In this document: positions 1 through 64,000 of the stretch, in pieces
How the letters are laid out: every line of letters begins with the position of its first letter
Position numbering within the stretch: position 1 is the stretch's first letter
NCBI RefSeq assembly: GCF_001463905.1
Contig: NZ_BBWR01000011.1
Location: 124,001 to 188,000, forward strand
Direction: 5' to 3'
DNA: 64,000 nucleotides
Origin: Aureimonas frigidaquae
GTDB lineage: Bacteria; Pseudomonadota; Alphaproteobacteria; Rhizobiales; Rhizobiaceae
Notes under the pieces: model-generated
What the model was told of the DNA's origin: nothing
The model's input: only the letters and a program-made list of their open reading frames with translations
The model's database searches: none
Program-made: the position numbers and the translations under genes

Positions 1-127
1 ATACATGTATTCGGCCGGCTTCGTGGATCAGCGCCTGGGCCTTGCCTCGGCTGTCTCGATCATCCTCTTCCTCATCGTCCTCGTCATCTCGCTCGTGCAG
101 CGCTTCGTCGTGAGGGAACGGCCATGA
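1..127 (+). CDS. Carbohydrate ABC transporter permease, 3' end only
   Basis: Only the last 41 codons are present; the gene begins before the window. The reading frame entering at base 2 ends at TGA 125-127. It encodes one hydrophobic helix rich in Ile, Leu and Val, followed by a short basic tail (ending RFVVRERP), the usual C-terminus of MalF/UgpA-type inner-membrane sugar permeases. Its stop overlaps the ATG of the next permease in an ATGA arrangement, so the two subunits are probably translationally coupled and form the heterodimeric channel of one importer. The family call rests mainly on the neighbour. Confidence 0.75.
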   Translation, partial: YMYSAGFVDQRLGLASAVSIILFLIVLVISLVQRFVVRERP

Positions 128-1038
128 ACAGCCCGTCGCCAAGCCGCTCCGCAACCGACGCTCCGGCCCGGCGCCGGTCGTCGCCCCGGACCATCGTCAA
201 CATGCCGGCGGCCGATATCGTCAAAGTCGCCTGCGTCGCCATCGTGGCGCTGGTCATCGTCTCGCCCCTGATCCTCCTGGCGGTCGCCAGCCTGAAGCCC
301 GACCGCTTCCAGATCCTGGCCGATATGGGCAGTTTCCGCGCCTTCTGGGTTTCGCAACCGACCCTCGACAATTACCGGCAGATCGTCACCCTGGACGGGC
401 CCTTGCCCATGGGGCGCTATCTGTTGAATTCCGTGGTGATCCTGAGCCTCACCGTCCTCGGCGGCATCCTCGTCAACTCGACGGCGGCCTTCGTCCTGGC
501 CTGGGGCCGCCTGCCCGGCCGCGCGCTGATCCTGGCGCTGATGATCGGCCTCTACATCGTGCCGCAGGAATCGATCGTCCTGCCGCTTCTCAACATCGTC
601 ATCAAGCTGGGCCTCGCCGATACGTTCACAGCGCAGATCCTTCCCTGGCTGGCGAGCCCTCTCTACATCTTCCTCCTCTACCAGTTCTTCATCCAGATCC
701 CGCACGAGCTCTACGACGCGGCCGTGATCGATGGCGCCTCGCCCTTCCGGATCTACTGGTCGGTCTTCCTGCCAATGAGCGCGCCGGCGCTCGCAACCGT
801 TGCGATCCTCTTGGGGATCGATACGTGGAACCAGTATCTCTGGCCGCTGATGATCACCCAGTCCAATTGGGCACGGCCGATCTCGGTCGGCATCGCCAGC
901 TATTTCGGCAGCGACTCGATCTACTGGAACTATGCCATGGCGTCCTCCGTGCTGATGATGGCGCCGGTGCTCCTCTTCTACATCTTCTTCCAGCGCTGGT
1001 TCGTCAGCTCGCTGATCGGCTCCGCCGTCAAAGGCTGA
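124..1038 (+). CDS. Carbohydrate ABC transporter permease (MalG/UgpE type)
   Basis: A 304-residue inner-membrane permease with about six hydrophobic helices. The stretch near residues 195-215 (ELYDAAVIDGASPFRIYW) is the EAA loop that docks on the ATPase, with the conserved EAA...G pattern (here D-A-A...DGAS). Length and layout fit the MalG branch of the CUT1 family. It overlaps the upstream permease by 4 nt and is followed after 51 nt by a GH32 hydrolase and then the ATPase gene, so the transported substrate is probably a beta-fructoside such as sucrose or a short fructan. Substrate identity is inference; the permease call is firm. Confidence 0.93.
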   Translation: MNSPSPSRSATDAPARRRSSPRTIVNMPAADIVKVACVAIVALVIVSPLILLAVASLKPDRFQILADMGSFRAFWVSQPTLDNYRQIVTLDGPLPMGRYLLNSVVILSLTVLGGILVNSTAAFVLAWGRLPGRALILALMIGLYIVPQESIVLPLLNIVIKLGLADTFTAQILPWLASPLYIFLLYQFFIQIPHELYDAAVIDGASPFRIYWSVFLPMSAPALATVAILLGIDTWNQYLWPLMITQSNWARPISVGIASYFGSDSIYWNYAMASSVLMMAPVLLFYIFFQRWFVSSLIGSAVKG

Positions 1039-1089
1039 CCCGTCACGCACCGCACCCATTCCGCATCGACAGGAAGCAAAAGGCCGTTC

Positions 1090-2808
1090 ATGCCGCATCT
1101 TGCCACCACCGTCCGCATTGGCGACATCATCGATCTCTGGCTTCGGCCGGCCAAGGGCGGGGCGCGGTCACGCCTCGTTCTGGAGGTTGGCGGCATCGCG
1201 CGCAATATCGACGGCGGCCCCACCGACGACTTCCAGCGCCACAGCTTGACGATGGAGGCGGACGGCACTGCCCGCCTGTCCTTCGATCCGGAAACGACGG
1301 AGCTTTCGCTCGCCTATGCCTATACGCCGGCGCGCGTGATGGACGAGGGGATCCGCCTTCTCCACACGAGCGAGCGCAACGGCAATGAGGGCCGGCGCTT
1401 TGCGCTGCATCTGCAGCCGCCCTTTGGCTGGATGAACGATCCGAACGGCCTGTTCGAACAGGATGGCGTGACCCACGCCTTCTACCAGCACTATCCGCAT
1501 GGCCGGCGCTGGAACACGATGCATTGGGGCCATGCCGTGTCCCACAATCTCGTCGACTGGGTGCATCTGCCGATTTTCCTCGACCCTCCGGCGCACATGC
1601 TGGCAGACGATGCGAAAGTCGGCGGCGCCTTCTCCGGATCGGCACAACCGCAGCCGGACGGCAGCGTGCGGGTGTTCTTCACCGACCGGGACGACGATCG
1701 CAAGCCGCGCATGGAATGGCAGATGAGCGCCCTGTCGCAGGACCTCCTCAATGTGGGGCCGGCGCAAGCGCTGATCACCGATGCCCCGCCGCTGGAGGGT
1801 TTCGGCCGGGACCTGCGCGATCCCTACGTCTTCCGGGGGCCGGACGGGTTGTGGAAGATGCTGCTCGGCGGCGCGGACACGCGCGGCGGCCTCGTCCTCC
1901 TGTATGAAAGCACGCATCCGCAAGGTGCGGCGGACTGGCGCTTCGTCGGCGTCCTCCACGAGGAACCCTGCGCGCCGAGCCTGCCGGTCGAATGCCCCTG
2001 CATGCTGCCGCTGACCGGCGAGGGAGAAGGCCTCCACGTCCTCATCTTCGGGCTCATCGGCTACCGGGACCCCTCGACGCGCCGGCGCAACCTGTCCTTC
2101 GCGCTGATCGGTCGCTTCGACGGGGCGCGTTTCGCGCCGATCGCGCGGCAGGAACTCGACTTCATCGCCGACTCCTACGCCTTCCAGGGTTTCGTCCACG
2201 CCGCGCACGGGCCCATGGGCCTCGCCTGGGCAGCAAACTGGACCGACGTCTTCAAGGACCGGGATTTTCCGAGCGCCATGACGCTCCCGCGCCGCCTCGT
2301 CTGGCGCGACCATGCCCTGTCGACGCCGGTCGTCGACAGCGTCACGCAGTTGCGCAGTGCCGTCCTGGCGGACGATCCGGCCGCCCTTGCCGGCGGCGTG
2401 GCCCTGCCCGACGGCCTGGCCGAGATCGAGCTCACGCTGTGCGAGCCGGATGCGCCGTTCCAGCTCGACTTTGCCCATGGCAGCCACCGCATCGCACTGA
2501 CCGGCGACGGGAGGAGCCTCGAACTGTGCTTCGAGCCGCCGGGCGCGCGGGTCGTGCCGCGCTACGCCACAGAGGTCACCGGCCTGACGCAGTTGCGCAT
2601 CTTCGTCGATGTCGGGCTGATCGAGGTCTACGCACAGGACGGGCGCTGGTGCGGCACCAAACGCATCGACAGCGACGAGCCGGTGAGCGCGGTGCGCCTG
2701 ACGGCGGGTGGCGTGGCGCGCGCGCGGGTCTTTGCCCTGCGCCCGGCACGCGGGCTGCCGCCCATGACGAACGAAACGAATGCGCAGAGCGCATCGGGGG
2801 AGGAATAG
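1090..2808 (+). CDS. Glycoside hydrolase family 32 beta-fructosidase
   Basis: A 572-residue enzyme expected to hydrolyse sucrose or terminal beta-fructosyl units. All three GH32 catalytic motifs are visible: WMNDPNG at 114-120 (nucleophile D117), RDPYVF at 243-248 (transition-state stabiliser D244) and ECP at 301-303 (acid/base E301). A C-terminal beta-sandwich follows from about residue 420. There is no signal peptide, so it acts in the cytoplasm on imported sugar, which fits its place between the permease and ATPase genes of a CUT1 importer. About 95 residues precede the first catalytic motif, more than in most invertases, and their role is not clear. It could be an invertase, levanase-like enzyme or inulinase; the sequence alone does not decide. 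Confidence 0.93.
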   Translation: MPHLATTVRIGDIIDLWLRPAKGGARSRLVLEVGGIARNIDGGPTDDFQRHSLTMEADGTARLSFDPETTELSLAYAYTPARVMDEGIRLLHTSERNGNEGRRFALHLQPPFGWMNDPNGLFEQDGVTHAFYQHYPHGRRWNTMHWGHAVSHNLVDWVHLPIFLDPPAHMLADDAKVGGAFSGSAQPQPDGSVRVFFTDRDDDRKPRMEWQMSALSQDLLNVGPAQALITDAPPLEGFGRDLRDPYVFRGPDGLWKMLLGGADTRGGLVLLYESTHPQGAADWRFVGVLHEEPCAPSLPVECPCMLPLTGEGEGLHVLIFGLIGYRDPSTRRRNLSFALIGRFDGARFAPIARQELDFIADSYAFQGFVHAAHGPMGLAWAANWTDVFKDRDFPSAMTLPRRLVWRDHALSTPVVDSVTQLRSAVLADDPAALAGGVALPDGLAEIELTLCEPDAPFQLDFAHGSHRIALTGDGRSLELCFEPPGARVVPRYATEVTGLTQLRIFVDVGLIEVYAQDGRWCGTKRIDSDEPVSAVRLTAGGVARARVFALRPARGLPPMTNETNAQSASGEE

Positions 2809-2811
2809 AGC

Positions 2812-3897
2812 ATGGCCGACGTCACCTTGCGCAATCTGCGCAAATCCTATGGCAACGCCGAGACGATCCACGGCATCGACCTGGATATCCGTCACGGGGA
2901 GTTCTGCGTCTTCGTCGGGCCGTCCGGCTGCGGAAAGTCGACCCTGCTGCGCATGATCGCCGGGCTGGAAACGATTTCCGACGGTGATCTGTCGATCGAC
3001 GGACAGCGCGTCAACCAGGTCGACGCCGCCGATCGGGGCGTTGCCATGGTGTTCCAGAACTACGCGCTCTACCCGCATATGAGCGTGCGCGAGAATATGA
3101 GCTTCGGCCTGCGCATCGCCGGACGCAGCCGGAAAGAGATCGCCGAGAAGGTGGACGACGCCGGCCGTATCCTGCAGCTCGACGCGCTGATGGACCGCAA
3201 GCCGTCGCAGCTCTCCGGCGGCCAGCGCCAGCGCGTCGCCATCGGCCGGGCCATCGTGCGGGATCCGAAAGTCTTTCTCTTCGACGAGCCCTTGTCCAAT
3301 CTCGACGCCGAGCTGCGCGTGCAGATGCGGGTGGAGATCGCCAAGCTCCACCAGGAGATCGGCAACACCATGATCTACGTGACGCACGACCAGACGGAGG
3401 CGATGACGCTGGCCGACAAGATCGTCGTGCTGCGCGCCGGCCGCATCGAGCAGGTCGGCTCCCCCCTGGAGCTCTACGAGAACCCGAAGAACCTGTTCGT
3501 CGCCGGCTTCATCGGCAGCCCGAAGATGAACTTTCTCAAGGCCCGCCTGGTGGCCGATGGGGGCGCACCCACCCTCGACTGCGGTGGCGCGCGCCTGCCG
3601 GCGCCGGCCTGGCTGGCCGCAGGCGATCCCGGCGCCGAGATCACGCTCGGCATCCGGCCCGAACATTTCGACCGCACGCCCAATCCGGAAGCAAAGCTGC
3701 GCATTGCTGTGGATGTGGTGGAAAATCTCGGCGGCACGAGCTTTGTCTACGGCAAGACGGCCGGTGGCGAGACCATCATCGCCGAAATGCGCGACAGGGC
3801 CATCCCCCGCCCGGGCGAGGATGTCGAGATCGGCTTTCGGATGGAGGATGCCCGCTTCTTCGATGCCACCGGCGCGCGTCTGCAACCCAAGGCCTGA
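2812..3897 (+). CDS. Carbohydrate ABC transporter ATP-binding protein (MalK/UgpC type)
   Basis: A 361-residue ATPase that energises the importer encoded just upstream. Walker A GPSGCGKST is at residues 36-44, the LSGGQ signature at 134-138, and Walker B with the catalytic glutamate (FLFDEP) at 155-160, followed by an SNLD D-loop. The switch histidine lies in the YVTHDQTEA stretch. The C-terminal third is the OB-fold TOBE regulatory region typical of MalK, UgpC and MsmK. The gene starts 3 nt after the hydrolase stop and is the last of the operon. One such ATPase may serve several importers, so exclusive pairing is an inference. Confidence 0.95.
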   Translation: MADVTLRNLRKSYGNAETIHGIDLDIRHGEFCVFVGPSGCGKSTLLRMIAGLETISDGDLSIDGQRVNQVDAADRGVAMVFQNYALYPHMSVRENMSFGLRIAGRSRKEIAEKVDDAGRILQLDALMDRKPSQLSGGQRQRVAIGRAIVRDPKVFLFDEPLSNLDAELRVQMRVEIAKLHQEIGNTMIYVTHDQTEAMTLADKIVVLRAGRIEQVGSPLELYENPKNLFVAGFIGSPKMNFLKARLVADGGAPTLDCGGARLPAPAWLAAGDPGAEITLGIRPEHFDRTPNPEAKLRIAVDVVENLGGTSFVYGKTAGGETIIAEMRDRAIPRPGEDVEIGFRMEDARFFDATGARLQPKA

Positions 3898-3953
3898 CGC
3901 CCGGCGACGGCGCGGCCGGATCATCGGCGCGCCGTTGATGTGCTCCACAATCG

Positions 3954-3980
3954 AAGGGCCGACCGGCGAGGTCGGCCCTT
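3954..3980 (+). terminator. Hairpin terminator after the sugar ABC operon
   Basis: A perfect 11-bp inverted repeat, AAGGGCCGACC and GGTCGGCCCTT, encloses a 5-nt loop, 57 nt after the ATPase stop and ahead of the convergent bdhA stop. No U-tract follows, which is common for terminators in GC-rich alphaproteobacteria. It could serve both strands. Confidence 0.65.
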
Positions 3981-4047
3981 GGCGGCCGTCAGTCGGCAAA
4001 CACGGCCGGCGGCAGCCTTCAGGCCTATTTCGACCGAAGCCTGGCCG

Positions 4048-4833
4048 TCAGGCCATGTACCAGCCATGGCTGGGCACGATGGATTGCCCCGTCAGGGCGT
4101 TGGAGCGGAAGCCGGCCAGAAAGACCGCGACGTCGGACACGTCCTGCAGCGTCGTGAACTCGTGATCGACGGTGCGGCCGAGCATGATCTTCTCGACCAC
4201 ATCCTGTTCGGAGATGTTGAGATCCCGCGCCTGTTCCGGGATCTGCTTCTCTACGAGGGGGGTGCGCACGAAGCCCGGGCAGATGATGTTGGAGCGCACG
4301 CCATGCGGGCCGCCCTCCCGCGCCATGACGCGCGCCAGACCGAGGATCGCATGCTTGGCCGCCACATAGGCGCTCTTCAACGGTGAGGGCTCATGGCTGT
4401 GGACCGAGCCCATATAGATGAGCGAGCCGGATTTCTGCGGATACATGTGCCGCACGCTCGCCTTGGTCAGAAGGAAGCTGCCGTGCAGGTGGATATCCAC
4501 CACCTTGCGGAACTCCTCATAGGGGAAATCCTCGACAGGGTGGACGATCTGGATGCCGGCATTGGCCACCATCGTATCCAGCCGTCCCCAGCGCGCCACC
4601 GTCTGATCCACACCGTCATTGACGGCGGCCTCGTCGGTCACGTCCATGCCGATGGCCAGGGCATCGCCGCCGGCCTGCGCAATCATCTGCGCCGTTTCAC
4701 GGGCACGATCCTCTGCGATGTCGCACACGGCGACACGCGCCCCCTCGGCCGCGAAGGCCAGGGACATATGGCGGCCGATGCCGGATCCGGCACCGGTGAT
4801 GATGGCGACGGTGCCCTCGAGCTGCTGCGGCAT
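4048..4833 (-). CDS. bdhA: 3-hydroxybutyrate dehydrogenase, SDR family
   Basis: Interconverts D-3-hydroxybutyrate and acetoacetate with NAD(H), a step in use of polyhydroxybutyrate. The 261-residue product has the SDR dinucleotide motif TGAGSGIG at 13-20, NAG at 91-93, catalytic S143 and YVAAK with Y156 and K160. The C-terminus SHGWYMA matches the SHGW ending of alphaproteobacterial HBDH proteins. The ATG at 4833 was chosen because it gives the normal family length; the open frame extends upstream to 5037 but that extension overlaps grpE and looks non-coding. A GGGAGGGG run lies a short distance upstream. Another SDR specificity is possible but less likely. Confidence 0.88.
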   Translation of the reverse strand: MPQQLEGTVAIITGAGSGIGRHMSLAFAAEGARVAVCDIAEDRARETAQMIAQAGGDALAIGMDVTDEAAVNDGVDQTVARWGRLDTMVANAGIQIVHPVEDFPYEEFRKVVDIHLHGSFLLTKASVRHMYPQKSGSLIYMGSVHSHEPSPLKSAYVAAKHAILGLARVMAREGGPHGVRSNIICPGFVRTPLVEKQIPEQARDLNISEQDVVEKIMLGRTVDHEFTTLQDVSDVAVFLAGFRSNALTGQSIVPSHGWYMA

Positions 4834-4924
4834 GAAACTTGGACCCCTCCCCCGCGACGCGCTGTCCGTGGCCGGACGTGCGCGGCAGGATAGCGCAAGC
4901 TCATGACCGGCGGAAAGCTTGAAG

Positions 4925-5569
4925 TCAGGCGTCCTTGGCGCTGATGTCGGCGGCGTCGGGTGCATCGACCGGCGCCTTCGGGCCACCCTTCGACACGCCC
5001 ACCATGGCCGGGCGCAGCACGCGCTCGCCGATGGCATAGCCGTCCTGCACCACCTCCAGCACCGTATTGTTGGGCACCTCCGCGTTGGGCACCTCGAATA
5101 TGGCCTGGTGGAAATTGGGGTCGAAGCGCTGGCCCTTCGGCTCCAGCTTGCGCACGCCGTGGCGCTCCAGCCCGCCCAGCATGTCGCGGCTGGTCATTTC
5201 CACGCCCTCGACGAGCGCCTTCAGCCCGGCCTCGCCCTCTTCGCGCGCATTGGGCGGAAGCGCCTGGAGCGCGCGCGCCAGATTGTCGGCGACGCCGAGC
5301 ATATCGCGCGCAAATCCGGCGACGGCGAACTGGCGCGCATCGCGGATCTCACGCTCGGTGCGGCGGCGCAGATTTTCCATGTCGGCGGCCAGGCGCAGCA
5401 TCCGATCCTTAAGATCGGCATTCTCGGCCTCCAGCGCGGCGACGCGCTCGGCATCCGCCGCACCCGCATCCTCACCCCAGACCGGTGCGGAGGCACCGCC
5501 GGCGGCAGCGGTCTCGGTCGTCTCGTGCAGATCCTTGTCGGGGCGCGGGCCGGTATCGCTGTTCGTCAT
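4925..5569 (-). CDS. grpE: Nucleotide exchange factor GrpE
   Basis: A 214-residue co-chaperone that releases ADP from DnaK. The acidic, low-complexity N-terminus is followed by a long heptad-rich coiled coil (about residues 40-100) with the family stretch [12 protein letters not shown], then the beta-rich C-terminal head with [12 protein letters not shown] and [20 protein letters not shown]. It lies 87 nt downstream of hrcA on the same strand, the usual alphaproteobacterial pairing. The leader holds its own SD (GAGGA) and a small hairpin, so separate heat-shock expression is possible. Confidence 0.97.
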
Positions 5570-5594
5570 GTCGTGTGGCTCTCCTCGTAATGTG

Positions 5595-5608
5595 CCGCCC
5601 GAGGGCGG
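5595..5608 (-). promoter_or_regulatory. Small hairpin in the grpE leader
   Basis: CCGCC and GGCGG enclose a CGAG tetraloop about 15 nt upstream of the grpE SD. Further upstream on the minus strand is a CTTGAT hexamer and, 17 nt later, CGATAT, which loosely resembles a sigma-32 promoter. Functional meaning is inferred only. Confidence 0.3.
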
Positions 5609-5656
5609 AACGTAATCCTGCCGCGCATATCGAATGCGTGTATCGCAAAATCAAGA

Positions 5657-6772
5657 TCAGTTGCGGGACGTCGCACCCGGCTGCAGCAGCCGCGACACGA
5701 GCCGCGCCGTGTAATCCACCATGGGAACGATACGGCGGTAGTTCAGCCGCGTGGGGCCGATCACGCCCACAGCGCCGATGACCCGCTCCTCGCCGTCGCG
5801 GTAGGGCGCGATCACGAGCGAGGAACCGGACAGTGAGAAAAGCTTGTTCTCGCTGCCGATGAAGATGCGCACGCCATCGCCGGATTCGGCAAGGTCGAGC
5901 AGCTCCATGATGGAGCTTTTCGTTTCAAGGTCGTTGAACAGATGGCGCAGCCGCTCCAGATCGTCGGCCGCCGTCAGCCCCTCGATCAGATTGGCGCGGC
6001 CGCGCACGATGAGGCGGCTCGGCTGACCCGCGCCGGCGCCCGACCAGACGGCCAGGCCCGCATCCACCAGCTCCTGCGACAGGCGGTCCAGCTCGTTCGC
6101 GGTGGCGCGGCGCAGCGCTTCCATGCGGGCCCGCGCCTCGCTCAGGGTGCGGCCGACGACATTGGCGTTCAGGTAGTTCGCCGCTTCCACCAGCTGCGAC
6201 GAGGTCACGCCCGGTGGCAGGTCGACGACGCGGTTCTCGACATCCCCGTTCTCGCCCACCAGCACGGCCAGAGCGCGGCCCGGATCCAGCCGGACGAAAT
6301 CCACATGCTTGAGGCGAAGGTCGCTCTTGGCCGCCAGGACAAGCCCCGCCCCGCGCGACAGGCCGGACAGAAGCTGGCTCGCTTCCGTGAGCAGCGATTC
6401 CACCGAGCGCGTATCGCCGATGGACCGGACACGGTCCTCGATCTCGCCCCGCTCGTCGGCCGGCATGGAGCCGACCTCCAGGAAGGCATCGACGAAGAAG
6501 CGCAGGCCGAGCTCGGTCGGCACCCGCCCGGCGCTGACATGGGGCGCGTAGATCAGGCCGAGCGCTTCCAGGTCACTCATGACGTTGCGCACCGAGGCCG
6601 GCGACAGGCTTTGCGCCAGAAGCCGCGACAGGTTGCGCGACCCGACGGGCTCACCATTCTCAAGGTAGGTATCGACGATCAGCCGGAAGATATCGCGCGA
6701 CCGGTCATCGAGCATTCCGCTCAATCCGGGTGCAAGCCGTTCCTGACGTTTGGGCGGTGTGACGTATTTCAT
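5657..6772 (-). CDS. hrcA: Heat-inducible transcription repressor HrcA
   Basis: A 371-residue repressor that normally binds CIRCE operators of groESL-type genes and is tuned by GroEL. An N-terminal winged helix is seen around [13 protein letters not shown] and [15 protein letters not shown], followed by the GAF-like dimerisation domain ending in [19 protein letters not shown]. The start MKYVTPPKR at 6772 gives the usual length; the frame stays open upstream into the antisense of rph, which is ignored. A shorter start at 6715 (MLDDRSRD) is possible. It is divergent from rph. I saw no CIRCE element in the 136-nt intergenic region. Confidence 0.95.
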
Positions 6773-6908
6773 GGGCGTGACCGGTCCGGAACATAAGGCC
6801 TTGCGGCGCCATCGCCAAGCCGCTGCCCGCCGCCGGGCCGAAAGTTTTTGTAAATGCGCCCGGCCATTGGTACAGGGGGCGTATCGCCAATGATTTGCAG
6901 GTTTTGAC

Positions 6909-7628
6909 ATGCGGCCTTCCAAACGCGCCGCGCACGAGTTGCGCTCCGTCACGCTCGAACGCGGCGTCAACCGCCATGCGGAGGGGTCCTGCCTCGTGCG
7001 CTTCGGCGACACGCATGTCCTGTGCACGGCGAGCCTGGAAGAGCGCGTGCCCGGCTGGCTGAAGAACACCGGCAAGGGCTGGGTCACGGCCGAATACGGC
7101 ATGCTGCCCCGCGCCACCGGCGAGCGGATGCGCCGCGAAGCCGCTGCCGGCAAGCAGTCCGGCCGCACCCAGGAAATCCAGCGCCTGATCGGCCGCTCGC
7201 TGCGCGCCGTCGTGGATCTGAAAGCCCTGGGCGAGCGGCAGATCACGGTGGATTGCGATGTGGTGCAGGCCGATGGCGGCACGCGCACGGCTGCCATCAC
7301 CGGCGCCTTCGTGGCCCTGTCCGACTGCCTGTCCTGGATGGAAGCGCGCGGCATGGTCAAGCGCGATGCCGTCCTGAAGGATCATGTCGCCGCCATCTCC
7401 TGTGGCCTCCACAATGGCGAGGCGGTGATCGACCTCGACTATCTGGAGGATTCGACGGCCGGCACGGACGCCAATTTCGTCATGACCGGCCGCGGCGGCA
7501 TCGTCGAGATCCAGGGAACGGCCGAAGGCGAACCCTTCTCGGAAGACGAGCTGAAGGCCCTCATGGACCTGGCCAAGGCTGGCATCGCCACCCTGGTCGA
7601 CAAGCAGAAGGCGGCCCTTGCGGGCTGA
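6909..7628 (+). CDS. rph: Ribonuclease PH
   Basis: A 239-residue phosphorolytic 3'-5' exoribonuclease that trims tRNA 3' ends. It opens with [27 protein letters not shown]-type sequence and carries the RNase PH signatures [12 protein letters not shown], the [19 protein letters not shown] stretch that binds phosphate and RNA, and the acidic IDLDYLEDS active-site segment. Full length. It is divergent from hrcA and heads a tight run of housekeeping genes; its stop lies 7 nt before the ATG chosen for rdgB. Confidence 0.97.
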
Positions 7629-7635
7629 ACGCCGC

Positions 7636-8298
7636 ATGACCCATCCGGACATGACGCACCGCCTGGACCCGGCCGCCGGATCGCTTCTGGTGGCAAGCCA
7701 CAACAAGGGCAAGATCATCGAGATCCGGGAACTCCTGGAGCCGGTGGGCTTCACCATCGTCTCGGCCGCCGACAAGAACCTCCCCGAGCCGGAGGAGACG
7801 GGCACGACCTTCGAGGAGAACGCCCGCATCAAGGCGCTGGCGGCAGCCCTGGCGACCGGCCTGCCCGCTTTGTCCGACGACAGCGGCGTGGAGGTCGATG
7901 CGCTGGACCGCGCGCCCGGCATCTACTCCGCGCGCTGGGGCGGCCCGGACAAGGATTTCACCATGGCCATGCGCCAGGTGGAAGAGAAGCTCCAGGCCAA
8001 GGGCGCGACGACGCCGGAAGCCCGCCGTGGCCGCTTCGTCGCCGTCCTGTGCCTGGCCTGGCCCGACGGCACCACGCGGGAGTTCCGCGGCGAGGTCGAA
8101 GGCCAGATCGTCTGGCCGCCGCGCGGCACGTTGGGTTTCGGCTACGACCCCTTCTTCCAGCCGGACGGGCACGACCGGACCTTCGGCGAAATGTCGTCCG
8201 AGGAAAAGCACGGCTGGCGCCCGGGTCAGGCGGATGCCCTGTCCCATCGCGCCCGCGCCTTCCAACGCTTCGCGCGGGATATGCTCGGCATTTCATGA
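7636..8298 (+). CDS. rdgB: XTP/dITP diphosphatase (RdgB/HAM1)
   Basis: A 220-residue pyrophosphatase that removes deaminated purine nucleotides (ITP, XTP) from the pool. Family motifs seen: SHNKGK near the N-terminus, the F-E-E-N-A-R-I-K-A segment, and [22 protein letters not shown]. The ATG at 7636 is preferred; an in-frame TTG at 7618 would overlap rph, and ATG 7651 is a third option. The stop overlaps the hemW start in an ATGA arrangement. Confidence 0.95.
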
Positions 8299-9494
8299 GC
8301 GCAGCCCAGCCCCTGCCGGCCGGTGGCCGGATCTTTACGCCGCAGCCCGGCGATCCGGGCTTCGGCATTTACGTGCATTGGCCCTTCTGCGCGGCCAAAT
8401 GCCCCTATTGTGACTTCAACAGCCATGTCCGCCACAAGCCGGTCGATCAGGCGCGCTATGCCAGCGCCTTCGAGCGGGAGCTGGCGGCCATGGCGGCCCG
8501 CACCCCGGGCTTGCGCGTCACCTCCATCTTTCTGGGCGGCGGCACGCCCTCCCTGATGGAGCCGGCGACGGTCGATCGGATCCTGTCGGCCATCGCACGC
8601 CACTGGAGCGTGGAAGAGGCCGCCGAGGTGACGCTGGAGGCCAACCCCTCCAGCGTGGAGGCGGAACGCTTCCGGGGCTACCGGGCCGCTGGTGTCAACC
8701 GCGTGTCGCTCGGGGTCCAGGCCCTGAACGATCCGGACCTGCGCCGGCTCGGGCGGCTGCACGATGTGGCGGAGGCGCGCCGCGCCATCGCGCTCGCACG
8801 GGATATCTTTCCGCGCCTGTCCTTCGATCTCATCTATGCGCGCCCCGGCCAGGATGTCGCGCAATGGGAGGCGGAGCTGAACGCGGCGATCGACATGGCC
8901 GCTGATCACCTGTCCCTCTACCAGCTCACCATCGAGGAAGGGACGCCCTTTTATGCGTTGCACCGGGCCGGGCGCCTGCCCGTGCCGGACGGCGAACTGT
9001 CGGCCGACCTCTACGACGTGACGCAGGCCGTATCGGCCGCACGTGGCCTGCCGGCCTATGAGATTTCCAACCATGCGGTGCCGGGCGCCGAATCGCGCCA
9101 CAACCTCACCTACTGGCGCTATGGGTTCTATGCGGGCGTCGGGCCCGGCGCGCATGGCCGCCTGCCGGGGCCGGACGGACGGCGCCACGCCACGGCCGGC
9201 GAAAGGCTGCCCGAAGCCTGGCTCGACATGGTGGAACGTCAGGGCCACGGCCTGGTGGCCGATCAGCCGCTCACCGATGCCGAACAGGCACAGGAACTGA
9301 TGCTGATGGGGCTGCGCCTGTCGGAAGGGATCGACCTTGCCCGCTGGCAGGCCTTGTCCGGGCGCGCCATCGACCCGGAGCGTGAGGCCATGCTGACCGG
9401 CTACGGGCTGATCGAGGCCTTGCCGGGGCAGCGCCTGCGTGCCACACCCTCCGGCATGCTGGTCCTGGACCGCGTCCTGGCCGAACTGGCCTAA
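8295..9494 (+). CDS. hemW: Radical SAM haem chaperone HemW
   Basis: A 399-residue radical SAM protein, once annotated as oxygen-independent coproporphyrinogen oxidase, now viewed as a haem-transfer protein. The cluster motif is C32-x3-C36-x2-C39 (CAAKCPYC), preceded by YVHWPF. Further marks are the GGGTPS glycine motif and the [21 protein letters not shown] segment, with a C-terminal HemW/HemN domain. The ATG at 8295 overlaps the rdgB stop; the frame remains open further upstream but that part is an alternative frame of rdgB. Confidence 0.95.
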
Positions 9495-9524
9495 AGAGCG
9501 AAATGGCCTAAGAGGGAGCTGCCG

Positions 9525-10427
9525 ATGGCCGCGCAACGCCGTCATGAAACCGGCTTCAGCCTGCTCGGACAGAGCTTTTCGGCGCCGCAGCCCGAGCCCG
9601 GCCTCTATCTTGTCGCCACACCGATCGGCAATCTCGGCGATATCACGCTGCGGGCGCTGCAGGTCATCGCCGGTGCCGACGTTCTGGCCTGCGAGGATAC
9701 GCGCGTCACCGGCAAGCTCCTGCAGCGTTTCGCCATTCGCCGGCCGACCATGGCCTATCACGAGCACAATGCGCGTGCCGCCGGCCCCGAGATTCTGGAT
9801 CTGTTGCGCGCCGGCAAGTCGGTCGCCATCGTCTCGGATGCCGGCACCCCGCTCGTGTCCGATCCGGGCTTCGACCTCGTGCGCGCGGCGGTGGAGGCCG
9901 GACTGCCGGTCATACCCCTGCCCGGCCCTTCGGCGACGCTCGCCGCGCTCGCCGTGAGCGGGTTGCCGACCGACGCTTTCTTCTTTGCCGGTTTCCTGCC
10001 GTCCAAGGCCGGCGCGCGGCAGGCGCGGCTGGACGCGCTGGCCCGCATTCCCGGCACGCTCGTCCTGTTCGAGGCGCCCCACCGGATCGCCGAAAGCCTG
10101 GCCGAGATGGCATCCGCGCTCGGCCCCCGGCCCGCCGCCATCTGCCGGGAGCTGACCAAGCTCCACGAAACCATCTATCGCGGAACGCTCGATGCGCTGG
10201 CCGCCCAGTTCGCCGCCATGGACAGCATCAAGGGCGAGATCGTCGTGTGCGTCGGCGGGCCTGAAGCGCCCGCGCAGCTGGACGCGGATTCCGTCGATAC
10301 GATCCTGGCGGGCCTGATGGCCGAGATGAAGCCGGCCAAGGCCGCGCAGGAGGCCGCCCGGCTGACCGGCCTGCCCCGGCGCGATCTCTACCAGCGCGCC
10401 CTGGCCTTAAAGGGCGATGCCGCGTGA
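9525..10427 (+). CDS. rsmI: 16S rRNA (cytidine1402-2'-O)-methyltransferase
   Basis: A 300-residue SAM-dependent enzyme that 2'-O-methylates C1402 in the decoding centre. It carries the tetrapyrrole-methylase fold signatures LYLVATPIGNLGDIT, ACEDTRVTGKLL, VSDAGTPLVSDPG and LPGPSATLAALAVSGLPTD, plus the C-terminal HTH-like tail (QEAARLTGLPRRDLYQRAL). An SD-like GAGGGAG precedes the ATG. Its TGA overlaps the GTG start of the next gene, and rsmI-yraN is a widely conserved pair. Confidence 0.96.
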   Translation: MAAQRRHETGFSLLGQSFSAPQPEPGLYLVATPIGNLGDITLRALQVIAGADVLACEDTRVTGKLLQRFAIRRPTMAYHEHNARAAGPEILDLLRAGKSVAIVSDAGTPLVSDPGFDLVRAAVEAGLPVIPLPGPSATLAALAVSGLPTDAFFFAGFLPSKAGARQARLDALARIPGTLVLFEAPHRIAESLAEMASALGPRPAAICRELTKLHETIYRGTLDALAAQFAAMDSIKGEIVVCVGGPEAPAQLDADSVDTILAGLMAEMKPAKAAQEAARLTGLPRRDLYQRALALKGDAA

Positions 10428-10798
10428 GCCAGCCGGACCTCTCCCGGCAGCGCGCCTTTCGGCGCGGGCTCGGTGCGGAAGGCTGCACGGCGCTGATGCT
10501 GCGACTGAAGTTCTACCGCATCCTGGCGCGGCGCTTCCGCTGCCGTGGCGGCGAGGTGGATATCATCGCCCGGCGCGGCTCGGTCGTCGCCGTGGTGGAG
10601 GTGAAGGCGCGGCCAAACGAGCAGGCCGGCCTCGATGCGGTGACAGCGCAGGCATGGCGCCGCATCGAGACGGCGGCCGACCGGTTCCTCGCAAGTCGAC
10701 CGGATCTTTCCCGATGTTCTGTGCGCTACGACGTCGTGATCTGCCGGCCCGGCCGGCTGCCGCTGCATCGGATGGGGGTGTGGCAACCCGATCGCTAA
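10424..10798 (+). CDS. yraN: YraN family (UPF0102) putative endonuclease
   Basis: A 124-residue protein with a restriction-endonuclease-like fold. The core reads GYRILARRF-like, RGGEVDIIARRG and VVEVKAR: the E-x(n)-E-V-K pattern (GEVDII then VEVK) is that of the nuclease active site. It begins with GTG at 10424 and overlaps the rsmI stop by 4 nt (GTGA), so it is translationally coupled. The biochemical role is unproven in the family; a link with DNA processing is suggested by the nearby comM gene. Confidence 0.9.
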   Translation: MSQPDLSRQRAFRRGLGAEGCTALMLRLKFYRILARRFRCRGGEVDIIARRGSVVAVVEVKARPNEQAGLDAVTAQAWRRIETAADRFLASRPDLSRCSVRYDVVICRPGRLPLHRMGVWQPDR

Positions 10799-10933
10799 GT
10801 GCCGATTGCCTCCACAGGGTTTCGTGGATACGACGACGATGTGCGGCCCGCGCCGGACGCCGCCGCCCGGAACGCCAACCCTGGACGTCAGCCCGGGACG
10901 TCAGATCGAGCAACGCCGAAGGTAAGCCGCGTC

Positions 10934-11875
10934 ATGAGCCTGAAGATCGCCGTCCAGATGGACCATGTCTCCACCATCACCATCAAGGGGGACTCCACCT
11001 TCGCCCTGTGCCTGGAGGCGCAGCGGCGCGGCCATTCCCTCTACCATTATACCCCGGACCGCCTGTCCATGCGCGGCGGCGTGGTCAGCGCCCGCGTGGA
11101 AGAGATGCGCCTGACGGAAGAGCAAGGCCGCCATTTCACGCTCGGCGAGCCGACCCGGACCGACCTTGCCGAGATGGACGTCGTCCTTCTGCGGCAGGAT
11201 CCGCCCTTCGACATGAACTACATCACCTCGACGCATCTTCTGGAGCGGATCCATCCCCGCACCCTGGTCGTCAACGATCCGGCCTGGGTCCGCAACCTGC
11301 CGGAGAAGATCTTCGTCACCGAATTCACCGACCTCATGCCGGAAACCTTGATCACCAAGGATCCGGCGGAAGTGGCCGCCTTCCGCGCCGAGTTCGGCGA
11401 AATCGTCATGAAGCCGCTCTACGGCAATGGCGGCGCGGGCGTGTTCCACCTGACCCGGGACGATCGGAACCTGTCCTCCTTCATGGAAACCTTCGCGCTC
11501 CTGTTCCGCGAGCCCTTCATCGTGCAGCGCTACCTGCCGGACGTGCGCAAGGGCGACAAGCGCGTCATCCTGATCGACGGCGAGCCGGTCGGGGCCATCA
11601 ACCGCGTCCCCTCGGAAACCGATGCGCGGTCCAATATGCATGTCGGCGGACGTGCCGAACCCGCGGAGCTGACCGAGCGTGACCGGGAAATCTGCGCCCG
11701 GATCGGCCCGATGCTTAAAGAGCGTGGACAGGTCTTCGTGGGCATCGACGTGATCGGCACCCACCTGACGGAAATCAACGTCACCTCCCCGACCGGCATC
11801 CGGGAAGTGGCCCGCTTCGGCGGCGCCGACATCGCCGCCCTGTTCTGGGATGCGGTCGAAGCCAAGCGCCGCTGA
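10934..11875 (+). CDS. gshB: Glutathione synthetase
   Basis: A 313-residue ATP-grasp enzyme joining gamma-glutamylcysteine and glycine. Seen are the prokaryotic GSH-S N-terminal domain ([19 protein letters not shown], then [13 protein letters not shown]), the ATP-binding region with [40 protein letters not shown] and the terminal [19 protein letters not shown] metal-binding motif. The ATG at 10934 gives the normal family length and has GAAGGTAAG upstream; the frame is open back to 10799 without family similarity. Confidence 0.97.
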
Positions 11876-11879
11876 CGCG

Positions 11880-12086
11880 TCAGTGGTGACGGTCGCGCAT
11901 GGCGATGTCGGAGGCTTCCTCCGACAGCGCCATCAGCGTGTTGGCGCGATCTTCCAGCCATTCCGCCAGTTCGGCGGGTGATCCGGTCCACCCGGCAAGG
12001 TCGCTGTGCCCCTGTTCCAGCGCCTGAAGGGCCTGCACCCGCAGTGCAGCCAGCCTGTCGCCCTGCATCTTCGATTTTCTGACCAT
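11880..12086 (-). CDS. Small hypothetical protein
   Basis: A 68-residue ORF, convergent with gshB (4 nt apart) and divergent from comM. It encodes an all-helical, charged product with a basic start (MVRKSK) and an amphipathic C-terminal part (LAEWLEDRANTLMALSEEASD). No membrane segment or cysteines. I do not recognise a family. It fills the only space between two housekeeping genes and has sensible codon use, so it is probably real, but an alternative non-coding interpretation cannot be excluded. Confidence 0.5.
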   Translation of the reverse strand: MVRKSKMQGDRLAALRVQALQALEQGHSDLAGWTGSPAELAEWLEDRANTLMALSEEASDIAMRDRHH

Positions 12087-12184
12087 CGCTTAAGCTCGCT
12101 ACATTGGTGTACCCGCACGGAACGTGCCGGCACCGCCCCCCTCGGCGACGATATCCTGCTTGACCTAAGATAGTATTCCTATAG

Positions 12185-12196
12185 TCCTCCGGAGGA
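12185..12196 (+). promoter_or_regulatory. 12-bp palindrome in the comM leader
   Basis: TCCTCCGGAGGA is a perfect palindrome 15 nt before the comM ATG. Half of it resembles a Shine-Dalgarno sequence, followed by a second GGAGG that is the better-placed RBS. A possible protein-binding site or a chance pairing; no strong claim. Confidence 0.25.
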
Positions 12197-12211
12197 TTTG
12201 GAGGCGGTCGG

Positions 12212-13735
12212 ATGATATCGCGCGCACGTACGGTTGCATTTCAGGGTGTAGACGCCATCCCCGTCTCCGTCGAGGTCATGGTGTCGCCCGGCAAGATCGG
12301 CATGCAAATCGTGGGTCTGGCCGACAAGGCCGTCACGGAGAGCCGCGAGCGTGTGCAGTCGGCGCTCCATGCCTCCGGCCTCGCCATGCCGCCCAAGCGG
12401 ATCACGGTCAATCTCGCCCCGGCTGACCTTCCCAAGGAAGGCAGCCATTACGACCTGCCGATCGCACTGGGGCTCATGGCCGCGCTCGGCGCCATCCCGC
12501 GTGAGGTGCTGGCCGAATATGTCGTGCTCGGCGAATTGTCGCTGGACGGCAGCATCGTCGCCGTGCAGGGCGTGCTGCCGGCCGCCGTCGCCGCCAATGC
12601 GGCCGGCCATGGGCTGATCTGTCCGCAGGCCTGCGGCGCGGAGGCCGCCTGGGCGAGCGCCGACATGCCGCTGATCGCCCCGCGCAGCCTGATCCAGCTG
12701 GCCAATCACGTGCGGGGGACGCAGCTTCTGGAACGGCCGCAGCCGGCCATCCGCGCAGCGGCTGCCGGCCTTCCCGACCTGTCGGAGGTGAAGGGCCAGG
12801 ACAGCGCCCGCCGGGCGCTGGAAGTGGCGGCGGCCGGCGGCCACAATATCCTGTTTCGCGGGCCACCGGGCTCCGGCAAGTCGATGCTGGCGCAGCGCCT
12901 GCCCTCGATCCTGCCGCCGCTCGGCCCGCGTGAGCTCCTGGAAGTCTCGATGGTCGCATCGATTGCCGGCGCGCTGACCGACGGCGCCCTGTCGGCCAAC
13001 CGCCCCTTCCGCGCGCCGCACCATTCCGCGTCGATGGCCGCGCTGATCGGCGGCGGCGCCCGCGCCCGGCCGGGGGAGGTGTCGCTCGCCCATTGCGGGG
13101 TCCTGTTCCTGGACGAGCTGCCCGAGTTCAGCCCCTCGGTCATCGATTCCCTGCGGCAACCGCTGGAAACCGGAGAGGCCGCCATCGCCCGCGCCAACAG
13201 CCGCGTCACCTACCCGGCGCGCTTCCAGCTCGTGGCCGCCATGAACCCCTGCCGCTGCGGCATGGCCGGTGAGCCCGGCCATGTCTGTGCGCGGGGGCCG
13301 CGCTGCCAGTCGGACTATCAGGCACGCCTGTCCGGCCCTTTCCTGGACCGGATCGACATCCGGATCGACGTTCCGGCCGTCTCGGCCGGCGAGATGCTGG
13401 CGGCGCGCCCGCCCGAAGGCTCGTCGCAGGTCCGCAAGCGGGTGGCTGCGGCGCACCGGCTGCAATCGGCGCGCTTCGAGGCCATGGGCCTTCCGGCGAC
13501 ACGGGTGAATGCCCGCTGCTCGCCGTCGCAGATCGAGGAGATCGCCCGGCTGGACGGCGATGCACAGCGCCTCCTGTCGGATGCCGCCGAGCGCCTGCGC
13601 CTGTCGGCCCGCGCCTATCACCGGGTCCTGAAAGTCGCCCGCACCGTGGCGGATCTGGACGCTTCGCCCGGCATCGGCCGCGGGCATCTGGCCGAGGCAC
13701 TGGCCTATCGCGGCCTGGCGGAGCCGGGGCGCTGA
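12212..13735 (+). CDS. comM: YifB/ComM family Mg-chelatase-like AAA ATPase
   Basis: A 507-residue hexameric helicase-like ATPase; in transforming bacteria ComM drives branch migration of incoming DNA. The N-terminal ChlI-like domain (residues about 20-170) is followed by AAA motifs: Walker A GPPGSGKS, the RPFRAPHHSAS segment, Walker B LFLDELPEF, and the zinc-like MNPCRCG...C...RC insert. The C-terminal Mg_chelatase_C domain ends near RVLKVARTVADLD. GGAGG lies 7 nt before the ATG. A 12-bp palindrome just upstream includes an SD-like GGAGGA. Confidence 0.95.
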   Translation: MISRARTVAFQGVDAIPVSVEVMVSPGKIGMQIVGLADKAVTESRERVQSALHASGLAMPPKRITVNLAPADLPKEGSHYDLPIALGLMAALGAIPREVLAEYVVLGELSLDGSIVAVQGVLPAAVAANAAGHGLICPQACGAEAAWASADMPLIAPRSLIQLANHVRGTQLLERPQPAIRAAAAGLPDLSEVKGQDSARRALEVAAAGGHNILFRGPPGSGKSMLAQRLPSILPPLGPRELLEVSMVASIAGALTDGALSANRPFRAPHHSASMAALIGGGARARPGEVSLAHCGVLFLDELPEFSPSVIDSLRQPLETGEAAIARANSRVTYPARFQLVAAMNPCRCGMAGEPGHVCARGPRCQSDYQARLSGPFLDRIDIRIDVPAVSAGEMLAARPPEGSSQVRKRVAAAHRLQSARFEAMGLPATRVNARCSPSQIEEIARLDGDAQRLLSDAAERLRLSARAYHRVLKVARTVADLDASPGIGRGHLAEALAYRGLAEPGR

Positions 13736-13754
13736 CGCGCCCCGCCCGGTGCGG

Positions 13755-14750
13755 TCAGAGAAGAGCGCGAATGTCCGGCAGTTCGGACAGGGGCGTCTGC
13801 GCGCGCGGGCCGATCTGGCGGATGATGTGGGCGGCGGCATGGGCGCCGATGCGCGCGCTGTGCTCGCGCGAAAGCCCTTCGGTATAGCCGCGCAGGAAGC
13901 CCGCGGCGAAGAGGTCGCCCGCCCCCGTCGTGTCCGCCACCGCGTCCACGCGGATCGCGGGATAGGCGGCCTGCCCCGCTCTGTCGGCAACGATGCAGCC
14001 GCGCTCGCTCAAGGTCACAACGGCCAGTTCCGGCACGTCGGCCGCAAGGCGAGACACGGCGGAGCCAAGATCCTGCGTCTCGTACAGGGCCTTGGCCTCT
14101 GCCTCGTTGGCAAAGACGATGTCCACCTTGCCGCTGCGCATGAGGTCCAGGAACTCCGCGCGGTAGCGGTTGACGCAAAAGGCATCCGACAGGGTCATGG
14201 CGGTGCGCCGCCCATGCGCATGTGCGATGTCGGCCGTCTCAAGGATCGCCTGCTTGGCAAGCGGCGGATCCCACAGATAGCCCTCGAAGTAGGAAACCTT
14301 GGCGGCGGCGACGATCTCGGGCTCGATATCCTGCGGCCCGAACTCCACGCAGGCCCCCAGATAGGTCGACATGGACCGCTCACCGTCGGGTGTGACGAAG
14401 ATCATGCAGCGCGCGGTCGGCGGCACGCCGTCCAGCGGCACTGTCGCAAAGTGAATGCCGAGCGAGCGGATGTCATGGGCGAAGATCTCGCCCAGCGTGT
14501 CGTTCGCCACCTTGCCGAAATAGGCGCCCCGCCCGCCGAGAGAGACCAGCCCTGCCACCGTATTGGCGGCGCTGCCGCCCGACATCTCCACGGCCGGCCC
14601 CATGCGCTCATACAGGCCCACGGCGCGGTCCATGTCCACCAGCGTCATGGCGCCCTTGTCGATGCCGAGCTCGACGAGAGTCTCTTCCGGCGTGCGGGCC
14701 AGAATATCCACGATGGCGTTGCCGATGGTCAGAACGTCGAAGCCCGGCAT
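13755..14750 (-). CDS. PfkB family carbohydrate/adenosine kinase
   Basis: A 331-residue ribokinase-fold kinase. The N-terminal signature GNAIVDIL is followed by GGSAANTVAGL (substrate-binding glycines) and the C-terminal PfkB motif DTTGAGDLFAAGFLRGY, whose GAGD supplies the catalytic aspartate and anion hole. Overall pattern resembles alphaproteobacterial proteins annotated as adenosine kinase. The ATG at 14750 has CGGAGGAA immediately upstream and fits the family start; the longer frame to 14813 is not needed. Exact sugar or nucleoside substrate is inferred. Confidence 0.88.
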   Translation of the reverse strand: MPGFDVLTIGNAIVDILARTPEETLVELGIDKGAMTLVDMDRAVGLYERMGPAVEMSGGSAANTVAGLVSLGGRGAYFGKVANDTLGEIFAHDIRSLGIHFATVPLDGVPPTARCMIFVTPDGERSMSTYLGACVEFGPQDIEPEIVAAAKVSYFEGYLWDPPLAKQAILETADIAHAHGRRTAMTLSDAFCVNRYRAEFLDLMRSGKVDIVFANEAEAKALYETQDLGSAVSRLAADVPELAVVTLSERGCIVADRAGQAAYPAIRVDAVADTTGAGDLFAAGFLRGYTEGLSREHSARIGAHAAAHIIRQIGPRAQTPLSELPDIRALL

Positions 14751-14890
14751 GATTCCTCCGAAGGCGATGGGGTGGCACGCTTGTAGACTGCAGCGCAGCG
14801 TAAAGCGAGGCATCGGGCGTTGCGCGCGGGCGCACAGTCTCTATCTCTCAAGCGGCCGGTGTTTGCGGCCTTGAAAACGGAGACGCACGC

Positions 14891-15649
14891 ATGATCCTGT
14901 CCGCTGCCCGCCTTGCCGCGCGGGATGTCGTCTCACCGCCCTTTCGGGGCACCTTGTGGAAGGTGCTCGGGCTGACGGCTGTTGCGCTCATCGCGCTCTG
15001 GTTCGCCGTGCGCTGGCTGTTCGAAGTGGTCGCCATTCCCTTCTTCGCGCGCTTTGCGCCTGATATGCCGAGCTGGGCGGACAACGCGGGCACCTATGCG
15101 GGGCTTGCGGCCGGCATCGCCCTGGCCCTGCTCATGGCCTTCCTAATCGCCCCGGTCAGCGCCATCATCGCCGGGCTCTTCCTGGACGACGTGGCCGAGG
15201 TGGTCGAGCGGACCGACTATGCCGATGCCGCGCCCGGCGTCGCCCTGCCGTTCCTGCGCGGCATCGTCCTGTCCATCAAGTTCTTCGGCATCGTCATCCT
15301 TGGCAATCTCGTCGCCTTCGCTCTTCTCTGGGTGCCGGTCGTCAATGTCGGCGCCTTCTTCATCGTCAACGGCTATCTCCTCGGGCGCGAATATTTCCAG
15401 TTCGCCGCCCTGCGCTACCGGAGCGAGGAAGATGCGAGCGCCATGCGCCACCGCTACGGAACGCGCATCTTCCTGGCCGGGCTCGTCATCGCCCTCATCC
15501 TCGCCATCCCGATCGTCAACCTCGTCACTCCGCTCTTTGCCGCCGCCATGATGGTGCATCTGCATCAGAAGCTGGCGCGCCGGGAGTTCAGCCTTCCGCT
15601 ACGACCGGCGGACGGGGCTGTTCGCCCGGACCCCGGCTTTCCAGCGTGA
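14891..15649 (+). CDS. EI24/CysZ-type membrane protein
   Basis: A 252-residue protein with four to six hydrophobic helices (about residues 25-55, 75-100, 130-160, 190-220) and the family stretch SAIIAGLFLDDVAEVVE near the second helix, as in EI24-domain and CysZ-like proteins. CysZ imports sulfate, but no cys genes are near, so the cargo is unknown. The last 62 nt overlap the 3' end of nth on the opposite strand; both ends look genuine. Confidence 0.88.
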   Translation: MILSAARLAARDVVSPPFRGTLWKVLGLTAVALIALWFAVRWLFEVVAIPFFARFAPDMPSWADNAGTYAGLAAGIALALLMAFLIAPVSAIIAGLFLDDVAEVVERTDYADAAPGVALPFLRGIVLSIKFFGIVILGNLVAFALLWVPVVNVGAFFIVNGYLLGREYFQFAALRYRSEEDASAMRHRYGTRIFLAGLVIALILAIPIVNLVTPLFAAAMMVHLHQKLARREFSLPLRPADGAVRPDPGFPA

Positions 15650-16376
15650 CGAGCGGAGCGGGCCTGTCGGTCGTCTTCTCGTCCGCCTTGCACAGATCGG
15701 CGATGATGCAGGCCGGGCAGTCCGGCTTGCGCGCCTTGCAGACATACCGGCCATGCAGGATCAGCCAATGGTGGGCATGCCGCAGATAGCCTTCCGGAAT
15801 GATGCGCAGGAAGTTCCGCTCGACCTCCTCCGGCGTTTTGCCGGGTGCGATCTTGAGCCGGTTGCCGATCCGGAAGATGTGGGTATCGACCGCCAGCGTC
15901 TCCTTGCCGAAGGCGGTGTTCAAGACGACATTGGCCGTCTTGCGGCCGACACCCGGCAGGGCTTCCAGCGCTTCGCGCGTGTCCGGCACGACGCCGCCAT
16001 GCACGTCGCGCACCGCCTCAGCCAAGAGGTGGACGTTGCGCGCCTTGTTGCGGAACAGGCCGATGGTCTTGATCGCATCGCGGATGGCGTCCTCTCCCAG
16101 CGCCGCCATGGCGGCTGCATTGTCGGCGCGGTCGAACAGGCCGCGCGTCGCGCGGTTCACGCCGGCGTCTGTCGATTGCGCCGACAGGACGACGGCGACG
16201 AGCAGGGTGAAGATGTTACGGTGTTCCAGCTCGGGCTGCGGCTCCGGCCGCTGGACCGAGAAGCGCCGGAAGATCTCGCCGATCTCGTCCGGCCTGTAGG
16301 GAATGCGCGGCGCCCGGCTCGCCTTGCGACGCGCCGCACCGGCGACAGACCCGGCCTTTTGGCGTATCGTCCCCAT
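15588..16376 (-). CDS. nth: Endonuclease III
   Basis: A 262-residue DNA glycosylase/AP lyase for oxidised pyrimidines. The helix-hairpin-helix motif LPGVGRKTA holds catalytic lysine K146, the aspartate of VDTH is D164, and the C-terminal [4Fe-4S] loop is canonical: C213-x6-C220-x2-C223-x5-C229. A basic N-terminal extension of about 25 residues and a 30-residue proline-rich tail beyond the cluster are lineage additions. The tail is encoded opposite the end of the EI24 gene. Confidence 0.97.
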   Translation of the reverse strand: MGTIRQKAGSVAGAARRKASRAPRIPYRPDEIGEIFRRFSVQRPEPQPELEHRNIFTLLVAVVLSAQSTDAGVNRATRGLFDRADNAAAMAALGEDAIRDAIKTIGLFRNKARNVHLLAEAVRDVHGGVVPDTREALEALPGVGRKTANVVLNTAFGKETLAVDTHIFRIGNRLKIAPGKTPEEVERNFLRIIPEGYLRHAHHWLILHGRYVCKARKPDCPACIIADLCKADEKTTDRPAPLVTLESRGPGEQPRPPVVAEG

Positions 16377-16408
16377 CCTGACCCCCGTTGCAGCGTGGTA
16401 CGGCCCTC

Positions 16409-16900
16409 ATGACGCAAGAGGACGGCACGAACGATAATGACAGGCCGTTCTTCACGGCATTGCTGCGGCCCTACCGATCGCTCGGGCCGCTCGGCTTCGC
16501 CGTGACCATGCTCGGCTTCGGCGCCTTGAGCCTGGGAACGGGACTGTTCTTCCTGTCGCATGGCGCCTGGCCGGTCTTCGGCTTCTTCGGGCTGGATGTC
16601 CTGGCCCTCTGGCTGGCTTTCCGGGCCAGCTACCGCTCCGCCCGGGTGAGCGAGGAGGTGAGCGTCTCGCGCACCGATCTGATGATCCGCAAGACATCGG
16701 CGCGCGGCGCCGTCCAGGAATTCCACTACAACCCGTTCTGGACCCGCTTCCATGTCCGCCGGCACCAGGAATTCGGCGTCGAGCGGATGGCCGTGTCGGC
16801 CCGCGGGCAGGATACCGAACTCGGCGCCTTCCTGAACCCGGACGACCGCGAGAGCTTCGCCACGGCCTTCACCCGAGCCCTGGCCCGGGCCCGCCAGTAG
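16409..16900 (+). CDS. DUF2244 membrane protein
   Basis: A 163-residue protein with two adjacent hydrophobic helices (about residues 25-75) followed by a soluble domain containing FHYNPFWTRFHVRRH and ending in a segment reading GAFLNPDDRESFATAF. This matches the DUF2244 family, whose function is unknown. ATG at 16409 is preferred; an in-frame TTG lies at 16388. It is divergent from nth (32 nt between starts) and convergent with gpmA. Confidence 0.88.
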   Translation: MTQEDGTNDNDRPFFTALLRPYRSLGPLGFAVTMLGFGALSLGTGLFFLSHGAWPVFGFFGLDVLALWLAFRASYRSARVSEEVSVSRTDLMIRKTSARGAVQEFHYNPFWTRFHVRRHQEFGVERMAVSARGQDTELGAFLNPDDRESFATAFTRALARARQ

Positions 16901-16923
16901 GCGCGCCCGGGCTGGTGACCGCT

Positions 16924-17544
16924 TCAGCCGATCAGGACGTCCTTGGAGGCGACCGTCGAATCGGCGTTCAGCGTGTAGACGATGGGCACCCCGGTGGCGA
17001 TCTCGGCCTCCAGGATCTGCGCCGGCGTCAGGCCTTCCAGCGCCATGACGAGCGCGCGCAGGGAATTGCCATGCGCCGCGACGATGACGTTGCCCCCGTT
17101 CAGCACCGCGGGCTGGATCGTGTGGATGTAATAGGGCCAGACGCGCGCGCCGGTGTCCTTGAGGCTTTCTCCGCCCGGCGGGGGCACGTCATAGGACCGC
17201 CGCCAGATATGGACCTGCTCCTCGCCCCACTTGGCGCGCGCATCGTCCTTGTTCAGGCCGGACAGATCGCCGTAGTCGCGCTCGTTCAGGGCTTCGCTGC
17301 GCTCGGTTGCGATGTCCGTCTGGCCGAGCGTTTCGGTCAGAAGGGCCAGGGTGCGCTGCGCGCGGGACAGGTTGCTGGTGAAAGCCCGGTCGAAGACGAG
17401 GTTCAGCTCCCGCAGCCGCTGGCCGGCGCTGCGGGCTTCCTCGACGCCCTTCGGCGTCAGGTCCGGGTCCCGCCAGCCGGTGAACAGGTTCTTCAGGTTC
17501 CAGTCGCTCTGGCCGTGCCTGACGAGTACGAGCGTGCGCGCCAT
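16924..17544 (-). CDS. gpmA: 2,3-bisphosphoglycerate-dependent phosphoglycerate mutase
   Basis: A 206-residue glycolytic enzyme interconverting 3- and 2-phosphoglycerate through a phosphohistidine. The RHGQSDWN motif carries the phospho-acceptor H10; later motifs include [30 protein letters not shown] and [10 protein letters not shown] with the second catalytic histidine. ATG 17544 starts [11 protein letters not shown]; the frame stays open far upstream through dapB antiphase and is ignored. It follows dapB on the same strand at 73 nt, a pairing common in rhizobia. Confidence 0.96.
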
Positions 17545-17617
17545 ATTGGGTTCCGATCCTTGTGTCGCATTGTTCATCGTGCGGGGCGTAAAGCCCGCTT
17601 TGCCTGTTGGAACGCCG

Positions 17618-18421
17618 TCAGGCAAGCCCGAGGACGTCCCGCATGGAATAGAGGCCGGGCGCCTTGTCCTTTGCGAAAAGGGCGGCGCGGACGGCGCCCC
17701 GTGCATAGATGCTGCGGTCATCCGCCCGGTGGACGAGCTCGATGCGCTCCCCCTCCCCGGCCAGAATGACGCTGTGATCACCGATGACCGAGCCGCCACG
17801 CAGCGTGGCAAAGCCGATCGCCTCAGCCGGACGCGGGCCTGTATGCCCGTCACGCGTGCGCACGCTGTGCTGCCCGAGCGCGATGCCGCGCCCCTCTGCT
17901 GCAGCCTGCCCCAGAAGCAGCGCCGTTCCGGACGGCGCGTCCACCTTGTGCCGGTGGTGCATCTCGCAGATCTCGATGTCGAAGTCCTGCGCCTGCAGCG
18001 CGGCCGCCGCCTTCTCAACCAAAACGGCCAGAAGGTTGACGCCGAGGCTCATATTGCCCGACTTGACCACACGCGCCCGCGCTGCGCTGGCGGCGATGGC
18101 CGCGTCGTCCGCTTGCGAAAAGCCCGTCGTGCCGATCACGTGGACAAGCCCATGCTCGGCCGCCGCTGCGCAGACCCGCACGCTGTAGGCGGGTGATGTG
18201 AAGTCCAGTATGCCGTCGGCATCCGCCAGGCAGGGCTCCAGCGCGTCGGTGATGTCCACCCCGATCTCGCCGATGCCGGAAAGATCGCCGGCATCCCGCC
18301 CTAGGACGGGCGAGCCGGGGCGTTCGATGGCGCCGGCAAGGGTCACCCCCGGCGTCTCTTCGATGATCCTGACGAGGTTTCGTCCCATGCGCCCGGCGGC
18401 GCCCAATACGACCAGCCTCAT
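17618..18421 (-). CDS. dapB: 4-hydroxy-tetrahydrodipicolinate reductase
   Basis: A 267-residue reductase of the diaminopimelate/lysine pathway. Motifs: N-terminal [10 protein letters not shown] nucleotide-binding loop, [17 protein letters not shown], and the substrate-binding signature [16 protein letters not shown]. Full length with no disruption. Transcribed ahead of gpmA and separated by 116 nt from the upstream MsbA-like gene on the same strand. Confidence 0.97.
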
Positions 18422-18537
18422 GGCCCGCTCCTTTCGTGCCGCGCCCGGCCTTGGCCGGGTTTCAAGCGGATGCTGGGAGTGACATACAAGCGCGTCGCCG
18501 CCGTCACAAGTCGTCGCGCATCCGGGGCCGGCATGCG

Positions 18538-20346
18538 TCAGGGGCCGGTCGGACCGCTTTCCACCGCGCCCGATGCCTGCAGATTGTGGAAGCGGGCATA
18601 GAGCCCGCCATCGCGGGAGAGGAGGTCGGCATGCGAGCCGCTTTCCGCAACCTTGCCCTGTTCGACCACAAGGATCTGATGTGCCCCGACAATGGTCGAC
18701 AGCCGATGCGCCACGACCAGCACGGTCTTTTCCGTCATGATGTCGGCCAGCGCGCGCTGCACCAGCATTTCCGACCGCGTATCGAGGGCAGAGGTCGCCT
18801 CGTCCAGGACGAGGATGGGCGCGCCGCGCACCAGTGCCCGGGCGATGGACAGGCGCTGGCGTTGCCCGCCGGACAGCGTCACCCCATTCTCGCCGACCGG
18901 CGTGTCATAGCCCTGCGGTTGCGCAAGGATGAACTCTTCCGCCTGGGCCAGCCGCGCTGCGGCCTCGATCTCGGCGTTGGTCGCGTCCATGCGCCCGTAG
19001 CGCAGATTGTCGCGGATGGTGCCTTCGAACAGGACGGGCTGCTGCGGAACATAGGCGATCTGCCGCCGCAGCGAGTGCCGCGTGACGCCGGAAATATCCT
19101 GCCCGTCGATCAGGATCCGCCCGGCGCCGGGCTCGTAGAAGCGCTCGATCAGGGCCAGGATGGTGGACTTGCCGCCGCCCGAAGCGCCGATGATGGCCGT
19201 CGTGCGGCCCGCCGGCGCGACGAAGTCGACCCCCCGGAGCACCGGGTCGGACGCGGCATAGGAAAATTCCACGCCCTCGAAGCGGATTTCGCCGCCCCGG
19301 ACCACCAGGTCCGGCGCGCCGGGCCGGTCCCGCTTGCGGGGCTGGAGATCCAGGAGTTCGTAGATCATCCGGGCGTTGACGAGCGCGCGCTCCATCTCGA
19401 CCTGCAGCCGGGCCAGCCGGCGGGCGGGGTCATAGGCCAGGAGCAGCGCCGTGATGAAGGCGAACATGGCGCCCGGCGAATAGCCGTAGACGATGGCCCG
19501 GTAGCCCGACCAGCCGATCACCCCGGCCACGGCCAGGCCGGCGACGATCTCCATGATGGGGCCGGACCGCTCGGTGATGGCGGCGATGCGGTTTGCCCGC
19601 TCCTCCGCCGCCTCCACCAGCGCGTCGGTGCGCTGGCGCAGCGGCGCCTCCATGGTGAAGGCCTTGACCACCTGGATACCCTGGGCCGCCTCCTGCATCG
19701 CGCCCACGACACGGGCATTCAGGTCGATCGACTGGCGGGTCGCGCGCCGGAGCTTGCGGGACAGGCCGCCGATCAGAATGGCGATGGGTGGCCCGGCCAG
19801 GAGCGCGATGGCCGACAGGACCGGATCCTGCCAGATCATCACCGCGATCAGGAAGACGAGCGTCAGGAGGTCGCGCGCCAGCGACGTGACGGTCAGGTTC
19901 AGCGTGTCGCGCACGCCGGTCACGTTCTGGCTGATCCGCGCGGCGAGTTGCGCGGACCGGTTCTCGCCGAAGAAATCCACAGAAAGTTCGGTCAGATGCG
20001 CAAAAAGCCGCTTCTGGTATCGTGCGACGATATCGTTGCCGATGCGCGCCAGCGTCACGCCCTGGCCGTAGCTGGCCACGCCCCGGATCAGGAAGGCCAG
20101 GAACACCGCGAGCGGCAGGGTCACCAGCATGGCACGGTCGCGCTGGACGAAAATCTGGTCGATCACGTCGCGCATGATCCAGGCCAGGAAGGCCGTGGTC
20201 AGCGCCACCAGCACCAGGCAGATGACGGCAACGACGTAACCCCGGACATGGGCTTTCCCGTTTTCGGACAGGATGCGCTTCAACAGGCGGAGCGCTTCTC
20301 CCCTCTCTTGTCCGTCAGCCAGGGACAGGCCGCTTTCCTTCGTCAC
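18538..20346 (-). CDS. MsbA-like ABC exporter (fused membrane and ATPase domains)
   Basis: A 602-residue half-transporter: six transmembrane helices in residues 35-330, then a nucleotide-binding domain with Walker [10 protein letters not shown], signature [14 protein letters not shown] and Walker [13 protein letters not shown]. It should homodimerise and flip lipid or lipid-linked cargo outward; lipid A-core is the classic MsbA substrate. The gene sits alone between dapB and the divergent aspT. Other lipid or drug exporters have the same layout, so the symbol is withheld. Confidence 0.9.
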
Positions 20347-20545
20347 GTCAGACCCATTCCCGTTAATGTCGCCCGCACGCTCATAAGCATTTTACCGCCG
20401 GGAGGAAACCCGCGCAGCATCACGAAGCGCCGCCGACCCCCGGCGAATACGGAAGGCCGGGAATTTTAGACGGCCAACCTTTCCCCCGATTTTGCAAGCG
20501 CTAGTTGCAATCGCATCGACCTGGAGCCCGGGGGGACGCGTGCTC

Positions 20546-22231
20546 ATGGAAATGCTTCACACCATCCTCAACAGATCGCCGGAGATTGCGCTGTTCCTGT
20601 CGCTGGCCGGCGGCTATGCGATCGGCAAGATCCAGTTCGGCAAGTTCCAGCTGGGCGGCGTCGCGGGCTCGCTTCTGGTGGCCGTGCTGATCAGCCAGGT
20701 CGGCGTGTCCATCTCGGACGGCGTCAAGACGCTGCTCTTCGCCCTGTTCATCTATGCCGTCGGTTTCGAGAGCGGGCCCGGTTTCTTCCGGTCGCTCGGG
20801 CGGCAATCGCTGCGCGAGATCGTGCTGGCGAGCGTCCTGGCCGTCACGGCGCTCGGCACCGTCATCCTGTGTGCGCGGCTGTTCGGGCTGGACAAGGGCC
20901 TGGCGGCCGGCGTCGCGGCCGGGGCGCTGACCCAATCCGCCATCATCGGCACGGCCAGTTCGGCCATCGGGCAGCTCAACCTTGCCGCGGACGAGATCCA
21001 GCGCCTGCAGGGCAATGTCGCGGTCGGCTACGCCGTGACCTATATTTTCGGCTCCTTCGGGGCCATCATCATCTGCGTCAACATCCTCCCCTGGCTGATG
21101 GGCCGCTCCATCCGCGACGATGCCATGCGCGCCGAAGCTGCGCTCCTGGCCGGCGCACGGCAGTACGGCCCTGGAGAATCCCCCGCCGTGCCGGACCTCG
21201 TCGGCCGGCTCTACCGCGTGGAGGCCGCGGCCGGGCGCAGCGTGGCACAGATCGAGGCGGCGGCGGGCTCACCCGTCAGCGTGGAGCGCGTCAAGCGCAA
21301 CGGCGCCATTATCGGGCTGCAGCCGGACCTTGCCCTGCAAAAAGACGATGTGGTGCTTCTGGTCGGCCGGCGCGGCGGCGTTCTGGCCTGCGGTGCGTCG
21401 ATCGGCCCGGAGCTTATGTCGTCCGAAGGCATGGATGCCGTCATGGTCAGCCGCGACGTGTCGCTGACCGACCGGCGTTTCGTCGGCCACGATATCGAGG
21501 ATATCACCCGCAACACCAATGCCGCGCTGAAGCACGGCATCTTCGTCACCGGCCTCAAACGCGGCGGCGCCCCCGTCGCCATGACGCCGCAGACGCGGAT
21601 CGAGGCGGGCGACGTGGCCACGATCTACGGCAGCGCCGCCGACGTGGCCCGGGTGGCGCAGGCCGCCGGAACGGAAGTGATCGCCAGCGACAAGACCGAT
21701 TTCGTCTATCATGGCGTCGGCATAGCGGTCGGCCTGCTCGTCGGCCTTCTGGTGCTGCGGGCGGGGGACATTCCGCTCACGCTCGGCGCGGGTGGCGGCG
21801 CCCTTTTGTCCGGCCTCGTCTTCGGCTGGTACCGCGGTCGCAACATGGCGCTGGGCAACCTGCCCATCGCGGCCTCCACCCTGTTGCGCGATCTTGGCCT
21901 GGCGGGCTTCGTGGCGGTGGTCGGGCTGCAATCGGGGTTGCAGGCCGTCAGCACGGTCCGGGAAAGCGGCATATCGCTGTTCCTGGTCGGCGTCGTCGTG
22001 ACCTTGGTGCCCATGCTCATCACCATGCTGGTCGGCCGCTATGTCCTGAAATACGACAACACGGCCATCTTCGCGGGCGCCTTGAGCGGTTCGCGCAGCG
22101 CCAATCCTGCCTTCGGCGAGGTGCTGGACAAGGCCGGAAACGCCATTCCCACCGCATCCTTCGCCATCACCTACGCCCTCGCCAACGTGTTTTTGACCTT
22201 GCTCGGCCCGCTCGTGGTCGCCTTTGCCTGA
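20546..22231 (+). CDS. aspT: Aspartate:alanine antiporter (AspT/YidE family)
   Basis: A 561-residue membrane exchanger made of two hydrophobic AspT/YidE repeats (about residues 1-160 and 380-560) around two central soluble TrkA-C domains (about 195-370, seen as VYRVEAAAGRSV-like and ALKHGIFVTGLKRGG). AspT swaps external aspartate for internal alanine. ATG 20546 follows a G-rich SD; an in-frame TTG at 20492 is less likely. The aspartate decarboxylase gene follows after 19 nt, which supports the substrate call. Confidence 0.87.
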   Translation: MEMLHTILNRSPEIALFLSLAGGYAIGKIQFGKFQLGGVAGSLLVAVLISQVGVSISDGVKTLLFALFIYAVGFESGPGFFRSLGRQSLREIVLASVLAVTALGTVILCARLFGLDKGLAAGVAAGALTQSAIIGTASSAIGQLNLAADEIQRLQGNVAVGYAVTYIFGSFGAIIICVNILPWLMGRSIRDDAMRAEAALLAGARQYGPGESPAVPDLVGRLYRVEAAAGRSVAQIEAAAGSPVSVERVKRNGAIIGLQPDLALQKDDVVLLVGRRGGVLACGASIGPELMSSEGMDAVMVSRDVSLTDRRFVGHDIEDITRNTNAALKHGIFVTGLKRGGAPVAMTPQTRIEAGDVATIYGSAADVARVAQAAGTEVIASDKTDFVYHGVGIAVGLLVGLLVLRAGDIPLTLGAGGGALLSGLVFGWYRGRNMALGNLPIAASTLLRDLGLAGFVAVVGLQSGLQAVSTVRESGISLFLVGVVVTLVPMLITMLVGRYVLKYDNTAIFAGALSGSRSANPAFGEVLDKAGNAIPTASFAITYALANVFLTLLGPLVVAFA

Positions 22232-22247
22232 CGCGACAGGAGAATAG

Positions 22248-23855
<1,608 letters not shown>

Positions 23856-23877
23856 CGGCGCCCCTGCATTGGCGCCG
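23856..23877. terminator. Bidirectional hairpin between asd and glk
   Basis: CGGCGCC and GGCGCCG form a 7-bp stem with an 8-nt loop exactly in the 25-nt space between the two convergent stop codons. Confidence 0.5.
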
Positions 23878-23880
23878 CGG

Positions 23881-24909
23881 TCAGGCGGACCAGCGGCGCC
23901 CCGCCGTCTCCAGGCCGAAGAAGCGCGGGTTGCGGGCATAGGCCGCCAGCCCGACCAGGGCTGCCATGGGCTCGGTCACCGCAAAGAGGGGCATATCGCG
24001 CAGGAGCGCCGAATGCGGCGCCTTGTCCTCGAAGGCCGCCCGCAGCGCCTCCGTGCGCAGGAGCGGCACGATGCGCTGGAAGATCCCGCCGGCAATATAG
24101 ACACCGCCCCGCGCCATGAAGATCAGGGCAAGGTCGCCCGCCACCCGTCCGAGGCAGGTGGCGAAGAGCTGGATGGCTTCGGCCGCCTGCGCGTCCTCGG
24201 CCGGCGTCGCGGCGGCGAGCGTCACCGCCTCGGGCGTGTCGTGGCGGCTCGGCACGCCGTCGGCGCCGCAGATGGCGCGGTACAGATTGACCAGGCCGCG
24301 GCCGCACAGGACCTGCTCGGCCGAGACGCGCCCCTCGATCCTTTCCAGATGCGGCCAGATGGCCATGTCGCGCGGCGTACGGGGCCCGAGGTCGACATGC
24401 CCACCCTCGCCCGCCACGGGGATCCACATGCGCCGCGCGCGCACCAGCCCCGCCACGCCGAGGCCCGTGCCAGGGCCAAGCACCACGCGGCTCGCGCCCT
24501 CGCGCGCTGAACCGCCCCCGATCTGCTGCCGGCCGCTGTCCGGCAGGGCGGAAACGGCCAGCGCCTGCGCCTCGAAATCGTTCATGACGACGATTTCCTC
24601 AAAGCCGAGATCGGCCAGGAGCGAACGCGGACGCACGACCCAGGGGCTGTTCGTCAGGTCGATCTCGTCCCCGTCGATCGGGCCGGCAATGGCGAGCACG
24701 GCGGATTTCGGCTGCACGGAGGTCTTGTCCAGCACGGTCGCCTGGATCGCGTCGTCGATATTGGGATAGTCCGCCGTCTTGACGACAGGGAAGGTCTTCG
24801 GTTCGGCGAAAGCATCGAGCAACAGCGCGAAGCGCGCATTGGTCCCACCGATGTCGGCGATCAGGATCGGAAAGCGGAGGGCTTCTGAACTATCGAGCGT
24901 CGGTGTCAT
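23881..24909 (-). CDS. glk: Glucokinase
   Basis: A 342-residue ROK-unrelated Glk-type hexokinase. The N-terminal phosphate motif [15 protein letters not shown] and the [14 protein letters not shown] adenosine-site stretch are typical, as are [12 protein letters not shown] with the catalytic aspartate and the [11 protein letters not shown] segment. It makes glucose 6-phosphate and would serve the glucose released by the GH32 enzyme, though the genes are far apart. Convergent with asd. Confidence 0.95.
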
Positions 24910-24985
24910 GGCGGGACCGTATAAATCGATTGAAAGGCTGCACCGTCTCTACTGCCAGAGCGGGCCTGTGGAAAGGCTTAGTTTC

Positions 24986-25951
24986 TCAATGTGACGGGCG
25001 TTCCGTCGGTGTGGGGATTGCGGAAAGGACAGGAGCGTGTCCTGAGCCGGCGGCTGCGGCGCCGGCCGGCGCGTCCAGCACCTGGCGGCACGCCCGGGGC
25101 AGGTCCGACATGGCCAGAGGGGGTTTGGGCCGCGGCGGCTTGGCACCCGGCGGTGGCGGCTGCAGCGCGACATCGAACCACCAGGACAGGTCCCCGCAGC
25201 CATCGCCCCGGCCGACCGGCTCCTGGCTTTCGCAGGCGGTGGCGCCCGGCGGGCACCGCATGCGGATGTGGAAATGATAATCGTGCCCATACATCGGCCG
25301 CACCTTGGCAAGCCAGCCGCGATCGCCGCTTGCCACGGCGCAGAGCTTTTCCTTGATGCCGGGGTGGACGAAGATGCGCTCCACCTCCGGCGCCAGGGCC
25401 ACACGCCGCAGCAGCCGGTAATGTTCCGGCCGCCAGCGCGCCGGATCGACCCGCAGGGTCCTGGCGTCGATCAGGCTGGGCGGATCGATCGCATCCCGCT
25501 CGGCGTCGCTCATGCGGTGGTCCGGCATCGGCGTCAGATAGACATCCGCATCCAGGCCGATCTGATGCGAGGCATGGCCGTTGGTCATGGGGCCGCCGCG
25601 CGGCTGCGCGATATCGGCCACAAGGAAGCCGGGCCAGCCGTCCTGGGCGGCGGCCTGGGCCGACAGGCGCTCCAGGAGGTCGATCATGGCCGGATGGCCG
25701 AAGGATCTGTGGCGGGCCGGGCGCGTGGTCTGCCAGGTGGGCCCGTCACGCGGCATGGCGACGCCACCGGCCAGGCACCCGCGTGAATAGAAGCCGATGC
25801 TGGCGCTGGCCATGGCGGCGGGCTCCCGCGCCTGCCCGAACAGATCGCGGGCGGCGGGCTCCGCCAGAGCGGCCGTGCCCCAGAGCAAGAGCGCGGCCAC
25901 CGCCAGCACCCAACGCCAAAGCTGTCCCATCGCCATCCTGCCGCGGTTCAT
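24986..25951 (-). CDS. mepA: Penicillin-insensitive murein DD-endopeptidase MepA
   Basis: A 321-residue periplasmic zinc peptidase that cuts D-alanyl-diaminopimelate cross-links in murein. After a signal peptide (WRWVLAVAALLLWGTAALA), the Peptidase_M74 motifs appear: GGPMTNGHASHQIGLDADVY (zinc ligands) and MYGHDYHFHIRMRCP. The C-terminal 50 residues are proline-rich. ATG 25951 was chosen; 25936 and 25930 are also possible and would all leave the signal peptide intact. Convergent neighbour is none; it is transcribed away from pheT's end. Confidence 0.93.
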   Translation of the reverse strand: MNRGRMAMGQLWRWVLAVAALLLWGTAALAEPAARDLFGQAREPAAMASASIGFYSRGCLAGGVAMPRDGPTWQTTRPARHRSFGHPAMIDLLERLSAQAAAQDGWPGFLVADIAQPRGGPMTNGHASHQIGLDADVYLTPMPDHRMSDAERDAIDPPSLIDARTLRVDPARWRPEHYRLLRRVALAPEVERIFVHPGIKEKLCAVASGDRGWLAKVRPMYGHDYHFHIRMRCPPGATACESQEPVGRGDGCGDLSWWFDVALQPPPPGAKPPRPKPPLAMSDLPRACRQVLDAPAGAAAAGSGHAPVLSAIPTPTERPSH

Positions 25952-26027
25952 GCCGGAAGCTTGCCTGCCCCAGCATGACGGCGCAAGGCTGCACGGAGCT
26001 TGCGCGCCGGCAGCCCCACTGGAAAGG

Positions 26028-28445
26028 TCAGCTCCGAAGGACGCCACCCGTGGCCTTCGCCACCGCGGCGACGATCTTGCCGGAGACGGCCTCCAGATCC
26101 TCGTCGGTCAAGGTGCGTTCGCTGGGAACCAGCGTCACTTCCAGGGCGACGGACTTGCGCCCTTCCCCCAGGGCGGCGCCGGTGAAGATGTCGAAGATCC
26201 GCACCTCGCCCACCAGCTTGCGATCGGCGCCTTCGGCCGCGCGTACGAGCTTCAACGCCTCGACCGCCGCATCGACGACGAAGGCGAAGTCCCGCCGCAC
26301 GGGCTGGAACGCGGAAAGCTGGAGGGTCGGCTTGGTGCGCGTCGGCTTGCGGCGCGCCTCCGGCAGCGCGTCGAGCTGCACCTCGAAGCCGGCCAGGGCG
26401 CCACCCGCCCGAACGGCTTTCAAGACCTTGGGGTGCAGCTCGCCGAACTCCGCCAGCGTGACCTTGGGTCCGAGCTTGATGCGCCCCGAACGGCCGGGAT
26501 GGTACCAGGCGCTGGCCCCGGCCTCGATCTGGATGCGATCGGTGGGAATGCCGGCCGCTTCCAGAACCGCCAGCGCATCGGCCTTCGCATCGTAGACCGA
26601 GACGGTCGGCGCGTTGCCGGACCAGTCGCGCCCCGCGCCCGCCATGACGGCCGTGCCCCGGCGCAGCCCAGCGGCCACGCGCTGCTGGCCCTCCGGCGTA
26701 TCGTCCCGATAGACATGCGAGACCTCGAACAGGGCCGTATCGCCATAGCCGCGCGCGGCATTGCGCGTCGCTGCGGCGATGAGGCTCGGCAGGAGCGAGG
26801 GGCGCATATCCGTCAGCTCGGCGGCAATCGGGTTTTCGAGCTGCAGCGCCTCGGCGCCGCCGCCGAAGGCCACGGCCTCCGCATGCGGGATGAAGGAATA
26901 GGTCACGGTTTCCAGCATGCCGCGCGTGGCAAGCGCCCGGCGCACGATCCGGTCGCGCTGCTGCGCCGCCGTCAGGACGCGGCCCGTCACGGCGGCATCA
27001 CGCGGCAGCGGCGCGGGCGCGATCGCATCGACACCCGTCAGGCGCATCACCTCTTCCACGAGGTCCGCCTTGCCGTCGATATCGGGCCGCCAGCTCGGCG
27101 GGACGATCGTCGCCCCCGCATCGTCGCGCGCCGCCACGGTGAAGCCGAGCGATTGCAGGAGCGCGATCTGCCGGTCCGGCGCGACGGTCAGGCTGGTGAG
27201 ACGCTCGACCTCCGTGAAGGGCAGCCGCACGGGCTCCGGCCGCGCGCCCCGATAGGGCACGATGTGCTTGCGCGTCGGCGTGCCGCCGCACAGCTCCATC
27301 ACCAGGCGCGTGGCAAGGTCGAGCCCCGGCTCCATGAAATCGCAGTCGACACCCCGCTCGAAGCGGTAGCGCGCATCGGTGACGATGCCGAGCTGCCGGC
27401 CGGTGCGGGCAATGTCGATCGGCTCCCACAGCGCCGATTCGATCAGCACGTCCGTGGTCGTCTCGTCGCAACCCGAATGCTCGCCGCCCAAGATGCCGGC
27501 GATCGATTCGGGGCCCTTGTCATCGGCGATCACGCAGACCGATTCATCGAGCGCATGGACCCGCCCGTCGAGCCCGAGGATCTCTTCGCCGCTCGCAGCC
27601 TGGCGCACCGTCAGGCCGCCCGTCACACGCGCGGCATCGAAGACATGCAGTGGCCGGCCGCGATCGAAGGTCAGGTAGTTGGTGATGTCGACCAGCGCGT
27701 TGATCGGGCGCAGTCCGATGGCTTTCAGCCGCTTCTGCATCCAGTCCGGCGATGGGCCGTTGCGCACGCCGCGCACCAGGCGCAGCGCGAAGCCGGTCGC
27801 CGTCGGGCTTTCGAGGGTGAGCGCAACCGGGCAATCTCCCTCTCCGGCGATGGGCTCGGGCGCCTTTGTCTTCAGCGTGCCGAGGCCGGCCGCCGCGAGG
27901 TCCCGTGCAATGCCCGAAACGCCCGTGGCGTCCGGCCGGTTGGGCGTCAGGTTGATCTCGATCACCGGGTCCGACAGGCCCGCATAATCGGAAAAGCGCG
28001 TTCCGACGGGCGCGTCGGACGGCAGGCTGATAATGCCGTTATGCTCGTCCGACAGTTCGAGCTCGCGCTCGGAACACATCATGCCGAAGCTTTCGACACC
28101 CCGGATCTTGCCGACGCCGAGCGTCGTGTCGATGCCGGGCACATAGGTCCCCGGCAACGCCAGGACGCCGATAAGGCCAGCCTGTGCATTGGGCGCGCCG
28201 CAGACGATCTGCAGCGGCTTGCCGTCATTGACCTGCGGGCCGGCATCCACGCTGAGCACGCGCAGCTTGTCGGCATCGGGATGCGGCTCGGCCGTCAGCA
28301 CGCGGGCGATGGTGAAGGGGTGGAACACCGCCCGGTCGTCGACGCTCTCGACCTCCAGACCGATGGCCGTCAGCCGCTCGGTGATCTCGTCAAGGCTCGC
28401 CTGCGTTTCCAGATGATCCTTCAGCCACGACAGGGTGAATTTCAT
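26028..28445 (-). CDS. pheT: Phenylalanine--tRNA ligase beta subunit
   Basis: An 805-residue beta subunit of the (alpha-beta)2 synthetase. The order is the typical one: N-terminal [14 protein letters not shown], tRNA-binding EMAP/OB domain (residues 40-150), B3/B4 editing domain (around residues 210-390), B5, catalytic-like core and the C-terminal ferredoxin-like anticodon-binding domain ending near [31 protein letters not shown] 28445 is the family start; the upstream open frame is spurious. It is separated from pheS by a small membrane-protein gene. Confidence 0.97.
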
Positions 28446-28509
28446 GATTGAGTTCGCGATCGTATCGGTGGTGGACGAATTGGATGGATGGCGGGAGGAG
28501 GGCCGGCGG

Positions 28510-28887
28510 TCAGCGCAGGCTCCCCTGCCGCGTCGTCGCATTGGCGTGGACGAAGCGGTAGATGGACAGGGCCAGCACGGCGAAGACCAGATTGCCCAGG
28601 ATGATGCCGGTCCAGGTCAGCGTCTCGCCCAGGATGAAGCGGTCGACGAGGCTCGGCAGCACCACGCCCAGCGCCAGGCTGGCCAGGGCAGCCGGCGTGC
28701 GATCGAGCTGGTGGTACAGGAAGGCGAACAGGCCAACGGTCACGAGGCCGAGCACATAGGCGCCAAGGGACGCCACCGCACTCGCAAAGGCGACGCCGCC
28801 GAACAGCCAGGTGAGGATTCCCGTCACCAGGGTCGCCAGGACGGCGCCGGCCAGAACGGCGATGCATTCCAGGAACATCATCTTCAT
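28510..28887 (-). CDS. Four-helix membrane protein between pheS and pheT
   Basis: A 125-residue hydrophobic protein with four predicted transmembrane helices (about residues 5-30, 36-58, 66-84 and 90-112) and no recognised motif. ATG 28887 is chosen; the frame open to 29115 would overlap pheS. It lies 38 nt after pheS and 64 nt before pheT on the same strand, so it is co-transcribed with the two synthetase subunits. No function can be named; it is not the leader peptide PheM. Confidence 0.75.
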
Positions 28888-28925
28888 GTCGGTCTGACGC
28901 CTTCCCTTGCCAAAATGCCCGAAAT

Positions 28926-30014
28926 CTAGCTGCTCAAGCCGCCGAACAGTGTCGGAATATCCAGCGGCCGGAAACCGTAATGTTCGAGCCAGCGCACATC
29001 GGCGTCGAAAAAGGCGCGCAGGTCCGGCATGCCGTATTTGAGCATGGCGATGCGATCGATCCCCATGCCCCAGGCGAAGCCCTGATAGACATCGGGATCC
29101 AGGCCACTGGCGCACAGCACGTTCGGATGCACCATGCCGCAGCCCAGGATCTCCATGAAGTCGGTCCCCTCGCCGAAGCGCACCTCACCCGGGCGGGAAC
29201 GGTCGCACTGGATGTCCACCTCCATCGAGGGCTCGGTGAAGGGGAAGAAGCTCGGCCGGAAGCGCATCTGAACCTGCGGCACCTCGAAGAAGGCACGGCA
29301 GAATTCCTGCAGCACCCACATCATGTTGGCGATGTTGGCGCTGCGGTCGATGACGAGCCCTTCCAGCTGGTGGAACATCGGCGAATGGGTCGCGTCCGAA
29401 TCCTGCCGGTAGGTCTTGCCCGGTATGACGATGCGGATGGGCGGCGCCTGGCGCTCCATCGTGCGCACCTGCACGGGCGAGGTGTGCGTGCGCAGCACCT
29501 TGCGGCGGCCATCCGCGCCCGGCTTGAAGAAGAACGTGTCGTGCATTTCCCGGGCGGGGTGGCCCTCGGGGAAGTTCAGCGCCGTGAAGTTGTAGTGGTC
29601 CGTCTCCACATCCGGGCCTTCGGCGATGGCGAAGCCCATGTCGGAGAAGATGGCCGTCACCTCGTCGATCACCTGGCTGATCGGGTGGATGCGCCCGCGC
29701 GCCAGCGTGGAGGGGCGGACGGGCAGCGTCACGTCCACCGCCTCGGCGGCCAGCCGGGCGTTGATGGCGGCGTCCGCCAGTGCTTCGCGGCGCTCGGTCA
29801 GCGCCCCCTGCACCCGGTCGCGCAGCCCGTTCAGGGCCGGGCCGAACTCCCGGCGCTCGTCCGGCGTCATGCGGCCGAGGCCCTTCAGGAGCTCGGAAAT
29901 CTCGCCCTTCTTGCCCAGCGCGGCCAGGCGGACCTCTTCCAGTGCGGCTTCGCTATCGGCCGCGCCGATGTTCGAAAGGGTTCGCTCCTCGAGCGCCGCC
30001 AGATCGCTCACCAT
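28926..30014 (-). CDS. pheS: Phenylalanine--tRNA ligase alpha subunit
   Basis: A 362-residue class II synthetase subunit with the N-terminal coiled coil (residues 1-85), motif 2 ([22 protein letters not shown]) and motif 3 ([11 protein letters not shown]), plus the conserved [17 protein letters not shown] stretch. ATG 30014 is preferred with AGGTG a few bases upstream; a GTG at 30023 would add three residues. The start is preceded by a long hairpin after rplT. Confidence 0.97.
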
Positions 30015-30118
30015 GTTCGTCACCTAGCTTTCGCCCCCTTGCACGGTCATGTTCCCGTGAATCTTCCGGTCGTCCCGTCGTCGCCCGTCAGGGGCGCTTG
30101 AAGCACACCCCCCGGGAC

Positions 30119-30160
30119 GCGACAAGGCCCGCGCGCGAGCTTCGCGGCGGGCCTTGTCGC
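30119..30160 (-). terminator. Long hairpin between rplT and pheS
   Basis: GCGACAAGGCCCGC and GCGGGCCTTGTCGC form a perfect 14-bp stem, extended across a one-base bulge by CGCGA/TCGCG around a 3-nt loop. It lies 38 nt after the rplT stop and 105 nt before pheS. No U-tract is visible. It may terminate the ribosomal-protein transcript or set the ratio between rpmI-rplT and pheST expression. Confidence 0.6.
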
Positions 30161-30197
30161 AGTTCGCAAGTAGGCGGCATTCCGCCCGGGCGTCGCC

Positions 30198-30614
30198 TCA
30201 GGCGGCGCGCTTCTCGCCGACGGCGCGCTCGTAAGCGTTCGCGTTCTCGTCCTTCAGGTATGCCAGCGCGTCCTTGGCCTGCGCAACCAGCGCGGCGAAG
30301 GCCTCGGGCTCATGAATGGCGATGTCGGACAGCACCTTGCGGTCGACCTCGATGCCGGCCTTGTTCAGGCCGTCCATGAAGCGCGCATAGGTCAGGCCGT
30401 GCTCACGCACGCCGGCATTGATGCGCTGGATCCACAGAGCGCGGAAATTGCGCTTCTTGTTGCGACGGTCGCGCGTGGCGTACTGCATCGCCCGGTCGAC
30501 GGCAGCCTTCGCGGCGCGGATCGTGTTCTTGCGGCGACCATAGAAACCCTTGGCGGCCTTCAGGACTTTCTTGTGCTTGGCATGGGACGTTACGCCCCGT
30601 TTCACGCGTGCCAT
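30198..30614 (-). CDS. rplT: 50S ribosomal protein L20
   Basis: A 138-residue basic 23S rRNA-binding protein. It starts [26 protein letters not shown] and contains the family signature [16 protein letters not shown]. The C-terminal tail is about 18 residues longer than in E. coli, as in other alphaproteobacteria. It follows rpmI by 40 nt. In E. coli L20 represses its own operon; no such RNA site was identified here. Confidence 0.98.
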
Positions 30615-30654
30615 GATCTAGCTCCTTAAATTCGCTTCTGTCCCGAACGTCCGC

Positions 30655-30855
30655 TCAGCGGTCGTAGGGCATGTAGGTCTTCACGATGCGCTCGTCCGGC
30701 TTGGACAGGATCATCGTGCCGCGTGCGTCGCGGATGAAGTCGTTGGAGCGTTTGATCATGCCGTGGCGCTTGCCAGCCGGCTGGGCCTTGACCTTGCCGG
30801 TCGCGGTCATGCGGAAGCGCTTTTTGGCGCTCGATTTGGTCTTCATCTTGGGCAT
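30655..30855 (-). CDS. rpmI: 50S ribosomal protein L35
   Basis: A 66-residue basic protein: [14 protein letters not shown] start, then KRHGMIKR and the [10 protein letters not shown] segment. ATG 30855 is backed by a GAGGAGAG SD. Upstream open codons to 30906 are not part of it. Lies between infC and rplT in the conserved order. Confidence 0.97.
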
Positions 30856-31043
30856 TTCGCTCTCCTCGATGGGGCAAGGCGAAAGGCTAAGCAGCGTCAC
30901 CGCCACCCGGTAAAATACCGCAACCTTTGCGCCAAAGCATTCGGAGCCGCCACGGCATGCCCTGCCGGACGGCTCGCACTTGAACGGTGGGGCTTATAGA
31001 CGCTGGCCCGAAGGCTGGCAAGCCCGGAAACGGCAGCGCGGCT

Positions 31044-31583
31044 TCAGCCGCGCGGCGCCAGGACCATCATCATCTGACGGCCTTCGAGCTTGGGCTCGGC
31101 CTCGACCTTGGAAATCTCGGCCGTTTCCTCGCGAACGCGGTTCAGAAGCTGCATGCCGAGCTCCTGGTGCGCCATTTCGCGGCCACGGAAGCGCAGGGTC
31201 ACCTTGACCTTGTCGCCCTCGTCGAAGAAGCGGCGCACGGCCTTCATCTTCGTCTCGTAATCGTGGTCGTCGATGTTCGGGCGCATCTTGATCTCTTTGA
31301 CCTCGATGACCTTCTGCCGCTTGCGCGCTTCGGCCGCCTTCTTCTGATTCTCGTATTTCAGCTTGCCGAGATCGAGAATCTTGCAGACGGGCGGATTGGC
31401 GGTCGGGACGATCTCGACGAGATCGAGTCCGGCCTCCTCCGCGAGCGCGAGCGCATCGGCGGTCGGCACAGGGCCCCGGTTCAGGCCGTCCGCATCGATC
31501 AACTGGACCTGCGGAACACGGATCTCCCGGTTCGAACGCGGTCCTTCCTTCTGGGCGGGCGGGGCACGGAATGGTCTGCGAAT
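31044..31583 (-). CDS. infC: Translation initiation factor IF-3, ATT start
   Basis: A 179-residue factor that keeps 30S subunits free and checks the start codon. Conserved alphaproteobacterial IF-3 sequence ([28 protein letters not shown]) begins directly after an ATT codon at 31583-31581. The frame is closed by TAA only three codons upstream (31592-31590) and has no ATG or GTG before residue 29; TTG at 31502 would remove the conserved N-terminus. AGGAG lies 9 nt before the ATT. AUU initiation of infC is known in E. coli and underlies autoregulation by IF-3. The C-terminal domain has the expected [16 protein letters not shown]-like stretch. Confidence 0.93.
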
Positions 31584-31592
31584 GGTCGTTTA

Positions 31593-31597
31593 CTCCT
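31593..31597 (-). promoter_or_regulatory. Shine-Dalgarno of infC that fixes the ATT start
   Basis: AGGAG on the minus strand, 9 nt before the ATT codon, with an in-frame TAA between. This placement supports ATT as the initiation codon. Confidence 0.75.
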
Positions 31598-31774
31598 GAT
31601 ATTGACGGTCATGGCTTACCTGCACCACCGGGGCGCGGCCATAGCCCCAACCCGCCCGGCCGCTATGGCGCTGGCGAGTCTGGAGCCGATCACCTTTTCG
31701 ATATAGCACGTCGGATGGCAAGTTTCACCCGTTGTAAAGAACATTTACGACCAGAGCATACGGATGCGATCACC

Positions 31775-32536
31775 ATGCAGGACGCTCCCATCGCGGATTT
31801 CTTCGAGCCCGGAGACGGCCGCCGCATCGCCTGTCTGGCGGCGGAAGGCAGCACGCCGACCATCGTCTTTCTGGGCGGCTACCGCTCCGACATGCGGGGC
31901 AGCAAGGCGCAGGCGCTCCATGCCATGGCTGAGCAAGGCGGCCACGGTTTCCTGCGCTTCGACTATACCGGGCATGGCGAATCGTCCGGCCGTTTCGAGG
32001 ATCTGACCATCTCCGACTGGCTGGCCGATGCGCGTGACATCGTGACCGCCCGCACCGGGGGCCCGCTCGTCCTGGTCGGCTCCTCCATGGGCGGCTGGAT
32101 CGCCCTTCTCCTGGCGCGCGAGCTGGCGGGCCGCGTGGCCGGCATGGTGTTGCTGGCCCCCGCCCCCGATTTCACCAAGCGGCTCGTCGAGCCTTCGCTC
32201 ACCGCCGCCGAGTGTCACGCGCTTTCGACCCGTGGATACATGACGCGCCCGTCCGAATATGGGCCGGAGGGGACCATCTACACCAAGCGGCTGCTCGATG
32301 ACGGGCTGGCCCGCTGCCTGATGGACGGCCCCATCGAAACCGGATGCCCGGTCCACATCATCCAGGGCATGCAGGATCCGGACGTTCCCTATACCCACGC
32401 GCTGGACCTCGTCTCGCACCTGCCGGGCGAAGGCGTCACGCTGACGCTCGTCGCCGACGGGGACCACCGCCTGTCCCGCCCGGAAGACCTGTCGCGCATG
32501 GAGCGCGCCGTCACCGACATGCTGCGCCAGGGCTGA
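31775..32536 (+). CDS. Alpha/beta hydrolase (ABHD10/serine esterase type)
   Basis: A 253-residue alpha/beta hydrolase. The oxyanion region is VFLGGYRSDMRGSKA, the nucleophile elbow GSSMGG carries S104, an acid is likely in QGMQDPDVP, and H231 lies in GDHRLSR. The GYRSDM...KA pattern is that of ABHD10-like thioesterases common in alphaproteobacteria. ATG 31775 begins the recognisable domain; ATG 31715 is possible. Divergent from infC. Natural substrate unknown. Confidence 0.85.
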   Translation: MQDAPIADFFEPGDGRRIACLAAEGSTPTIVFLGGYRSDMRGSKAQALHAMAEQGGHGFLRFDYTGHGESSGRFEDLTISDWLADARDIVTARTGGPLVLVGSSMGGWIALLLARELAGRVAGMVLLAPAPDFTKRLVEPSLTAAECHALSTRGYMTRPSEYGPEGTIYTKRLLDDGLARCLMDGPIETGCPVHIIQGMQDPDVPYTHALDLVSHLPGEGVTLTLVADGDHRLSRPEDLSRMERAVTDMLRQG

Positions 32537-32595
32537 ACACCTGAGCGTGCGCGACACGTCTGGTAAAGATCGGAATTCTGTCCTATAGACGTAGC

Positions 32596-32631
32596 GGCCC
32601 GGCCAGGAGTTCGCAGCTCCATGGCCGGGCC
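32596..32631. terminator. Strong hairpin after the hydrolase gene
   Basis: GGCCCGGCCA plus GGAG pair with CTCC plus TGGCCGGGCC, interrupted by a single unpaired A, with a 7-nt loop. It lies 59 nt after the hydrolase stop. No U-tract. Probably a transcription terminator, usable on either strand. Confidence 0.55.
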
Positions 32632-32667
32632 TAACCGCCAATGCTCCACTGAAAGGAGAAAGCATCG

Positions 32668-32745
32668 ATGGCTGTGACAGCCTCTAACATATATCCATCA
32701 TCCTTCGCATCCGCTTCGTATCGGTGCCGATGCGTTTGCCCCTGA
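32668..32745 (+). CDS. Possible 25-residue peptide with a strong SD
   Basis: AAGGAG is placed 9 nt before an ATG; the frame reads MAVTASNIYPSSFAS and ends after 25 codons at TGA. It follows the 32596-32631 hairpin directly. No family is recognised. It could be a leader peptide, the start of a decayed gene, or chance. Confidence 0.25.
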   Translation: MAVTASNIYPSSFASASYRCRCVCP

Positions 32746-33008
32746 AAAGGCGCAGGGCCGACGCTCTCCCCGGTGATAATTTGGAGATCGGGGACGGAAT
32801 GGCCCTGTCGATGATGGGCCGTTCCGACCTTGTGCCGGGACGTGTCGGCGGTGACGCGCTCATCGCTGCCCCGAACCATGCCGGCAAACCCGGCAGGGAC
32901 AAAGGGGCGCTGAAGGGTGCCGGGCATATCTGCCCGGTGCCGCAACCGGTCTGCGGCCGCAATGGCCGCATATGGTTTCCCGACAGCGCACTGTATGGTT
33001 GAGGCGGA

Positions 33009-33052
33009 CGAGGGGGAAGGGTTCGACAACCTTTCAAGGCTCGTCCCCCTCG
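33009..33052 (+). ncRNA. Two-tier stem-loop, possible structured RNA
   Basis: An outer 8-bp stem (CGAGGGGG with CCCCCTCG) encloses an inner 7-bp hairpin AAGGGTT/AACCTTT (one G-U pair) with a CGAC loop. Together with the hairpins at 32880, 32920 and 32952 this suggests a folded transcript, but no known RNA family was recognised. Confidence 0.3.
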
Positions 33053-33277
33053 GCTTCAGGGTTCGCCTCCGCGCCGCGCCGCCCACAGGCGCGTCACAAA
33101 ACCGCCATTCGATCCGGCAGTCTTGGCCTGTCGGCGGGCGGATCGGCAGCCCATAGGGGCCGCATATGCCGCATCCACTGGGTGAAGGCGGTGTCATCCG
33201 AATGACTTATTGACTGTTTTGCGTCGTGCACCCACGATCGGCGGACTGGGGTTCCAGCCGTGAGGGGCGGCGTGGCG

Positions 33278-33907
33278 ATGACGGGTGCAAAGACGATTCT
33301 GGCGTTTGCGGCCGGGCTGGCGATCAGCGCCGCCATCATGGTCGGCGCGCATGCCGACAGCCCCTTCATGACGCTCGGCGCCTACACGACCCAGCCGATC
33401 GGCCATTTCGACTATTGCCGGCGCGCGCCACAGGATTGCGCCCCATCCGGCGCCATGGCGCCGGGCCCGATCGCCCTGACGGCGGAGACGATGGGGCGCG
33501 TCGCGCGCATCAACCGCACGGTGAATGCGACCATCGCGGCCGAAAGCGACCTGGCGCTCTATGGGCAGGACGAACACTGGGCCATCCCCACCACCGCCGG
33601 CGACTGCGAGGATTACGCGCTTCTCAAGCGCCAGCGGCTGATCGCCCTCGGCATTCCTGCCGGCAACCTTCTGATGACGGTCGTGCGCAAGCGCAACGGC
33701 GATGGCCATGCGGTCCTGACGCTGACCTCGCAGGAGGGTGACTTCGTCCTCGACAATCTGGACAGCCGCGTCCGCTCGTGGTCCCAGACCCCCTATCGCT
33801 ACCTCAAGCGCCAGGACGCCGCCGATCCCGGCCGCTGGGTCACCATCCGCCACGACCGCAGCCACGACCTCCTCGTGGCAGCGACATCCAGCGCCGCGCG
33901 GGACTGA
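33278..33907 (+). CDS. Transglutaminase-like cysteine peptidase (BTLCP/Peptidase C93)
   Basis: A 209-residue exported protein with a signal peptide (residues 1-27, ending near AHA). The papain/transglutaminase-like triad is visible as C110 in GDCEDYA, H144 in DGHAVL and D159 in LDNL. This is the bacterial transglutaminase-like cysteine proteinase family, abundant in alphaproteobacteria, of which LapG is a biofilm-related member. No LapD or adhesin gene is nearby, so the target is unknown. ATG 33278 is preferred over GTG 33260. Confidence 0.9.
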   Translation: MTGAKTILAFAAGLAISAAIMVGAHADSPFMTLGAYTTQPIGHFDYCRRAPQDCAPSGAMAPGPIALTAETMGRVARINRTVNATIAAESDLALYGQDEHWAIPTTAGDCEDYALLKRQRLIALGIPAGNLLMTVVRKRNGDGHAVLTLTSQEGDFVLDNLDSRVRSWSQTPYRYLKRQDAADPGRWVTIRHDRSHDLLVAATSSAARD

Positions 33908-33966
33908 ACACCTGGTCCTCGGGCAGCCGACGGCTCAGATCCCCTCCTGCTCGCCTGCCGGACGCG

Positions 33967-34587
33967 CTATGTCCGCTCCCTGGTCGCGATTGCGCGAACT
34001 GTGTGCACAACCGCTGTGAGAGCATCTTCATCAAGCGCGATGACACCGTCCTTCTTCTCACCGATCTGGCGCGGCTGCGAACCGCTGTTGTCCCAGATCC
34101 ACGCTTGATCAGCATTCTCCAGGAACCACGGGAGCTGTTCCAGGGACGCGGCATATCGCTTATGGACCTTCTCGTCGGGCACGTGATGTCCGCCCTTTTC
34201 AACGCGGAGCTTAATGCGCTCGATGGAACGCTCGGGACGATCCAAGACCACGTAAATCAACCATATGGCGAAGCCTAAACGCTTGGCTTCTTCCACGATG
34301 CGTCGGTACTTGCCCGTCGAGAGAACCGTCTCAACGCCGACTGTCTTGTGTACGGAGATTGACGCATCGAGCCAGGCCTCGATGCGCTGCACGGCGGCCA
34401 GATTGGCTGCCGGTAACGAAAGGTCTTCAACGGCAGCGATACGGGCCGCCAGGAGATCAGGGTTGACGATCCATACGGACCGGCCGCCCAACTCCAGATC
34501 GGCGTTCGCATAGACACTGCTCTTTCCCGACCCGTTAGGCCCTGCGACGAGCAGGAATACCGGCTGATCAGCCTCGGCCAGGGACAC
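33967..34587 (-). CDS. Zeta-toxin-like P-loop kinase
   Basis: A 206-residue P-loop protein with Walker A AGPNGSGKSS (G16-S24 region) near the N-terminus, then IVNPDLLAARI, a TVGVETVLSTGKY segment with the position of the zeta-toxin catalytic region, and YVVLDRPERSIERIKLRVEKGGHHVPDEKVHKRY, which resembles the ATP-lid arginines of zeta toxins and related kinases. Zeta toxins phosphorylate UDP-GlcNAc precursors of the wall. It starts with GTG and overlaps the upstream small gene by 20 nt. Base composition is visibly less GC-rich than its neighbours, suggesting acquisition. Confidence 0.75.
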   Translation of the reverse strand: MSLAEADQPVFLLVAGPNGSGKSSVYANADLELGGRSVWIVNPDLLAARIAAVEDLSLPAANLAAVQRIEAWLDASISVHKTVGVETVLSTGKYRRIVEEAKRLGFAIWLIYVVLDRPERSIERIKLRVEKGGHHVPDEKVHKRYAASLEQLPWFLENADQAWIWDNSGSQPRQIGEKKDGVIALDEDALTAVVHTVRAIATRERT

Positions 34588-34810
34588 GGTCTGGTGCGCC
34601 TGTCACAGCCTTGTTGTCGCGCCGTGCTTTTTCAACGTTGCGACGGAATACGTAGTCGAGGTCCTCGCCGAGCGTCTCGCTATGCCCGTTGATCGTACGC
34701 ACGATCACGAACTTCCCCGTGCTGGCATCCCGAACCCGCTTCTGGGTCACGGAGCCGCTGCGCGCACCCTTCTTGGGCTTATCGAAATTTTTAATGACGA
34801 TCTCTGCCAT
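34568..34810 (-). CDS. Putative antitoxin partner of the zeta-like kinase
   Basis: An 80-residue charged protein (MAEIVIKNFDKPKKGARSG start) with a beta-rich middle (STGKFVIVRTINGHSETLGED) and a basic C-terminus. It has no recognised domain. ATG 34810 is preceded by GGGAG, better placed than for ATG 34822, and its 3' end overlaps the toxin-like gene by 20 nt. The small-first, overlapping arrangement is typical of toxin-antitoxin pairs; function is inferred from that alone. Confidence 0.6.
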   Translation of the reverse strand: MAEIVIKNFDKPKKGARSGSVTQKRVRDASTGKFVIVRTINGHSETLGEDLDYVFRRNVEKARRDNKAVTGAPDRVPGRG

Positions 34811-34831
34811 AACCGCTCCCATTTATACCCG

Positions 34832-34837
34832 ATTATA
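34832..34837 (-). promoter_or_regulatory. TATAAT -10 element of the toxin-antitoxin-like pair
   Basis: A perfect TATAAT on the minus strand, 22 nt upstream of the small gene's ATG, in an AT-rich island. A TATA-N6-TATA inverted repeat (34824-34837) overlaps it and could be an autoregulatory operator. No good -35 was seen. Confidence 0.45.
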
Positions 34838-34946
34838 GCAAACCTATCATTCGGCGGAAGAAGCTAACGATTGGAAACGACCAGGTTTGCCAGGTCGGAC
34901 AGGTTTGGCTGACGGACTCACCGCGCCTTCACGAGTGCCTTATCGC

Positions 34947-35135
34947 TCAGTTCTGCTCTTCTGAGCCCGGACCTTCGTCGGCGGGACTGGGAATGACGTA
35001 GGAGCCGGAGAGCCAGCGGTTGAGGTCCACCGCCTTGCAGCGGGGCGAGCAGAAGGGATAGGTCGCGCGGGCGGAGGGGCGGCGGCATTCGGGGCAGGCA
35101 TGGCGCGGCCGCAGGGGCGTTATGTCGGCGCTCAC
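34947..35135 (-). CDS. yacG: DNA gyrase inhibitor YacG
   Basis: A 62-residue zinc protein that binds GyrB. Ligands are C14, C17, C29 and C33 (CPEC ... CSPRC), and the segment [16 protein letters not shown] is the family hallmark. Start is GTG 35135, overlapping the maf stop (GTGA). Third gene of an infA-maf-yacG unit. Confidence 0.93.
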
Positions 35136-35749
35136 GCTGGCCCATCGCCTCCGGTCGGGAAGCCTTCGCCCTCCAGTAGCGCGAGGGTTTCATACAAAGG
35201 CAGGCCGACGACATTGGTATAGGAGCCGACCAGGCGCAGGACGAAACCGCCGGCCCGGCCCTGGATGGCATAGCCACCGGCCTTGCCGCGCCATTCGCCG
35301 GAGGCGAGGTAGCGGTCCATGTCGTCGCGCGTCAGCCGTTTGAAGCGGACACGCGTTTCCACGAGGCGCTGGCGCAGCTTGCCGCCCGGCGTGATCAGGC
35401 AGATACCGGTATAGACGCGGTGCGTGCGGCCGGACAGGATGCGCAGATTGGCGTGGGCATCCTCGATCAGCTCGGCCTTGGGGATGATCTGGCGCCCCAC
35501 GCAGACGACCGTATCGGCGGCCAGCACGTAGCTGTCATCCGCCTGCCCCTCACGCTTCAGGATGTCGCTTGCGCTTTGCGCCTTCGCCTTGGACAGGCGC
35601 TTGGCCAGAGAGCGCGGATGTTCCGAGCGCTCGGGCGTCTCGTCCATATCGGTGGGCAGCAGCCGCTCGGGCTCGATGCCGACCTGCTGCAGCAGCTCCA
35701 GACGGCGCGGCGAGGCCGAGGCGAGAACCAGATGAAGCGGCGACGCCAT
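35132..35749 (-). CDS. maf: Maf family nucleotide pyrophosphatase
   Basis: A 205-residue house-cleaning enzyme that hydrolyses modified or canonical pyrimidine triphosphates. Motifs: [12 protein letters not shown] at the N-terminus, [16 protein letters not shown] and [10 protein letters not shown]. It is 7 nt downstream of the infA stop and overlaps yacG by 4 nt. Whether it belongs to the YhdE or YceF subgroup cannot be settled by eye. Confidence 0.95.
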
Positions 35750-35756
35750 GCCCGGC

Positions 35757-35975
35757 CTACTTGAAGCGGTAGGTGATGCGGCCCTTGGTCAGGTCGTAGG
35801 GCGTCATTTCGACGAGCACCTTGTCGCCCGTCAGAACGCGAATGCGGTTCTTGCGCATCCGGCCTGCCGTGTGGGCGATGATTTCGTGATCGTTCTCGAG
35901 CTTGATGCGGAAGGTCGCATTGGGAAGCAGCTCGGTCACGACCCCGGGAAACTCAAGAACTTCTTCTTTCGCCAT
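35757..35975 (-). CDS. infA: Translation initiation factor IF-1
   Basis: A 72-residue OB-fold protein beginning [19 protein letters not shown] and containing [16 protein letters not shown] and the [13 protein letters not shown] ending. ATG 35975 is the family start. Length is exactly that of IF-1. Confidence 0.98.
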
Positions 35976-36168
35976 GCGTGGTCCTGTTCTTTGAATCGAG
36001 GGATCGGCGGTCCGCTCCAGCGGCGGGCCTGCCATGTGTCTGAACGGGTGAAACCGGCCTTCGCGGTTGCGCGCAAGACCGGTCCTTCAATGAATGCGTG
36101 CCCTAAATCGTGCGGAACGCGAGAAAATGCAAGGCGAAACAGGCTTTCGACCTGCCTACGCGCCGATA

Positions 36169-37458
36169 TCAACCGGAGATTCGCTCCACTTCTGCGCCGC
36201 AGGCGCCGAGCTTTTCTTCCAGCCGCTCGAAACCGCGATCCAGATGGTACACGCGATTGACCGTGGTTTCGCCATCGGCCACAAGCCCGGCGATCACCAG
36301 CGAGACAGAGGCGCGCAGGTCCGTCGCCATGACGGGGGCGCCCTCCAGCTTCGCCACGCCCTCGACCCGCGCCACCTGGCCGGAGAGGGAGATCTTCGCG
36401 CCGAGCCGCGCCAGCTCCTGCACATGCATGAAGCGGTTCTCGAAGATCGTCTCGGTGATGTTCGAAACCCCGTCGGCACGCGTCATGAGCGCCATGAACT
36501 GGGCCTGCAGATCGGTCGGGAAGCCGGGGAACGGATCGGTGACGACATCGACCGGGCTGATTCCCGCGCCGTTGCGCCGGATCCGGATGCCGTCATTGAG
36601 TTCGGTCACCTCGGCGCCGGCCTGCCGCAGCGTATCGAGCGCGGTGGACAGGAGCGAGGCATGGGTTCCCGACAGGGTCACGTCGCCGCCGGCCATGGCC
36701 GCGGCGATGGCATAGGTCCCGGTCTCGATGCGGTCGGGCAGGACACGATGGCGCGCGCCGGACAGCGCCGTCACGCCCTCGATGGTGATGGTGCTCGTGC
36801 CGGCACCGGAGATCCGCGCGCCCATGGCGTTCAGGCAGGCCGCCAGATCGGCCACTTCGGGCTCACGCGCGGCGTTCTCGATCACCGTCTCGCCCTTGGC
36901 GAGGGATGCGGCCATCAGCATGACATGGGTGGCGCCGACGGACACTTTGGGAAAGCGGAAGCGGTTGCCGACAAGGCCGCCCGGCGCCTGCGCCACGACA
37001 TATCCACGGTCGATATCGATCGTCGCGCCCAGCGCGCGCAGGCCGTCGATGAACAGGTCCACCGGCCGCGTGCCGATGGCGCAGCCGCCCGGCAGCGACA
37101 CGCGCGCCTTGTGCATGCGCGCCAGCAGCGGGCCGATGACCCAGAAGCTCGCCCGCATCTTCGACACGAGTTCGTAGGGCGCGGTGGTATCGACGATGGT
37201 GCGCGCCGTGAAATGGATGGTCCGGCCCTGGGCCGGGTCCTGGACGAGCCGCTTGCCGGACACGGCATAGTCCACGCCATGATTGCCGAGGATGCGGATG
37301 AGCTGCTCCACATCGGCCAGATGCGGGACGTTTTCGAGCGTCAGCGTATCGTCCGTCAGGAGCGAGGCGATCATCAGCGGCAGGGCCGCATTCTTTGCGC
37401 CGGAAATCGGGATGGTGCCGTTGAGCGTGTTCCCGCCCCGGATGCGAATACGGTCCAT
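36169..37458 (-). CDS. murA: UDP-N-acetylglucosamine 1-carboxyvinyltransferase
   Basis: A 429-residue enzyme for the first committed step of peptidoglycan synthesis. It starts [27 protein letters not shown], and the fosfomycin-target cysteine is C126 in [13 protein letters not shown]. Two EPSP-synthase-like domains fill the length. A 52-residue membrane-protein gene lies 105 nt upstream on the same strand. Confidence 0.97.
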
Positions 37459-37563
37459 TTGTGCGTGTCACCCCAGAAGTTTGCTTCGGCCGGCGTTTCC
37501 CTACACGACGGCACCGCCCCGTTCAAATCCCCCCACCCGGACGCGGCAGCGGACCATCCGATA

Positions 37564-37722
37564 CTATTGTGGCCGAATGAGAGCCGTGGCGCCGAACAGG
37601 ACCAGCGCGGCGAGTGCGATCTTCCAGAAATCGCCGCGCTTCGTCAGGCCGGGCAGTCCGAGCGGCCGGAACATCTGCACGACCATGGCGACGAGCATGA
37701 TGGCCGAGACGATCTTGGTCAT
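37564..37722 (-). CDS. 52-residue membrane protein
   Basis: A short ORF (MTKIVSAIMLVAMVVQMF start, ending IRPQ) with two hydrophobic helices at about residues 4-20 and 33-48, separated by a basic loop LPGLTKRGD. Its ATG overlaps the stop of the SelT-like gene (ATGA), implying translational coupling. The length, helix-loop-helix layout and overlap argue for a genuine gene. Function unknown. Confidence 0.75.
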   Translation of the reverse strand: MTKIVSAIMLVAMVVQMFRPLGLPGLTKRGDFWKIALAALVLFGATALIRPQ

Positions 37723-38021
37723 GAATGGGCCGGCCGGTCATTGTGACCGAGGTCCCGCGTCGGATCGAGCTGGTCCCGCACGCGCTGCTTCAGGACCTTG
37801 GCTTCCGGAAAGCCGCCATCGGCCTTGCGCTCCCAGATCAACGCATCCTCGTAACGGATTTCGAAGATGCCGCCGGTGCCCGGCACCAGAGCGACCTCCC
37901 CGAGGTCCGGTCCGAAGGTGGACAGGAGCTCCTGGGCCAGCCAGGCGGCCCTGAGCAGCCACTGGCACTGGGTGCAATAGGTGATGGCGATGCGCGGCCG
38001 CGCCTGATCCGCAATGTCCAT
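37719..38021 (-). CDS. SelT/SelW/SelH family (Rdx) protein, cysteine form
   Basis: A 100-residue thioredoxin-like protein with the redox motif C16-T-Q-C19 just after the first beta strand (RIAITYCTQC), a WLLRAAWLAQELL helix and the GGIFEIRYED strand. In some organisms the second position is selenocysteine; here both are cysteines. ATG 38021 gives the family length. It is divergent from marR and coupled to the 52-residue membrane protein. Physiological substrate unknown. Confidence 0.88.
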   Translation of the reverse strand: MDIADQARPRIAITYCTQCQWLLRAAWLAQELLSTFGPDLGEVALVPGTGGIFEIRYEDALIWERKADGGFPEAKVLKQRVRDQLDPTRDLGHNDRPAHS

Positions 38022-38053
38022 GATGCCCCCGGAGAACGATCCACCGCCCCTCT

Positions 38054-38097
38054 TAGCGCACGACTTATTGTAAGTCTTGCATATCGTTAGTGCGCTA
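38054..38097. promoter_or_regulatory. Nested palindromes upstream of marR
   Basis: TAGCGCAC (38054-38061) pairs with GTGCGCTA (38090-38097), and inside lies GACTTA-TTG-TAAGTC (38062-38076). This stretch ends six bases before the marR ATG and lies between the divergent SelT-like and marR genes. It is a good candidate operator for autoregulation. Confidence 0.55.
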
Positions 38098-38102
38098 GTT
38101 AT

Positions 38103-38585
38103 ATGTGGAACATGCAATCAGAGATTGAAAATCCCCGGACGGAGCTGACCGAGCTCATCGTGCGGACGGGCCGACGGATGCGCACCGTGTTCAATGCACG
38201 CGTCAGCGCCCTGGGGCTGACCTATCCGCGCGCCAGGGTACTTGCCATGCTGGCCCGCCATGCGGCGCCCAACCAGACCGAGCTTGCCGGCCGCCTGCAG
38301 CTCGAAACGGCGACGGTTGTGCGCCTTCTGGACGGGATGGAGCGGCTCGGCCTGGTGGAGCGGGTGCCCGCCGACGGTGACCGGCGCGCCAAGGAAGTGC
38401 GCCTGACGCCCGAGGGGCGGGACGCGGCGGCGCAGGTCGCCGCGATCACGCAGGACATCCGTGAAGCGATGCTGGACGGCATCGGCGATGCCGATGCGGC
38501 ATCCGCCCTCCACACCATGCGGCACATGGCGCGGTCCATCGAGGACATGGCGGCTGGGCGGGAGGATGTCTGCGATGAGGAGTGA
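38103..38585 (+). CDS. MarR family transcriptional regulator
   Basis: A 160-residue winged-helix regulator. The DNA-binding part reads PNQTELAGRLQLETATVVRLLDGMERLGLVERVPADGDRRAKEVRLTPEG-like, with the DxRxK wing. Flanking helices form the dimer interface. It overlaps the MFS gene by 11 nt and very likely represses the efflux genes until a ligand binds. ATG 38103 or 38112 may be the start. Confidence 0.92.
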   Translation: MWNMQSEIENPRTELTELIVRTGRRMRTVFNARVSALGLTYPRARVLAMLARHAAPNQTELAGRLQLETATVVRLLDGMERLGLVERVPADGDRRAKEVRLTPEGRDAAAQVAAITQDIREAMLDGIGDADAASALHTMRHMARSIEDMAAGREDVCDEE

Positions 38586-40206
38586 CACTGCCATCGAGAC
38601 CCCAGGCCTGCGGATCGTCCGCACCCTGCCGGCCCCTGCCCCCTATATGCGGCGGCACCCGGCCCTGGCGGGCCTGTACATCGCGGCCTCGACGCTGATT
38701 GCGCTGACACAGGGGCTCGGCCTCAACCTGATCTCGGCCAACCTGCCCAATGTTCAGGGCAGCCTGTCCCTGACGACCAACGAGACCGTCTGGCTGATGG
38801 CGGCCTATCTGGTCCCCAATGTCAGCCTGACGCTGATGATGACCAAGATCCGGGCCCAGTACGGGCTTCGGCGCTTCGCGGAAATTGCCGTCATCGCCTT
38901 CGTCGTGGTCAGCGCCATGCATGTCTTCGTTACGGATTTCCGGTCGGCCATGACGGTGCGCTTCTTTGCGGGCGTCGCGGCCTCGCCCCTGTCGACGCTC
39001 GGCTTCCTGTACATGCTCGAGCCGTTTCCGCCGGAGCGCAAACTGTCTCTCGGCATCGGCCTCGCCGCCATCAACATCTCGCTCGCTATGCCGCTGGCGC
39101 GGCTCGTTTCCCCGCTGGTGGCCGAGACGGGCGATTTCGCAACGCTCTTCACGCTGGAAATGGGGCTGGCGCTGATGGCGCTGGCCGCGATCTTCCTTCT
39201 GCCGCTCAACCAGCCGGAACGTGTCCCCGTCTTCGAGCCGCTCGATTTCGTCAGCTATGCCTTCATCGCCACGGGGCTGGGCGGCATCGCCGTCGCGGCG
39301 ACGCTCGGGCCCTATGAATGGTGGCTGGAAGCACGCTGGATCGGCATTCTCCTCAGCGTCGCCGTGGCGGCGCTGACCATCGCCGCCCTGATCGAGTTGA
39401 ACCGCACGAACCCGCTCCTCGACCTGCGCTGGATCTTCTCGCCGCAGATCCTGCACTTTGCCGGAACGCTGCTCCTGTTCCGCCTTCTCCTGTCGGAACA
39501 GACGAGCGGGGCGGCCGGCTTCTTCCAGGCGCTCGGGCTGCGGAACGAACAGACGATGACGCTCTATGCGGTCATGATCGGGGCGACCATCCTGGCCGGG
39601 CTGGCGACGGCCGCCCTGACCACGCCGGAGCGCACGCCGGTCATCCACGCCCTGGCGCTTACCTTCCTGGCGGCGGGCGCCTACATGGACTCCCGCGCCA
39701 CGGCGCTGACGCGGCCGGAAAACATGATGCTCAGCCAGTCGCTCATCGCCATGGCCGCCGTCATGTTCCTCCCGCCGGCGCTCGGGCTCGGTTTCCGGGC
39801 GGCGATGCAGAAGGGCATGAACTATCTTCTGTCCTTCCTCATCGTCTTCCTGACCACGCAGAGCCTGGGCGGCGCGATCGGCTCGGCGATCTTCCGCACC
39901 CTCGTGACGCTGCGCGAGAAGTTCCATTCGGACATGCTGGTGGACCACCTCGTCCTGACCGACCCGGTTGTCGCCGCCCGCGTGGCCCGCATGGCGGCGG
40001 CCTTGGGCTCCGGCCTTCCCGATCCGGCGCTGCGCCAGGCTGCCGCGCTCTCCACGCTGGCAACGCAGGCCACGCGGGAGGCCACGGTCCTGGCCTATAA
40101 CGATGTCTTCTTGGCTGTCAGCGGCCTCGCCCTTCTGGGGCTCGCCGTTCTTCTTGTCCACCTTCTGTATCAGCGCCTGAGCGCGCTGCGACCCGCCGCG
40201 GCCTGA
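38575..40206 (+). CDS. MFS multidrug efflux transporter (EmrB-like, DHA2)
   Basis: A 543-residue major facilitator with about 12-14 transmembrane helices. The region LPNVQGSLSLTTNETVWLMAAYLVPN corresponds to the DHA2 motif around helices 1-2. ATG 38575 follows GGGAGG at a suitable distance and overlaps marR; upstream open codons are antiphase to marR. The following gene is an EmrA-like adaptor, so the pair should form an inner-membrane pump linked to an outer-membrane channel encoded elsewhere. Confidence 0.88.
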   Translation: MRSDTAIETPGLRIVRTLPAPAPYMRRHPALAGLYIAASTLIALTQGLGLNLISANLPNVQGSLSLTTNETVWLMAAYLVPNVSLTLMMTKIRAQYGLRRFAEIAVIAFVVVSAMHVFVTDFRSAMTVRFFAGVAASPLSTLGFLYMLEPFPPERKLSLGIGLAAINISLAMPLARLVSPLVAETGDFATLFTLEMGLALMALAAIFLLPLNQPERVPVFEPLDFVSYAFIATGLGGIAVAATLGPYEWWLEARWIGILLSVAVAALTIAALIELNRTNPLLDLRWIFSPQILHFAGTLLLFRLLLSEQTSGAAGFFQALGLRNEQTMTLYAVMIGATILAGLATAALTTPERTPVIHALALTFLAAGAYMDSRATALTRPENMMLSQSLIAMAAVMFLPPALGLGFRAAMQKGMNYLLSFLIVFLTTQSLGGAIGSAIFRTLVTLREKFHSDMLVDHLVLTDPVVAARVARMAAALGSGLPDPALRQAAALSTLATQATREATVLAYNDVFLAVSGLALLGLAVLLVHLLYQRLSALRPAAA

Positions 40207-40233
40207 CCCGCGCGCGCGTCGAAAGGATCTGTC

Positions 40234-41301
40234 ATGGCACGCATCTTCCGTTCCTTTTCCACCTATGTCGCGGTGCTGGCGGGCTTCGCCGGCATTGCCA
40301 TCATCCTGTTCGCCTGGAACCTGCCGCCCTTCGCCAGCACCGTGCAGGTGACGAACGACGCCTATGTGCGCGGCAAGGTCACCACGCTGAGCCCCCAATT
40401 GGCCGGCATCCTGGCCGAGGTCCCCGTCCAGGATTACCAGCATGTCGAACAGGGCACGCTCATTGCCCGGCTGGACGACGCCATCTTCCGCCGCAAGCTG
40501 GAACAGGCAGAGGCCGGCCTAGCCACCCAGCGCGCTGCCTTGAACAATTTCGACGAACAGCGCCGCGCCGCAGAGGCCAGGGTCACGGCGGCCGAGGCGG
40601 GGGAAGCCAGCGCGCAGGCCGCTTTCGAAACGGCCGAGGCGAGCTGGAAGCGTATTTCGCCCCTGGCCGCCAAGGGTTTTGCCCCGGGCAGCGATCTGGA
40701 CGTCGCGCGGCGCAGCCGCGCGGAGGCCGAGGCCGCCCTGCATCAGGCCACGGCCCAGCGCAATGTCGCCGAGCAGGAGCTCGCCTCGACGCTGAACTCC
40801 CGCCAGTCGCTGGAAGCGGCCGTCGCCAATGCGCAGGCATCGGTGGAACTGGCGCGGCTGGATCTGGAGCATACCCGCATCCTGGCGCCGGTTTCCGGGC
40901 GGCTGGGAGAGGTCGGCGGACGCACGGGACAGTATGTGCAGCCCGGAACGCAGCTTGCCAGCATCGTGCCCGACGAGCGCTGGATCGTGGCCAACTACAA
41001 GGAAACGCAGCTTGCCGGCATGCAGCCGGGCCAGGCTGTGAGCTTCACCGTCGATGCGCTGCCGGGCGCCACCTTTGAAGGCCGGCTGGAACGCTTCGCC
41101 CCGGCGACCGGCTCCGAATTCGCGATCCTGAAGTCCGACAACGCCACCGGCAATTTCACCAAGATCGCCCAGCGTGTGCCGGTGCGCATCGCCATCCAGG
41201 GCGATGCGGCCGGCTCCGAGCGCCTCGTCCCCGGCATGTCCGTCGTCGTCCGGCTGGACACGGCGCAGGCGCGATCCGATATGCGCACGGCGGCGAACTG
41301 A
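40234..41301 (+). CDS. HlyD/EmrA family efflux adaptor
   Basis: A 355-residue membrane-fusion protein. One N-terminal helix (residues 10-32) anchors it; the barrel/lipoyl halves read VTNDAYVRGKVTTLSPQLAG and TRILAPVSGRLGEV, enclosing a long coiled coil (about 75-210, Ala/Glu-rich). The C-terminal beta-barrel has WIVANYKETQLAGMQPGQ, an EmrA hallmark. Starts 27 nt after the MFS gene. Confidence 0.93.
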   Translation: MARIFRSFSTYVAVLAGFAGIAIILFAWNLPPFASTVQVTNDAYVRGKVTTLSPQLAGILAEVPVQDYQHVEQGTLIARLDDAIFRRKLEQAEAGLATQRAALNNFDEQRRAAEARVTAAEAGEASAQAAFETAEASWKRISPLAAKGFAPGSDLDVARRSRAEAEAALHQATAQRNVAEQELASTLNSRQSLEAAVANAQASVELARLDLEHTRILAPVSGRLGEVGGRTGQYVQPGTQLASIVPDERWIVANYKETQLAGMQPGQAVSFTVDALPGATFEGRLERFAPATGSEFAILKSDNATGNFTKIAQRVPVRIAIQGDAAGSERLVPGMSVVVRLDTAQARSDMRTAAN

Positions 41302-41376
41302 CGGCGGGCCCATGCCAGGGGCGACATTGCCCGTCCGATCGCCTATCTATGCCGCCGCAACCGGAGACTCGCCACG

Positions 41377-42299
41377 ATGGATCCGATCCTTTCGGTCGAG
41401 AACGTCACCAAGACCTATACCAACGGCTTCCAGGCGCTGAAGCCCGTCAATCTGAGCATCCGCAAGGGTGAGATCTTCGCGCTCCTGGGCCCCAACGGCG
41501 CCGGCAAGACGACCCTCATCAGCATCATCTGCGGGCTGACCAACCGCTCCTCCGGCACCGTGCGGGTGGCCGGGCACGACATCGGCACCGAGTTCCGGGC
41601 CGCGCGCGCGGCCATCGGCCTCGTGCCGCAGGAACTCACCGCGGATGCCTTCGAGACGGTGTGGGCGACGGTCAGCTTCTCGCGCGGGCTGTTCGGAAAG
41701 CCCCGCAACGACGCGCATATCGAAAAGGTCCTGCGCGATCTGTCCCTTTGGGACAAGCGCGACTCGAAGATCATGACTCTGTCGGGCGGCATGAAGCGGC
41801 GCGTCCTCATCGCCAAGGCGCTGTCGCACGAGCCGCGGCTTCTGTTCCTGGACGAGCCGACCGCCGGCGTGGACGTGGAGCTGCGGCGCGACATGTGGCG
41901 CGTGGTCCAATCGCTGCGCGAGTCCGGCGTCACCATCCTGCTCACGACCCACTATATCGAGGAAGCGCAGGAGATGGCGGACCGGATCGGCGTGATCCGC
42001 TCTGGCGAGATCATCCTGGTGGAGGACAAGGCGACCCTGATGCAGAAGCTCGGTCGCAAGCAGCTGATCATCGAGTTGCAGGAGCCGCTGGACGCCATTC
42101 CCGCCGCACTCGCACCCTTCGAGCTGACGCTGTCGGCGGACGGCACCGCGCTCACCTATGCCTATGCGACGGGCGGCGAGCGCACCGGCATCACCGCGCT
42201 CCTGTCCGGGCTCGAAGCGGCCGGCATCCGCCTGCACGACATACGCACACACCAGAGCACGCTCGAAGACATCTTCATCGACCTCGTCAGGAGCCGGCC

Positions 42300-42303
<4 letters not shown>
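41377..42303 (+). CDS. ABC exporter ATP-binding protein
   Basis: A 308-residue ATPase of the DrrA/NodI type. Walker [10 protein letters not shown] at about residues 37-45, signature LSGGMKRR, Walker [17 protein letters not shown], and a switch histidine in [11 protein letters not shown] 90-residue C-terminal extension follows. It overlaps the permease gene by 4 nt. Cargo could be a lipid, polysaccharide or drug; the nearby MarR-EmrAB genes hint at xenobiotic resistance but may be independent. Confidence 0.93.
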
Positions 42304-43061
<758 letters not shown>

Positions 43062-45068
43062 TCACTCGAATTCGAGGATCAGGGCGTCTACGGAAAGGCT
43101 TGCCCCCGGCTCGACCGCGATGCGCGCGACGGTGCCGCGCCGCTCCGCGCGCAGGACATTCTCCATCTTCATCGCCTCGACCGTCGCCAGGATCTGCCCT
43201 TCCTCCACCGCGTCGCCCTCCGCCACCATGATGGCGGTGACGACGCCCGGCATCGGGCAGAGCAGCATGCGGGACGTATCGGGCGGCAGCTTGACGGGCA
43301 TGAGCTCGGCCAGCGCGTCGACACGCGGACTGCGCGCGCGCACCGTCAGATCGATCCCGTGCCAGCGCAGGCGGAGCGCGCCGCCGGCATAGTCGGTCTT
43401 CACCTGCATCGCCGTGCCATCCACCGTAAAGGCCGCGATCCTGTCGCCCGGCCGCCACGCGCTGTCCACGCGCATGGCGGCGCCATCGGCAAAGCGCATG
43501 CGGGCCGCCGTGCCGTCATCGGCCTCCACCCGCGCCTCGAAGCGCTCCCCGGCCATGCGCAGGACGAGCGCGCCGCGGGGGCGGGCCGGCTGCCCGGAGA
43601 TGGTTCCGGATATGGCCTTGGCACGGGCATCCTCCCGCTCGGCCACAACGGCGGCAATCGCCGCCAGGCGGCGCGCCTCTGCCGGCTGCGGTGCGGTCCC
43701 GGAAAAGCCGTCGTGATACTCTTCGGCGATGAAGCCCGTCGTCAGCCGGCCGGCCCGGAAGCGCTCGTGCCGCAGCACGGCCGACAGGAAGGGCAGATTG
43801 TGCCCGATCCCTTCCAGCTCGAAGCCGTCCAGCGCCGCAATGAGCCCATCGATGGCCGTGCTCCGATCGGGCCCGTGCGCGCAGAGCTTGGCGATCATCG
43901 GATCGTAATGGACCGAAATCTCGCTCCCCTCGCTCACGCCGGTATCGTTGCGGATCACGATCCCGCCGTCGCGCGGCCCTTCGGCCGGCGGGCGGTAGCG
44001 CGTCAACCGGCCGATCGAAGGCAGGAAATTGCGGAACGGATCTTCCGCATAGAGCCGCGCCTCCATGGCCCAGCCCTGCGCCTGCACGCCATCCTGGCCG
44101 ATGCGCAGCCTTTCGCCGGCCGCCACGCGGATCATTTCCTCCACCAGGTCGATGCCCGTCACGAGCTCCGTCACGGGATGCTCGACCTGGAGGCGGGTGT
44201 TCATTTCAAGGAAGTAGAAGTTGCGCGCGCCATCGACGATGAACTCCACCGTTCCGGCTGAGGAATAGCCCACGGCCTTCGCCAGGGCCACGGCCTGCGC
44301 GCCCATGGCCTCTCGCGTGGCGGGGTCCAGGAAGGGCGATGGCGCTTCCTCGATGACCTTCTGGTTGCGCCGCTGGATGGAGCATTCCCGCTCGCCCAGG
44401 TGGATGACATTGCCGTGCCTGTCGCCCAGGACCTGGATTTCGATATGGCGCGGCTGTTCGACGAACTTCTCGATGAAGATGCGGTCGTCGCCGAAGGCGC
44501 CCCGCGCCTCGCTGCGCGAGGACTGGTAGCCCTGCCGCGCCTCCTCCGCGTCGAAGGCCACGCGCATGCCCTTGCCGCCACCCCCAGCCGATGCCTTGAT
44601 CATGACCGGATAGCCGATGGCCTCCGCAATGCGTACGGCCTCCTCCGCGCTCTCGATCAAGCCCATATGGCCCGGCACGGTCGAAACGCCGGCCTTTGCG
44701 GCCAGGGCCTTGGAGGCGATCTTGTCGCCCATGGCCTCGATGGCGTTGGCGGACGGCCCGATGAAGGCGACGCCCTCCGCCTCCAGCGCCCGGGCAAACC
44801 CCGCATTCTCGGACAAGAAGCCGTAGCCCGGATGCACGGCCTGTGCGCCGGTACGGCGCACGGCGTTCAGGATCGCCTCGATCGACAGGTAGGACTGGGC
44901 CGAGGGGGCCGGACCGATCGCCACCGCCTCGTCGGCCATGCGCACATGCACCGCGTCACGGTCCGCGTCCGAATGGACAGCCACGGTGGCGATGCCCATG
45001 CGGCGGGCCGTCCGGATGACCCGGCAGGCGATTTCCCCGCGATTGGCGATCAGAATCTTCTCGAACAT
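43062..45068 (-). CDS. Acyl-CoA carboxylase biotin-containing alpha subunit (PccA/MccA type)
   Basis: A 668-residue protein combining a biotin carboxylase (residues 1-450: MFEKILIANRGEIACRVIRT, ATP-grasp ASAGGGGKGM, EMNTRLQVEHPVTE) with a C-terminal biotinyl domain (AMKMEN, biotin lysine K634). The middle BT domain links to a beta subunit. This layout is that of propionyl-, methylcrotonyl- or geranyl-CoA carboxylase alpha chains. No beta-subunit gene is in the window, so the acyl-CoA specificity is open; propionyl- or methylcrotonyl-CoA is most likely. ATG 45068 is the family start. Confidence 0.92.
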   Translation of the reverse strand: MFEKILIANRGEIACRVIRTARRMGIATVAVHSDADRDAVHVRMADEAVAIGPAPSAQSYLSIEAILNAVRRTGAQAVHPGYGFLSENAGFARALEAEGVAFIGPSANAIEAMGDKIASKALAAKAGVSTVPGHMGLIESAEEAVRIAEAIGYPVMIKASAGGGGKGMRVAFDAEEARQGYQSSRSEARGAFGDDRIFIEKFVEQPRHIEIQVLGDRHGNVIHLGERECSIQRRNQKVIEEAPSPFLDPATREAMGAQAVALAKAVGYSSAGTVEFIVDGARNFYFLEMNTRLQVEHPVTELVTGIDLVEEMIRVAAGERLRIGQDGVQAQGWAMEARLYAEDPFRNFLPSIGRLTRYRPPAEGPRDGGIVIRNDTGVSEGSEISVHYDPMIAKLCAHGPDRSTAIDGLIAALDGFELEGIGHNLPFLSAVLRHERFRAGRLTTGFIAEEYHDGFSGTAPQPAEARRLAAIAAVVAEREDARAKAISGTISGQPARPRGALVLRMAGERFEARVEADDGTAARMRFADGAAMRVDSAWRPGDRIAAFTVDGTAMQVKTDYAGGALRLRWHGIDLTVRARSPRVDALAELMPVKLPPDTSRMLLCPMPGVVTAIMVAEGDAVEEGQILATVEAMKMENVLRAERRGTVARIAVEPGASLSVDALILEFE

Positions 45069-45341
45069 GCGCCCCCCAGCCCTCTCCTCGGCCGGTTCCA
45101 TCCTTAGAATGTCTGCGCGCCGGGTTCAAACCGAGGTGCCTGGCCGGTGCCGGATGCCGACCGCCGTTCACGGACCATCACAAGGGCGCGACCCGCGGCC
45201 GTTTGCGGCCATTCGGGCCCGGAGGAGCGCTTTGGTTAAGGCTTCGTTCACGGCCATCGCCCAGCCTTCAGGCACCGGGTTGCCGAGCCAGGGGGCTTCG
45301 ACCGTCCCGGCGCCCGCACGCCCCGTCGCGATGGATCCCGC

Positions 45342-47048
45342 ATGCGCAACAGACTGATCGACCACGCCCAGAATCCCCTCCGGGCCTTCATCGTGCTCCT
45401 GGCCTTCGCCGTCGGCTTCGGCTCGATCTTCGTGCGGCTCGTGCACCTGACGACGCTCGACCTGGCCGAGCCGATCATGGCGCGATCCGGTCCGTCCCAT
45501 GCGCGCCCGGACATACTGGACCGGAATGGAGAAATCCTGGCGCGCGACATCGTCATGTTCTCCGTCTTCGCCGAGCCGCGTCGCGTGGTCGATCCGGACG
45601 AGACGGTCGAGCGACTTTTGACCGCCCTGCCCGAGCTCAATGCCGCCGATCTGCACCGCCGGCTCAGCGGCCGGGCCGGCTTCATCTGGATTCAGCGCTC
45701 CATCACGCCCGCCAAGCAGCAGGAGATTCACAATCTCGGCCTGCCGGGCATCGGTTTCCGGGAAGAGGTACGGCGGCTTTATCCCAACGGTGCGGCCGCC
45801 GCGCAGGTGCTGGGTGCGGTCAACATCGACAATCACGGCATTGCCGGCATCGAACGCTGGATCGACGAGAACGGGCTGAACGGGCTGCGGACGGCTGGCA
45901 TGCGTTACGAGCGGCAGGATCTCGACCCGGTGGAATTGAGCGTCGATCTCTATGTCCAGCACGCCTTCACGGACGAGATGCGCAAAGCCATCGAACATTA
46001 CGACGCCATCGGCGGCGCGGGCCTGGTGCTCGACGTCACTAATGGCGAGGTCCTGTCGCTCGTCTCCCTGCCGGATTTCGATCCCAACGTGCCGACCGAT
46101 GCGCAGAAGAAGGAAAACATCAACCGCATCAATGTCGGCGTCTATGAAATGGGCTCCACCTTCAAGGCCCTGACCATGGCCATGGCGCTCGACAGCGAGG
46201 CGTTCAATCTGCACTCGGTGGTCGACGCCACGCATCCCTTGCGCTTCGGCCGGTTTTCGATCAGCGACTATCGAGGCGAGAAACGCCCTTTGAACATGCC
46301 GGAGGCCTTCCTCGTTTCCTCCAACATCGTGTTCGGCAAGCTTGCCATGCAGCTCGGGGTCGACCGCCACCGCCAGTTCCTGCGCGATCTCGGCCAGCTC
46401 ACCCGGCTGACGACGGAACTGCCGGAAAGCGCGGCGCCCATCGTCCCGCGCAACTGGGGCGCGGTGAACACCGCGACCATCGCCTTCGGCCACGGGCTGG
46501 CCGTCACGCCGCTGCAGGCGGCCATGGGCGTGGCGGCGCTGGTCAATGGCGGGCGGCTCCTGCGCCCCACCTTCCTGCGCGATACGCCGGTCACCGAACG
46601 CGTGATCGCTGAGGATGTGGTGTCGCCGCGCACTGGCGAAGCCCTGCGCTACCTGATGCGGCTGAACGGCATCGACGGCTCCGCCCGCCGTGCCTCCATT
46701 GCCGGCTACCATGTGGGCGGCAAGACGGGAACGGCCGAGAAGGTGATCGACGGCCGCTACGCCAAGGGCAAGGTGATGACCTCCTTCATGGGCCTCGTGC
46801 CCGCGCACGACCCGAAATATCTGGTTGTCGTGATCCTGGACGAGCCCAAGCCGACGGCGGAAACCCACGGCTTCCGCACCGCCGGCTGGAACGCGGTTCC
46901 CACCGCGCGCAACATTCTGGAGCGGATCCTGCCGATGCTGCGGATGGCGCCGCAGTTCGAGCGCCCGCCGCAGGCCTTTCCCAATGTCGTCGCGGCACGC
47001 GCCCACGGCTTCGAGCATTTCCTGCCCGGACGCCCCCTCGTCCAGTAG
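45342..47048 (+). CDS. Class B penicillin-binding protein (FtsI-like transpeptidase)
   Basis: A 568-residue membrane-anchored transpeptidase. One N-terminal helix (residues 14-35) is followed by the PBP dimer domain and the transpeptidase domain with S272-T-F-K275, S326-S-N328 and K461-T-G. It lacks PASTA repeats. Gene context is not the dcw cluster (no mraW, murE or ftsW next to it), so this may be a second FtsI-like enzyme or a displaced ftsI. It stands alone between a carboxylase and an amino-acid permease. Confidence 0.92.
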   Translation: MRNRLIDHAQNPLRAFIVLLAFAVGFGSIFVRLVHLTTLDLAEPIMARSGPSHARPDILDRNGEILARDIVMFSVFAEPRRVVDPDETVERLLTALPELNAADLHRRLSGRAGFIWIQRSITPAKQQEIHNLGLPGIGFREEVRRLYPNGAAAAQVLGAVNIDNHGIAGIERWIDENGLNGLRTAGMRYERQDLDPVELSVDLYVQHAFTDEMRKAIEHYDAIGGAGLVLDVTNGEVLSLVSLPDFDPNVPTDAQKKENINRINVGVYEMGSTFKALTMAMALDSEAFNLHSVVDATHPLRFGRFSISDYRGEKRPLNMPEAFLVSSNIVFGKLAMQLGVDRHRQFLRDLGQLTRLTTELPESAAPIVPRNWGAVNTATIAFGHGLAVTPLQAAMGVAALVNGGRLLRPTFLRDTPVTERVIAEDVVSPRTGEALRYLMRLNGIDGSARRASIAGYHVGGKTGTAEKVIDGRYAKGKVMTSFMGLVPAHDPKYLVVVILDEPKPTAETHGFRTAGWNAVPTARNILERILPMLRMAPQFERPPQAFPNVVAARAHGFEHFLPGRPLVQ

Positions 47049-47056
47049 GATGAGCG

Positions 47057-48430
47057 TCAGCCGCTAGAGCGCTCGCTTTCCAAGAAGGCCTCGATGCGGC
47101 CTTCGCGGCCGGCGCCCGTCACGGCATAGAGAACGAGGATCGCCAGGACGAGCCCCCCGGCGATGAGCGGCGCGGTCCAATCCCCTTCCGCGATGCGCAC
47201 GACGAGCAGCGCGGCACAGAAGAGCGCGCCGAGCGCCGGCACGATGATCGGGACCTCGAACCGCCCGGGCCTATCGTCCGGCCGCCGCTTCAGGACGATC
47301 AGCGCGACATTGACCACGGTGAAGACCATCAGAAGCAGGAGAACGGTGGACGAGGCCAGCGCCGCGATGTCGCCCACGAGCGACAGGAACACCACGATGA
47401 CGAGGAGGACCAGGATCGCGACATAGGGCGTGCGGCGCGTGCGGTGGACACGGCCCAGCGCTTCCGGCAGCAGCCCCTGGCGCGACATGCCATAGAGCAG
47501 CCGCGACGCCATCACGTAATTCACGAGCGCGGTATTGGCGACGGCAAAGATGGTGATGGCGGCAAAGACACCGACGGGGAACCAGGGGGCCGCCCGCTCC
47601 ACGACGAGCGTGAGCGGCCCTGCGGCCTCGGCCAGTTCCTGCCAGGGAACGACGGAGACGGCGGTGATCGACACGGCGATGTAGATTAGCGTTGCCGCAA
47701 GGATCGCCAGGATGAACGCCAGCGGCATGGTGCGCTCGGGATCACGCACCTCTTCCGACACGTTCAGCATGTCCTCGAAGCCGATGAAGGAGAAGAAGGT
47801 CAGGACGGCGCCCTGCATCAGGAGCAGCGCGGTCGACCCCTCCAGGCCGCCGCCTTCGACGGGGGGAAACTCCAGAAGGTTCGCATTGCCCCAGGCGCTG
47901 ATGCCCACGCAAATGACGAGGATCAGGCCGAAGGCTTCCACGACGGTGCAGAGCGCATTGAGCCAGAGCGATTCGGAGATGCCGCGAAACAGGACGCCGG
48001 ACAACAGGATCAGAAAGCCGATGGCGATGAGCCACAGCGGCGTTTCGATGCCGAAGGCCTCCGCGATGTTGGCAGCCACCACATTGGACTGCGTGGCGAT
48101 GGAGGTCAGGCCGGAGCACACGACGGCCAGCCCGACCACATAGCTGATCATCGGCCGGCGATAGGCCATCTGCGTCACATAGGCGGCCCCGCCCGCCTTG
48201 GGGAAGCGGGATGCGATGCACGCATAGGACAGGCCCGTCAGCATGGCGGCGACCATGGCCACCAGGAAGGCGAGCCAGACGGCACTGCCGAGTTCTCCGG
48301 CCGCCTTGCCGATCAACCCGTAGATTCCGGCGCCCAGCATGCTGCCGAGCCCGAACAGGGTGATCTGCGTCAAACCTGCCGCGCGCTTCAGTTGCGGCGC
48401 GCTTTCGCCTTTATCGGCTGCCATCGGCAT
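47057..48430 (-). CDS. APC family amino acid permease
   Basis: A 457-residue transporter with about 12 transmembrane helices. The first helix reads LFGLGSMLGAGIYGLIG, the APC-fold unwound-helix motif GAGIY. The rest resembles the CAT/YhdG-like branch. ATG 48430 has GGGAGG six bases upstream; ATGs at 48436 and 48424 are also possible. It lies downstream of gntR on the same strand with 144 nt between, so joint transcription is uncertain. Substrate unknown. Confidence 0.9.
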   Translation of the reverse strand: MPMAADKGESAPQLKRAAGLTQITLFGLGSMLGAGIYGLIGKAAGELGSAVWLAFLVAMVAAMLTGLSYACIASRFPKAGGAAYVTQMAYRRPMISYVVGLAVVCSGLTSIATQSNVVAANIAEAFGIETPLWLIAIGFLILLSGVLFRGISESLWLNALCTVVEAFGLILVICVGISAWGNANLLEFPPVEGGGLEGSTALLLMQGAVLTFFSFIGFEDMLNVSEEVRDPERTMPLAFILAILAATLIYIAVSITAVSVVPWQELAEAAGPLTLVVERAAPWFPVGVFAAITIFAVANTALVNYVMASRLLYGMSRQGLLPEALGRVHRTRRTPYVAILVLLVIVVFLSLVGDIAALASSTVLLLLMVFTVVNVALIVLKRRPDDRPGRFEVPIIVPALGALFCAALLVVRIAEGDWTAPLIAGGLVLAILVLYAVTGAGREGRIEAFLESERSSG

Positions 48431-48574
48431 TCCCATCCTCCCTCTGCGACCGGACCCGTCTGCGGTGACCGCTCACAGGCAGGTCACCTCCTTGTCATCG
48501 CAGATGCGCCTCGGCCGGCCGGCGTCAAGATGCCGCAGCCGTGCGGGGTGAAGGTCCGGCGATGCGCCGACCGG

Positions 48575-49273
48575 TCAGCGCGAGCCGGCGGAGGGTAGGC
48601 TGGCCGGCCGCGGGGCGCCGTCGCCGCCGGTCCGCTGAAGGATGCGCAGCCGGGCGCGCAGCGCGCCGCGTATATGGGCACGGGCGAGTTTTTCCGCCTC
48701 GTCCGCCTTGCGCGCGGCAATGGCGTCGATGATCGCCGCATGTTCAAGGGCCGCCTGCTCCGGCCGCTCGCGCACGGAAAAGGTCGTGCTGCCGAGCAGA
48801 CCGATCGCATCCTGGAGCTCTTCGAGCGCAAAGTTCAGGTAGCGGTTGCGGGCCGCCCGGTAGATCGTTTCATGAATATGCCGGTTCAGACGCGCCATCT
48901 CCGGCGTATCGTCGTAGCATTCCTGCAAAGCCTCGTTCAGATCGCGCATATTCTCGATCTCGGTTTCCGACGCATGCTCGGCGGCCAGCCGCGCGGCGGC
49001 GCCCTCGATGATCTCACGCATGGCGTAGAGTTCCATGACGTCGCCGACCTCCAGGCTGCGCACGATCAGGCCGCGCCCGGCGGAGCTTTCGATCAGCCGG
49101 CGCGTCTGCAGGCGGCGGAACGCCTCTCGCACCGGGGTGCGGCTGACGTTCAGCCGCTTGGCGACCTCCTCCTCCCGCAGCCTGTCACCGGCCTTGTATT
49201 CCCCATTGCGCAGCGCTTCGCGGATGGCGTCGTAGACACCCTGCGCCAGCGAATCGCCCCCGTTTCGTTCCAT
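48575..49273 (-). CDS. GntR family regulator, FCD subfamily
   Basis: A 232-residue regulator. The N-terminal winged helix (residues 10-75) reads GDRLREEEVAKRLNVSRTPVREAFRRLQ, and the C-terminal FCD domain holds the metal/acid ligands in the pattern ...D...H (RLNRHIHETIY) ...H (ALEHAAIIDAI)... H (ARAHI). Ligands of FCD members are often organic acids. It is divergent from the TTT transporter operon and is the likely controller of the whole acid-catabolic block. ATG 49273 is chosen over TTG 49291. Confidence 0.92.
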   Translation of the reverse strand: MERNGGDSLAQGVYDAIREALRNGEYKAGDRLREEEVAKRLNVSRTPVREAFRRLQTRRLIESSAGRGLIVRSLEVGDVMELYAMREIIEGAAARLAAEHASETEIENMRDLNEALQECYDDTPEMARLNRHIHETIYRAARNRYLNFALEELQDAIGLLGSTTFSVRERPEQAALEHAAIIDAIAARKADEAEKLARAHIRGALRARLRILQRTGGDGAPRPASLPSAGSR

Positions 49274-49348
49274 CCCGATCCCAGTCCCCAAAGGCTCTCG
49301 CAGACCTCACGTCTGCTTGAGCGATCATGCCGGAAGCACGATGCGACT

Positions 49349-49378
49349 TGCAATCGTACATTTGCGCGTACGTTTGCA
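49349..49378. promoter_or_regulatory. Operator-like inverted repeat between gntR and the TTT operon
   Basis: TGCAATCGTAC, 8 nt, GTACGTTTGCA: arms of 11 bp with a single mismatch. A perfect 10-bp palindrome TTGCATGCAA (49374-49383) overlaps the right arm. Each arm contains TGCA-N3-GTA, the same half-site found upstream of the TcuA-like and dehydrogenase genes. Confidence 0.6.
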
Positions 49379-49469
49379 TGCAATTGAACTCTTTTAAAAA
49401 CAAAGTTAGGGTGCCGGTCGAAAATCCTTGATCGGATGCGTCTGGAACAACCTTGGGAGGAAGCCAGAT

Positions 49470-50567
49470 ATGATCACTCGCCGTGGTTTCATGAATGGCG
49501 TCGCCGCCACCGCCGGCCTGTCGGCCACCGGTCTGCCCTTCGCCGCACGGGCGCAAGCCGGCGTGGACTTTTCGGGGGAGACGATCGAGTTCGTCATCCC
49601 CTTCTCGGAAGGCGGCGGCAGCGATGTCTGGGGCCGTTTCTACGCGCCCTACCTGTCCAAGCATCTGCCCGGCAATCCGAAGGTCATCGTGCGCAATGTG
49701 CCGGGTGGCGGCTCGATGACGGGGGCGAACGAGTTCGCCGTGCGGGCGCGGCCCAACGGGCTGTCGCTCCTCGGCACATCGGGTTCGACGCAGTTCCCCT
49801 ATCTCCTGCAGGACCGCCGCGTGCGCTACGACTACCGCAAGCTCATTCCGGTGGTGGCCTCCCCGACCGGGGGCGTCGTCTATATTCCGGCCAGCTTCAA
49901 CGTGGCCGACGCCTCGCAACTCGGGCAGCTTTCGGGCCGCGAGCTCGTCTATGCGAGTCAGGGCGCGACCTCGCTGGACCTCGTGCCGCTTTTGGCCTTC
50001 GTGGTCATGGGGCTGAATGTGCGCCACGTCTTCGGCATGACGGGCCGGGGCGACGGGCGGCTGGCCTTCGAGCGCGGCGAAGCCACGATCGACTACCAGA
50101 CCACCGCGGCCTACCAGACCGCGGTCGACCCGCTGGTGAAGGCCGGCAACGTCGTGCCGCTCTTTTCCTATGGGGTGATCGACGCCAATGGCCAGGTCCA
50201 GCGCGACCCGACCTTCCCGGACCTGCCGCATTTCATCGAAGCCTACGAGATGATGCACGGTTCCGCGCCGTCGGGGCCGGAATTCGACGCCTACCGCGCT
50301 TTCTTCGGCTCGGGCTTTGCGGCGCAGAAGCCCGCCATGCTGCAGGAAGGCACACCGCCCGAGATCGTCGCAGCCTATCGGCAGGCCTTTGCCGATGCGG
50401 TTGCGGATCCGGACCTGCAGGCCCGCAAGGGCGACATTCTGGGAGAATACGACCAGGCCGTGGGCGAGGATGCCGAGCGCCTGTACCAGATCGCCACGAG
50501 CATCGAGCCCGAGGCGCAATCCTGGACCCAGACCTTCCTGGCCGAAAACTACAACGTGCGCTTCTGA
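49470..50567 (+). CDS. TTT-family (TctC/Bug) solute-binding protein
   Basis: A 365-residue periplasmic receptor for carboxylates. The N-terminus MITRRGFMNGVAATAGLSATG has a twin-arginine motif and hydrophobic core, so Tat export is likely. The mature part starts near FSGETIEFVIPFSEGGGSDVWGR and includes the NVPGGGSMTGANEF loop typical of Bug proteins that contact the ligand. GGGAGG lies 9 nt before the ATG. It heads the operon with the TctA-TctB fusion. Confidence 0.9.
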   Translation: MITRRGFMNGVAATAGLSATGLPFAARAQAGVDFSGETIEFVIPFSEGGGSDVWGRFYAPYLSKHLPGNPKVIVRNVPGGGSMTGANEFAVRARPNGLSLLGTSGSTQFPYLLQDRRVRYDYRKLIPVVASPTGGVVYIPASFNVADASQLGQLSGRELVYASQGATSLDLVPLLAFVVMGLNVRHVFGMTGRGDGRLAFERGEATIDYQTTAAYQTAVDPLVKAGNVVPLFSYGVIDANGQVQRDPTFPDLPHFIEAYEMMHGSAPSGPEFDAYRAFFGSGFAAQKPAMLQEGTPPEIVAAYRQAFADAVADPDLQARKGDILGEYDQAVGEDAERLYQIATSIEPEAQSWTQTFLAENYNVRF

Positions 50568-50611
50568 CGCCGCCCCGCAGCGGGCAAAAACCAACGTGAA
50601 GGGTGGGCAGC

Positions 50612-50633
50612 CGCCGCGACGCGGGTCGCGGCG
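50612..50633 (+). terminator. Hairpin between binding protein and permease genes
   Basis: CGCCGCGAC and GTCGCGGCG form a perfect 9-bp stem with a 4-nt GCGG loop, 45 nt after the binding-protein stop. In transporter operons such stems often protect the upstream message or partially terminate, giving more binding protein than permease. No U-tract. Confidence 0.45.
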
Positions 50634-50693
50634 CGGCACACCCCGCTTGGCCCCGCAGCACATGACGCGCAATGACGAAAGGGCCAGCCGGCC

Positions 50694-52682
50694 ATGATGA
50701 TGGACGCCTTCTGGCAAGCGCTTGCCAATCTCCTGACGCTTCAGCACTTCACCTATCTGTCGCTCGGCGTGCTGGTGGGCCTGGTCGTGGGCGTGCTGCC
50801 CGGGCTCGGCGGCATCGTCGGCATGTCGCTGCTCCTGCCTTTCATCTATGGGATGGACCCGACCTCCGCCATGGCGCTCCTGATCGGCATCCTGCCGGTG
50901 CTGGCGACATCGGACACCTTCGCCTCGGTGCTGATGGGCATTCCGGGCTCCAGCGCCTCGCAGGCGACCATCCTGGACGGCTTCCCTATGTCCAAGAAGG
51001 GCCAGGCGGCCCGCGCCCTGAGCGCGGCCTTCTCGGCATCCTTCATCGGCGGCATCTTCGGGGCCATCGTCCTGTCCGTCTCGGTCATCGCGGCCCGGCC
51101 GCTCATCCTGTCCTTCGGCGCGGCCGAGCTTTTCATGCTGACCATCTTCGGCCTGTCCATGGTCGGGGTCTTGTCGGGCAACAGCCTCGCCAAGGGCATC
51201 GCCGCCTGCGCGGCGGGCCTGGCCATCGGCTCGATCGGCGCCGCGCCCGCAACGGGCGAGTACCGGATGGATTTTGGCGCGCTCTACCTGATGGACGGTT
51301 TGCCGCTGGTCATCGTCGGCCTCGGCATCTTCGCCATTCCGGAGATCGGCGATCTCCTGCGCCAGAAGGGTTCCATCTCCAACACGTCGAGCGCGCTCGG
51401 CACCGGCTGGCTGCAGGGGCTGAAGGACACCTGGACCTATCGCTGGCTGACGCTGCGCTGCTCGGGCCTCGGCTCGATCCTCGGCGCAATTCCGGGCCTT
51501 GGCGGCTCCGTCGTCGACTGGATCGCCTATGGGCACGTGGTCCAGACCTCGAAGGACAAGTCGCAGTTCGGCAAGGGCGACGTGCGCGGCGTCATCGCGC
51601 CCGAATCCACCACCTCGGCCAAGGAGGGCGGCGGCCTCATCCCCACGCTCCTGTTCGGCATTCCCGGCTCCGGCTCCATGGCTATCTTCCTGGCGGGCAT
51701 GGTGCTGATCGGCCTGCAGCCCGGCCCTTCCATGGTGAGCGAGAATCTCGACATCACCTATACGATCGTCTGGTCGCTGGCGCTCGCCAACCTTTTGGGC
51801 ACGGCGCTCTGCATCGTGCTGGCGCCCGGCATCGCCAAGCTTACGCAGATCCGCTACCCGCTGATCGCCCCCTTCATGATCGCCATCGTGGCCTTCGCCG
51901 CCTTCCAGCCGACACGTGCCTTCGACGATCTCCTGGCCCTGCTCGTGGTCGGCGTCTTCGGCATTCTCCTGCGCCGTTTCGGCTGGCCCCGGCCGGCCTT
52001 CCTGATCGGCTTCGTCCTGGCCACGCAGAGCGAGCGCTACCTCTACCAGGCGGTGCAGTTCTCCGGCTTCGAGATATTCACCCGGCCGATCGTCCTGGTG
52101 ATCGCCGCCATCATCGCGCTGTCGGTGTGGCTCGGCGCCCGCTCGACCAAGAGCGGCGGCTCCTTCAACACGGAGGCGACGGGATCGGAATCCGCGGACC
52201 GGCCGACGCAGTTCGGCCCGCAGATCGCCTTCTCGCTCCTCATCCTCGGCATCTTCCTCTTCGCCGCCTATGAAAGCTGGAAGCTGTCCTTCCTGGGCGG
52301 GGTGTTCACGGCGGGTGTCGCGGCCGTCGGCCTTGCCGCCACGGCCTTCGTGCTGGTCCCGCAGCTTGGCCGCAAGGTCGGCGCGAACGCCAATTACGAC
52401 GCGGAGGCCAATCGCGATGCCGACGACAATGTCAGCCCCTATGCCTATATCGGCTGGCTCGCCGGCTTCGTGGCCTCCATCGCCGTGATCGGCTTCTTCG
52501 CCGCGCTCCTCCTCTTCTTCATGACCTTCCTGCGGGTCGTCGCCAAGGCGTCGTGGCTGACGAGCCTTCTCCTGACGGCCGGCATCGCCACGGTCATGCT
52601 GACCCTGGCCAGTTCGCTCAACCTCGTCTTCCCGGCCGGCTACCTGCAGCTCTGGTTCGACCTTCCCTGGCCGTTCCGTTGA
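50694..52682 (+). CDS. Tripartite tricarboxylate transporter permease, TctA-TctB fusion
   Basis: A 662-residue membrane protein. Residues 1-510 are TctA (about 12 helices) with PGLGGIVGMSLLLP and IPGSSASQATILDGFPM near the N-terminus, and a repeat-like second copy with IPGLGGSVVDWIAYG and FGIPGSGSMAIFLAG. From about residue 515 (FGPQIAFSLLILGIF) a further four-helix segment looks like the small subunit TctB, joined through a polar linker. No separate TctB gene is nearby. ATG 50694 is the first of three consecutive Met codons. Confidence 0.88.
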   Translation: MMMDAFWQALANLLTLQHFTYLSLGVLVGLVVGVLPGLGGIVGMSLLLPFIYGMDPTSAMALLIGILPVLATSDTFASVLMGIPGSSASQATILDGFPMSKKGQAARALSAAFSASFIGGIFGAIVLSVSVIAARPLILSFGAAELFMLTIFGLSMVGVLSGNSLAKGIAACAAGLAIGSIGAAPATGEYRMDFGALYLMDGLPLVIVGLGIFAIPEIGDLLRQKGSISNTSSALGTGWLQGLKDTWTYRWLTLRCSGLGSILGAIPGLGGSVVDWIAYGHVVQTSKDKSQFGKGDVRGVIAPESTTSAKEGGGLIPTLLFGIPGSGSMAIFLAGMVLIGLQPGPSMVSENLDITYTIVWSLALANLLGTALCIVLAPGIAKLTQIRYPLIAPFMIAIVAFAAFQPTRAFDDLLALLVVGVFGILLRRFGWPRPAFLIGFVLATQSERYLYQAVQFSGFEIFTRPIVLVIAAIIALSVWLGARSTKSGGSFNTEATGSESADRPTQFGPQIAFSLLILGIFLFAAYESWKLSFLGGVFTAGVAAVGLAATAFVLVPQLGRKVGANANYDAEANRDADDNVSPYAYIGWLAGFVASIAVIGFFAALLLFFMTFLRVVAKASWLTSLLLTAGIATVMLTLASSLNLVFPAGYLQLWFDLPWPFR

Positions 52683-52710
52683 GCCTCGCAGAACGAAAGG
52701 ACATAGAACC

Positions 52711-53805
52711 ATGAGTTCCGCACACGCGATCCCCTGCATCCTGATGCGCGGCGGCACATCGAAAGGACCCTACTTCCGCTCGCATGATCTGCCGGCCGAC
52801 CCGGACCAGCGCGACCGCGTGCTGCTGGCGCTGATGGGCTCCCCCGACAGCCGCCAGATCGACGGGATCGGCGGCGCGGACACGCTGACCAGCAAGGTGG
52901 CGATCGTCGGGCCATCGGAGCGTCCGGGTGTCGACGTGGACTATCTCTTCGCGCAGGTTTCCGTGGACCAGCCCATCGTCGATACGGCGCCGTCCTGCGG
53001 CAACATGCTGTCGGGCGTCGGCCCCTTCGCGATCGAAACAGGCATGGTGCCGCCGGCGGGCGACGAGACGCGTGTGGTGATCTTCAACGTCAACACCGGA
53101 AGCCGCATCGAGGCCATTGTCCAGACGCCGGACGGCACGGTTCGCTATGACGGCGCGGTCGCCATTGACGGGGTGCCGGGCACGGCGGCCGAGATCCGGT
53201 TGAACTTCCTCGACATCGTCGGCTCCAAGACCGGCGCGCTCCTGCCGACGGGGAAGACGCGGGAAACCATCGACGGCGTGGAGGCGACGCTGATCGACGT
53301 GTCCGTCCCGATGATGATCCTGCGGTCGCAAGATCTCGGCAAGACCGGTTACGAGACCCCGGCGGAGCTGGATGCCGATACCGCCTTCTTCGCCCGCCTG
53401 GATGCGCTGCGCCTGGAGGCCGGCCGCCGCATGGGCCTGGGGGATGTGTCCGGCATGGTCGTGCCCAAGGTCGCCATGCTGGCCGCGCCGCAGGGCGATG
53501 CGGCGATCGCTGCCCGCTACTTCGTTCCGCACAAGACCCACGCCGCCATGGCGGTGACCGGCGGCCTCTGCATCGCTAGCGCCTGTGCGCTGGAAGGCAC
53601 GGTGGCCGAGGGTCTTGCCCGGCTGCCGGCAAATCCCAAGGACCAGATCGTGGTCGAACATCCGAGCGGGATCTTCGAGATCGCCCTATCGACGACCGGC
53701 GAGGGCGCATCGACCAGCGTATCCGGCGGTGTGGTCCGCACCGCACGCAAGCTCATGTCCGGCCACGTCCATGTACCGGCGGCGCTCTTTGCGCAGGCGA
53801 GCTGA
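52711..53805 (+). CDS. PrpF family isomerase (4-oxalomesaconate tautomerase / aconitate isomerase type)
   Basis: A 364-residue protein with the DAP-epimerase-like double fold. Hallmarks: IPCILMRGGTSKGPYF, DTAPSCGNMLSGVGPFAIE with a catalytic cysteine, and GSKTGALLPTGKTRETIDGVEATLIDVSVP. Family members isomerise double bonds in tricarboxylates: methylaconitate (PrpF), 4-oxalomesaconate (GalD) or trans-aconitate. It starts 28 nt after the permease gene, so it acts on the imported acid. Which of these reactions is catalysed cannot be read from the sequence. Confidence 0.88.
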   Translation: MSSAHAIPCILMRGGTSKGPYFRSHDLPADPDQRDRVLLALMGSPDSRQIDGIGGADTLTSKVAIVGPSERPGVDVDYLFAQVSVDQPIVDTAPSCGNMLSGVGPFAIETGMVPPAGDETRVVIFNVNTGSRIEAIVQTPDGTVRYDGAVAIDGVPGTAAEIRLNFLDIVGSKTGALLPTGKTRETIDGVEATLIDVSVPMMILRSQDLGKTGYETPAELDADTAFFARLDALRLEAGRRMGLGDVSGMVVPKVAMLAAPQGDAAIAARYFVPHKTHAAMAVTGGLCIASACALEGTVAEGLARLPANPKDQIVVEHPSGIFEIALSTTGEGASTSVSGGVVRTARKLMSGHVHVPAALFAQAS

Positions 53806-53830
53806 CGCAGCTTTTGCGGCAACGGCGAAG

Positions 53831-53855
53831 GGCGGCGCGCGCGTGACGCGCCGCC
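53831..53855. terminator. Bidirectional hairpin between convergent catabolic genes
   Basis: GGCGGCGCG and CGCGCCGCC pair perfectly over 9 bp with a 7-nt loop, between the stop codons of the PrpF-like and dehydrogenase genes. Confidence 0.55.
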
Positions 53856-53867
53856 TGGGCCGCAGCC

Positions 53868-54929
53868 TTAGCCGAGCGCGGCGATCACAGCCTTCGTAAA
53901 GTCCCGGGTCGAGGCGGTTCCGCCAAGATCGCGGGTCCGGTGACGTTCATCCGTCAGCGTGCCGAGCACCCTGCGCTTCAGCTCGCAAGCGGCCTCGCAG
54001 AAGCGTTGGGTCCCGTGCCGTTCCCCGATCCAGTCCAGCATCATGCCGGCCGACAGGATGAGGGCCGTCGGGTTGGCAATGTCGCGGCCCGCTATATCGG
54101 GCGCCGAGCCGTGCGAGGCCTGGGCCATGGCATGGCCGGCGCCCGCGTTGAGGCTTTCGGCAAGGCCGAGCCCGCCCGACAGTTCGGCGGCGAGGTTCGA
54201 CAGGATATCGCCGAACATATTGGTCGAGACGATCACGTCGAAGCGCTCGGGGGAACGCACCAGATGCGACACCATCGCATCGATATGCTCATCGTCCACC
54301 CGGATGTCGGGATAGGCCGCGGCGGCCTTGCGACACTCTTCCAGGAACAGGCCGTCCGAGAGTTTGAGGACGTTGCCCTTGTGTACGATGGTCACCGCGC
54401 CCCGCCGCCGGCGGGCTTCTTCGAAGGCTGCCTGCGCGATCCGCCGCGAGCCTTCGCGCGTGACCTTGCGGACCGCCAGGGCAAGGTCCGGCGTCGGCAT
54501 GAATTCGCCGCCGCCGGCAAACATGGTCCTGTCCGCATAGAAGCCTTCGGTGTTTTCCCGCACGATCATCACGTCGAGCGGAGCCACCTTGGCCGGCAGC
54601 CCGGATCGCACATAGCTTGGCCGCAGATTGGCGAAGAGATCGAGGGCGATCCGCAGCGCGGCCGACGGATTGATGCCGCCCGCTTCCCGCGCGGGATACT
54701 CGGCCGTGGAGACCGGGCCGAGCAGGATGCCGTCCGCCGCGCGCGCTGCATCCAGGAGTTCTGGCGGAACCGTGGTTCCTACAGCTTCCAGCGCCGCAAA
54801 CCCCACATCCCGGCTCTCGAATTCAAGGGACAGGTCGTGCCGCCGGTCCAGCGCCTCCAGCACCGCACGGGTGGCCTCTGTGATTTCGGGGCCGATGCCG
54901 TCGCCGGCAAGGGTCAGGATATGCACCAT
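53868..54929 (-). CDS. Isocitrate/isopropylmalate-type dehydrogenase
   Basis: A 353-residue NAD(P)-dependent beta-hydroxyacid oxidative decarboxylase. Seen are VHILTLAGDGIGPEI, the substrate loop LRPSYVRSGLPAKVAPLDVMIVRENTEGFYADR, the lysine of IVHKGNVLK, NMFGDILSNLAAELSGGLGLAES and HGSAPDIAGRDIANPTA. The RENTEGFYAD pattern resembles tartrate/homoisocitrate-type members more than LeuB. ATG 54929 is chosen; the frame open to 55025 crosses the operator region. Convergent with the PrpF-like gene and divergent from the TcuA-like gene. Confidence 0.85.
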   Translation of the reverse strand: MVHILTLAGDGIGPEITEATRAVLEALDRRHDLSLEFESRDVGFAALEAVGTTVPPELLDAARAADGILLGPVSTAEYPAREAGGINPSAALRIALDLFANLRPSYVRSGLPAKVAPLDVMIVRENTEGFYADRTMFAGGGEFMPTPDLALAVRKVTREGSRRIAQAAFEEARRRRGAVTIVHKGNVLKLSDGLFLEECRKAAAAYPDIRVDDEHIDAMVSHLVRSPERFDVIVSTNMFGDILSNLAAELSGGLGLAESLNAGAGHAMAQASHGSAPDIAGRDIANPTALILSAGMMLDWIGERHGTQRFCEAACELKRRVLGTLTDERHRTRDLGGTASTRDFTKAVIAALG

Positions 54930-54950
54930 TGATTCACTCCCACGTCTGAA

Positions 54951-54967
54951 TGCATCTGTATACAATA
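54951..54967. promoter_or_regulatory. GntR-type operator, copy A
   Basis: TGCATCTGTATACAATA, 22 nt upstream of the dehydrogenase ATG. It contains the palindrome TGTATACA (54957-54964) and the TGCA-N3-GTA half-site. Its reverse complement matches copy B at 15 of 17 positions. Confidence 0.65.
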
Positions 54968-55033
54968 GAACCGCGCGGGATGATGCAATGGTCCAGCTCG
55001 CCTGTCCGGGCACCCTCTTTTCCAAACCGAATT

Positions 55034-55050
55034 TATTGTATACAAGTGCA
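55034..55050. promoter_or_regulatory. GntR-type operator, copy B
   Basis: TATTGTATACAAGTGCA, 28 nt upstream of the TcuA-like ATG, with TGTATACA at 55037-55044. It is an inverted copy of copy A; the two centres are 80 bp apart. Confidence 0.65.
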
Positions 55051-55077
55051 TGCTAAATCGATCTGTGGAGGAATGTC

Positions 55078-56604
55078 ATGTCGGAATACAGGGATGTCGT
55101 CGTCGTCGGTTCCGGGTCTGCGGCCTTGTGCGCGGCGCTGGCCGCGTTGGAAAAGGGTGTCTCGGTCATCGTCCTGGAAAAGGCCGGAGAGGATCTGGCC
55201 GGTGGCAATTCCAAATATACGGCCGGCGCCATGCGGTTCGCCTATGACGGCAATGCCGACCTTCTGCCGCTCCTGAAGAACCCGGACGATCCGCGGCTCG
55301 AAGTCACCGAGTTCGGCGCCTACCGTGCCGAGACCTTCGAAGCCGATCTCCTGGGCTTCAACGATGGGCGGCCGCTGACCGTCGAGCAGAAGGCCCTGGT
55401 GTCGCAAAGCTATGCCACCATGCGCTGGCTGGCCGACAATGACGTGACCTTCGAGCCCATCTACTCCCGCCAGTCCTTCCAGAAGGATGGCAAGCACGTC
55501 TTCTGGGGCGGGTTGACCCTTGCCGCCGAGGACGAGGGCGTCGGGCTCGTGGCGGCGCAAACCCGCGCCGTCCTGTCGAAGGGTGGCCAGATCCGCTACG
55601 ATTGCGAAGTGGTGGAACTGATCGTCGAGGGCGAGCGCGTGGTCGGCGTGCGCACGCGCGATGCGGCGGGAAAGCCGGGCGAGATCCGCGCCGGCGCCGT
55701 GGTCCTCGGCTGCGGTGGCTTCGAGGCCAATGCCGCCCTGCGCGAGCGCTTCATCGGGGCGGATTGGAGCAAGGCCAAGGTCCGCGGCACGCCCAACAAT
55801 ACCGGGCGTGGGCTGGAAATGGCCTTCGCGCTCGGCGCGCGCCAGCACGGGCTTTATGAAGGGTGCCATGCCACGCCGATGGACCTTCACATGCCCGAAT
55901 ATGGCAACCTCGACATCCCGCATGAGGAGCGCAAGAACTACCGCAAGATCTGCTACTTCCTGGGCGTGATGGTGAACCGCGACGGCATGCGCTTCGTCGA
56001 CGAGGGCAAGGATTTCCGCAACTACACCTATGCGCAGTTCGGCCGCGCGGTGCTGGAGCAGCCCGGCCACTTCGCCTGGCAGATCTTCGATTCCAAGGTG
56101 GACCACCTCCTCTATGCCGAATACCGCTTCCACGACGCCCATTTCGTCGAAGCCGAGACACTCGATGCCCTGATCGAGAAGCTGGACGGCATCGACGACA
56201 AGGACCGCGTGCGGGCCACGCTCGATGCCTATAACGCGGCCGTCGACGATGACGTCGCCTTCGACCCGACCGTCAAGGACGGCAAGGGGACCCATGGCCT
56301 GCCGCTGCCCAAATCCAACTGGGCTCAGAAGATCGATACCGGGCCTTTCAAGGCCTATCCCGTGACGGGCGGCATCACCTTCACCTATGGCGGGCTCGAG
56401 GTCAGCGCCGCGGGCGGCGTCGTGCGTGAGGATGGCGGCGACATACCGGGCCTCTTCGCCTGTGGCGAACTCGTCGGCGGCGTCTTCTTCAACGGCTATC
56501 CGGGCGGCTCGGGCCTGACCTCCGGCGCCGTGTTCGGCCGCCGGGCCGGCTATGGCGCGGCTGCCGTGGCGCAGGATCGCTCCCTCGCCGCCCAGACGGC
56601 GTAG
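55078..56604 (+). CDS. tcuA: FAD-dependent oxidoreductase, TcuA (tricarballylate dehydrogenase)-like
   Basis: A 508-residue flavoprotein of the fumarate reductase/succinate dehydrogenase group. The FAD motif VVVVGSGSAALCAALAALEKG with E-x-A lies at residues 7-38, GGNSKYTAGAMR follows, and the C-terminal domain ends in GLFACGELVGGVFFNGYPGGSGLTSGAVFGRRAG. TcuA oxidises tricarballylate to cis-aconitate. The family partner TcuB, which reoxidises the flavin, is not encoded nearby. GGAGG precedes the ATG. Other acids could be the true substrate. Confidence 0.82.
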   Translation: MSEYRDVVVVGSGSAALCAALAALEKGVSVIVLEKAGEDLAGGNSKYTAGAMRFAYDGNADLLPLLKNPDDPRLEVTEFGAYRAETFEADLLGFNDGRPLTVEQKALVSQSYATMRWLADNDVTFEPIYSRQSFQKDGKHVFWGGLTLAAEDEGVGLVAAQTRAVLSKGGQIRYDCEVVELIVEGERVVGVRTRDAAGKPGEIRAGAVVLGCGGFEANAALRERFIGADWSKAKVRGTPNNTGRGLEMAFALGARQHGLYEGCHATPMDLHMPEYGNLDIPHEERKNYRKICYFLGVMVNRDGMRFVDEGKDFRNYTYAQFGRAVLEQPGHFAWQIFDSKVDHLLYAEYRFHDAHFVEAETLDALIEKLDGIDDKDRVRATLDAYNAAVDDDVAFDPTVKDGKGTHGLPLPKSNWAQKIDTGPFKAYPVTGGITFTYGGLEVSAAGGVVREDGGDIPGLFACGELVGGVFFNGYPGGSGLTSGAVFGRRAGYGAAAVAQDRSLAAQTA

Positions 56605-56619
56605 CAGCCCCACCCCGAT

Positions 56620-56646
56620 CGGCCGCGACCGGCGGCCGGTCGGCCG
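56620..56646. terminator. Hairpin between tcuA-like gene and tetR
   Basis: CGGCCG and ACCGG pair with CCGGT and CGGCCG around a 3-nt loop, with a 2-nt bulge on the left arm. Located between the two convergent stop codons. Confidence 0.45.
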
Positions 56647-56652
56647 TCTCGG

Positions 56653-57249
56653 TCAGGGCCTCTTGCGCAGAAGGCCCCCGGCCATGTGCGTAAAAACCTC
56701 CACCGCATGCGGCAGGTCGGCGTCGGGCGTGTCGCTGGCAGCCACCCAGAGTGCGGCATTCAGCGCGGCGCCATTCAGGAGCCGCGCCGCCGCCTCGACA
56801 TCCACGGATCGCAAAACCCCCTCGGCGATCAGGCCGGCGACCGCCTCCCGCGTCAGCTCCAGGCAGGCATTCTGGCTGGGCCAGCCGGACGGATCCCCCA
56901 GGACGGCCGGCCCGTCCAGAAGCACGATCCGGGCGATTTCCGGGTCCAGCGCCATGCCGATATAGGCCGCTCCTTCCGCGACGAGCCGCTCCCATCCCGT
57001 GGAGGCTCCCGCGGCGGCAGCCCGCGCACGCGCGGCCATCTCGGCATCCACCTCCGAGACGACGGCCGCCAGGAGCCCAGCCTTGTCGCCGAAATGATGA
57101 TAGAGCGCGCCACGCGTGAGCCCGACGTCTCCGGTCAACTCATCCATCGAGGCCGCGGCAAATCCCTTTTGCGCAAAGGCCCGGCGCCCGGCTGCGATCA
57201 GCCTGGCCCGGTTTTCCGCCATTGTATCGGCCCGTTTGCGGGTGGCCAT
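56653..57249 (-). CDS. TetR/AcrR family regulator
   Basis: A 198-residue regulator. The N-terminal HTH reads RARLIAAGRRAFAQKGFAAASMDELTGDVGLTRGALYHHFGDKAGLL, a textbook TetR domain, followed by an Ala-rich ligand-binding domain. ATG 57249 is preferred because an AAGGAG lies about 10 nt upstream; ATG 57258 sits too close to it. Divergent from the ridA-like gene, with tandem palindromes between them. Confidence 0.93.
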   Translation of the reverse strand: MATRKRADTMAENRARLIAAGRRAFAQKGFAAASMDELTGDVGLTRGALYHHFGDKAGLLAAVVSEVDAEMAARARAAAAGASTGWERLVAEGAAYIGMALDPEIARIVLLDGPAVLGDPSGWPSQNACLELTREAVAGLIAEGVLRSVDVEAAARLLNGAALNAALWVAASDTPDADLPHAVEVFTHMAGGLLRKRP

Positions 57250-57289
57250 GACAGACATGCTCCTTCGCCTCACGAAGCGTCGAGTCGAT

Positions 57290-57336
57290 TTGACATACGT
57301 TCCGTATGTGATATCTCTCACATACATCGCGTATAT
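57290..57336. promoter_or_regulatory. Promoter with tandem TetR-type operators
   Basis: A TTGACA (57290-57295) for the plus strand overlaps ACATAC-N5-GTATGT (57293-57309), and a second ACATAC-N5-GTATAT follows at 57320-57336, 27 bp further on. The two copies also create a perfect GTATGTGA-N6-TCACATAC repeat (57304-57325). This is a strong candidate for TetR binding that blocks the ridA-like promoter and autoregulates tetR. Confidence 0.6.
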
Positions 57337-57397
57337 CGAATTCCGGCCGCGTGGAAAATACCCGGCCAAACGCGCAACGCCTCGAAAGGAATCATCC

Positions 57398-57793
57398 ATG
57401 ACCCAACGCAACGCCGTCTTCCCGGCGGGTCGCCACGCGCTTTACGAAGCCCATGGCTATTCCGCTGCCATCGCCTCCGGCGATCTCCTCTTCGTCTCGG
57501 GCCAGGTCGGCAGCCGCCCCGATGGTTCCCCCGAACCCGATTTCGAGGCACAGGTCCGGCTCGCCTTCGACAACCTTGGCGCAACGCTCGCCGCTGCCGG
57601 CTGCAGCTTCGACGACATTCTGGACGTGACGAGTTTCCACACGGACCCAGAGCGGCAGTTTGCGACCGTTCTGAAGGTCAAGGGAGAGGTCTTCCCCACG
57701 GCCCCCTACCCGGCCTGGACGGCCATCGGCGTCAACTGGCTCGCCGGCTTCGACTTCGAGGTCAAGGTCACGGCACGCATTCCGGCCAAATAA
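57398..57793 (+). CDS. RidA family protein (YjgF/YER057c/UK114)
   Basis: A 131-residue trimeric deaminase-like protein; RidA hydrolyses reactive enamines and imines from PLP enzymes. Seen are LLFVSGQVGSRPDG, the segment QVRLAFDNLGATLAAAGCSFDDILDVTSFHTD and FEVKVTARIPAK with the catalytic arginine. ATG 57398 follows GAAAGGA. Being under a dedicated TetR-type promoter suggests a specialised rather than housekeeping role. Confidence 0.9.
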   Translation: MTQRNAVFPAGRHALYEAHGYSAAIASGDLLFVSGQVGSRPDGSPEPDFEAQVRLAFDNLGATLAAAGCSFDDILDVTSFHTDPERQFATVLKVKGEVFPTAPYPAWTAIGVNWLAGFDFEVKVTARIPAK

Positions 57794-57910
57794 GCGGCAC
57801 CCGAAAGTGTCATGGCCATTCCATAGAGCGGGCAACAAGCGCGCCCGCAGGATGCAAGGGGCATGGTCGGGAACCTTCTATCCCGCCCGCACATTGGGCA
57901 CAGGCATCCG

Positions 57911-58459
57911 ATGGGACAGTCCATGCTCGCCACCGCGCCATTGATCGTGACACTGGGCCTCGATCAAGCCAGCTTCGCACGGTTCGATGCAGAGCGGCGT
58001 TTCTATTTTCCGGCCGATCGCAACCTCATTCCCGCCCATCTGACGCTGTTCCATCACCTGCCGGGCGCGCGCATCGCCGAGATTGCGGCCGCGCTTCATG
58101 CGGCGGCCGATGAACAAGCCCCCTTCCCGATGGCGGTGCGCGGCCTTCGCTTCCTGGGGCGCGGCATGGCTTATGAGATTGCGAGCCCGCCGCTCGACCG
58201 GTTGCGCGCGGCACTCGTGGCACTCTGGTCCGGCGATCTCACCCCACAGGATGCCGCCGGGTTCCGCCCGCATGTAACCATCCAGAACAAGGTTCCGGCG
58301 CCGCAGGCCAAGGCCGATTTTGCGCGGCTCTCAGCCGGCTTTGTCCCATTCGAGGCCACCGCGACGGGCCTGCTCCTCTGGCACTATCAGGGCGGGCCGT
58401 GGCTGGCGGCGGGCGACTTCCCCTTCAGTGCCAGGGAGCGGCGCGGCGATGATGGATGA
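57911..58459 (+). CDS. 2H phosphoesterase (2'-5' RNA ligase family)
   Basis: A 182-residue protein with the two HxT motifs of the 2H superfamily: H43-L-T and H121-V-T. Such enzymes act on 2',3'-cyclic phosphates or 2'-5' bonds. ATG 57911 is used; ATG 57923 and an upstream ATG at 57863 are alternatives. Its 3' end overlaps the SDR gene by 11 nt, so the two are coupled. Substrate unknown. Confidence 0.85.
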   Translation: MGQSMLATAPLIVTLGLDQASFARFDAERRFYFPADRNLIPAHLTLFHHLPGARIAEIAAALHAAADEQAPFPMAVRGLRFLGRGMAYEIASPPLDRLRAALVALWSGDLTPQDAAGFRPHVTIQNKVPAPQAKADFARLSAGFVPFEATATGLLLWHYQGGPWLAAGDFPFSARERRGDDG

Positions 58460-59171
58460 GCCGGGGCCCCTTGCCTCTTTCCCGCGCGGGGGAGTTGCCG
58501 TCGTGTTCGGCGCCGGTGGTGGGATCGGCTCGGCGCTGGTGTCGGCACTGGAAACGACGGGCAGCTTCCGGCAGGTGGTCGGATATGGAAGGGCATCGTC
58601 ACCGCCCGTCGATCTTCTCGACGAAGCCAGCATAGAGCACGCCGCGTGCGCTGCCGCGACTCTTGGTGAATTGCGCTGCATCATTGATGCCACGGGTTTC
58701 CTGCACGATGACAGACAGGCCCCGGAAAAGAGCCTGTCGCAGATCGATCCGCAGGCCATGGCCCGTGCCTTCGCCATCAACGCGACCGGACCCGCGCTGT
58801 TGATGAAGCATATGCTCGGGCGCCTGCCGCGCACCGGCAAATGCGTCTTTGCCAGCCTGTCGGCGCGGGTGGGCAGCATCGGCGACAACCGCCTGGGCGG
58901 CTGGTACGCCTATCGCGCCTCCAAGGCCGCGCTCAATCAGATCATCCGCACATCGGCCATCGAACTGGCCCGCCGCGCGCCTCAGGCCATCTGTGTCGCC
59001 GTTCATCCCGGCACGGTGGATACGGCCCTGTCGGCCCCCTTCGCTGCCGCTGGATTGAACAAGCACGCGCCGCCGCAGGCTGCCGCCCATATCCTGCGCC
59101 TGCTCGACCGTCTGACGGCGGCGGACACCGGCGGTTTCTTCGATTGGCGCGGCCAGGCCGTGCCGTGGTGA
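58449..59171 (+). CDS. Short-chain dehydrogenase (C-factor/CsgA-like SDR)
   Basis: A 240-residue SDR with the nucleotide motif VFGAGGGIGSAL, IDATGFLHDD (NAG-equivalent), and the YRASK active site (Y-x3-K) within LGGWYAYRASKAALNQIIRTSAIELARR. The GW-Y-RASKAALN pattern is typical of CsgA/SniffeR-like SDRs in proteobacteria. ATG 58449 (MM) overlaps the preceding gene. Substrate unknown. Confidence 0.88.
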   Translation: MMDEPGPLASFPRGGVAVVFGAGGGIGSALVSALETTGSFRQVVGYGRASSPPVDLLDEASIEHAACAAATLGELRCIIDATGFLHDDRQAPEKSLSQIDPQAMARAFAINATGPALLMKHMLGRLPRTGKCVFASLSARVGSIGDNRLGGWYAYRASKAALNQIIRTSAIELARRAPQAICVAVHPGTVDTALSAPFAAAGLNKHAPPQAAAHILRLLDRLTAADTGGFFDWRGQAVPW

Positions 59172-59286
59172 CCCCCCGCCCCGGCCCATGACGGCAGCAA
59201 CCTATGGCTCTTAATCACCGGTGCGCTCTTGAAGCGCCGAGCGCTGACCGTGCATATCGACCCCATTGCACCGGAAGGACATCGCC

Positions 59287-60315
59287 ATGACACGCACAAC
59301 CGCCGCCATTGCCGCAAGCCTTGCGGCGCTCGCCGCCTTCGCCATGCCGGCCAGGGCGCAGGACGCGCCCGCCATTGTGCCCAAGGTCTTCGTGATCACC
59401 ATGTTCGATGAAGAGGCCAAACCCTGGCTCGAGCGGCAGGAGCTCAAACAGATCGTTGACGTACCCGGCCTGTCCCCGGACTATCCGCAGGTTCAGTGCA
59501 ACATCGCCGGCCTCTGCCACATGACGACGGCCATGGGCTTTGCCAACGCGGCCAGCTCGGTGTCCGCGCTCATCTATAGCGGCCGGTTCGATCTGACGCA
59601 GACCTACTTCCTGATCGCCGGCATCGCAGGCGTGGACCCGGCTCAAGGCACGCTCGGCTCCGCCCATTGGGCGCGTTATGCCGTCGATGGCGGGCTGCGG
59701 CACGATATCGACGCGCGGCAGATCCCGCAGGGCTGGAATTCGGGCGTCCTGGCGCTCGGCGCCGCTGCGCCCGGAGAAAAAGCCGCCTGGGGCTCGAAGA
59801 CGGAGGTCTACCGGCTGAACGAGGATCTGCTTCAGCGCGCTTATGCGCTGTCGCGCGGCGTCGAGCTTGCCGATGGCGCGGAAGCCCGCGCCTATCGCGC
59901 GCAGTATGGCGCCGGGCCCGGCGGCTCCGCGCCGGCCGTGTCGATCTGCGATACGCTGTCGAGCGATACCTACTGGCACGGCACGCGCCTGGCCCTAGGC
60001 CATGCGCAGTTCGTCAGCGCGGCGACGGATGGGCAGGCCAGGACCTGCACCACACAGATGGAGGACAACGCCTCCCTCACGGCCCTGCGGCGTGGCGACG
60101 ATGCAGGGCTTCTGGATTTCGACCGGGTCGCCCTGCTGCGGACCGGCTCCAACTTCGATCGCGAACCGGAGGGCATGGATGCCGTCGCATCGCTGAAGGC
60201 CCGTTCGGGCGGTTTTCCACTGGCAACGGAAAACGCCTACCGCGTCGGCACGGCGTTGACCGCGGACATCCTGGCGAACTGGGATGACTGGTCGAAGGGC
60301 GTTCCCGCCCGGTAG
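59287..60315 (+). CDS. Purine nucleoside permease (NUP) family protein, exported
   Basis: A 342-residue protein with a signal peptide (residues 1-24, cleavage near ARAQ). The body contains VITMFDEEAKPWL, IAGIAGVDPAQGTLGSAHWARYAVDGGL and TMEDNAS-like / GSNFDREP segments of the NUP family, which is related to nucleoside phosphorylases. Fungal NUP is reported as a nucleoside permease; the bacterial exported form more likely binds or cleaves nucleosides in the periplasm. Stands alone before gyrB. Confidence 0.85.
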   Translation: MTRTTAAIAASLAALAAFAMPARAQDAPAIVPKVFVITMFDEEAKPWLERQELKQIVDVPGLSPDYPQVQCNIAGLCHMTTAMGFANAASSVSALIYSGRFDLTQTYFLIAGIAGVDPAQGTLGSAHWARYAVDGGLRHDIDARQIPQGWNSGVLALGAAAPGEKAAWGSKTEVYRLNEDLLQRAYALSRGVELADGAEARAYRAQYGAGPGGSAPAVSICDTLSSDTYWHGTRLALGHAQFVSAATDGQARTCTTQMEDNASLTALRRGDDAGLLDFDRVALLRTGSNFDREPEGMDAVASLKARSGGFPLATENAYRVGTALTADILANWDDWSKGVPAR

Positions 60316-60326
60316 AGCCGGCGGAA

Positions 60327-60356
60327 CGATCCCGGGGACGGAGGCCTCCGGGATCG
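60327..60356. terminator. Bidirectional hairpin between NUP gene and gyrB
   Basis: CGATCCCGG and CCGGGATCG pair perfectly over 9 bp with a 12-nt loop, 11 nt after the NUP stop and 55 nt before the convergent gyrB stop. Confidence 0.6.
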
Positions 60357-60411
60357 GGGTCGGATACCGACCCGCTGTAATGCAGGCGTCAGTTCCGCGA
60401 CGGCAGCCCGA

Positions 60412-62856
<2,445 letters not shown>

Positions 62857-62998
62857 TCATTTGGGCGGATCCGGCGCCATGGCGAATCAAGCCGGCGCCC
62901 CCGCCGCCTCCGGGGTCGGTAAGCGCTTCGAATATAGGCATTTTGCGCCGAAAATGAAAGCGTGAGCCCGGCTCGACCCGAGCCCCCGCCATTCCCAT

Positions 62999-64000
62999 AT
63001 GAAGGGCATGGACACGATACGCGAACCCTTCCTCGCCCCGGCGCCCGTTCCCCATACCAAGCCGCTCGGCATCATGGGTTTCGTCTGGACGGCATCCCGC
63101 AACCCGATCGAGATCTGGGGCTCGCGCGCCTATAAGGAGCCCTGGCTCAGGGCCAACTGGCTGCGCGTGCCCACGGTGATCCTCAACGATCCCGCCGCCA
63201 TCCGCCACTGCCTCGTGGACAATGCCCGCAACTACGTCATGCAGCCGCTGCGCCAGCGGGTCCTGCGCCCGATGCTGCGCGACGGGCTCCTGACGGCGGA
63301 AGGCGAATTGTGGAAGCGCACGCGCCGTGCGCTCGCCCCCGTCTTCACGCCCCGAAACATCGAGGCGATGACCCCTGTCATGGCGGCGCGGAGCGCCAGC
63401 TTCGCCGACGGGCTCGCCGCGCGCACCGGCGCGCGGACGGACATCGCCTTCGAGATGACGCTGCTCACCTACGACATCCTGCAGGCGACGCTGTTTTCCG
63501 ACGACATCACGGGCGAGCCCAAGGAATTCGCCCGCTCGATGGAGAGTTTTCTGGCGCGGATGGGACGGGTCGACCCTCTCGACATCCTGGACGCGCCGGC
63601 CTTCCTGCCGCGCATCAACCGCATGATCGGGCTGCGCTCGACCAACTACTTCCGCCGGCTGATCGCCGGCACGATGGAGCGCCGCGCCGCGCTCCTGGCC
63701 GAGCGGCCGGAGGCGGCGCCCGCCGATTTCCTGACCCTTCTCTTGCGCAGCGAAGGCCTGTCGCGCTCGGAGATCGAGGACAACATCATCACCTTCATCG
63801 GCGCCGGGCATGAAACGACGGCCCGGGCCCTCGGCTGGACGCTCTACCTGCTCAGCCAGTCGCCGGAGGAGCGGCGCAAGGTGGAAGACGAACTCGACGC
63901 CAAGCTGGACGCCCTTCCCGATCCGGCAGAATGGCTGACCGAACTGCCCCATACGCGCGCCGCGCTGGAAGAGGCCATGCGGCTCTATCCGCCGGCGCCC
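62999..64000 (+). CDS. Cytochrome P450, 5' part (runs off the window)
   Basis: The frame is open from ATG 62999 to the window end, 334 codons. The I-helix oxygen-activation motif AGHETT is at residues 269-274 and the K-helix ExxR is E325-A-M-R328 followed by LYPPAP. The haem-ligand cysteine lies beyond the window. No N-terminal membrane anchor is evident, so a soluble bacterial P450 is likely. ATG 63008 is an alternative start. It is divergent from gyrB (151 nt apart). Substrate unknown. Confidence 0.93.
   Translation, partial: MKGMDTIREPFLAPAPVPHTKPLGIMGFVWTASRNPIEIWGSRAYKEPWLRANWLRVPTVILNDPAAIRHCLVDNARNYVMQPLRQRVLRPMLRDGLLTAEGELWKRTRRALAPVFTPRNIEAMTPVMAARSASFADGLAARTGARTDIAFEMTLLTYDILQATLFSDDITGEPKEFARSMESFLARMGRVDPLDILDAPAFLPRINRMIGLRSTNYFRRLIAGTMERRAALLAERPEAAPADFLTLLLRSEGLSRSEIEDNIITFIGAGHETTARALGWTLYLLSQSPEERRKVEDELDAKLDALPDPAEWLTELPHTRAALEEAMRLYPPAP

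Follow-up and report, generated by a model that had tools for sequence, protein, structure and literature searches.

A predicted module for tricarboxylate-type uptake and oxidation, having a TcuA-like flavoprotein but no TcuB, in Aureimonas frigidaquae

Which acid would be imported and oxidised by a gene cluster that combines a TTT transporter with a TcuA-like flavoprotein, and where does such a cluster depart from the known Tcu systems? The question is raised by positions 48575-56604 of a 64,000-nucleotide stretch of Aureimonas frigidaquae DNA, to which we refer as the window. The original prediction saw here a module that takes up and oxidises acids of tricarboxylate type and that includes a GntR/FCD regulator; this description is supported, and the set recurs elsewhere.

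The six genes and their products

Six open reading frames are present at this place, and their family matches agree with the claim that a regulator, a binding protein, a TctA-TctB permease, a PrpF-type protein, an isocitrate/isopropylmalate-family dehydrogenase (Iso_dh) and a TcuA-like protein are encoded side by side. The gene order is gntR (reverse strand), tctC, tctAB and the PrpF-type gene (forward), isoDH (reverse) and tcuA (forward); since three strand changes divide these genes, a single operon is ruled out. The G+C content of the cluster is 66.4% versus 67.0% for the window, and no recent gain is visible as odd composition.

In the Pfam scan, which covered eight proteins, the regulator (48575..49291, reverse strand) scores above the cut-offs for GntR (66 bits) and FCD (91.4 bits); it has a TTG start, with an in-frame ATG 18 bases inside. 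The TctC/Bug-type solute-binding protein (49470..50567, forward strand, ATG at 49470) reaches 26.9 bits with Pfam TctC, for a cut-off of 27, and its PDB matches are Bug/TctC proteins; its N terminus, MITRRGFM...ARAQA, is presumably a Tat-like signal. The fused permease (50694..52682, forward strand) matches Pfam TctA with 396 bits (cut-off 28.9), while its C-terminal TctB-like part covers positions 3-137 of the 137 in TctB with a score, 23.8 bits, below the cut-off of 29.1; no solved structure was matched by this protein in a search at E <= 0.001.

The third forward-strand gene (52711..53805) encodes a protein of the PrpF superfamily (Pfam PrpF, 384.3 bits). The score with TIGR02334, the model for PrpF 2-methylaconitate isomerase, is 211.6, below the cut-off of 440.55, and the best fit is instead a 4-oxalomesaconate tautomerase/YbhH-like protein: NCBIfam NF033377 (4-oxalomesaconate tautomerase) yields 511.6, above its cut-off of 440, and the closest PDB match is E. 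coli YbhH (390 bits), followed by GalD. The catalytic Lys and Cys are kept as Lys62 and Cys96, which align to the positions changed in the GalD entries u108165 and u108167. According to the accessible part of two reports, PrpF interconverts cis-aconitate and trans-aconitate (PMC5690661), and TarA/TbrA of the same superfamily are aconitate isomerases (PMC11495376).

The Iso_dh enzyme (53868..54926, reverse strand; Pfam Iso_dh, 303.5 bits) matches 16 NCBIfam models, none above its own cut-off; the nearest are those for homoisocitrate (292 bits), isopropylmalate/homoisocitrate (291) and isocitrate (280). Asn replaces the last Asp of a GDILSD motif found in most of the cluster homologues. No assay for an Iso_dh of this type was found in the titles and abstracts of the open-licence literature.

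Two groups of TcuA-like flavoproteins

The flavoprotein (55078..56604, forward strand; Pfam FAD_binding_2, 123 bits) scores 557.6 with NF006130 'TcuA', above the cut-off of 369, and 228.6 with TIGR02485 'TcuA', below the cut-off of 372.55. Three short TcuA proteins score 569-608 with TIGR02485, and the cut-off of NF006130 is also exceeded by the two further long forms tried (569.1 and 559.1). The protein is 35-37% identical to short TcuA and falls in a different clade, the long-type and TcuB-free one, of a tree of 69 rows. Matches with an internal stop or with 400 residues or fewer were left out of this tree; the 80 permease loci have 39 short TcuA genes, of which 33 were used, as were 26 of the 29 M loci. 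Row L152 is flagged for its long branch, and its placement may be false.

The claim that TcuB is absent agrees with a search of the whole genome (99.99% completeness), in which none of the seven candidates scored gave a TIGR02484 match at E <= 0.001. No TcuB was found either in the examined stretches around 15 close relatives of the flavoprotein. A TIGR02484 match of some kind was obtained for 66 of 75 genomes, and for 58 of the 66 it stayed under the cut-off. With the three best candidates of each genome scored, one of the nine TcuB genes above the cut-off (G188:C9) had no listed TcuA gene adjoining. Salmonella TcuA reportedly converts tricarballylate to cis-aconitate, and for the clade of the window's flavoprotein no assay of any member was found in open-licence titles and abstracts. 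Thus the proteins labelled 'FAD-dependent tricarballylate dehydrogenase TcuA' through NF006130 form, in the treed sample, two deeply split groups, and because only one group is tied to TcuB the TcuA label is unsafe for the other.

Recurrence, known systems and predicted regulation

The clustering itself, whose conservation elsewhere had been proposed as a check, is found in other genomes. Rhizobium albus, Devosia elaeis, a plasmid of Paracoccus liaowanqingii and two further genomes each have all six gene types in one cluster; the loci with complete sets and the window-type flavoprotein are L057, L074, L037, L214 and L215. Among 80 loci gathered with the fused TctA-TctB permease as anchor, 77 have TctC, 71 a tautomerase/PrpF gene, 37 short TcuA, 36 TcuB and 21 Iso_dh, the last being not found in the other 59. 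A tautomerase gene is present in all 21 Iso_dh loci, and a TcuA-like gene as well in 17 of these. Three recurrent neighbour groups appear in 10-12 of the 80 loci each, and the next 22 listed in 2-3. Any TcuA-like gene occurs in 43 loci, in 37 as the short form; on the basis of the tree, 4 long-type flavoproteins and 2 of another subgroup are also represented. Mutual exclusion of the short and long types per locus is weak, with a chance of 0.08 for the 4 long-type loci (0.02 counting all 6). Since 37 of the 80 loci show no TcuA-like gene in the examined stretch (some contigs end early), permease and tautomerase may often work without a flavoprotein step.

Sampling by flavoprotein only, with order and family draws, gave 15 loci at 66-78% identity, classed as long by identity and several of them sharing a genus; L209 and L213, the same contigs as L074 and L057, are the only two classed by tree. 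TctAB is found in 9 of these loci, a tautomerase gene in 10 and Iso_dh in 4, TctAB and tautomerase occurring together in 9. A D-2-hydroxyacid dehydrogenase gene lies near the flavoprotein gene in 14; the route proposed below gives this enzyme no role.

A search of 20 genomes of the genus did not find the fused TctAB, and in G005 and G012 the gyrB-adjoining stretches carry PBP and biotin carboxylase homologues and not the cluster, so the cluster is likely a lineage-specific gain. The stretches of six other relatives, two of them under 6 kb, gave no matches except for one weak GntR.

The original prediction placed the departure from tcu in the use of TTT for an MFS carrier and in the added isomerase. 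In this form the view is not supported: TTT uptake with TcuAB is common, because short TcuA and TcuB adjoin the same TTT in 36 of the 80 permease loci, 35 of which also have a PrpF-superfamily gene. Clusters of this sort in Paracoccus alcaliphilus (NZ_CP067127), Thalassospira marina (NZ_CP024200) and Pacificitalea manganoxidans (NZ_CP021407) share TctC, fused TctAB, a tautomerase gene, Iso_dh and a GntR regulator with the window, but they have short TcuA together with TcuB, and in several of them genes for a two-component system, an AbrB-type membrane protein and a D-2-hydroxyacid dehydrogenase are present as well. The real departure of the window is its flavoprotein of another clade, without TcuB. 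Salmonella Tcu (TcuABC) and the window both have a TcuA-like FAD flavoprotein that belongs to the broad NF006130 family, while the window's own lies in the other clade and under the TIGR02485 cut-off; TcuB is missing genome-wide, TTT (TctC and TctAB) takes the place of the carrier TcuC, and a GntR/FCD regulator, a tautomerase and Iso_dh are added. The trans-aconitate assimilation genes tarRAB resemble the window, at the level of superfamily, in joining a PrpF-superfamily isomerase with an importer and a regulator; their importer is the membrane protein TarB and not TTT, and the accessible part of the source (PMC11495376) mentions neither flavoprotein nor dehydrogenase. E. coli ybhHI offers the tautomerase's nearest solved structure, YbhH, next to a putative tricarboxylate carrier; that carrier is described as a homologue of a 2-oxoglutarate/malate translocator, the regulator is the LysR protein YbhD, the source links the system to L-malate, and flavoprotein and Iso_dh go unmentioned in the accessible text (PMC9068703).

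Palindromic sites give an indication of how the separate units may be governed. TTGTATACAA (55036..55045), a probable GntR/FCD operator before tcuA, lies in the isoDH-tcuA gap, as does CTGTATACAA (54956..54965), a possible operator 30 bases before the isoDH start; TTGCATGCAA (49374..49383), a perfect palindrome two changes from TTGTATACAA and also a possible operator, lies in the gntR-tctC gap. With up to 2 mismatches the TTGTATACAA pattern occurs 6 times in the window versus 1.86 expected (maximum 5 in 100 shuffles), and three of the six sites fall in these two gaps. Removal of two duplicate contigs left 20 long-type flavoprotein genes for comparison; in 10 of these the upstream 250 bp contain TTGTATACAA with up to 1 mismatch, always 22-61 bp ahead of the aligned start, and it ranks 1 of 1024 palindromes (runner-up 5 of 20; background rate 0.0072 per 265 bp); it is missing from the other 10 regions. 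The position of TTGTATACAA in the isoDH-tcuA gap, together with its top rank upstream of the flavoprotein relatives, suggests that one GntR/FCD regulon covers the units through predicted TTGTATACAA-type operators. Of 52 IsoDH genes only the window's has an upstream site; such sites precede 11 TctC genes out of 101 and a single tautomerase gene out of 91, and the regulatory link to isoDH therefore rests on one shared gap.

Predicted function and competing readings

We put at about an even chance the reading that these genes form a catabolic regulon, induced by its substrate, and that this substrate is one of the tricarboxylic acids of the tricarballylate/aconitate class; the likeliest candidate resembles tricarballylate or aconitate. 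The TTT importer (TctC and fused TctAB) would bring the acid into the cell, where the flavoprotein would take two hydrogens from between carboxylated carbons; its electrons would go to some acceptor that is not TcuB. The PrpF-superfamily enzyme would shift or isomerise the C=C bond to a form that the host aconitase hydrates, and Iso_dh would turn the isocitrate-like product into a 2-oxoacid by oxidative decarboxylation; the GntR/FCD protein would respond to the substrate and govern the units by way of the TTGTATACAA-type sites.

Alternatively, the same kind of module might handle another polycarboxylate, for instance one that is branched or carries a hydroxyl group (isocitrate stereoisomers, or acids like homoisocitrate or citramalate), which we regard as possible but doubtful. 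In that case hydroxyl stereocentres would be inverted by the additional 2-hydroxyacid dehydrogenases that related clusters encode, much as is reported for the racemase made of two dehydrogenases in sulfolactate use. The D-2-hydroxyacid dehydrogenase is present in 28 of the 80 permease loci and in 14 of the 15 flavoprotein-sampled ones, several clusters add Ldh_2, RraA-like, CoA-transferase III or a second PrpF, and the homoisocitrate, isopropylmalate/homoisocitrate and isocitrate models at the top of the Iso_dh list are consistent with such acids. TTT systems carry varied acids including sulfolactate, according to the accessible part of PMC5812351. However, in 36 of the 80 loci this TTT has as neighbours short TcuA and TcuB, the pair known for tricarballylate, and reference Ldh_2 and D-2-hydroxyacid dehydrogenase proteins have no match in the window.

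That importer and tautomerase form one unit and Iso_dh and flavoprotein another, assembled by chance and acting on unrelated substrates, we consider improbable. The two pairs do lie in separate transcription units, the palindromic site precedes only the window's isoDH among the 52, and flavoprotein relatives of 49-52% identity show no such TctAB, tautomerase, Iso_dh or TcuB in 16 loci (two contigs being short, and L165 carrying another kind of TctC). Against this, sampling by flavoprotein only returns TctAB and tautomerase neighbours in 9 of 15 loci, two less similar flavoproteins (L079 and L111) also adjoin both, and the palindromic site is common to flavoprotein and regulator or transporter genes. 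A side branch of gallate/protocatechuate 4,5-cleavage, with the tautomerase acting on 4-oxalomesaconate and the rest incidental, fits the NF033377 score and GalD as second-best PDB relative, but neither a ring-cleavage enzyme nor a hydratase is among the eight proteins scanned, and the top PDB match is YbhH, whose gene lies beside a putative tricarboxylate transporter gene (accessible part of PMC9068703). As the host's best LigK/PcmE aldolase match, 106.9 bits, is far under the cut-off of 304.5, this route was rejected as the main reading and is very improbable.

For the tricarballylate/aconitate reading a more specific form can be considered, rather unlikely as it stands, in which the cluster provides a second, TcuB-independent desaturation of tricarballylate-type acids and the accompanying Iso_dh is a tricarballylate-tolerant isocitrate dehydrogenase. 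If so, a distinct flavoprotein clade would replace the TcuA-TcuB pair in the same TTT/tautomerase/GntR-site setting, and the tolerant Iso_dh would permit growth on an acid reported as an inhibitor of housekeeping isocitrate dehydrogenase. No description of a TTT/PrpF-type/TcuA-like module was found in the titles and abstracts of the open-licence literature. The analysis thus defines a TTT-tautomerase-flavoprotein module that recurs in Proteobacteria and has a predicted operator, and it offers a testable substrate class for a transporter type and a dehydrogenase that were both orphans.

Gene layout and conservation of the cluster

The gene set of the window consists of gntR (48575-49291, minus strand), tctC (49470-50567), the tctA-tctB fusion (50694-52682) and a PrpF-superfamily gene (52711-53805), the latter three on the plus strand, followed by an isocitrate/isopropylmalate-family dehydrogenase gene (Iso_dh, 53868-54926, minus strand) and a TcuA-like flavoprotein gene (55078-56604, plus strand). 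A single operon is rejected by this strand pattern, which divides the set into three catabolic units and the regulator. In the fused permease the TctA part is complete (396 bits); the C-terminal part covers the whole length of the TctB model, scoring 23.8 bits versus a Pfam cut-off of 29.1. Fused TctAB proteins are described as rare in passages of a review (PMC5812351).

A search for relatives of the fused permease confirmed at least 547 encoding stretches, and the best 80 of these were analysed as loci; having been picked by permease, they show its companions and not the frequency of each gene elsewhere. TctC, the tautomerase (PrpF) gene, response regulator, histidine kinase, short TcuA (the form usually paired with TcuB), TcuB, AbrB-type membrane protein, D-2-hydroxyacid dehydrogenase and Iso_dh occur respectively in 77, 71, 45, 44, 37, 36, 32, 28 and 21 of these best 80 loci, and in 54, 48, 29, 29, 25, 24, 22, 18 and 13 of the subset of 54 with more than 8 kb on each side. 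Annotated plasmids are consistent, with TcuA and TcuB in Paracoccus alcaliphilus, Thalassospira marina and Pacificitalea manganoxidans; TcuA was not found in the cluster stretch examined on the Shinella sp. HZN7 plasmid.

The original prediction had treated the six genes as one module, and their clustering is indeed conserved in other genomes: all six gene types occur together in five loci (L057, L074, L037, L214 and L215), two of which (L214 and L215) carry the same genus label as the Rhizobium albus contig. Identities of these full sets to the window are 70-73% for TctC, 58-68% for the permease, 68-72% for the tautomerase, 52-55% for Iso_dh, 69-79% for the flavoprotein and 44-51% for GntR. 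At four loci (L057, L074, L039, L062) a CoA-thioester branch is hinted at, because a second PrpF-family gene adjoins a CoA-transferase family III gene.

The host genome (4.10 Mb in 30 contigs) encodes 11 TctA, 5 Iso_dh and 2 PrpF-family proteins. A second host neighbourhood (G000:C2:112000-142000; loci L021 and L022) contains an Iso_dh paralogue 53% identical to that of the window, TctA genes and an Ldh_2 homologue; there the second PrpF-family gene adjoins a LysR gene and another TctA gene. With a threshold of E <= 1e-120, the cluster's permease was not found in any of 20 genomes from the same genus; in the two closest to the host by gyrB (91%), the stretch adjoining gyrB does not contain the cluster. 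In two same-genus genomes (G009, locus L216; G018, locus L025) the neighbours of the long flavoprotein are a GntR with 60% identity and another kind of TctC-like protein; window-type TctAB was not found in the stretches examined around it, and a transposase-like gene is nearby in L025.

The flavoprotein and TcuB

The window flavoprotein shares 69% and 72% identity with two long relatives, against 35-37% with five short TcuA. In a tree of 69 sequences all 34 short forms split from the others at 100/100, and the window falls within a seven-member clade, also at 100/100. TcuB was found in 36 of the 37 short-TcuA loci among the best 80 of at least 547 permease loci (the exception is L062), and in 0 of the 6 loci with a long-like form. 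Within the class sample the flavoprotein is matched in 76 of 385 genomes; with the host set aside, 8 of 75 have TcuB above cut-off, in each case with one such TcuB at most 30 bp from a TcuA of 36-39% identity. On the P. liaowanqingii plasmid (NZ_CP040765, L037), which has the long form, TcuB matches consist of only two stretches of 61 and 105 residues; these lie at 15833-16328 of the locus, adjoining a GntR gene, with the long flavoprotein gene at the cluster's opposite end.

His264, Tyr318, Arg323 and Tyr474 (window numbering) are kept in long and short flavoproteins, and in both the GANRLGG Arg of flavocytochrome c fumarate reductases, which we take to be catalytic there, is Tyr. Together with the TcuB pattern, these residues make it plausible that the window flavoprotein would carry out a dehydrogenation related to that of short TcuA, with a different electron acceptor.

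In 14 of the 15 loci sampled by flavoprotein alone (L209-L223), the long flavoprotein has a D-2-hydroxyacid dehydrogenase gene close by; for two of these 14 (L210, L222) TTT was not found in the stretch examined. Of 16 loci with less similar (49-52% identical) flavoproteins, 4 have this dehydrogenase gene too.

The tautomerase and the dehydrogenase

The window tautomerase scores above the NF033377 cut-off, retains the Lys and Cys that are altered in GalD structure entries, and is closest to E. coli YbhH. The host's best match to a LigK-type aldolase is well under cut-off. Passages of one paper place YbhH with a putative tricarboxylate carrier, YbhI, and suggest L-malate use for the pair (PMC9068703); aconitate isomerisation by PrpF-superfamily enzymes is described in parts of two others (PMC5690661; PMC11495376).

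The window Iso_dh is closest to models and structures of homoisocitrate, isopropylmalate/homoisocitrate and NAD-isocitrate dehydrogenases; the tartrate model gives 230 bits (cut-off 470). GG(I/V/L)NxS is present in 22 of the 23 homologues compared and RENTEGFYADR in 12; the group is not uniform, because the remainder have variants such as REATEGMYPDR or leave the motif unmatched. The last Asp of GDILSD, presumably a metal ligand in this family, is Asn in the window Iso_dh and in L040, L082, L087, L089 and L090; among the homologues compared, only Thalassospira and Telmatospirillum loci share this Asn with the window. Accumulated tricarballylate inhibits isocitrate dehydrogenase according to a review passage (PMC8593673), which prompts the hypothetical suggestion of a bypass by the window Iso_dh.

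Candidate regulatory sites

Candidate sites are found in the gntR-tctC gap (the palindrome TTGCATGCAA, 49374) and in the isoDH-tcuA gap (CTGTATACAA, 54956; TTGTATACAA, 55036). In a survey of 140 sources, allowing at most one mismatch within 250 bp upstream of genes, and with counts raised by near relatives within gene sets, the site precedes 12/22 long-type flavoprotein genes (10/20 minus two duplicate contigs), 14/45 short TcuA, 15/47 GntR2, 4/22 window-like GntR, 10/26 LysR, 11/101 TctC, 1/91 tautomerase, 2/52 D-2-hydroxyacid dehydrogenase and 1/52 IsoDH genes (that of the window). It also precedes 3/21 less similar flavoprotein genes (L164, L166, L168), these being the inspected loci of that kind where a window-like GntR was found. 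Ranked among 1024 palindromes, the site is clearly first upstream of long-type genes (10 versus 5 of 20), narrowly first upstream of TctC (10 versus 9 of 99) and second for short TcuA (14 versus 16 of 45 for a G+C-rich one); for less similar flavoproteins several palindromes do at least as well. We infer that the GntR/FCD regulator may bind the candidate site.

The window gene set is real, recurs in other genomes and probably constitutes one regulon. The cluster is read as a TcuB-free variant of TTT-linked catabolism, with a tricarboxylate as its putative substrate.
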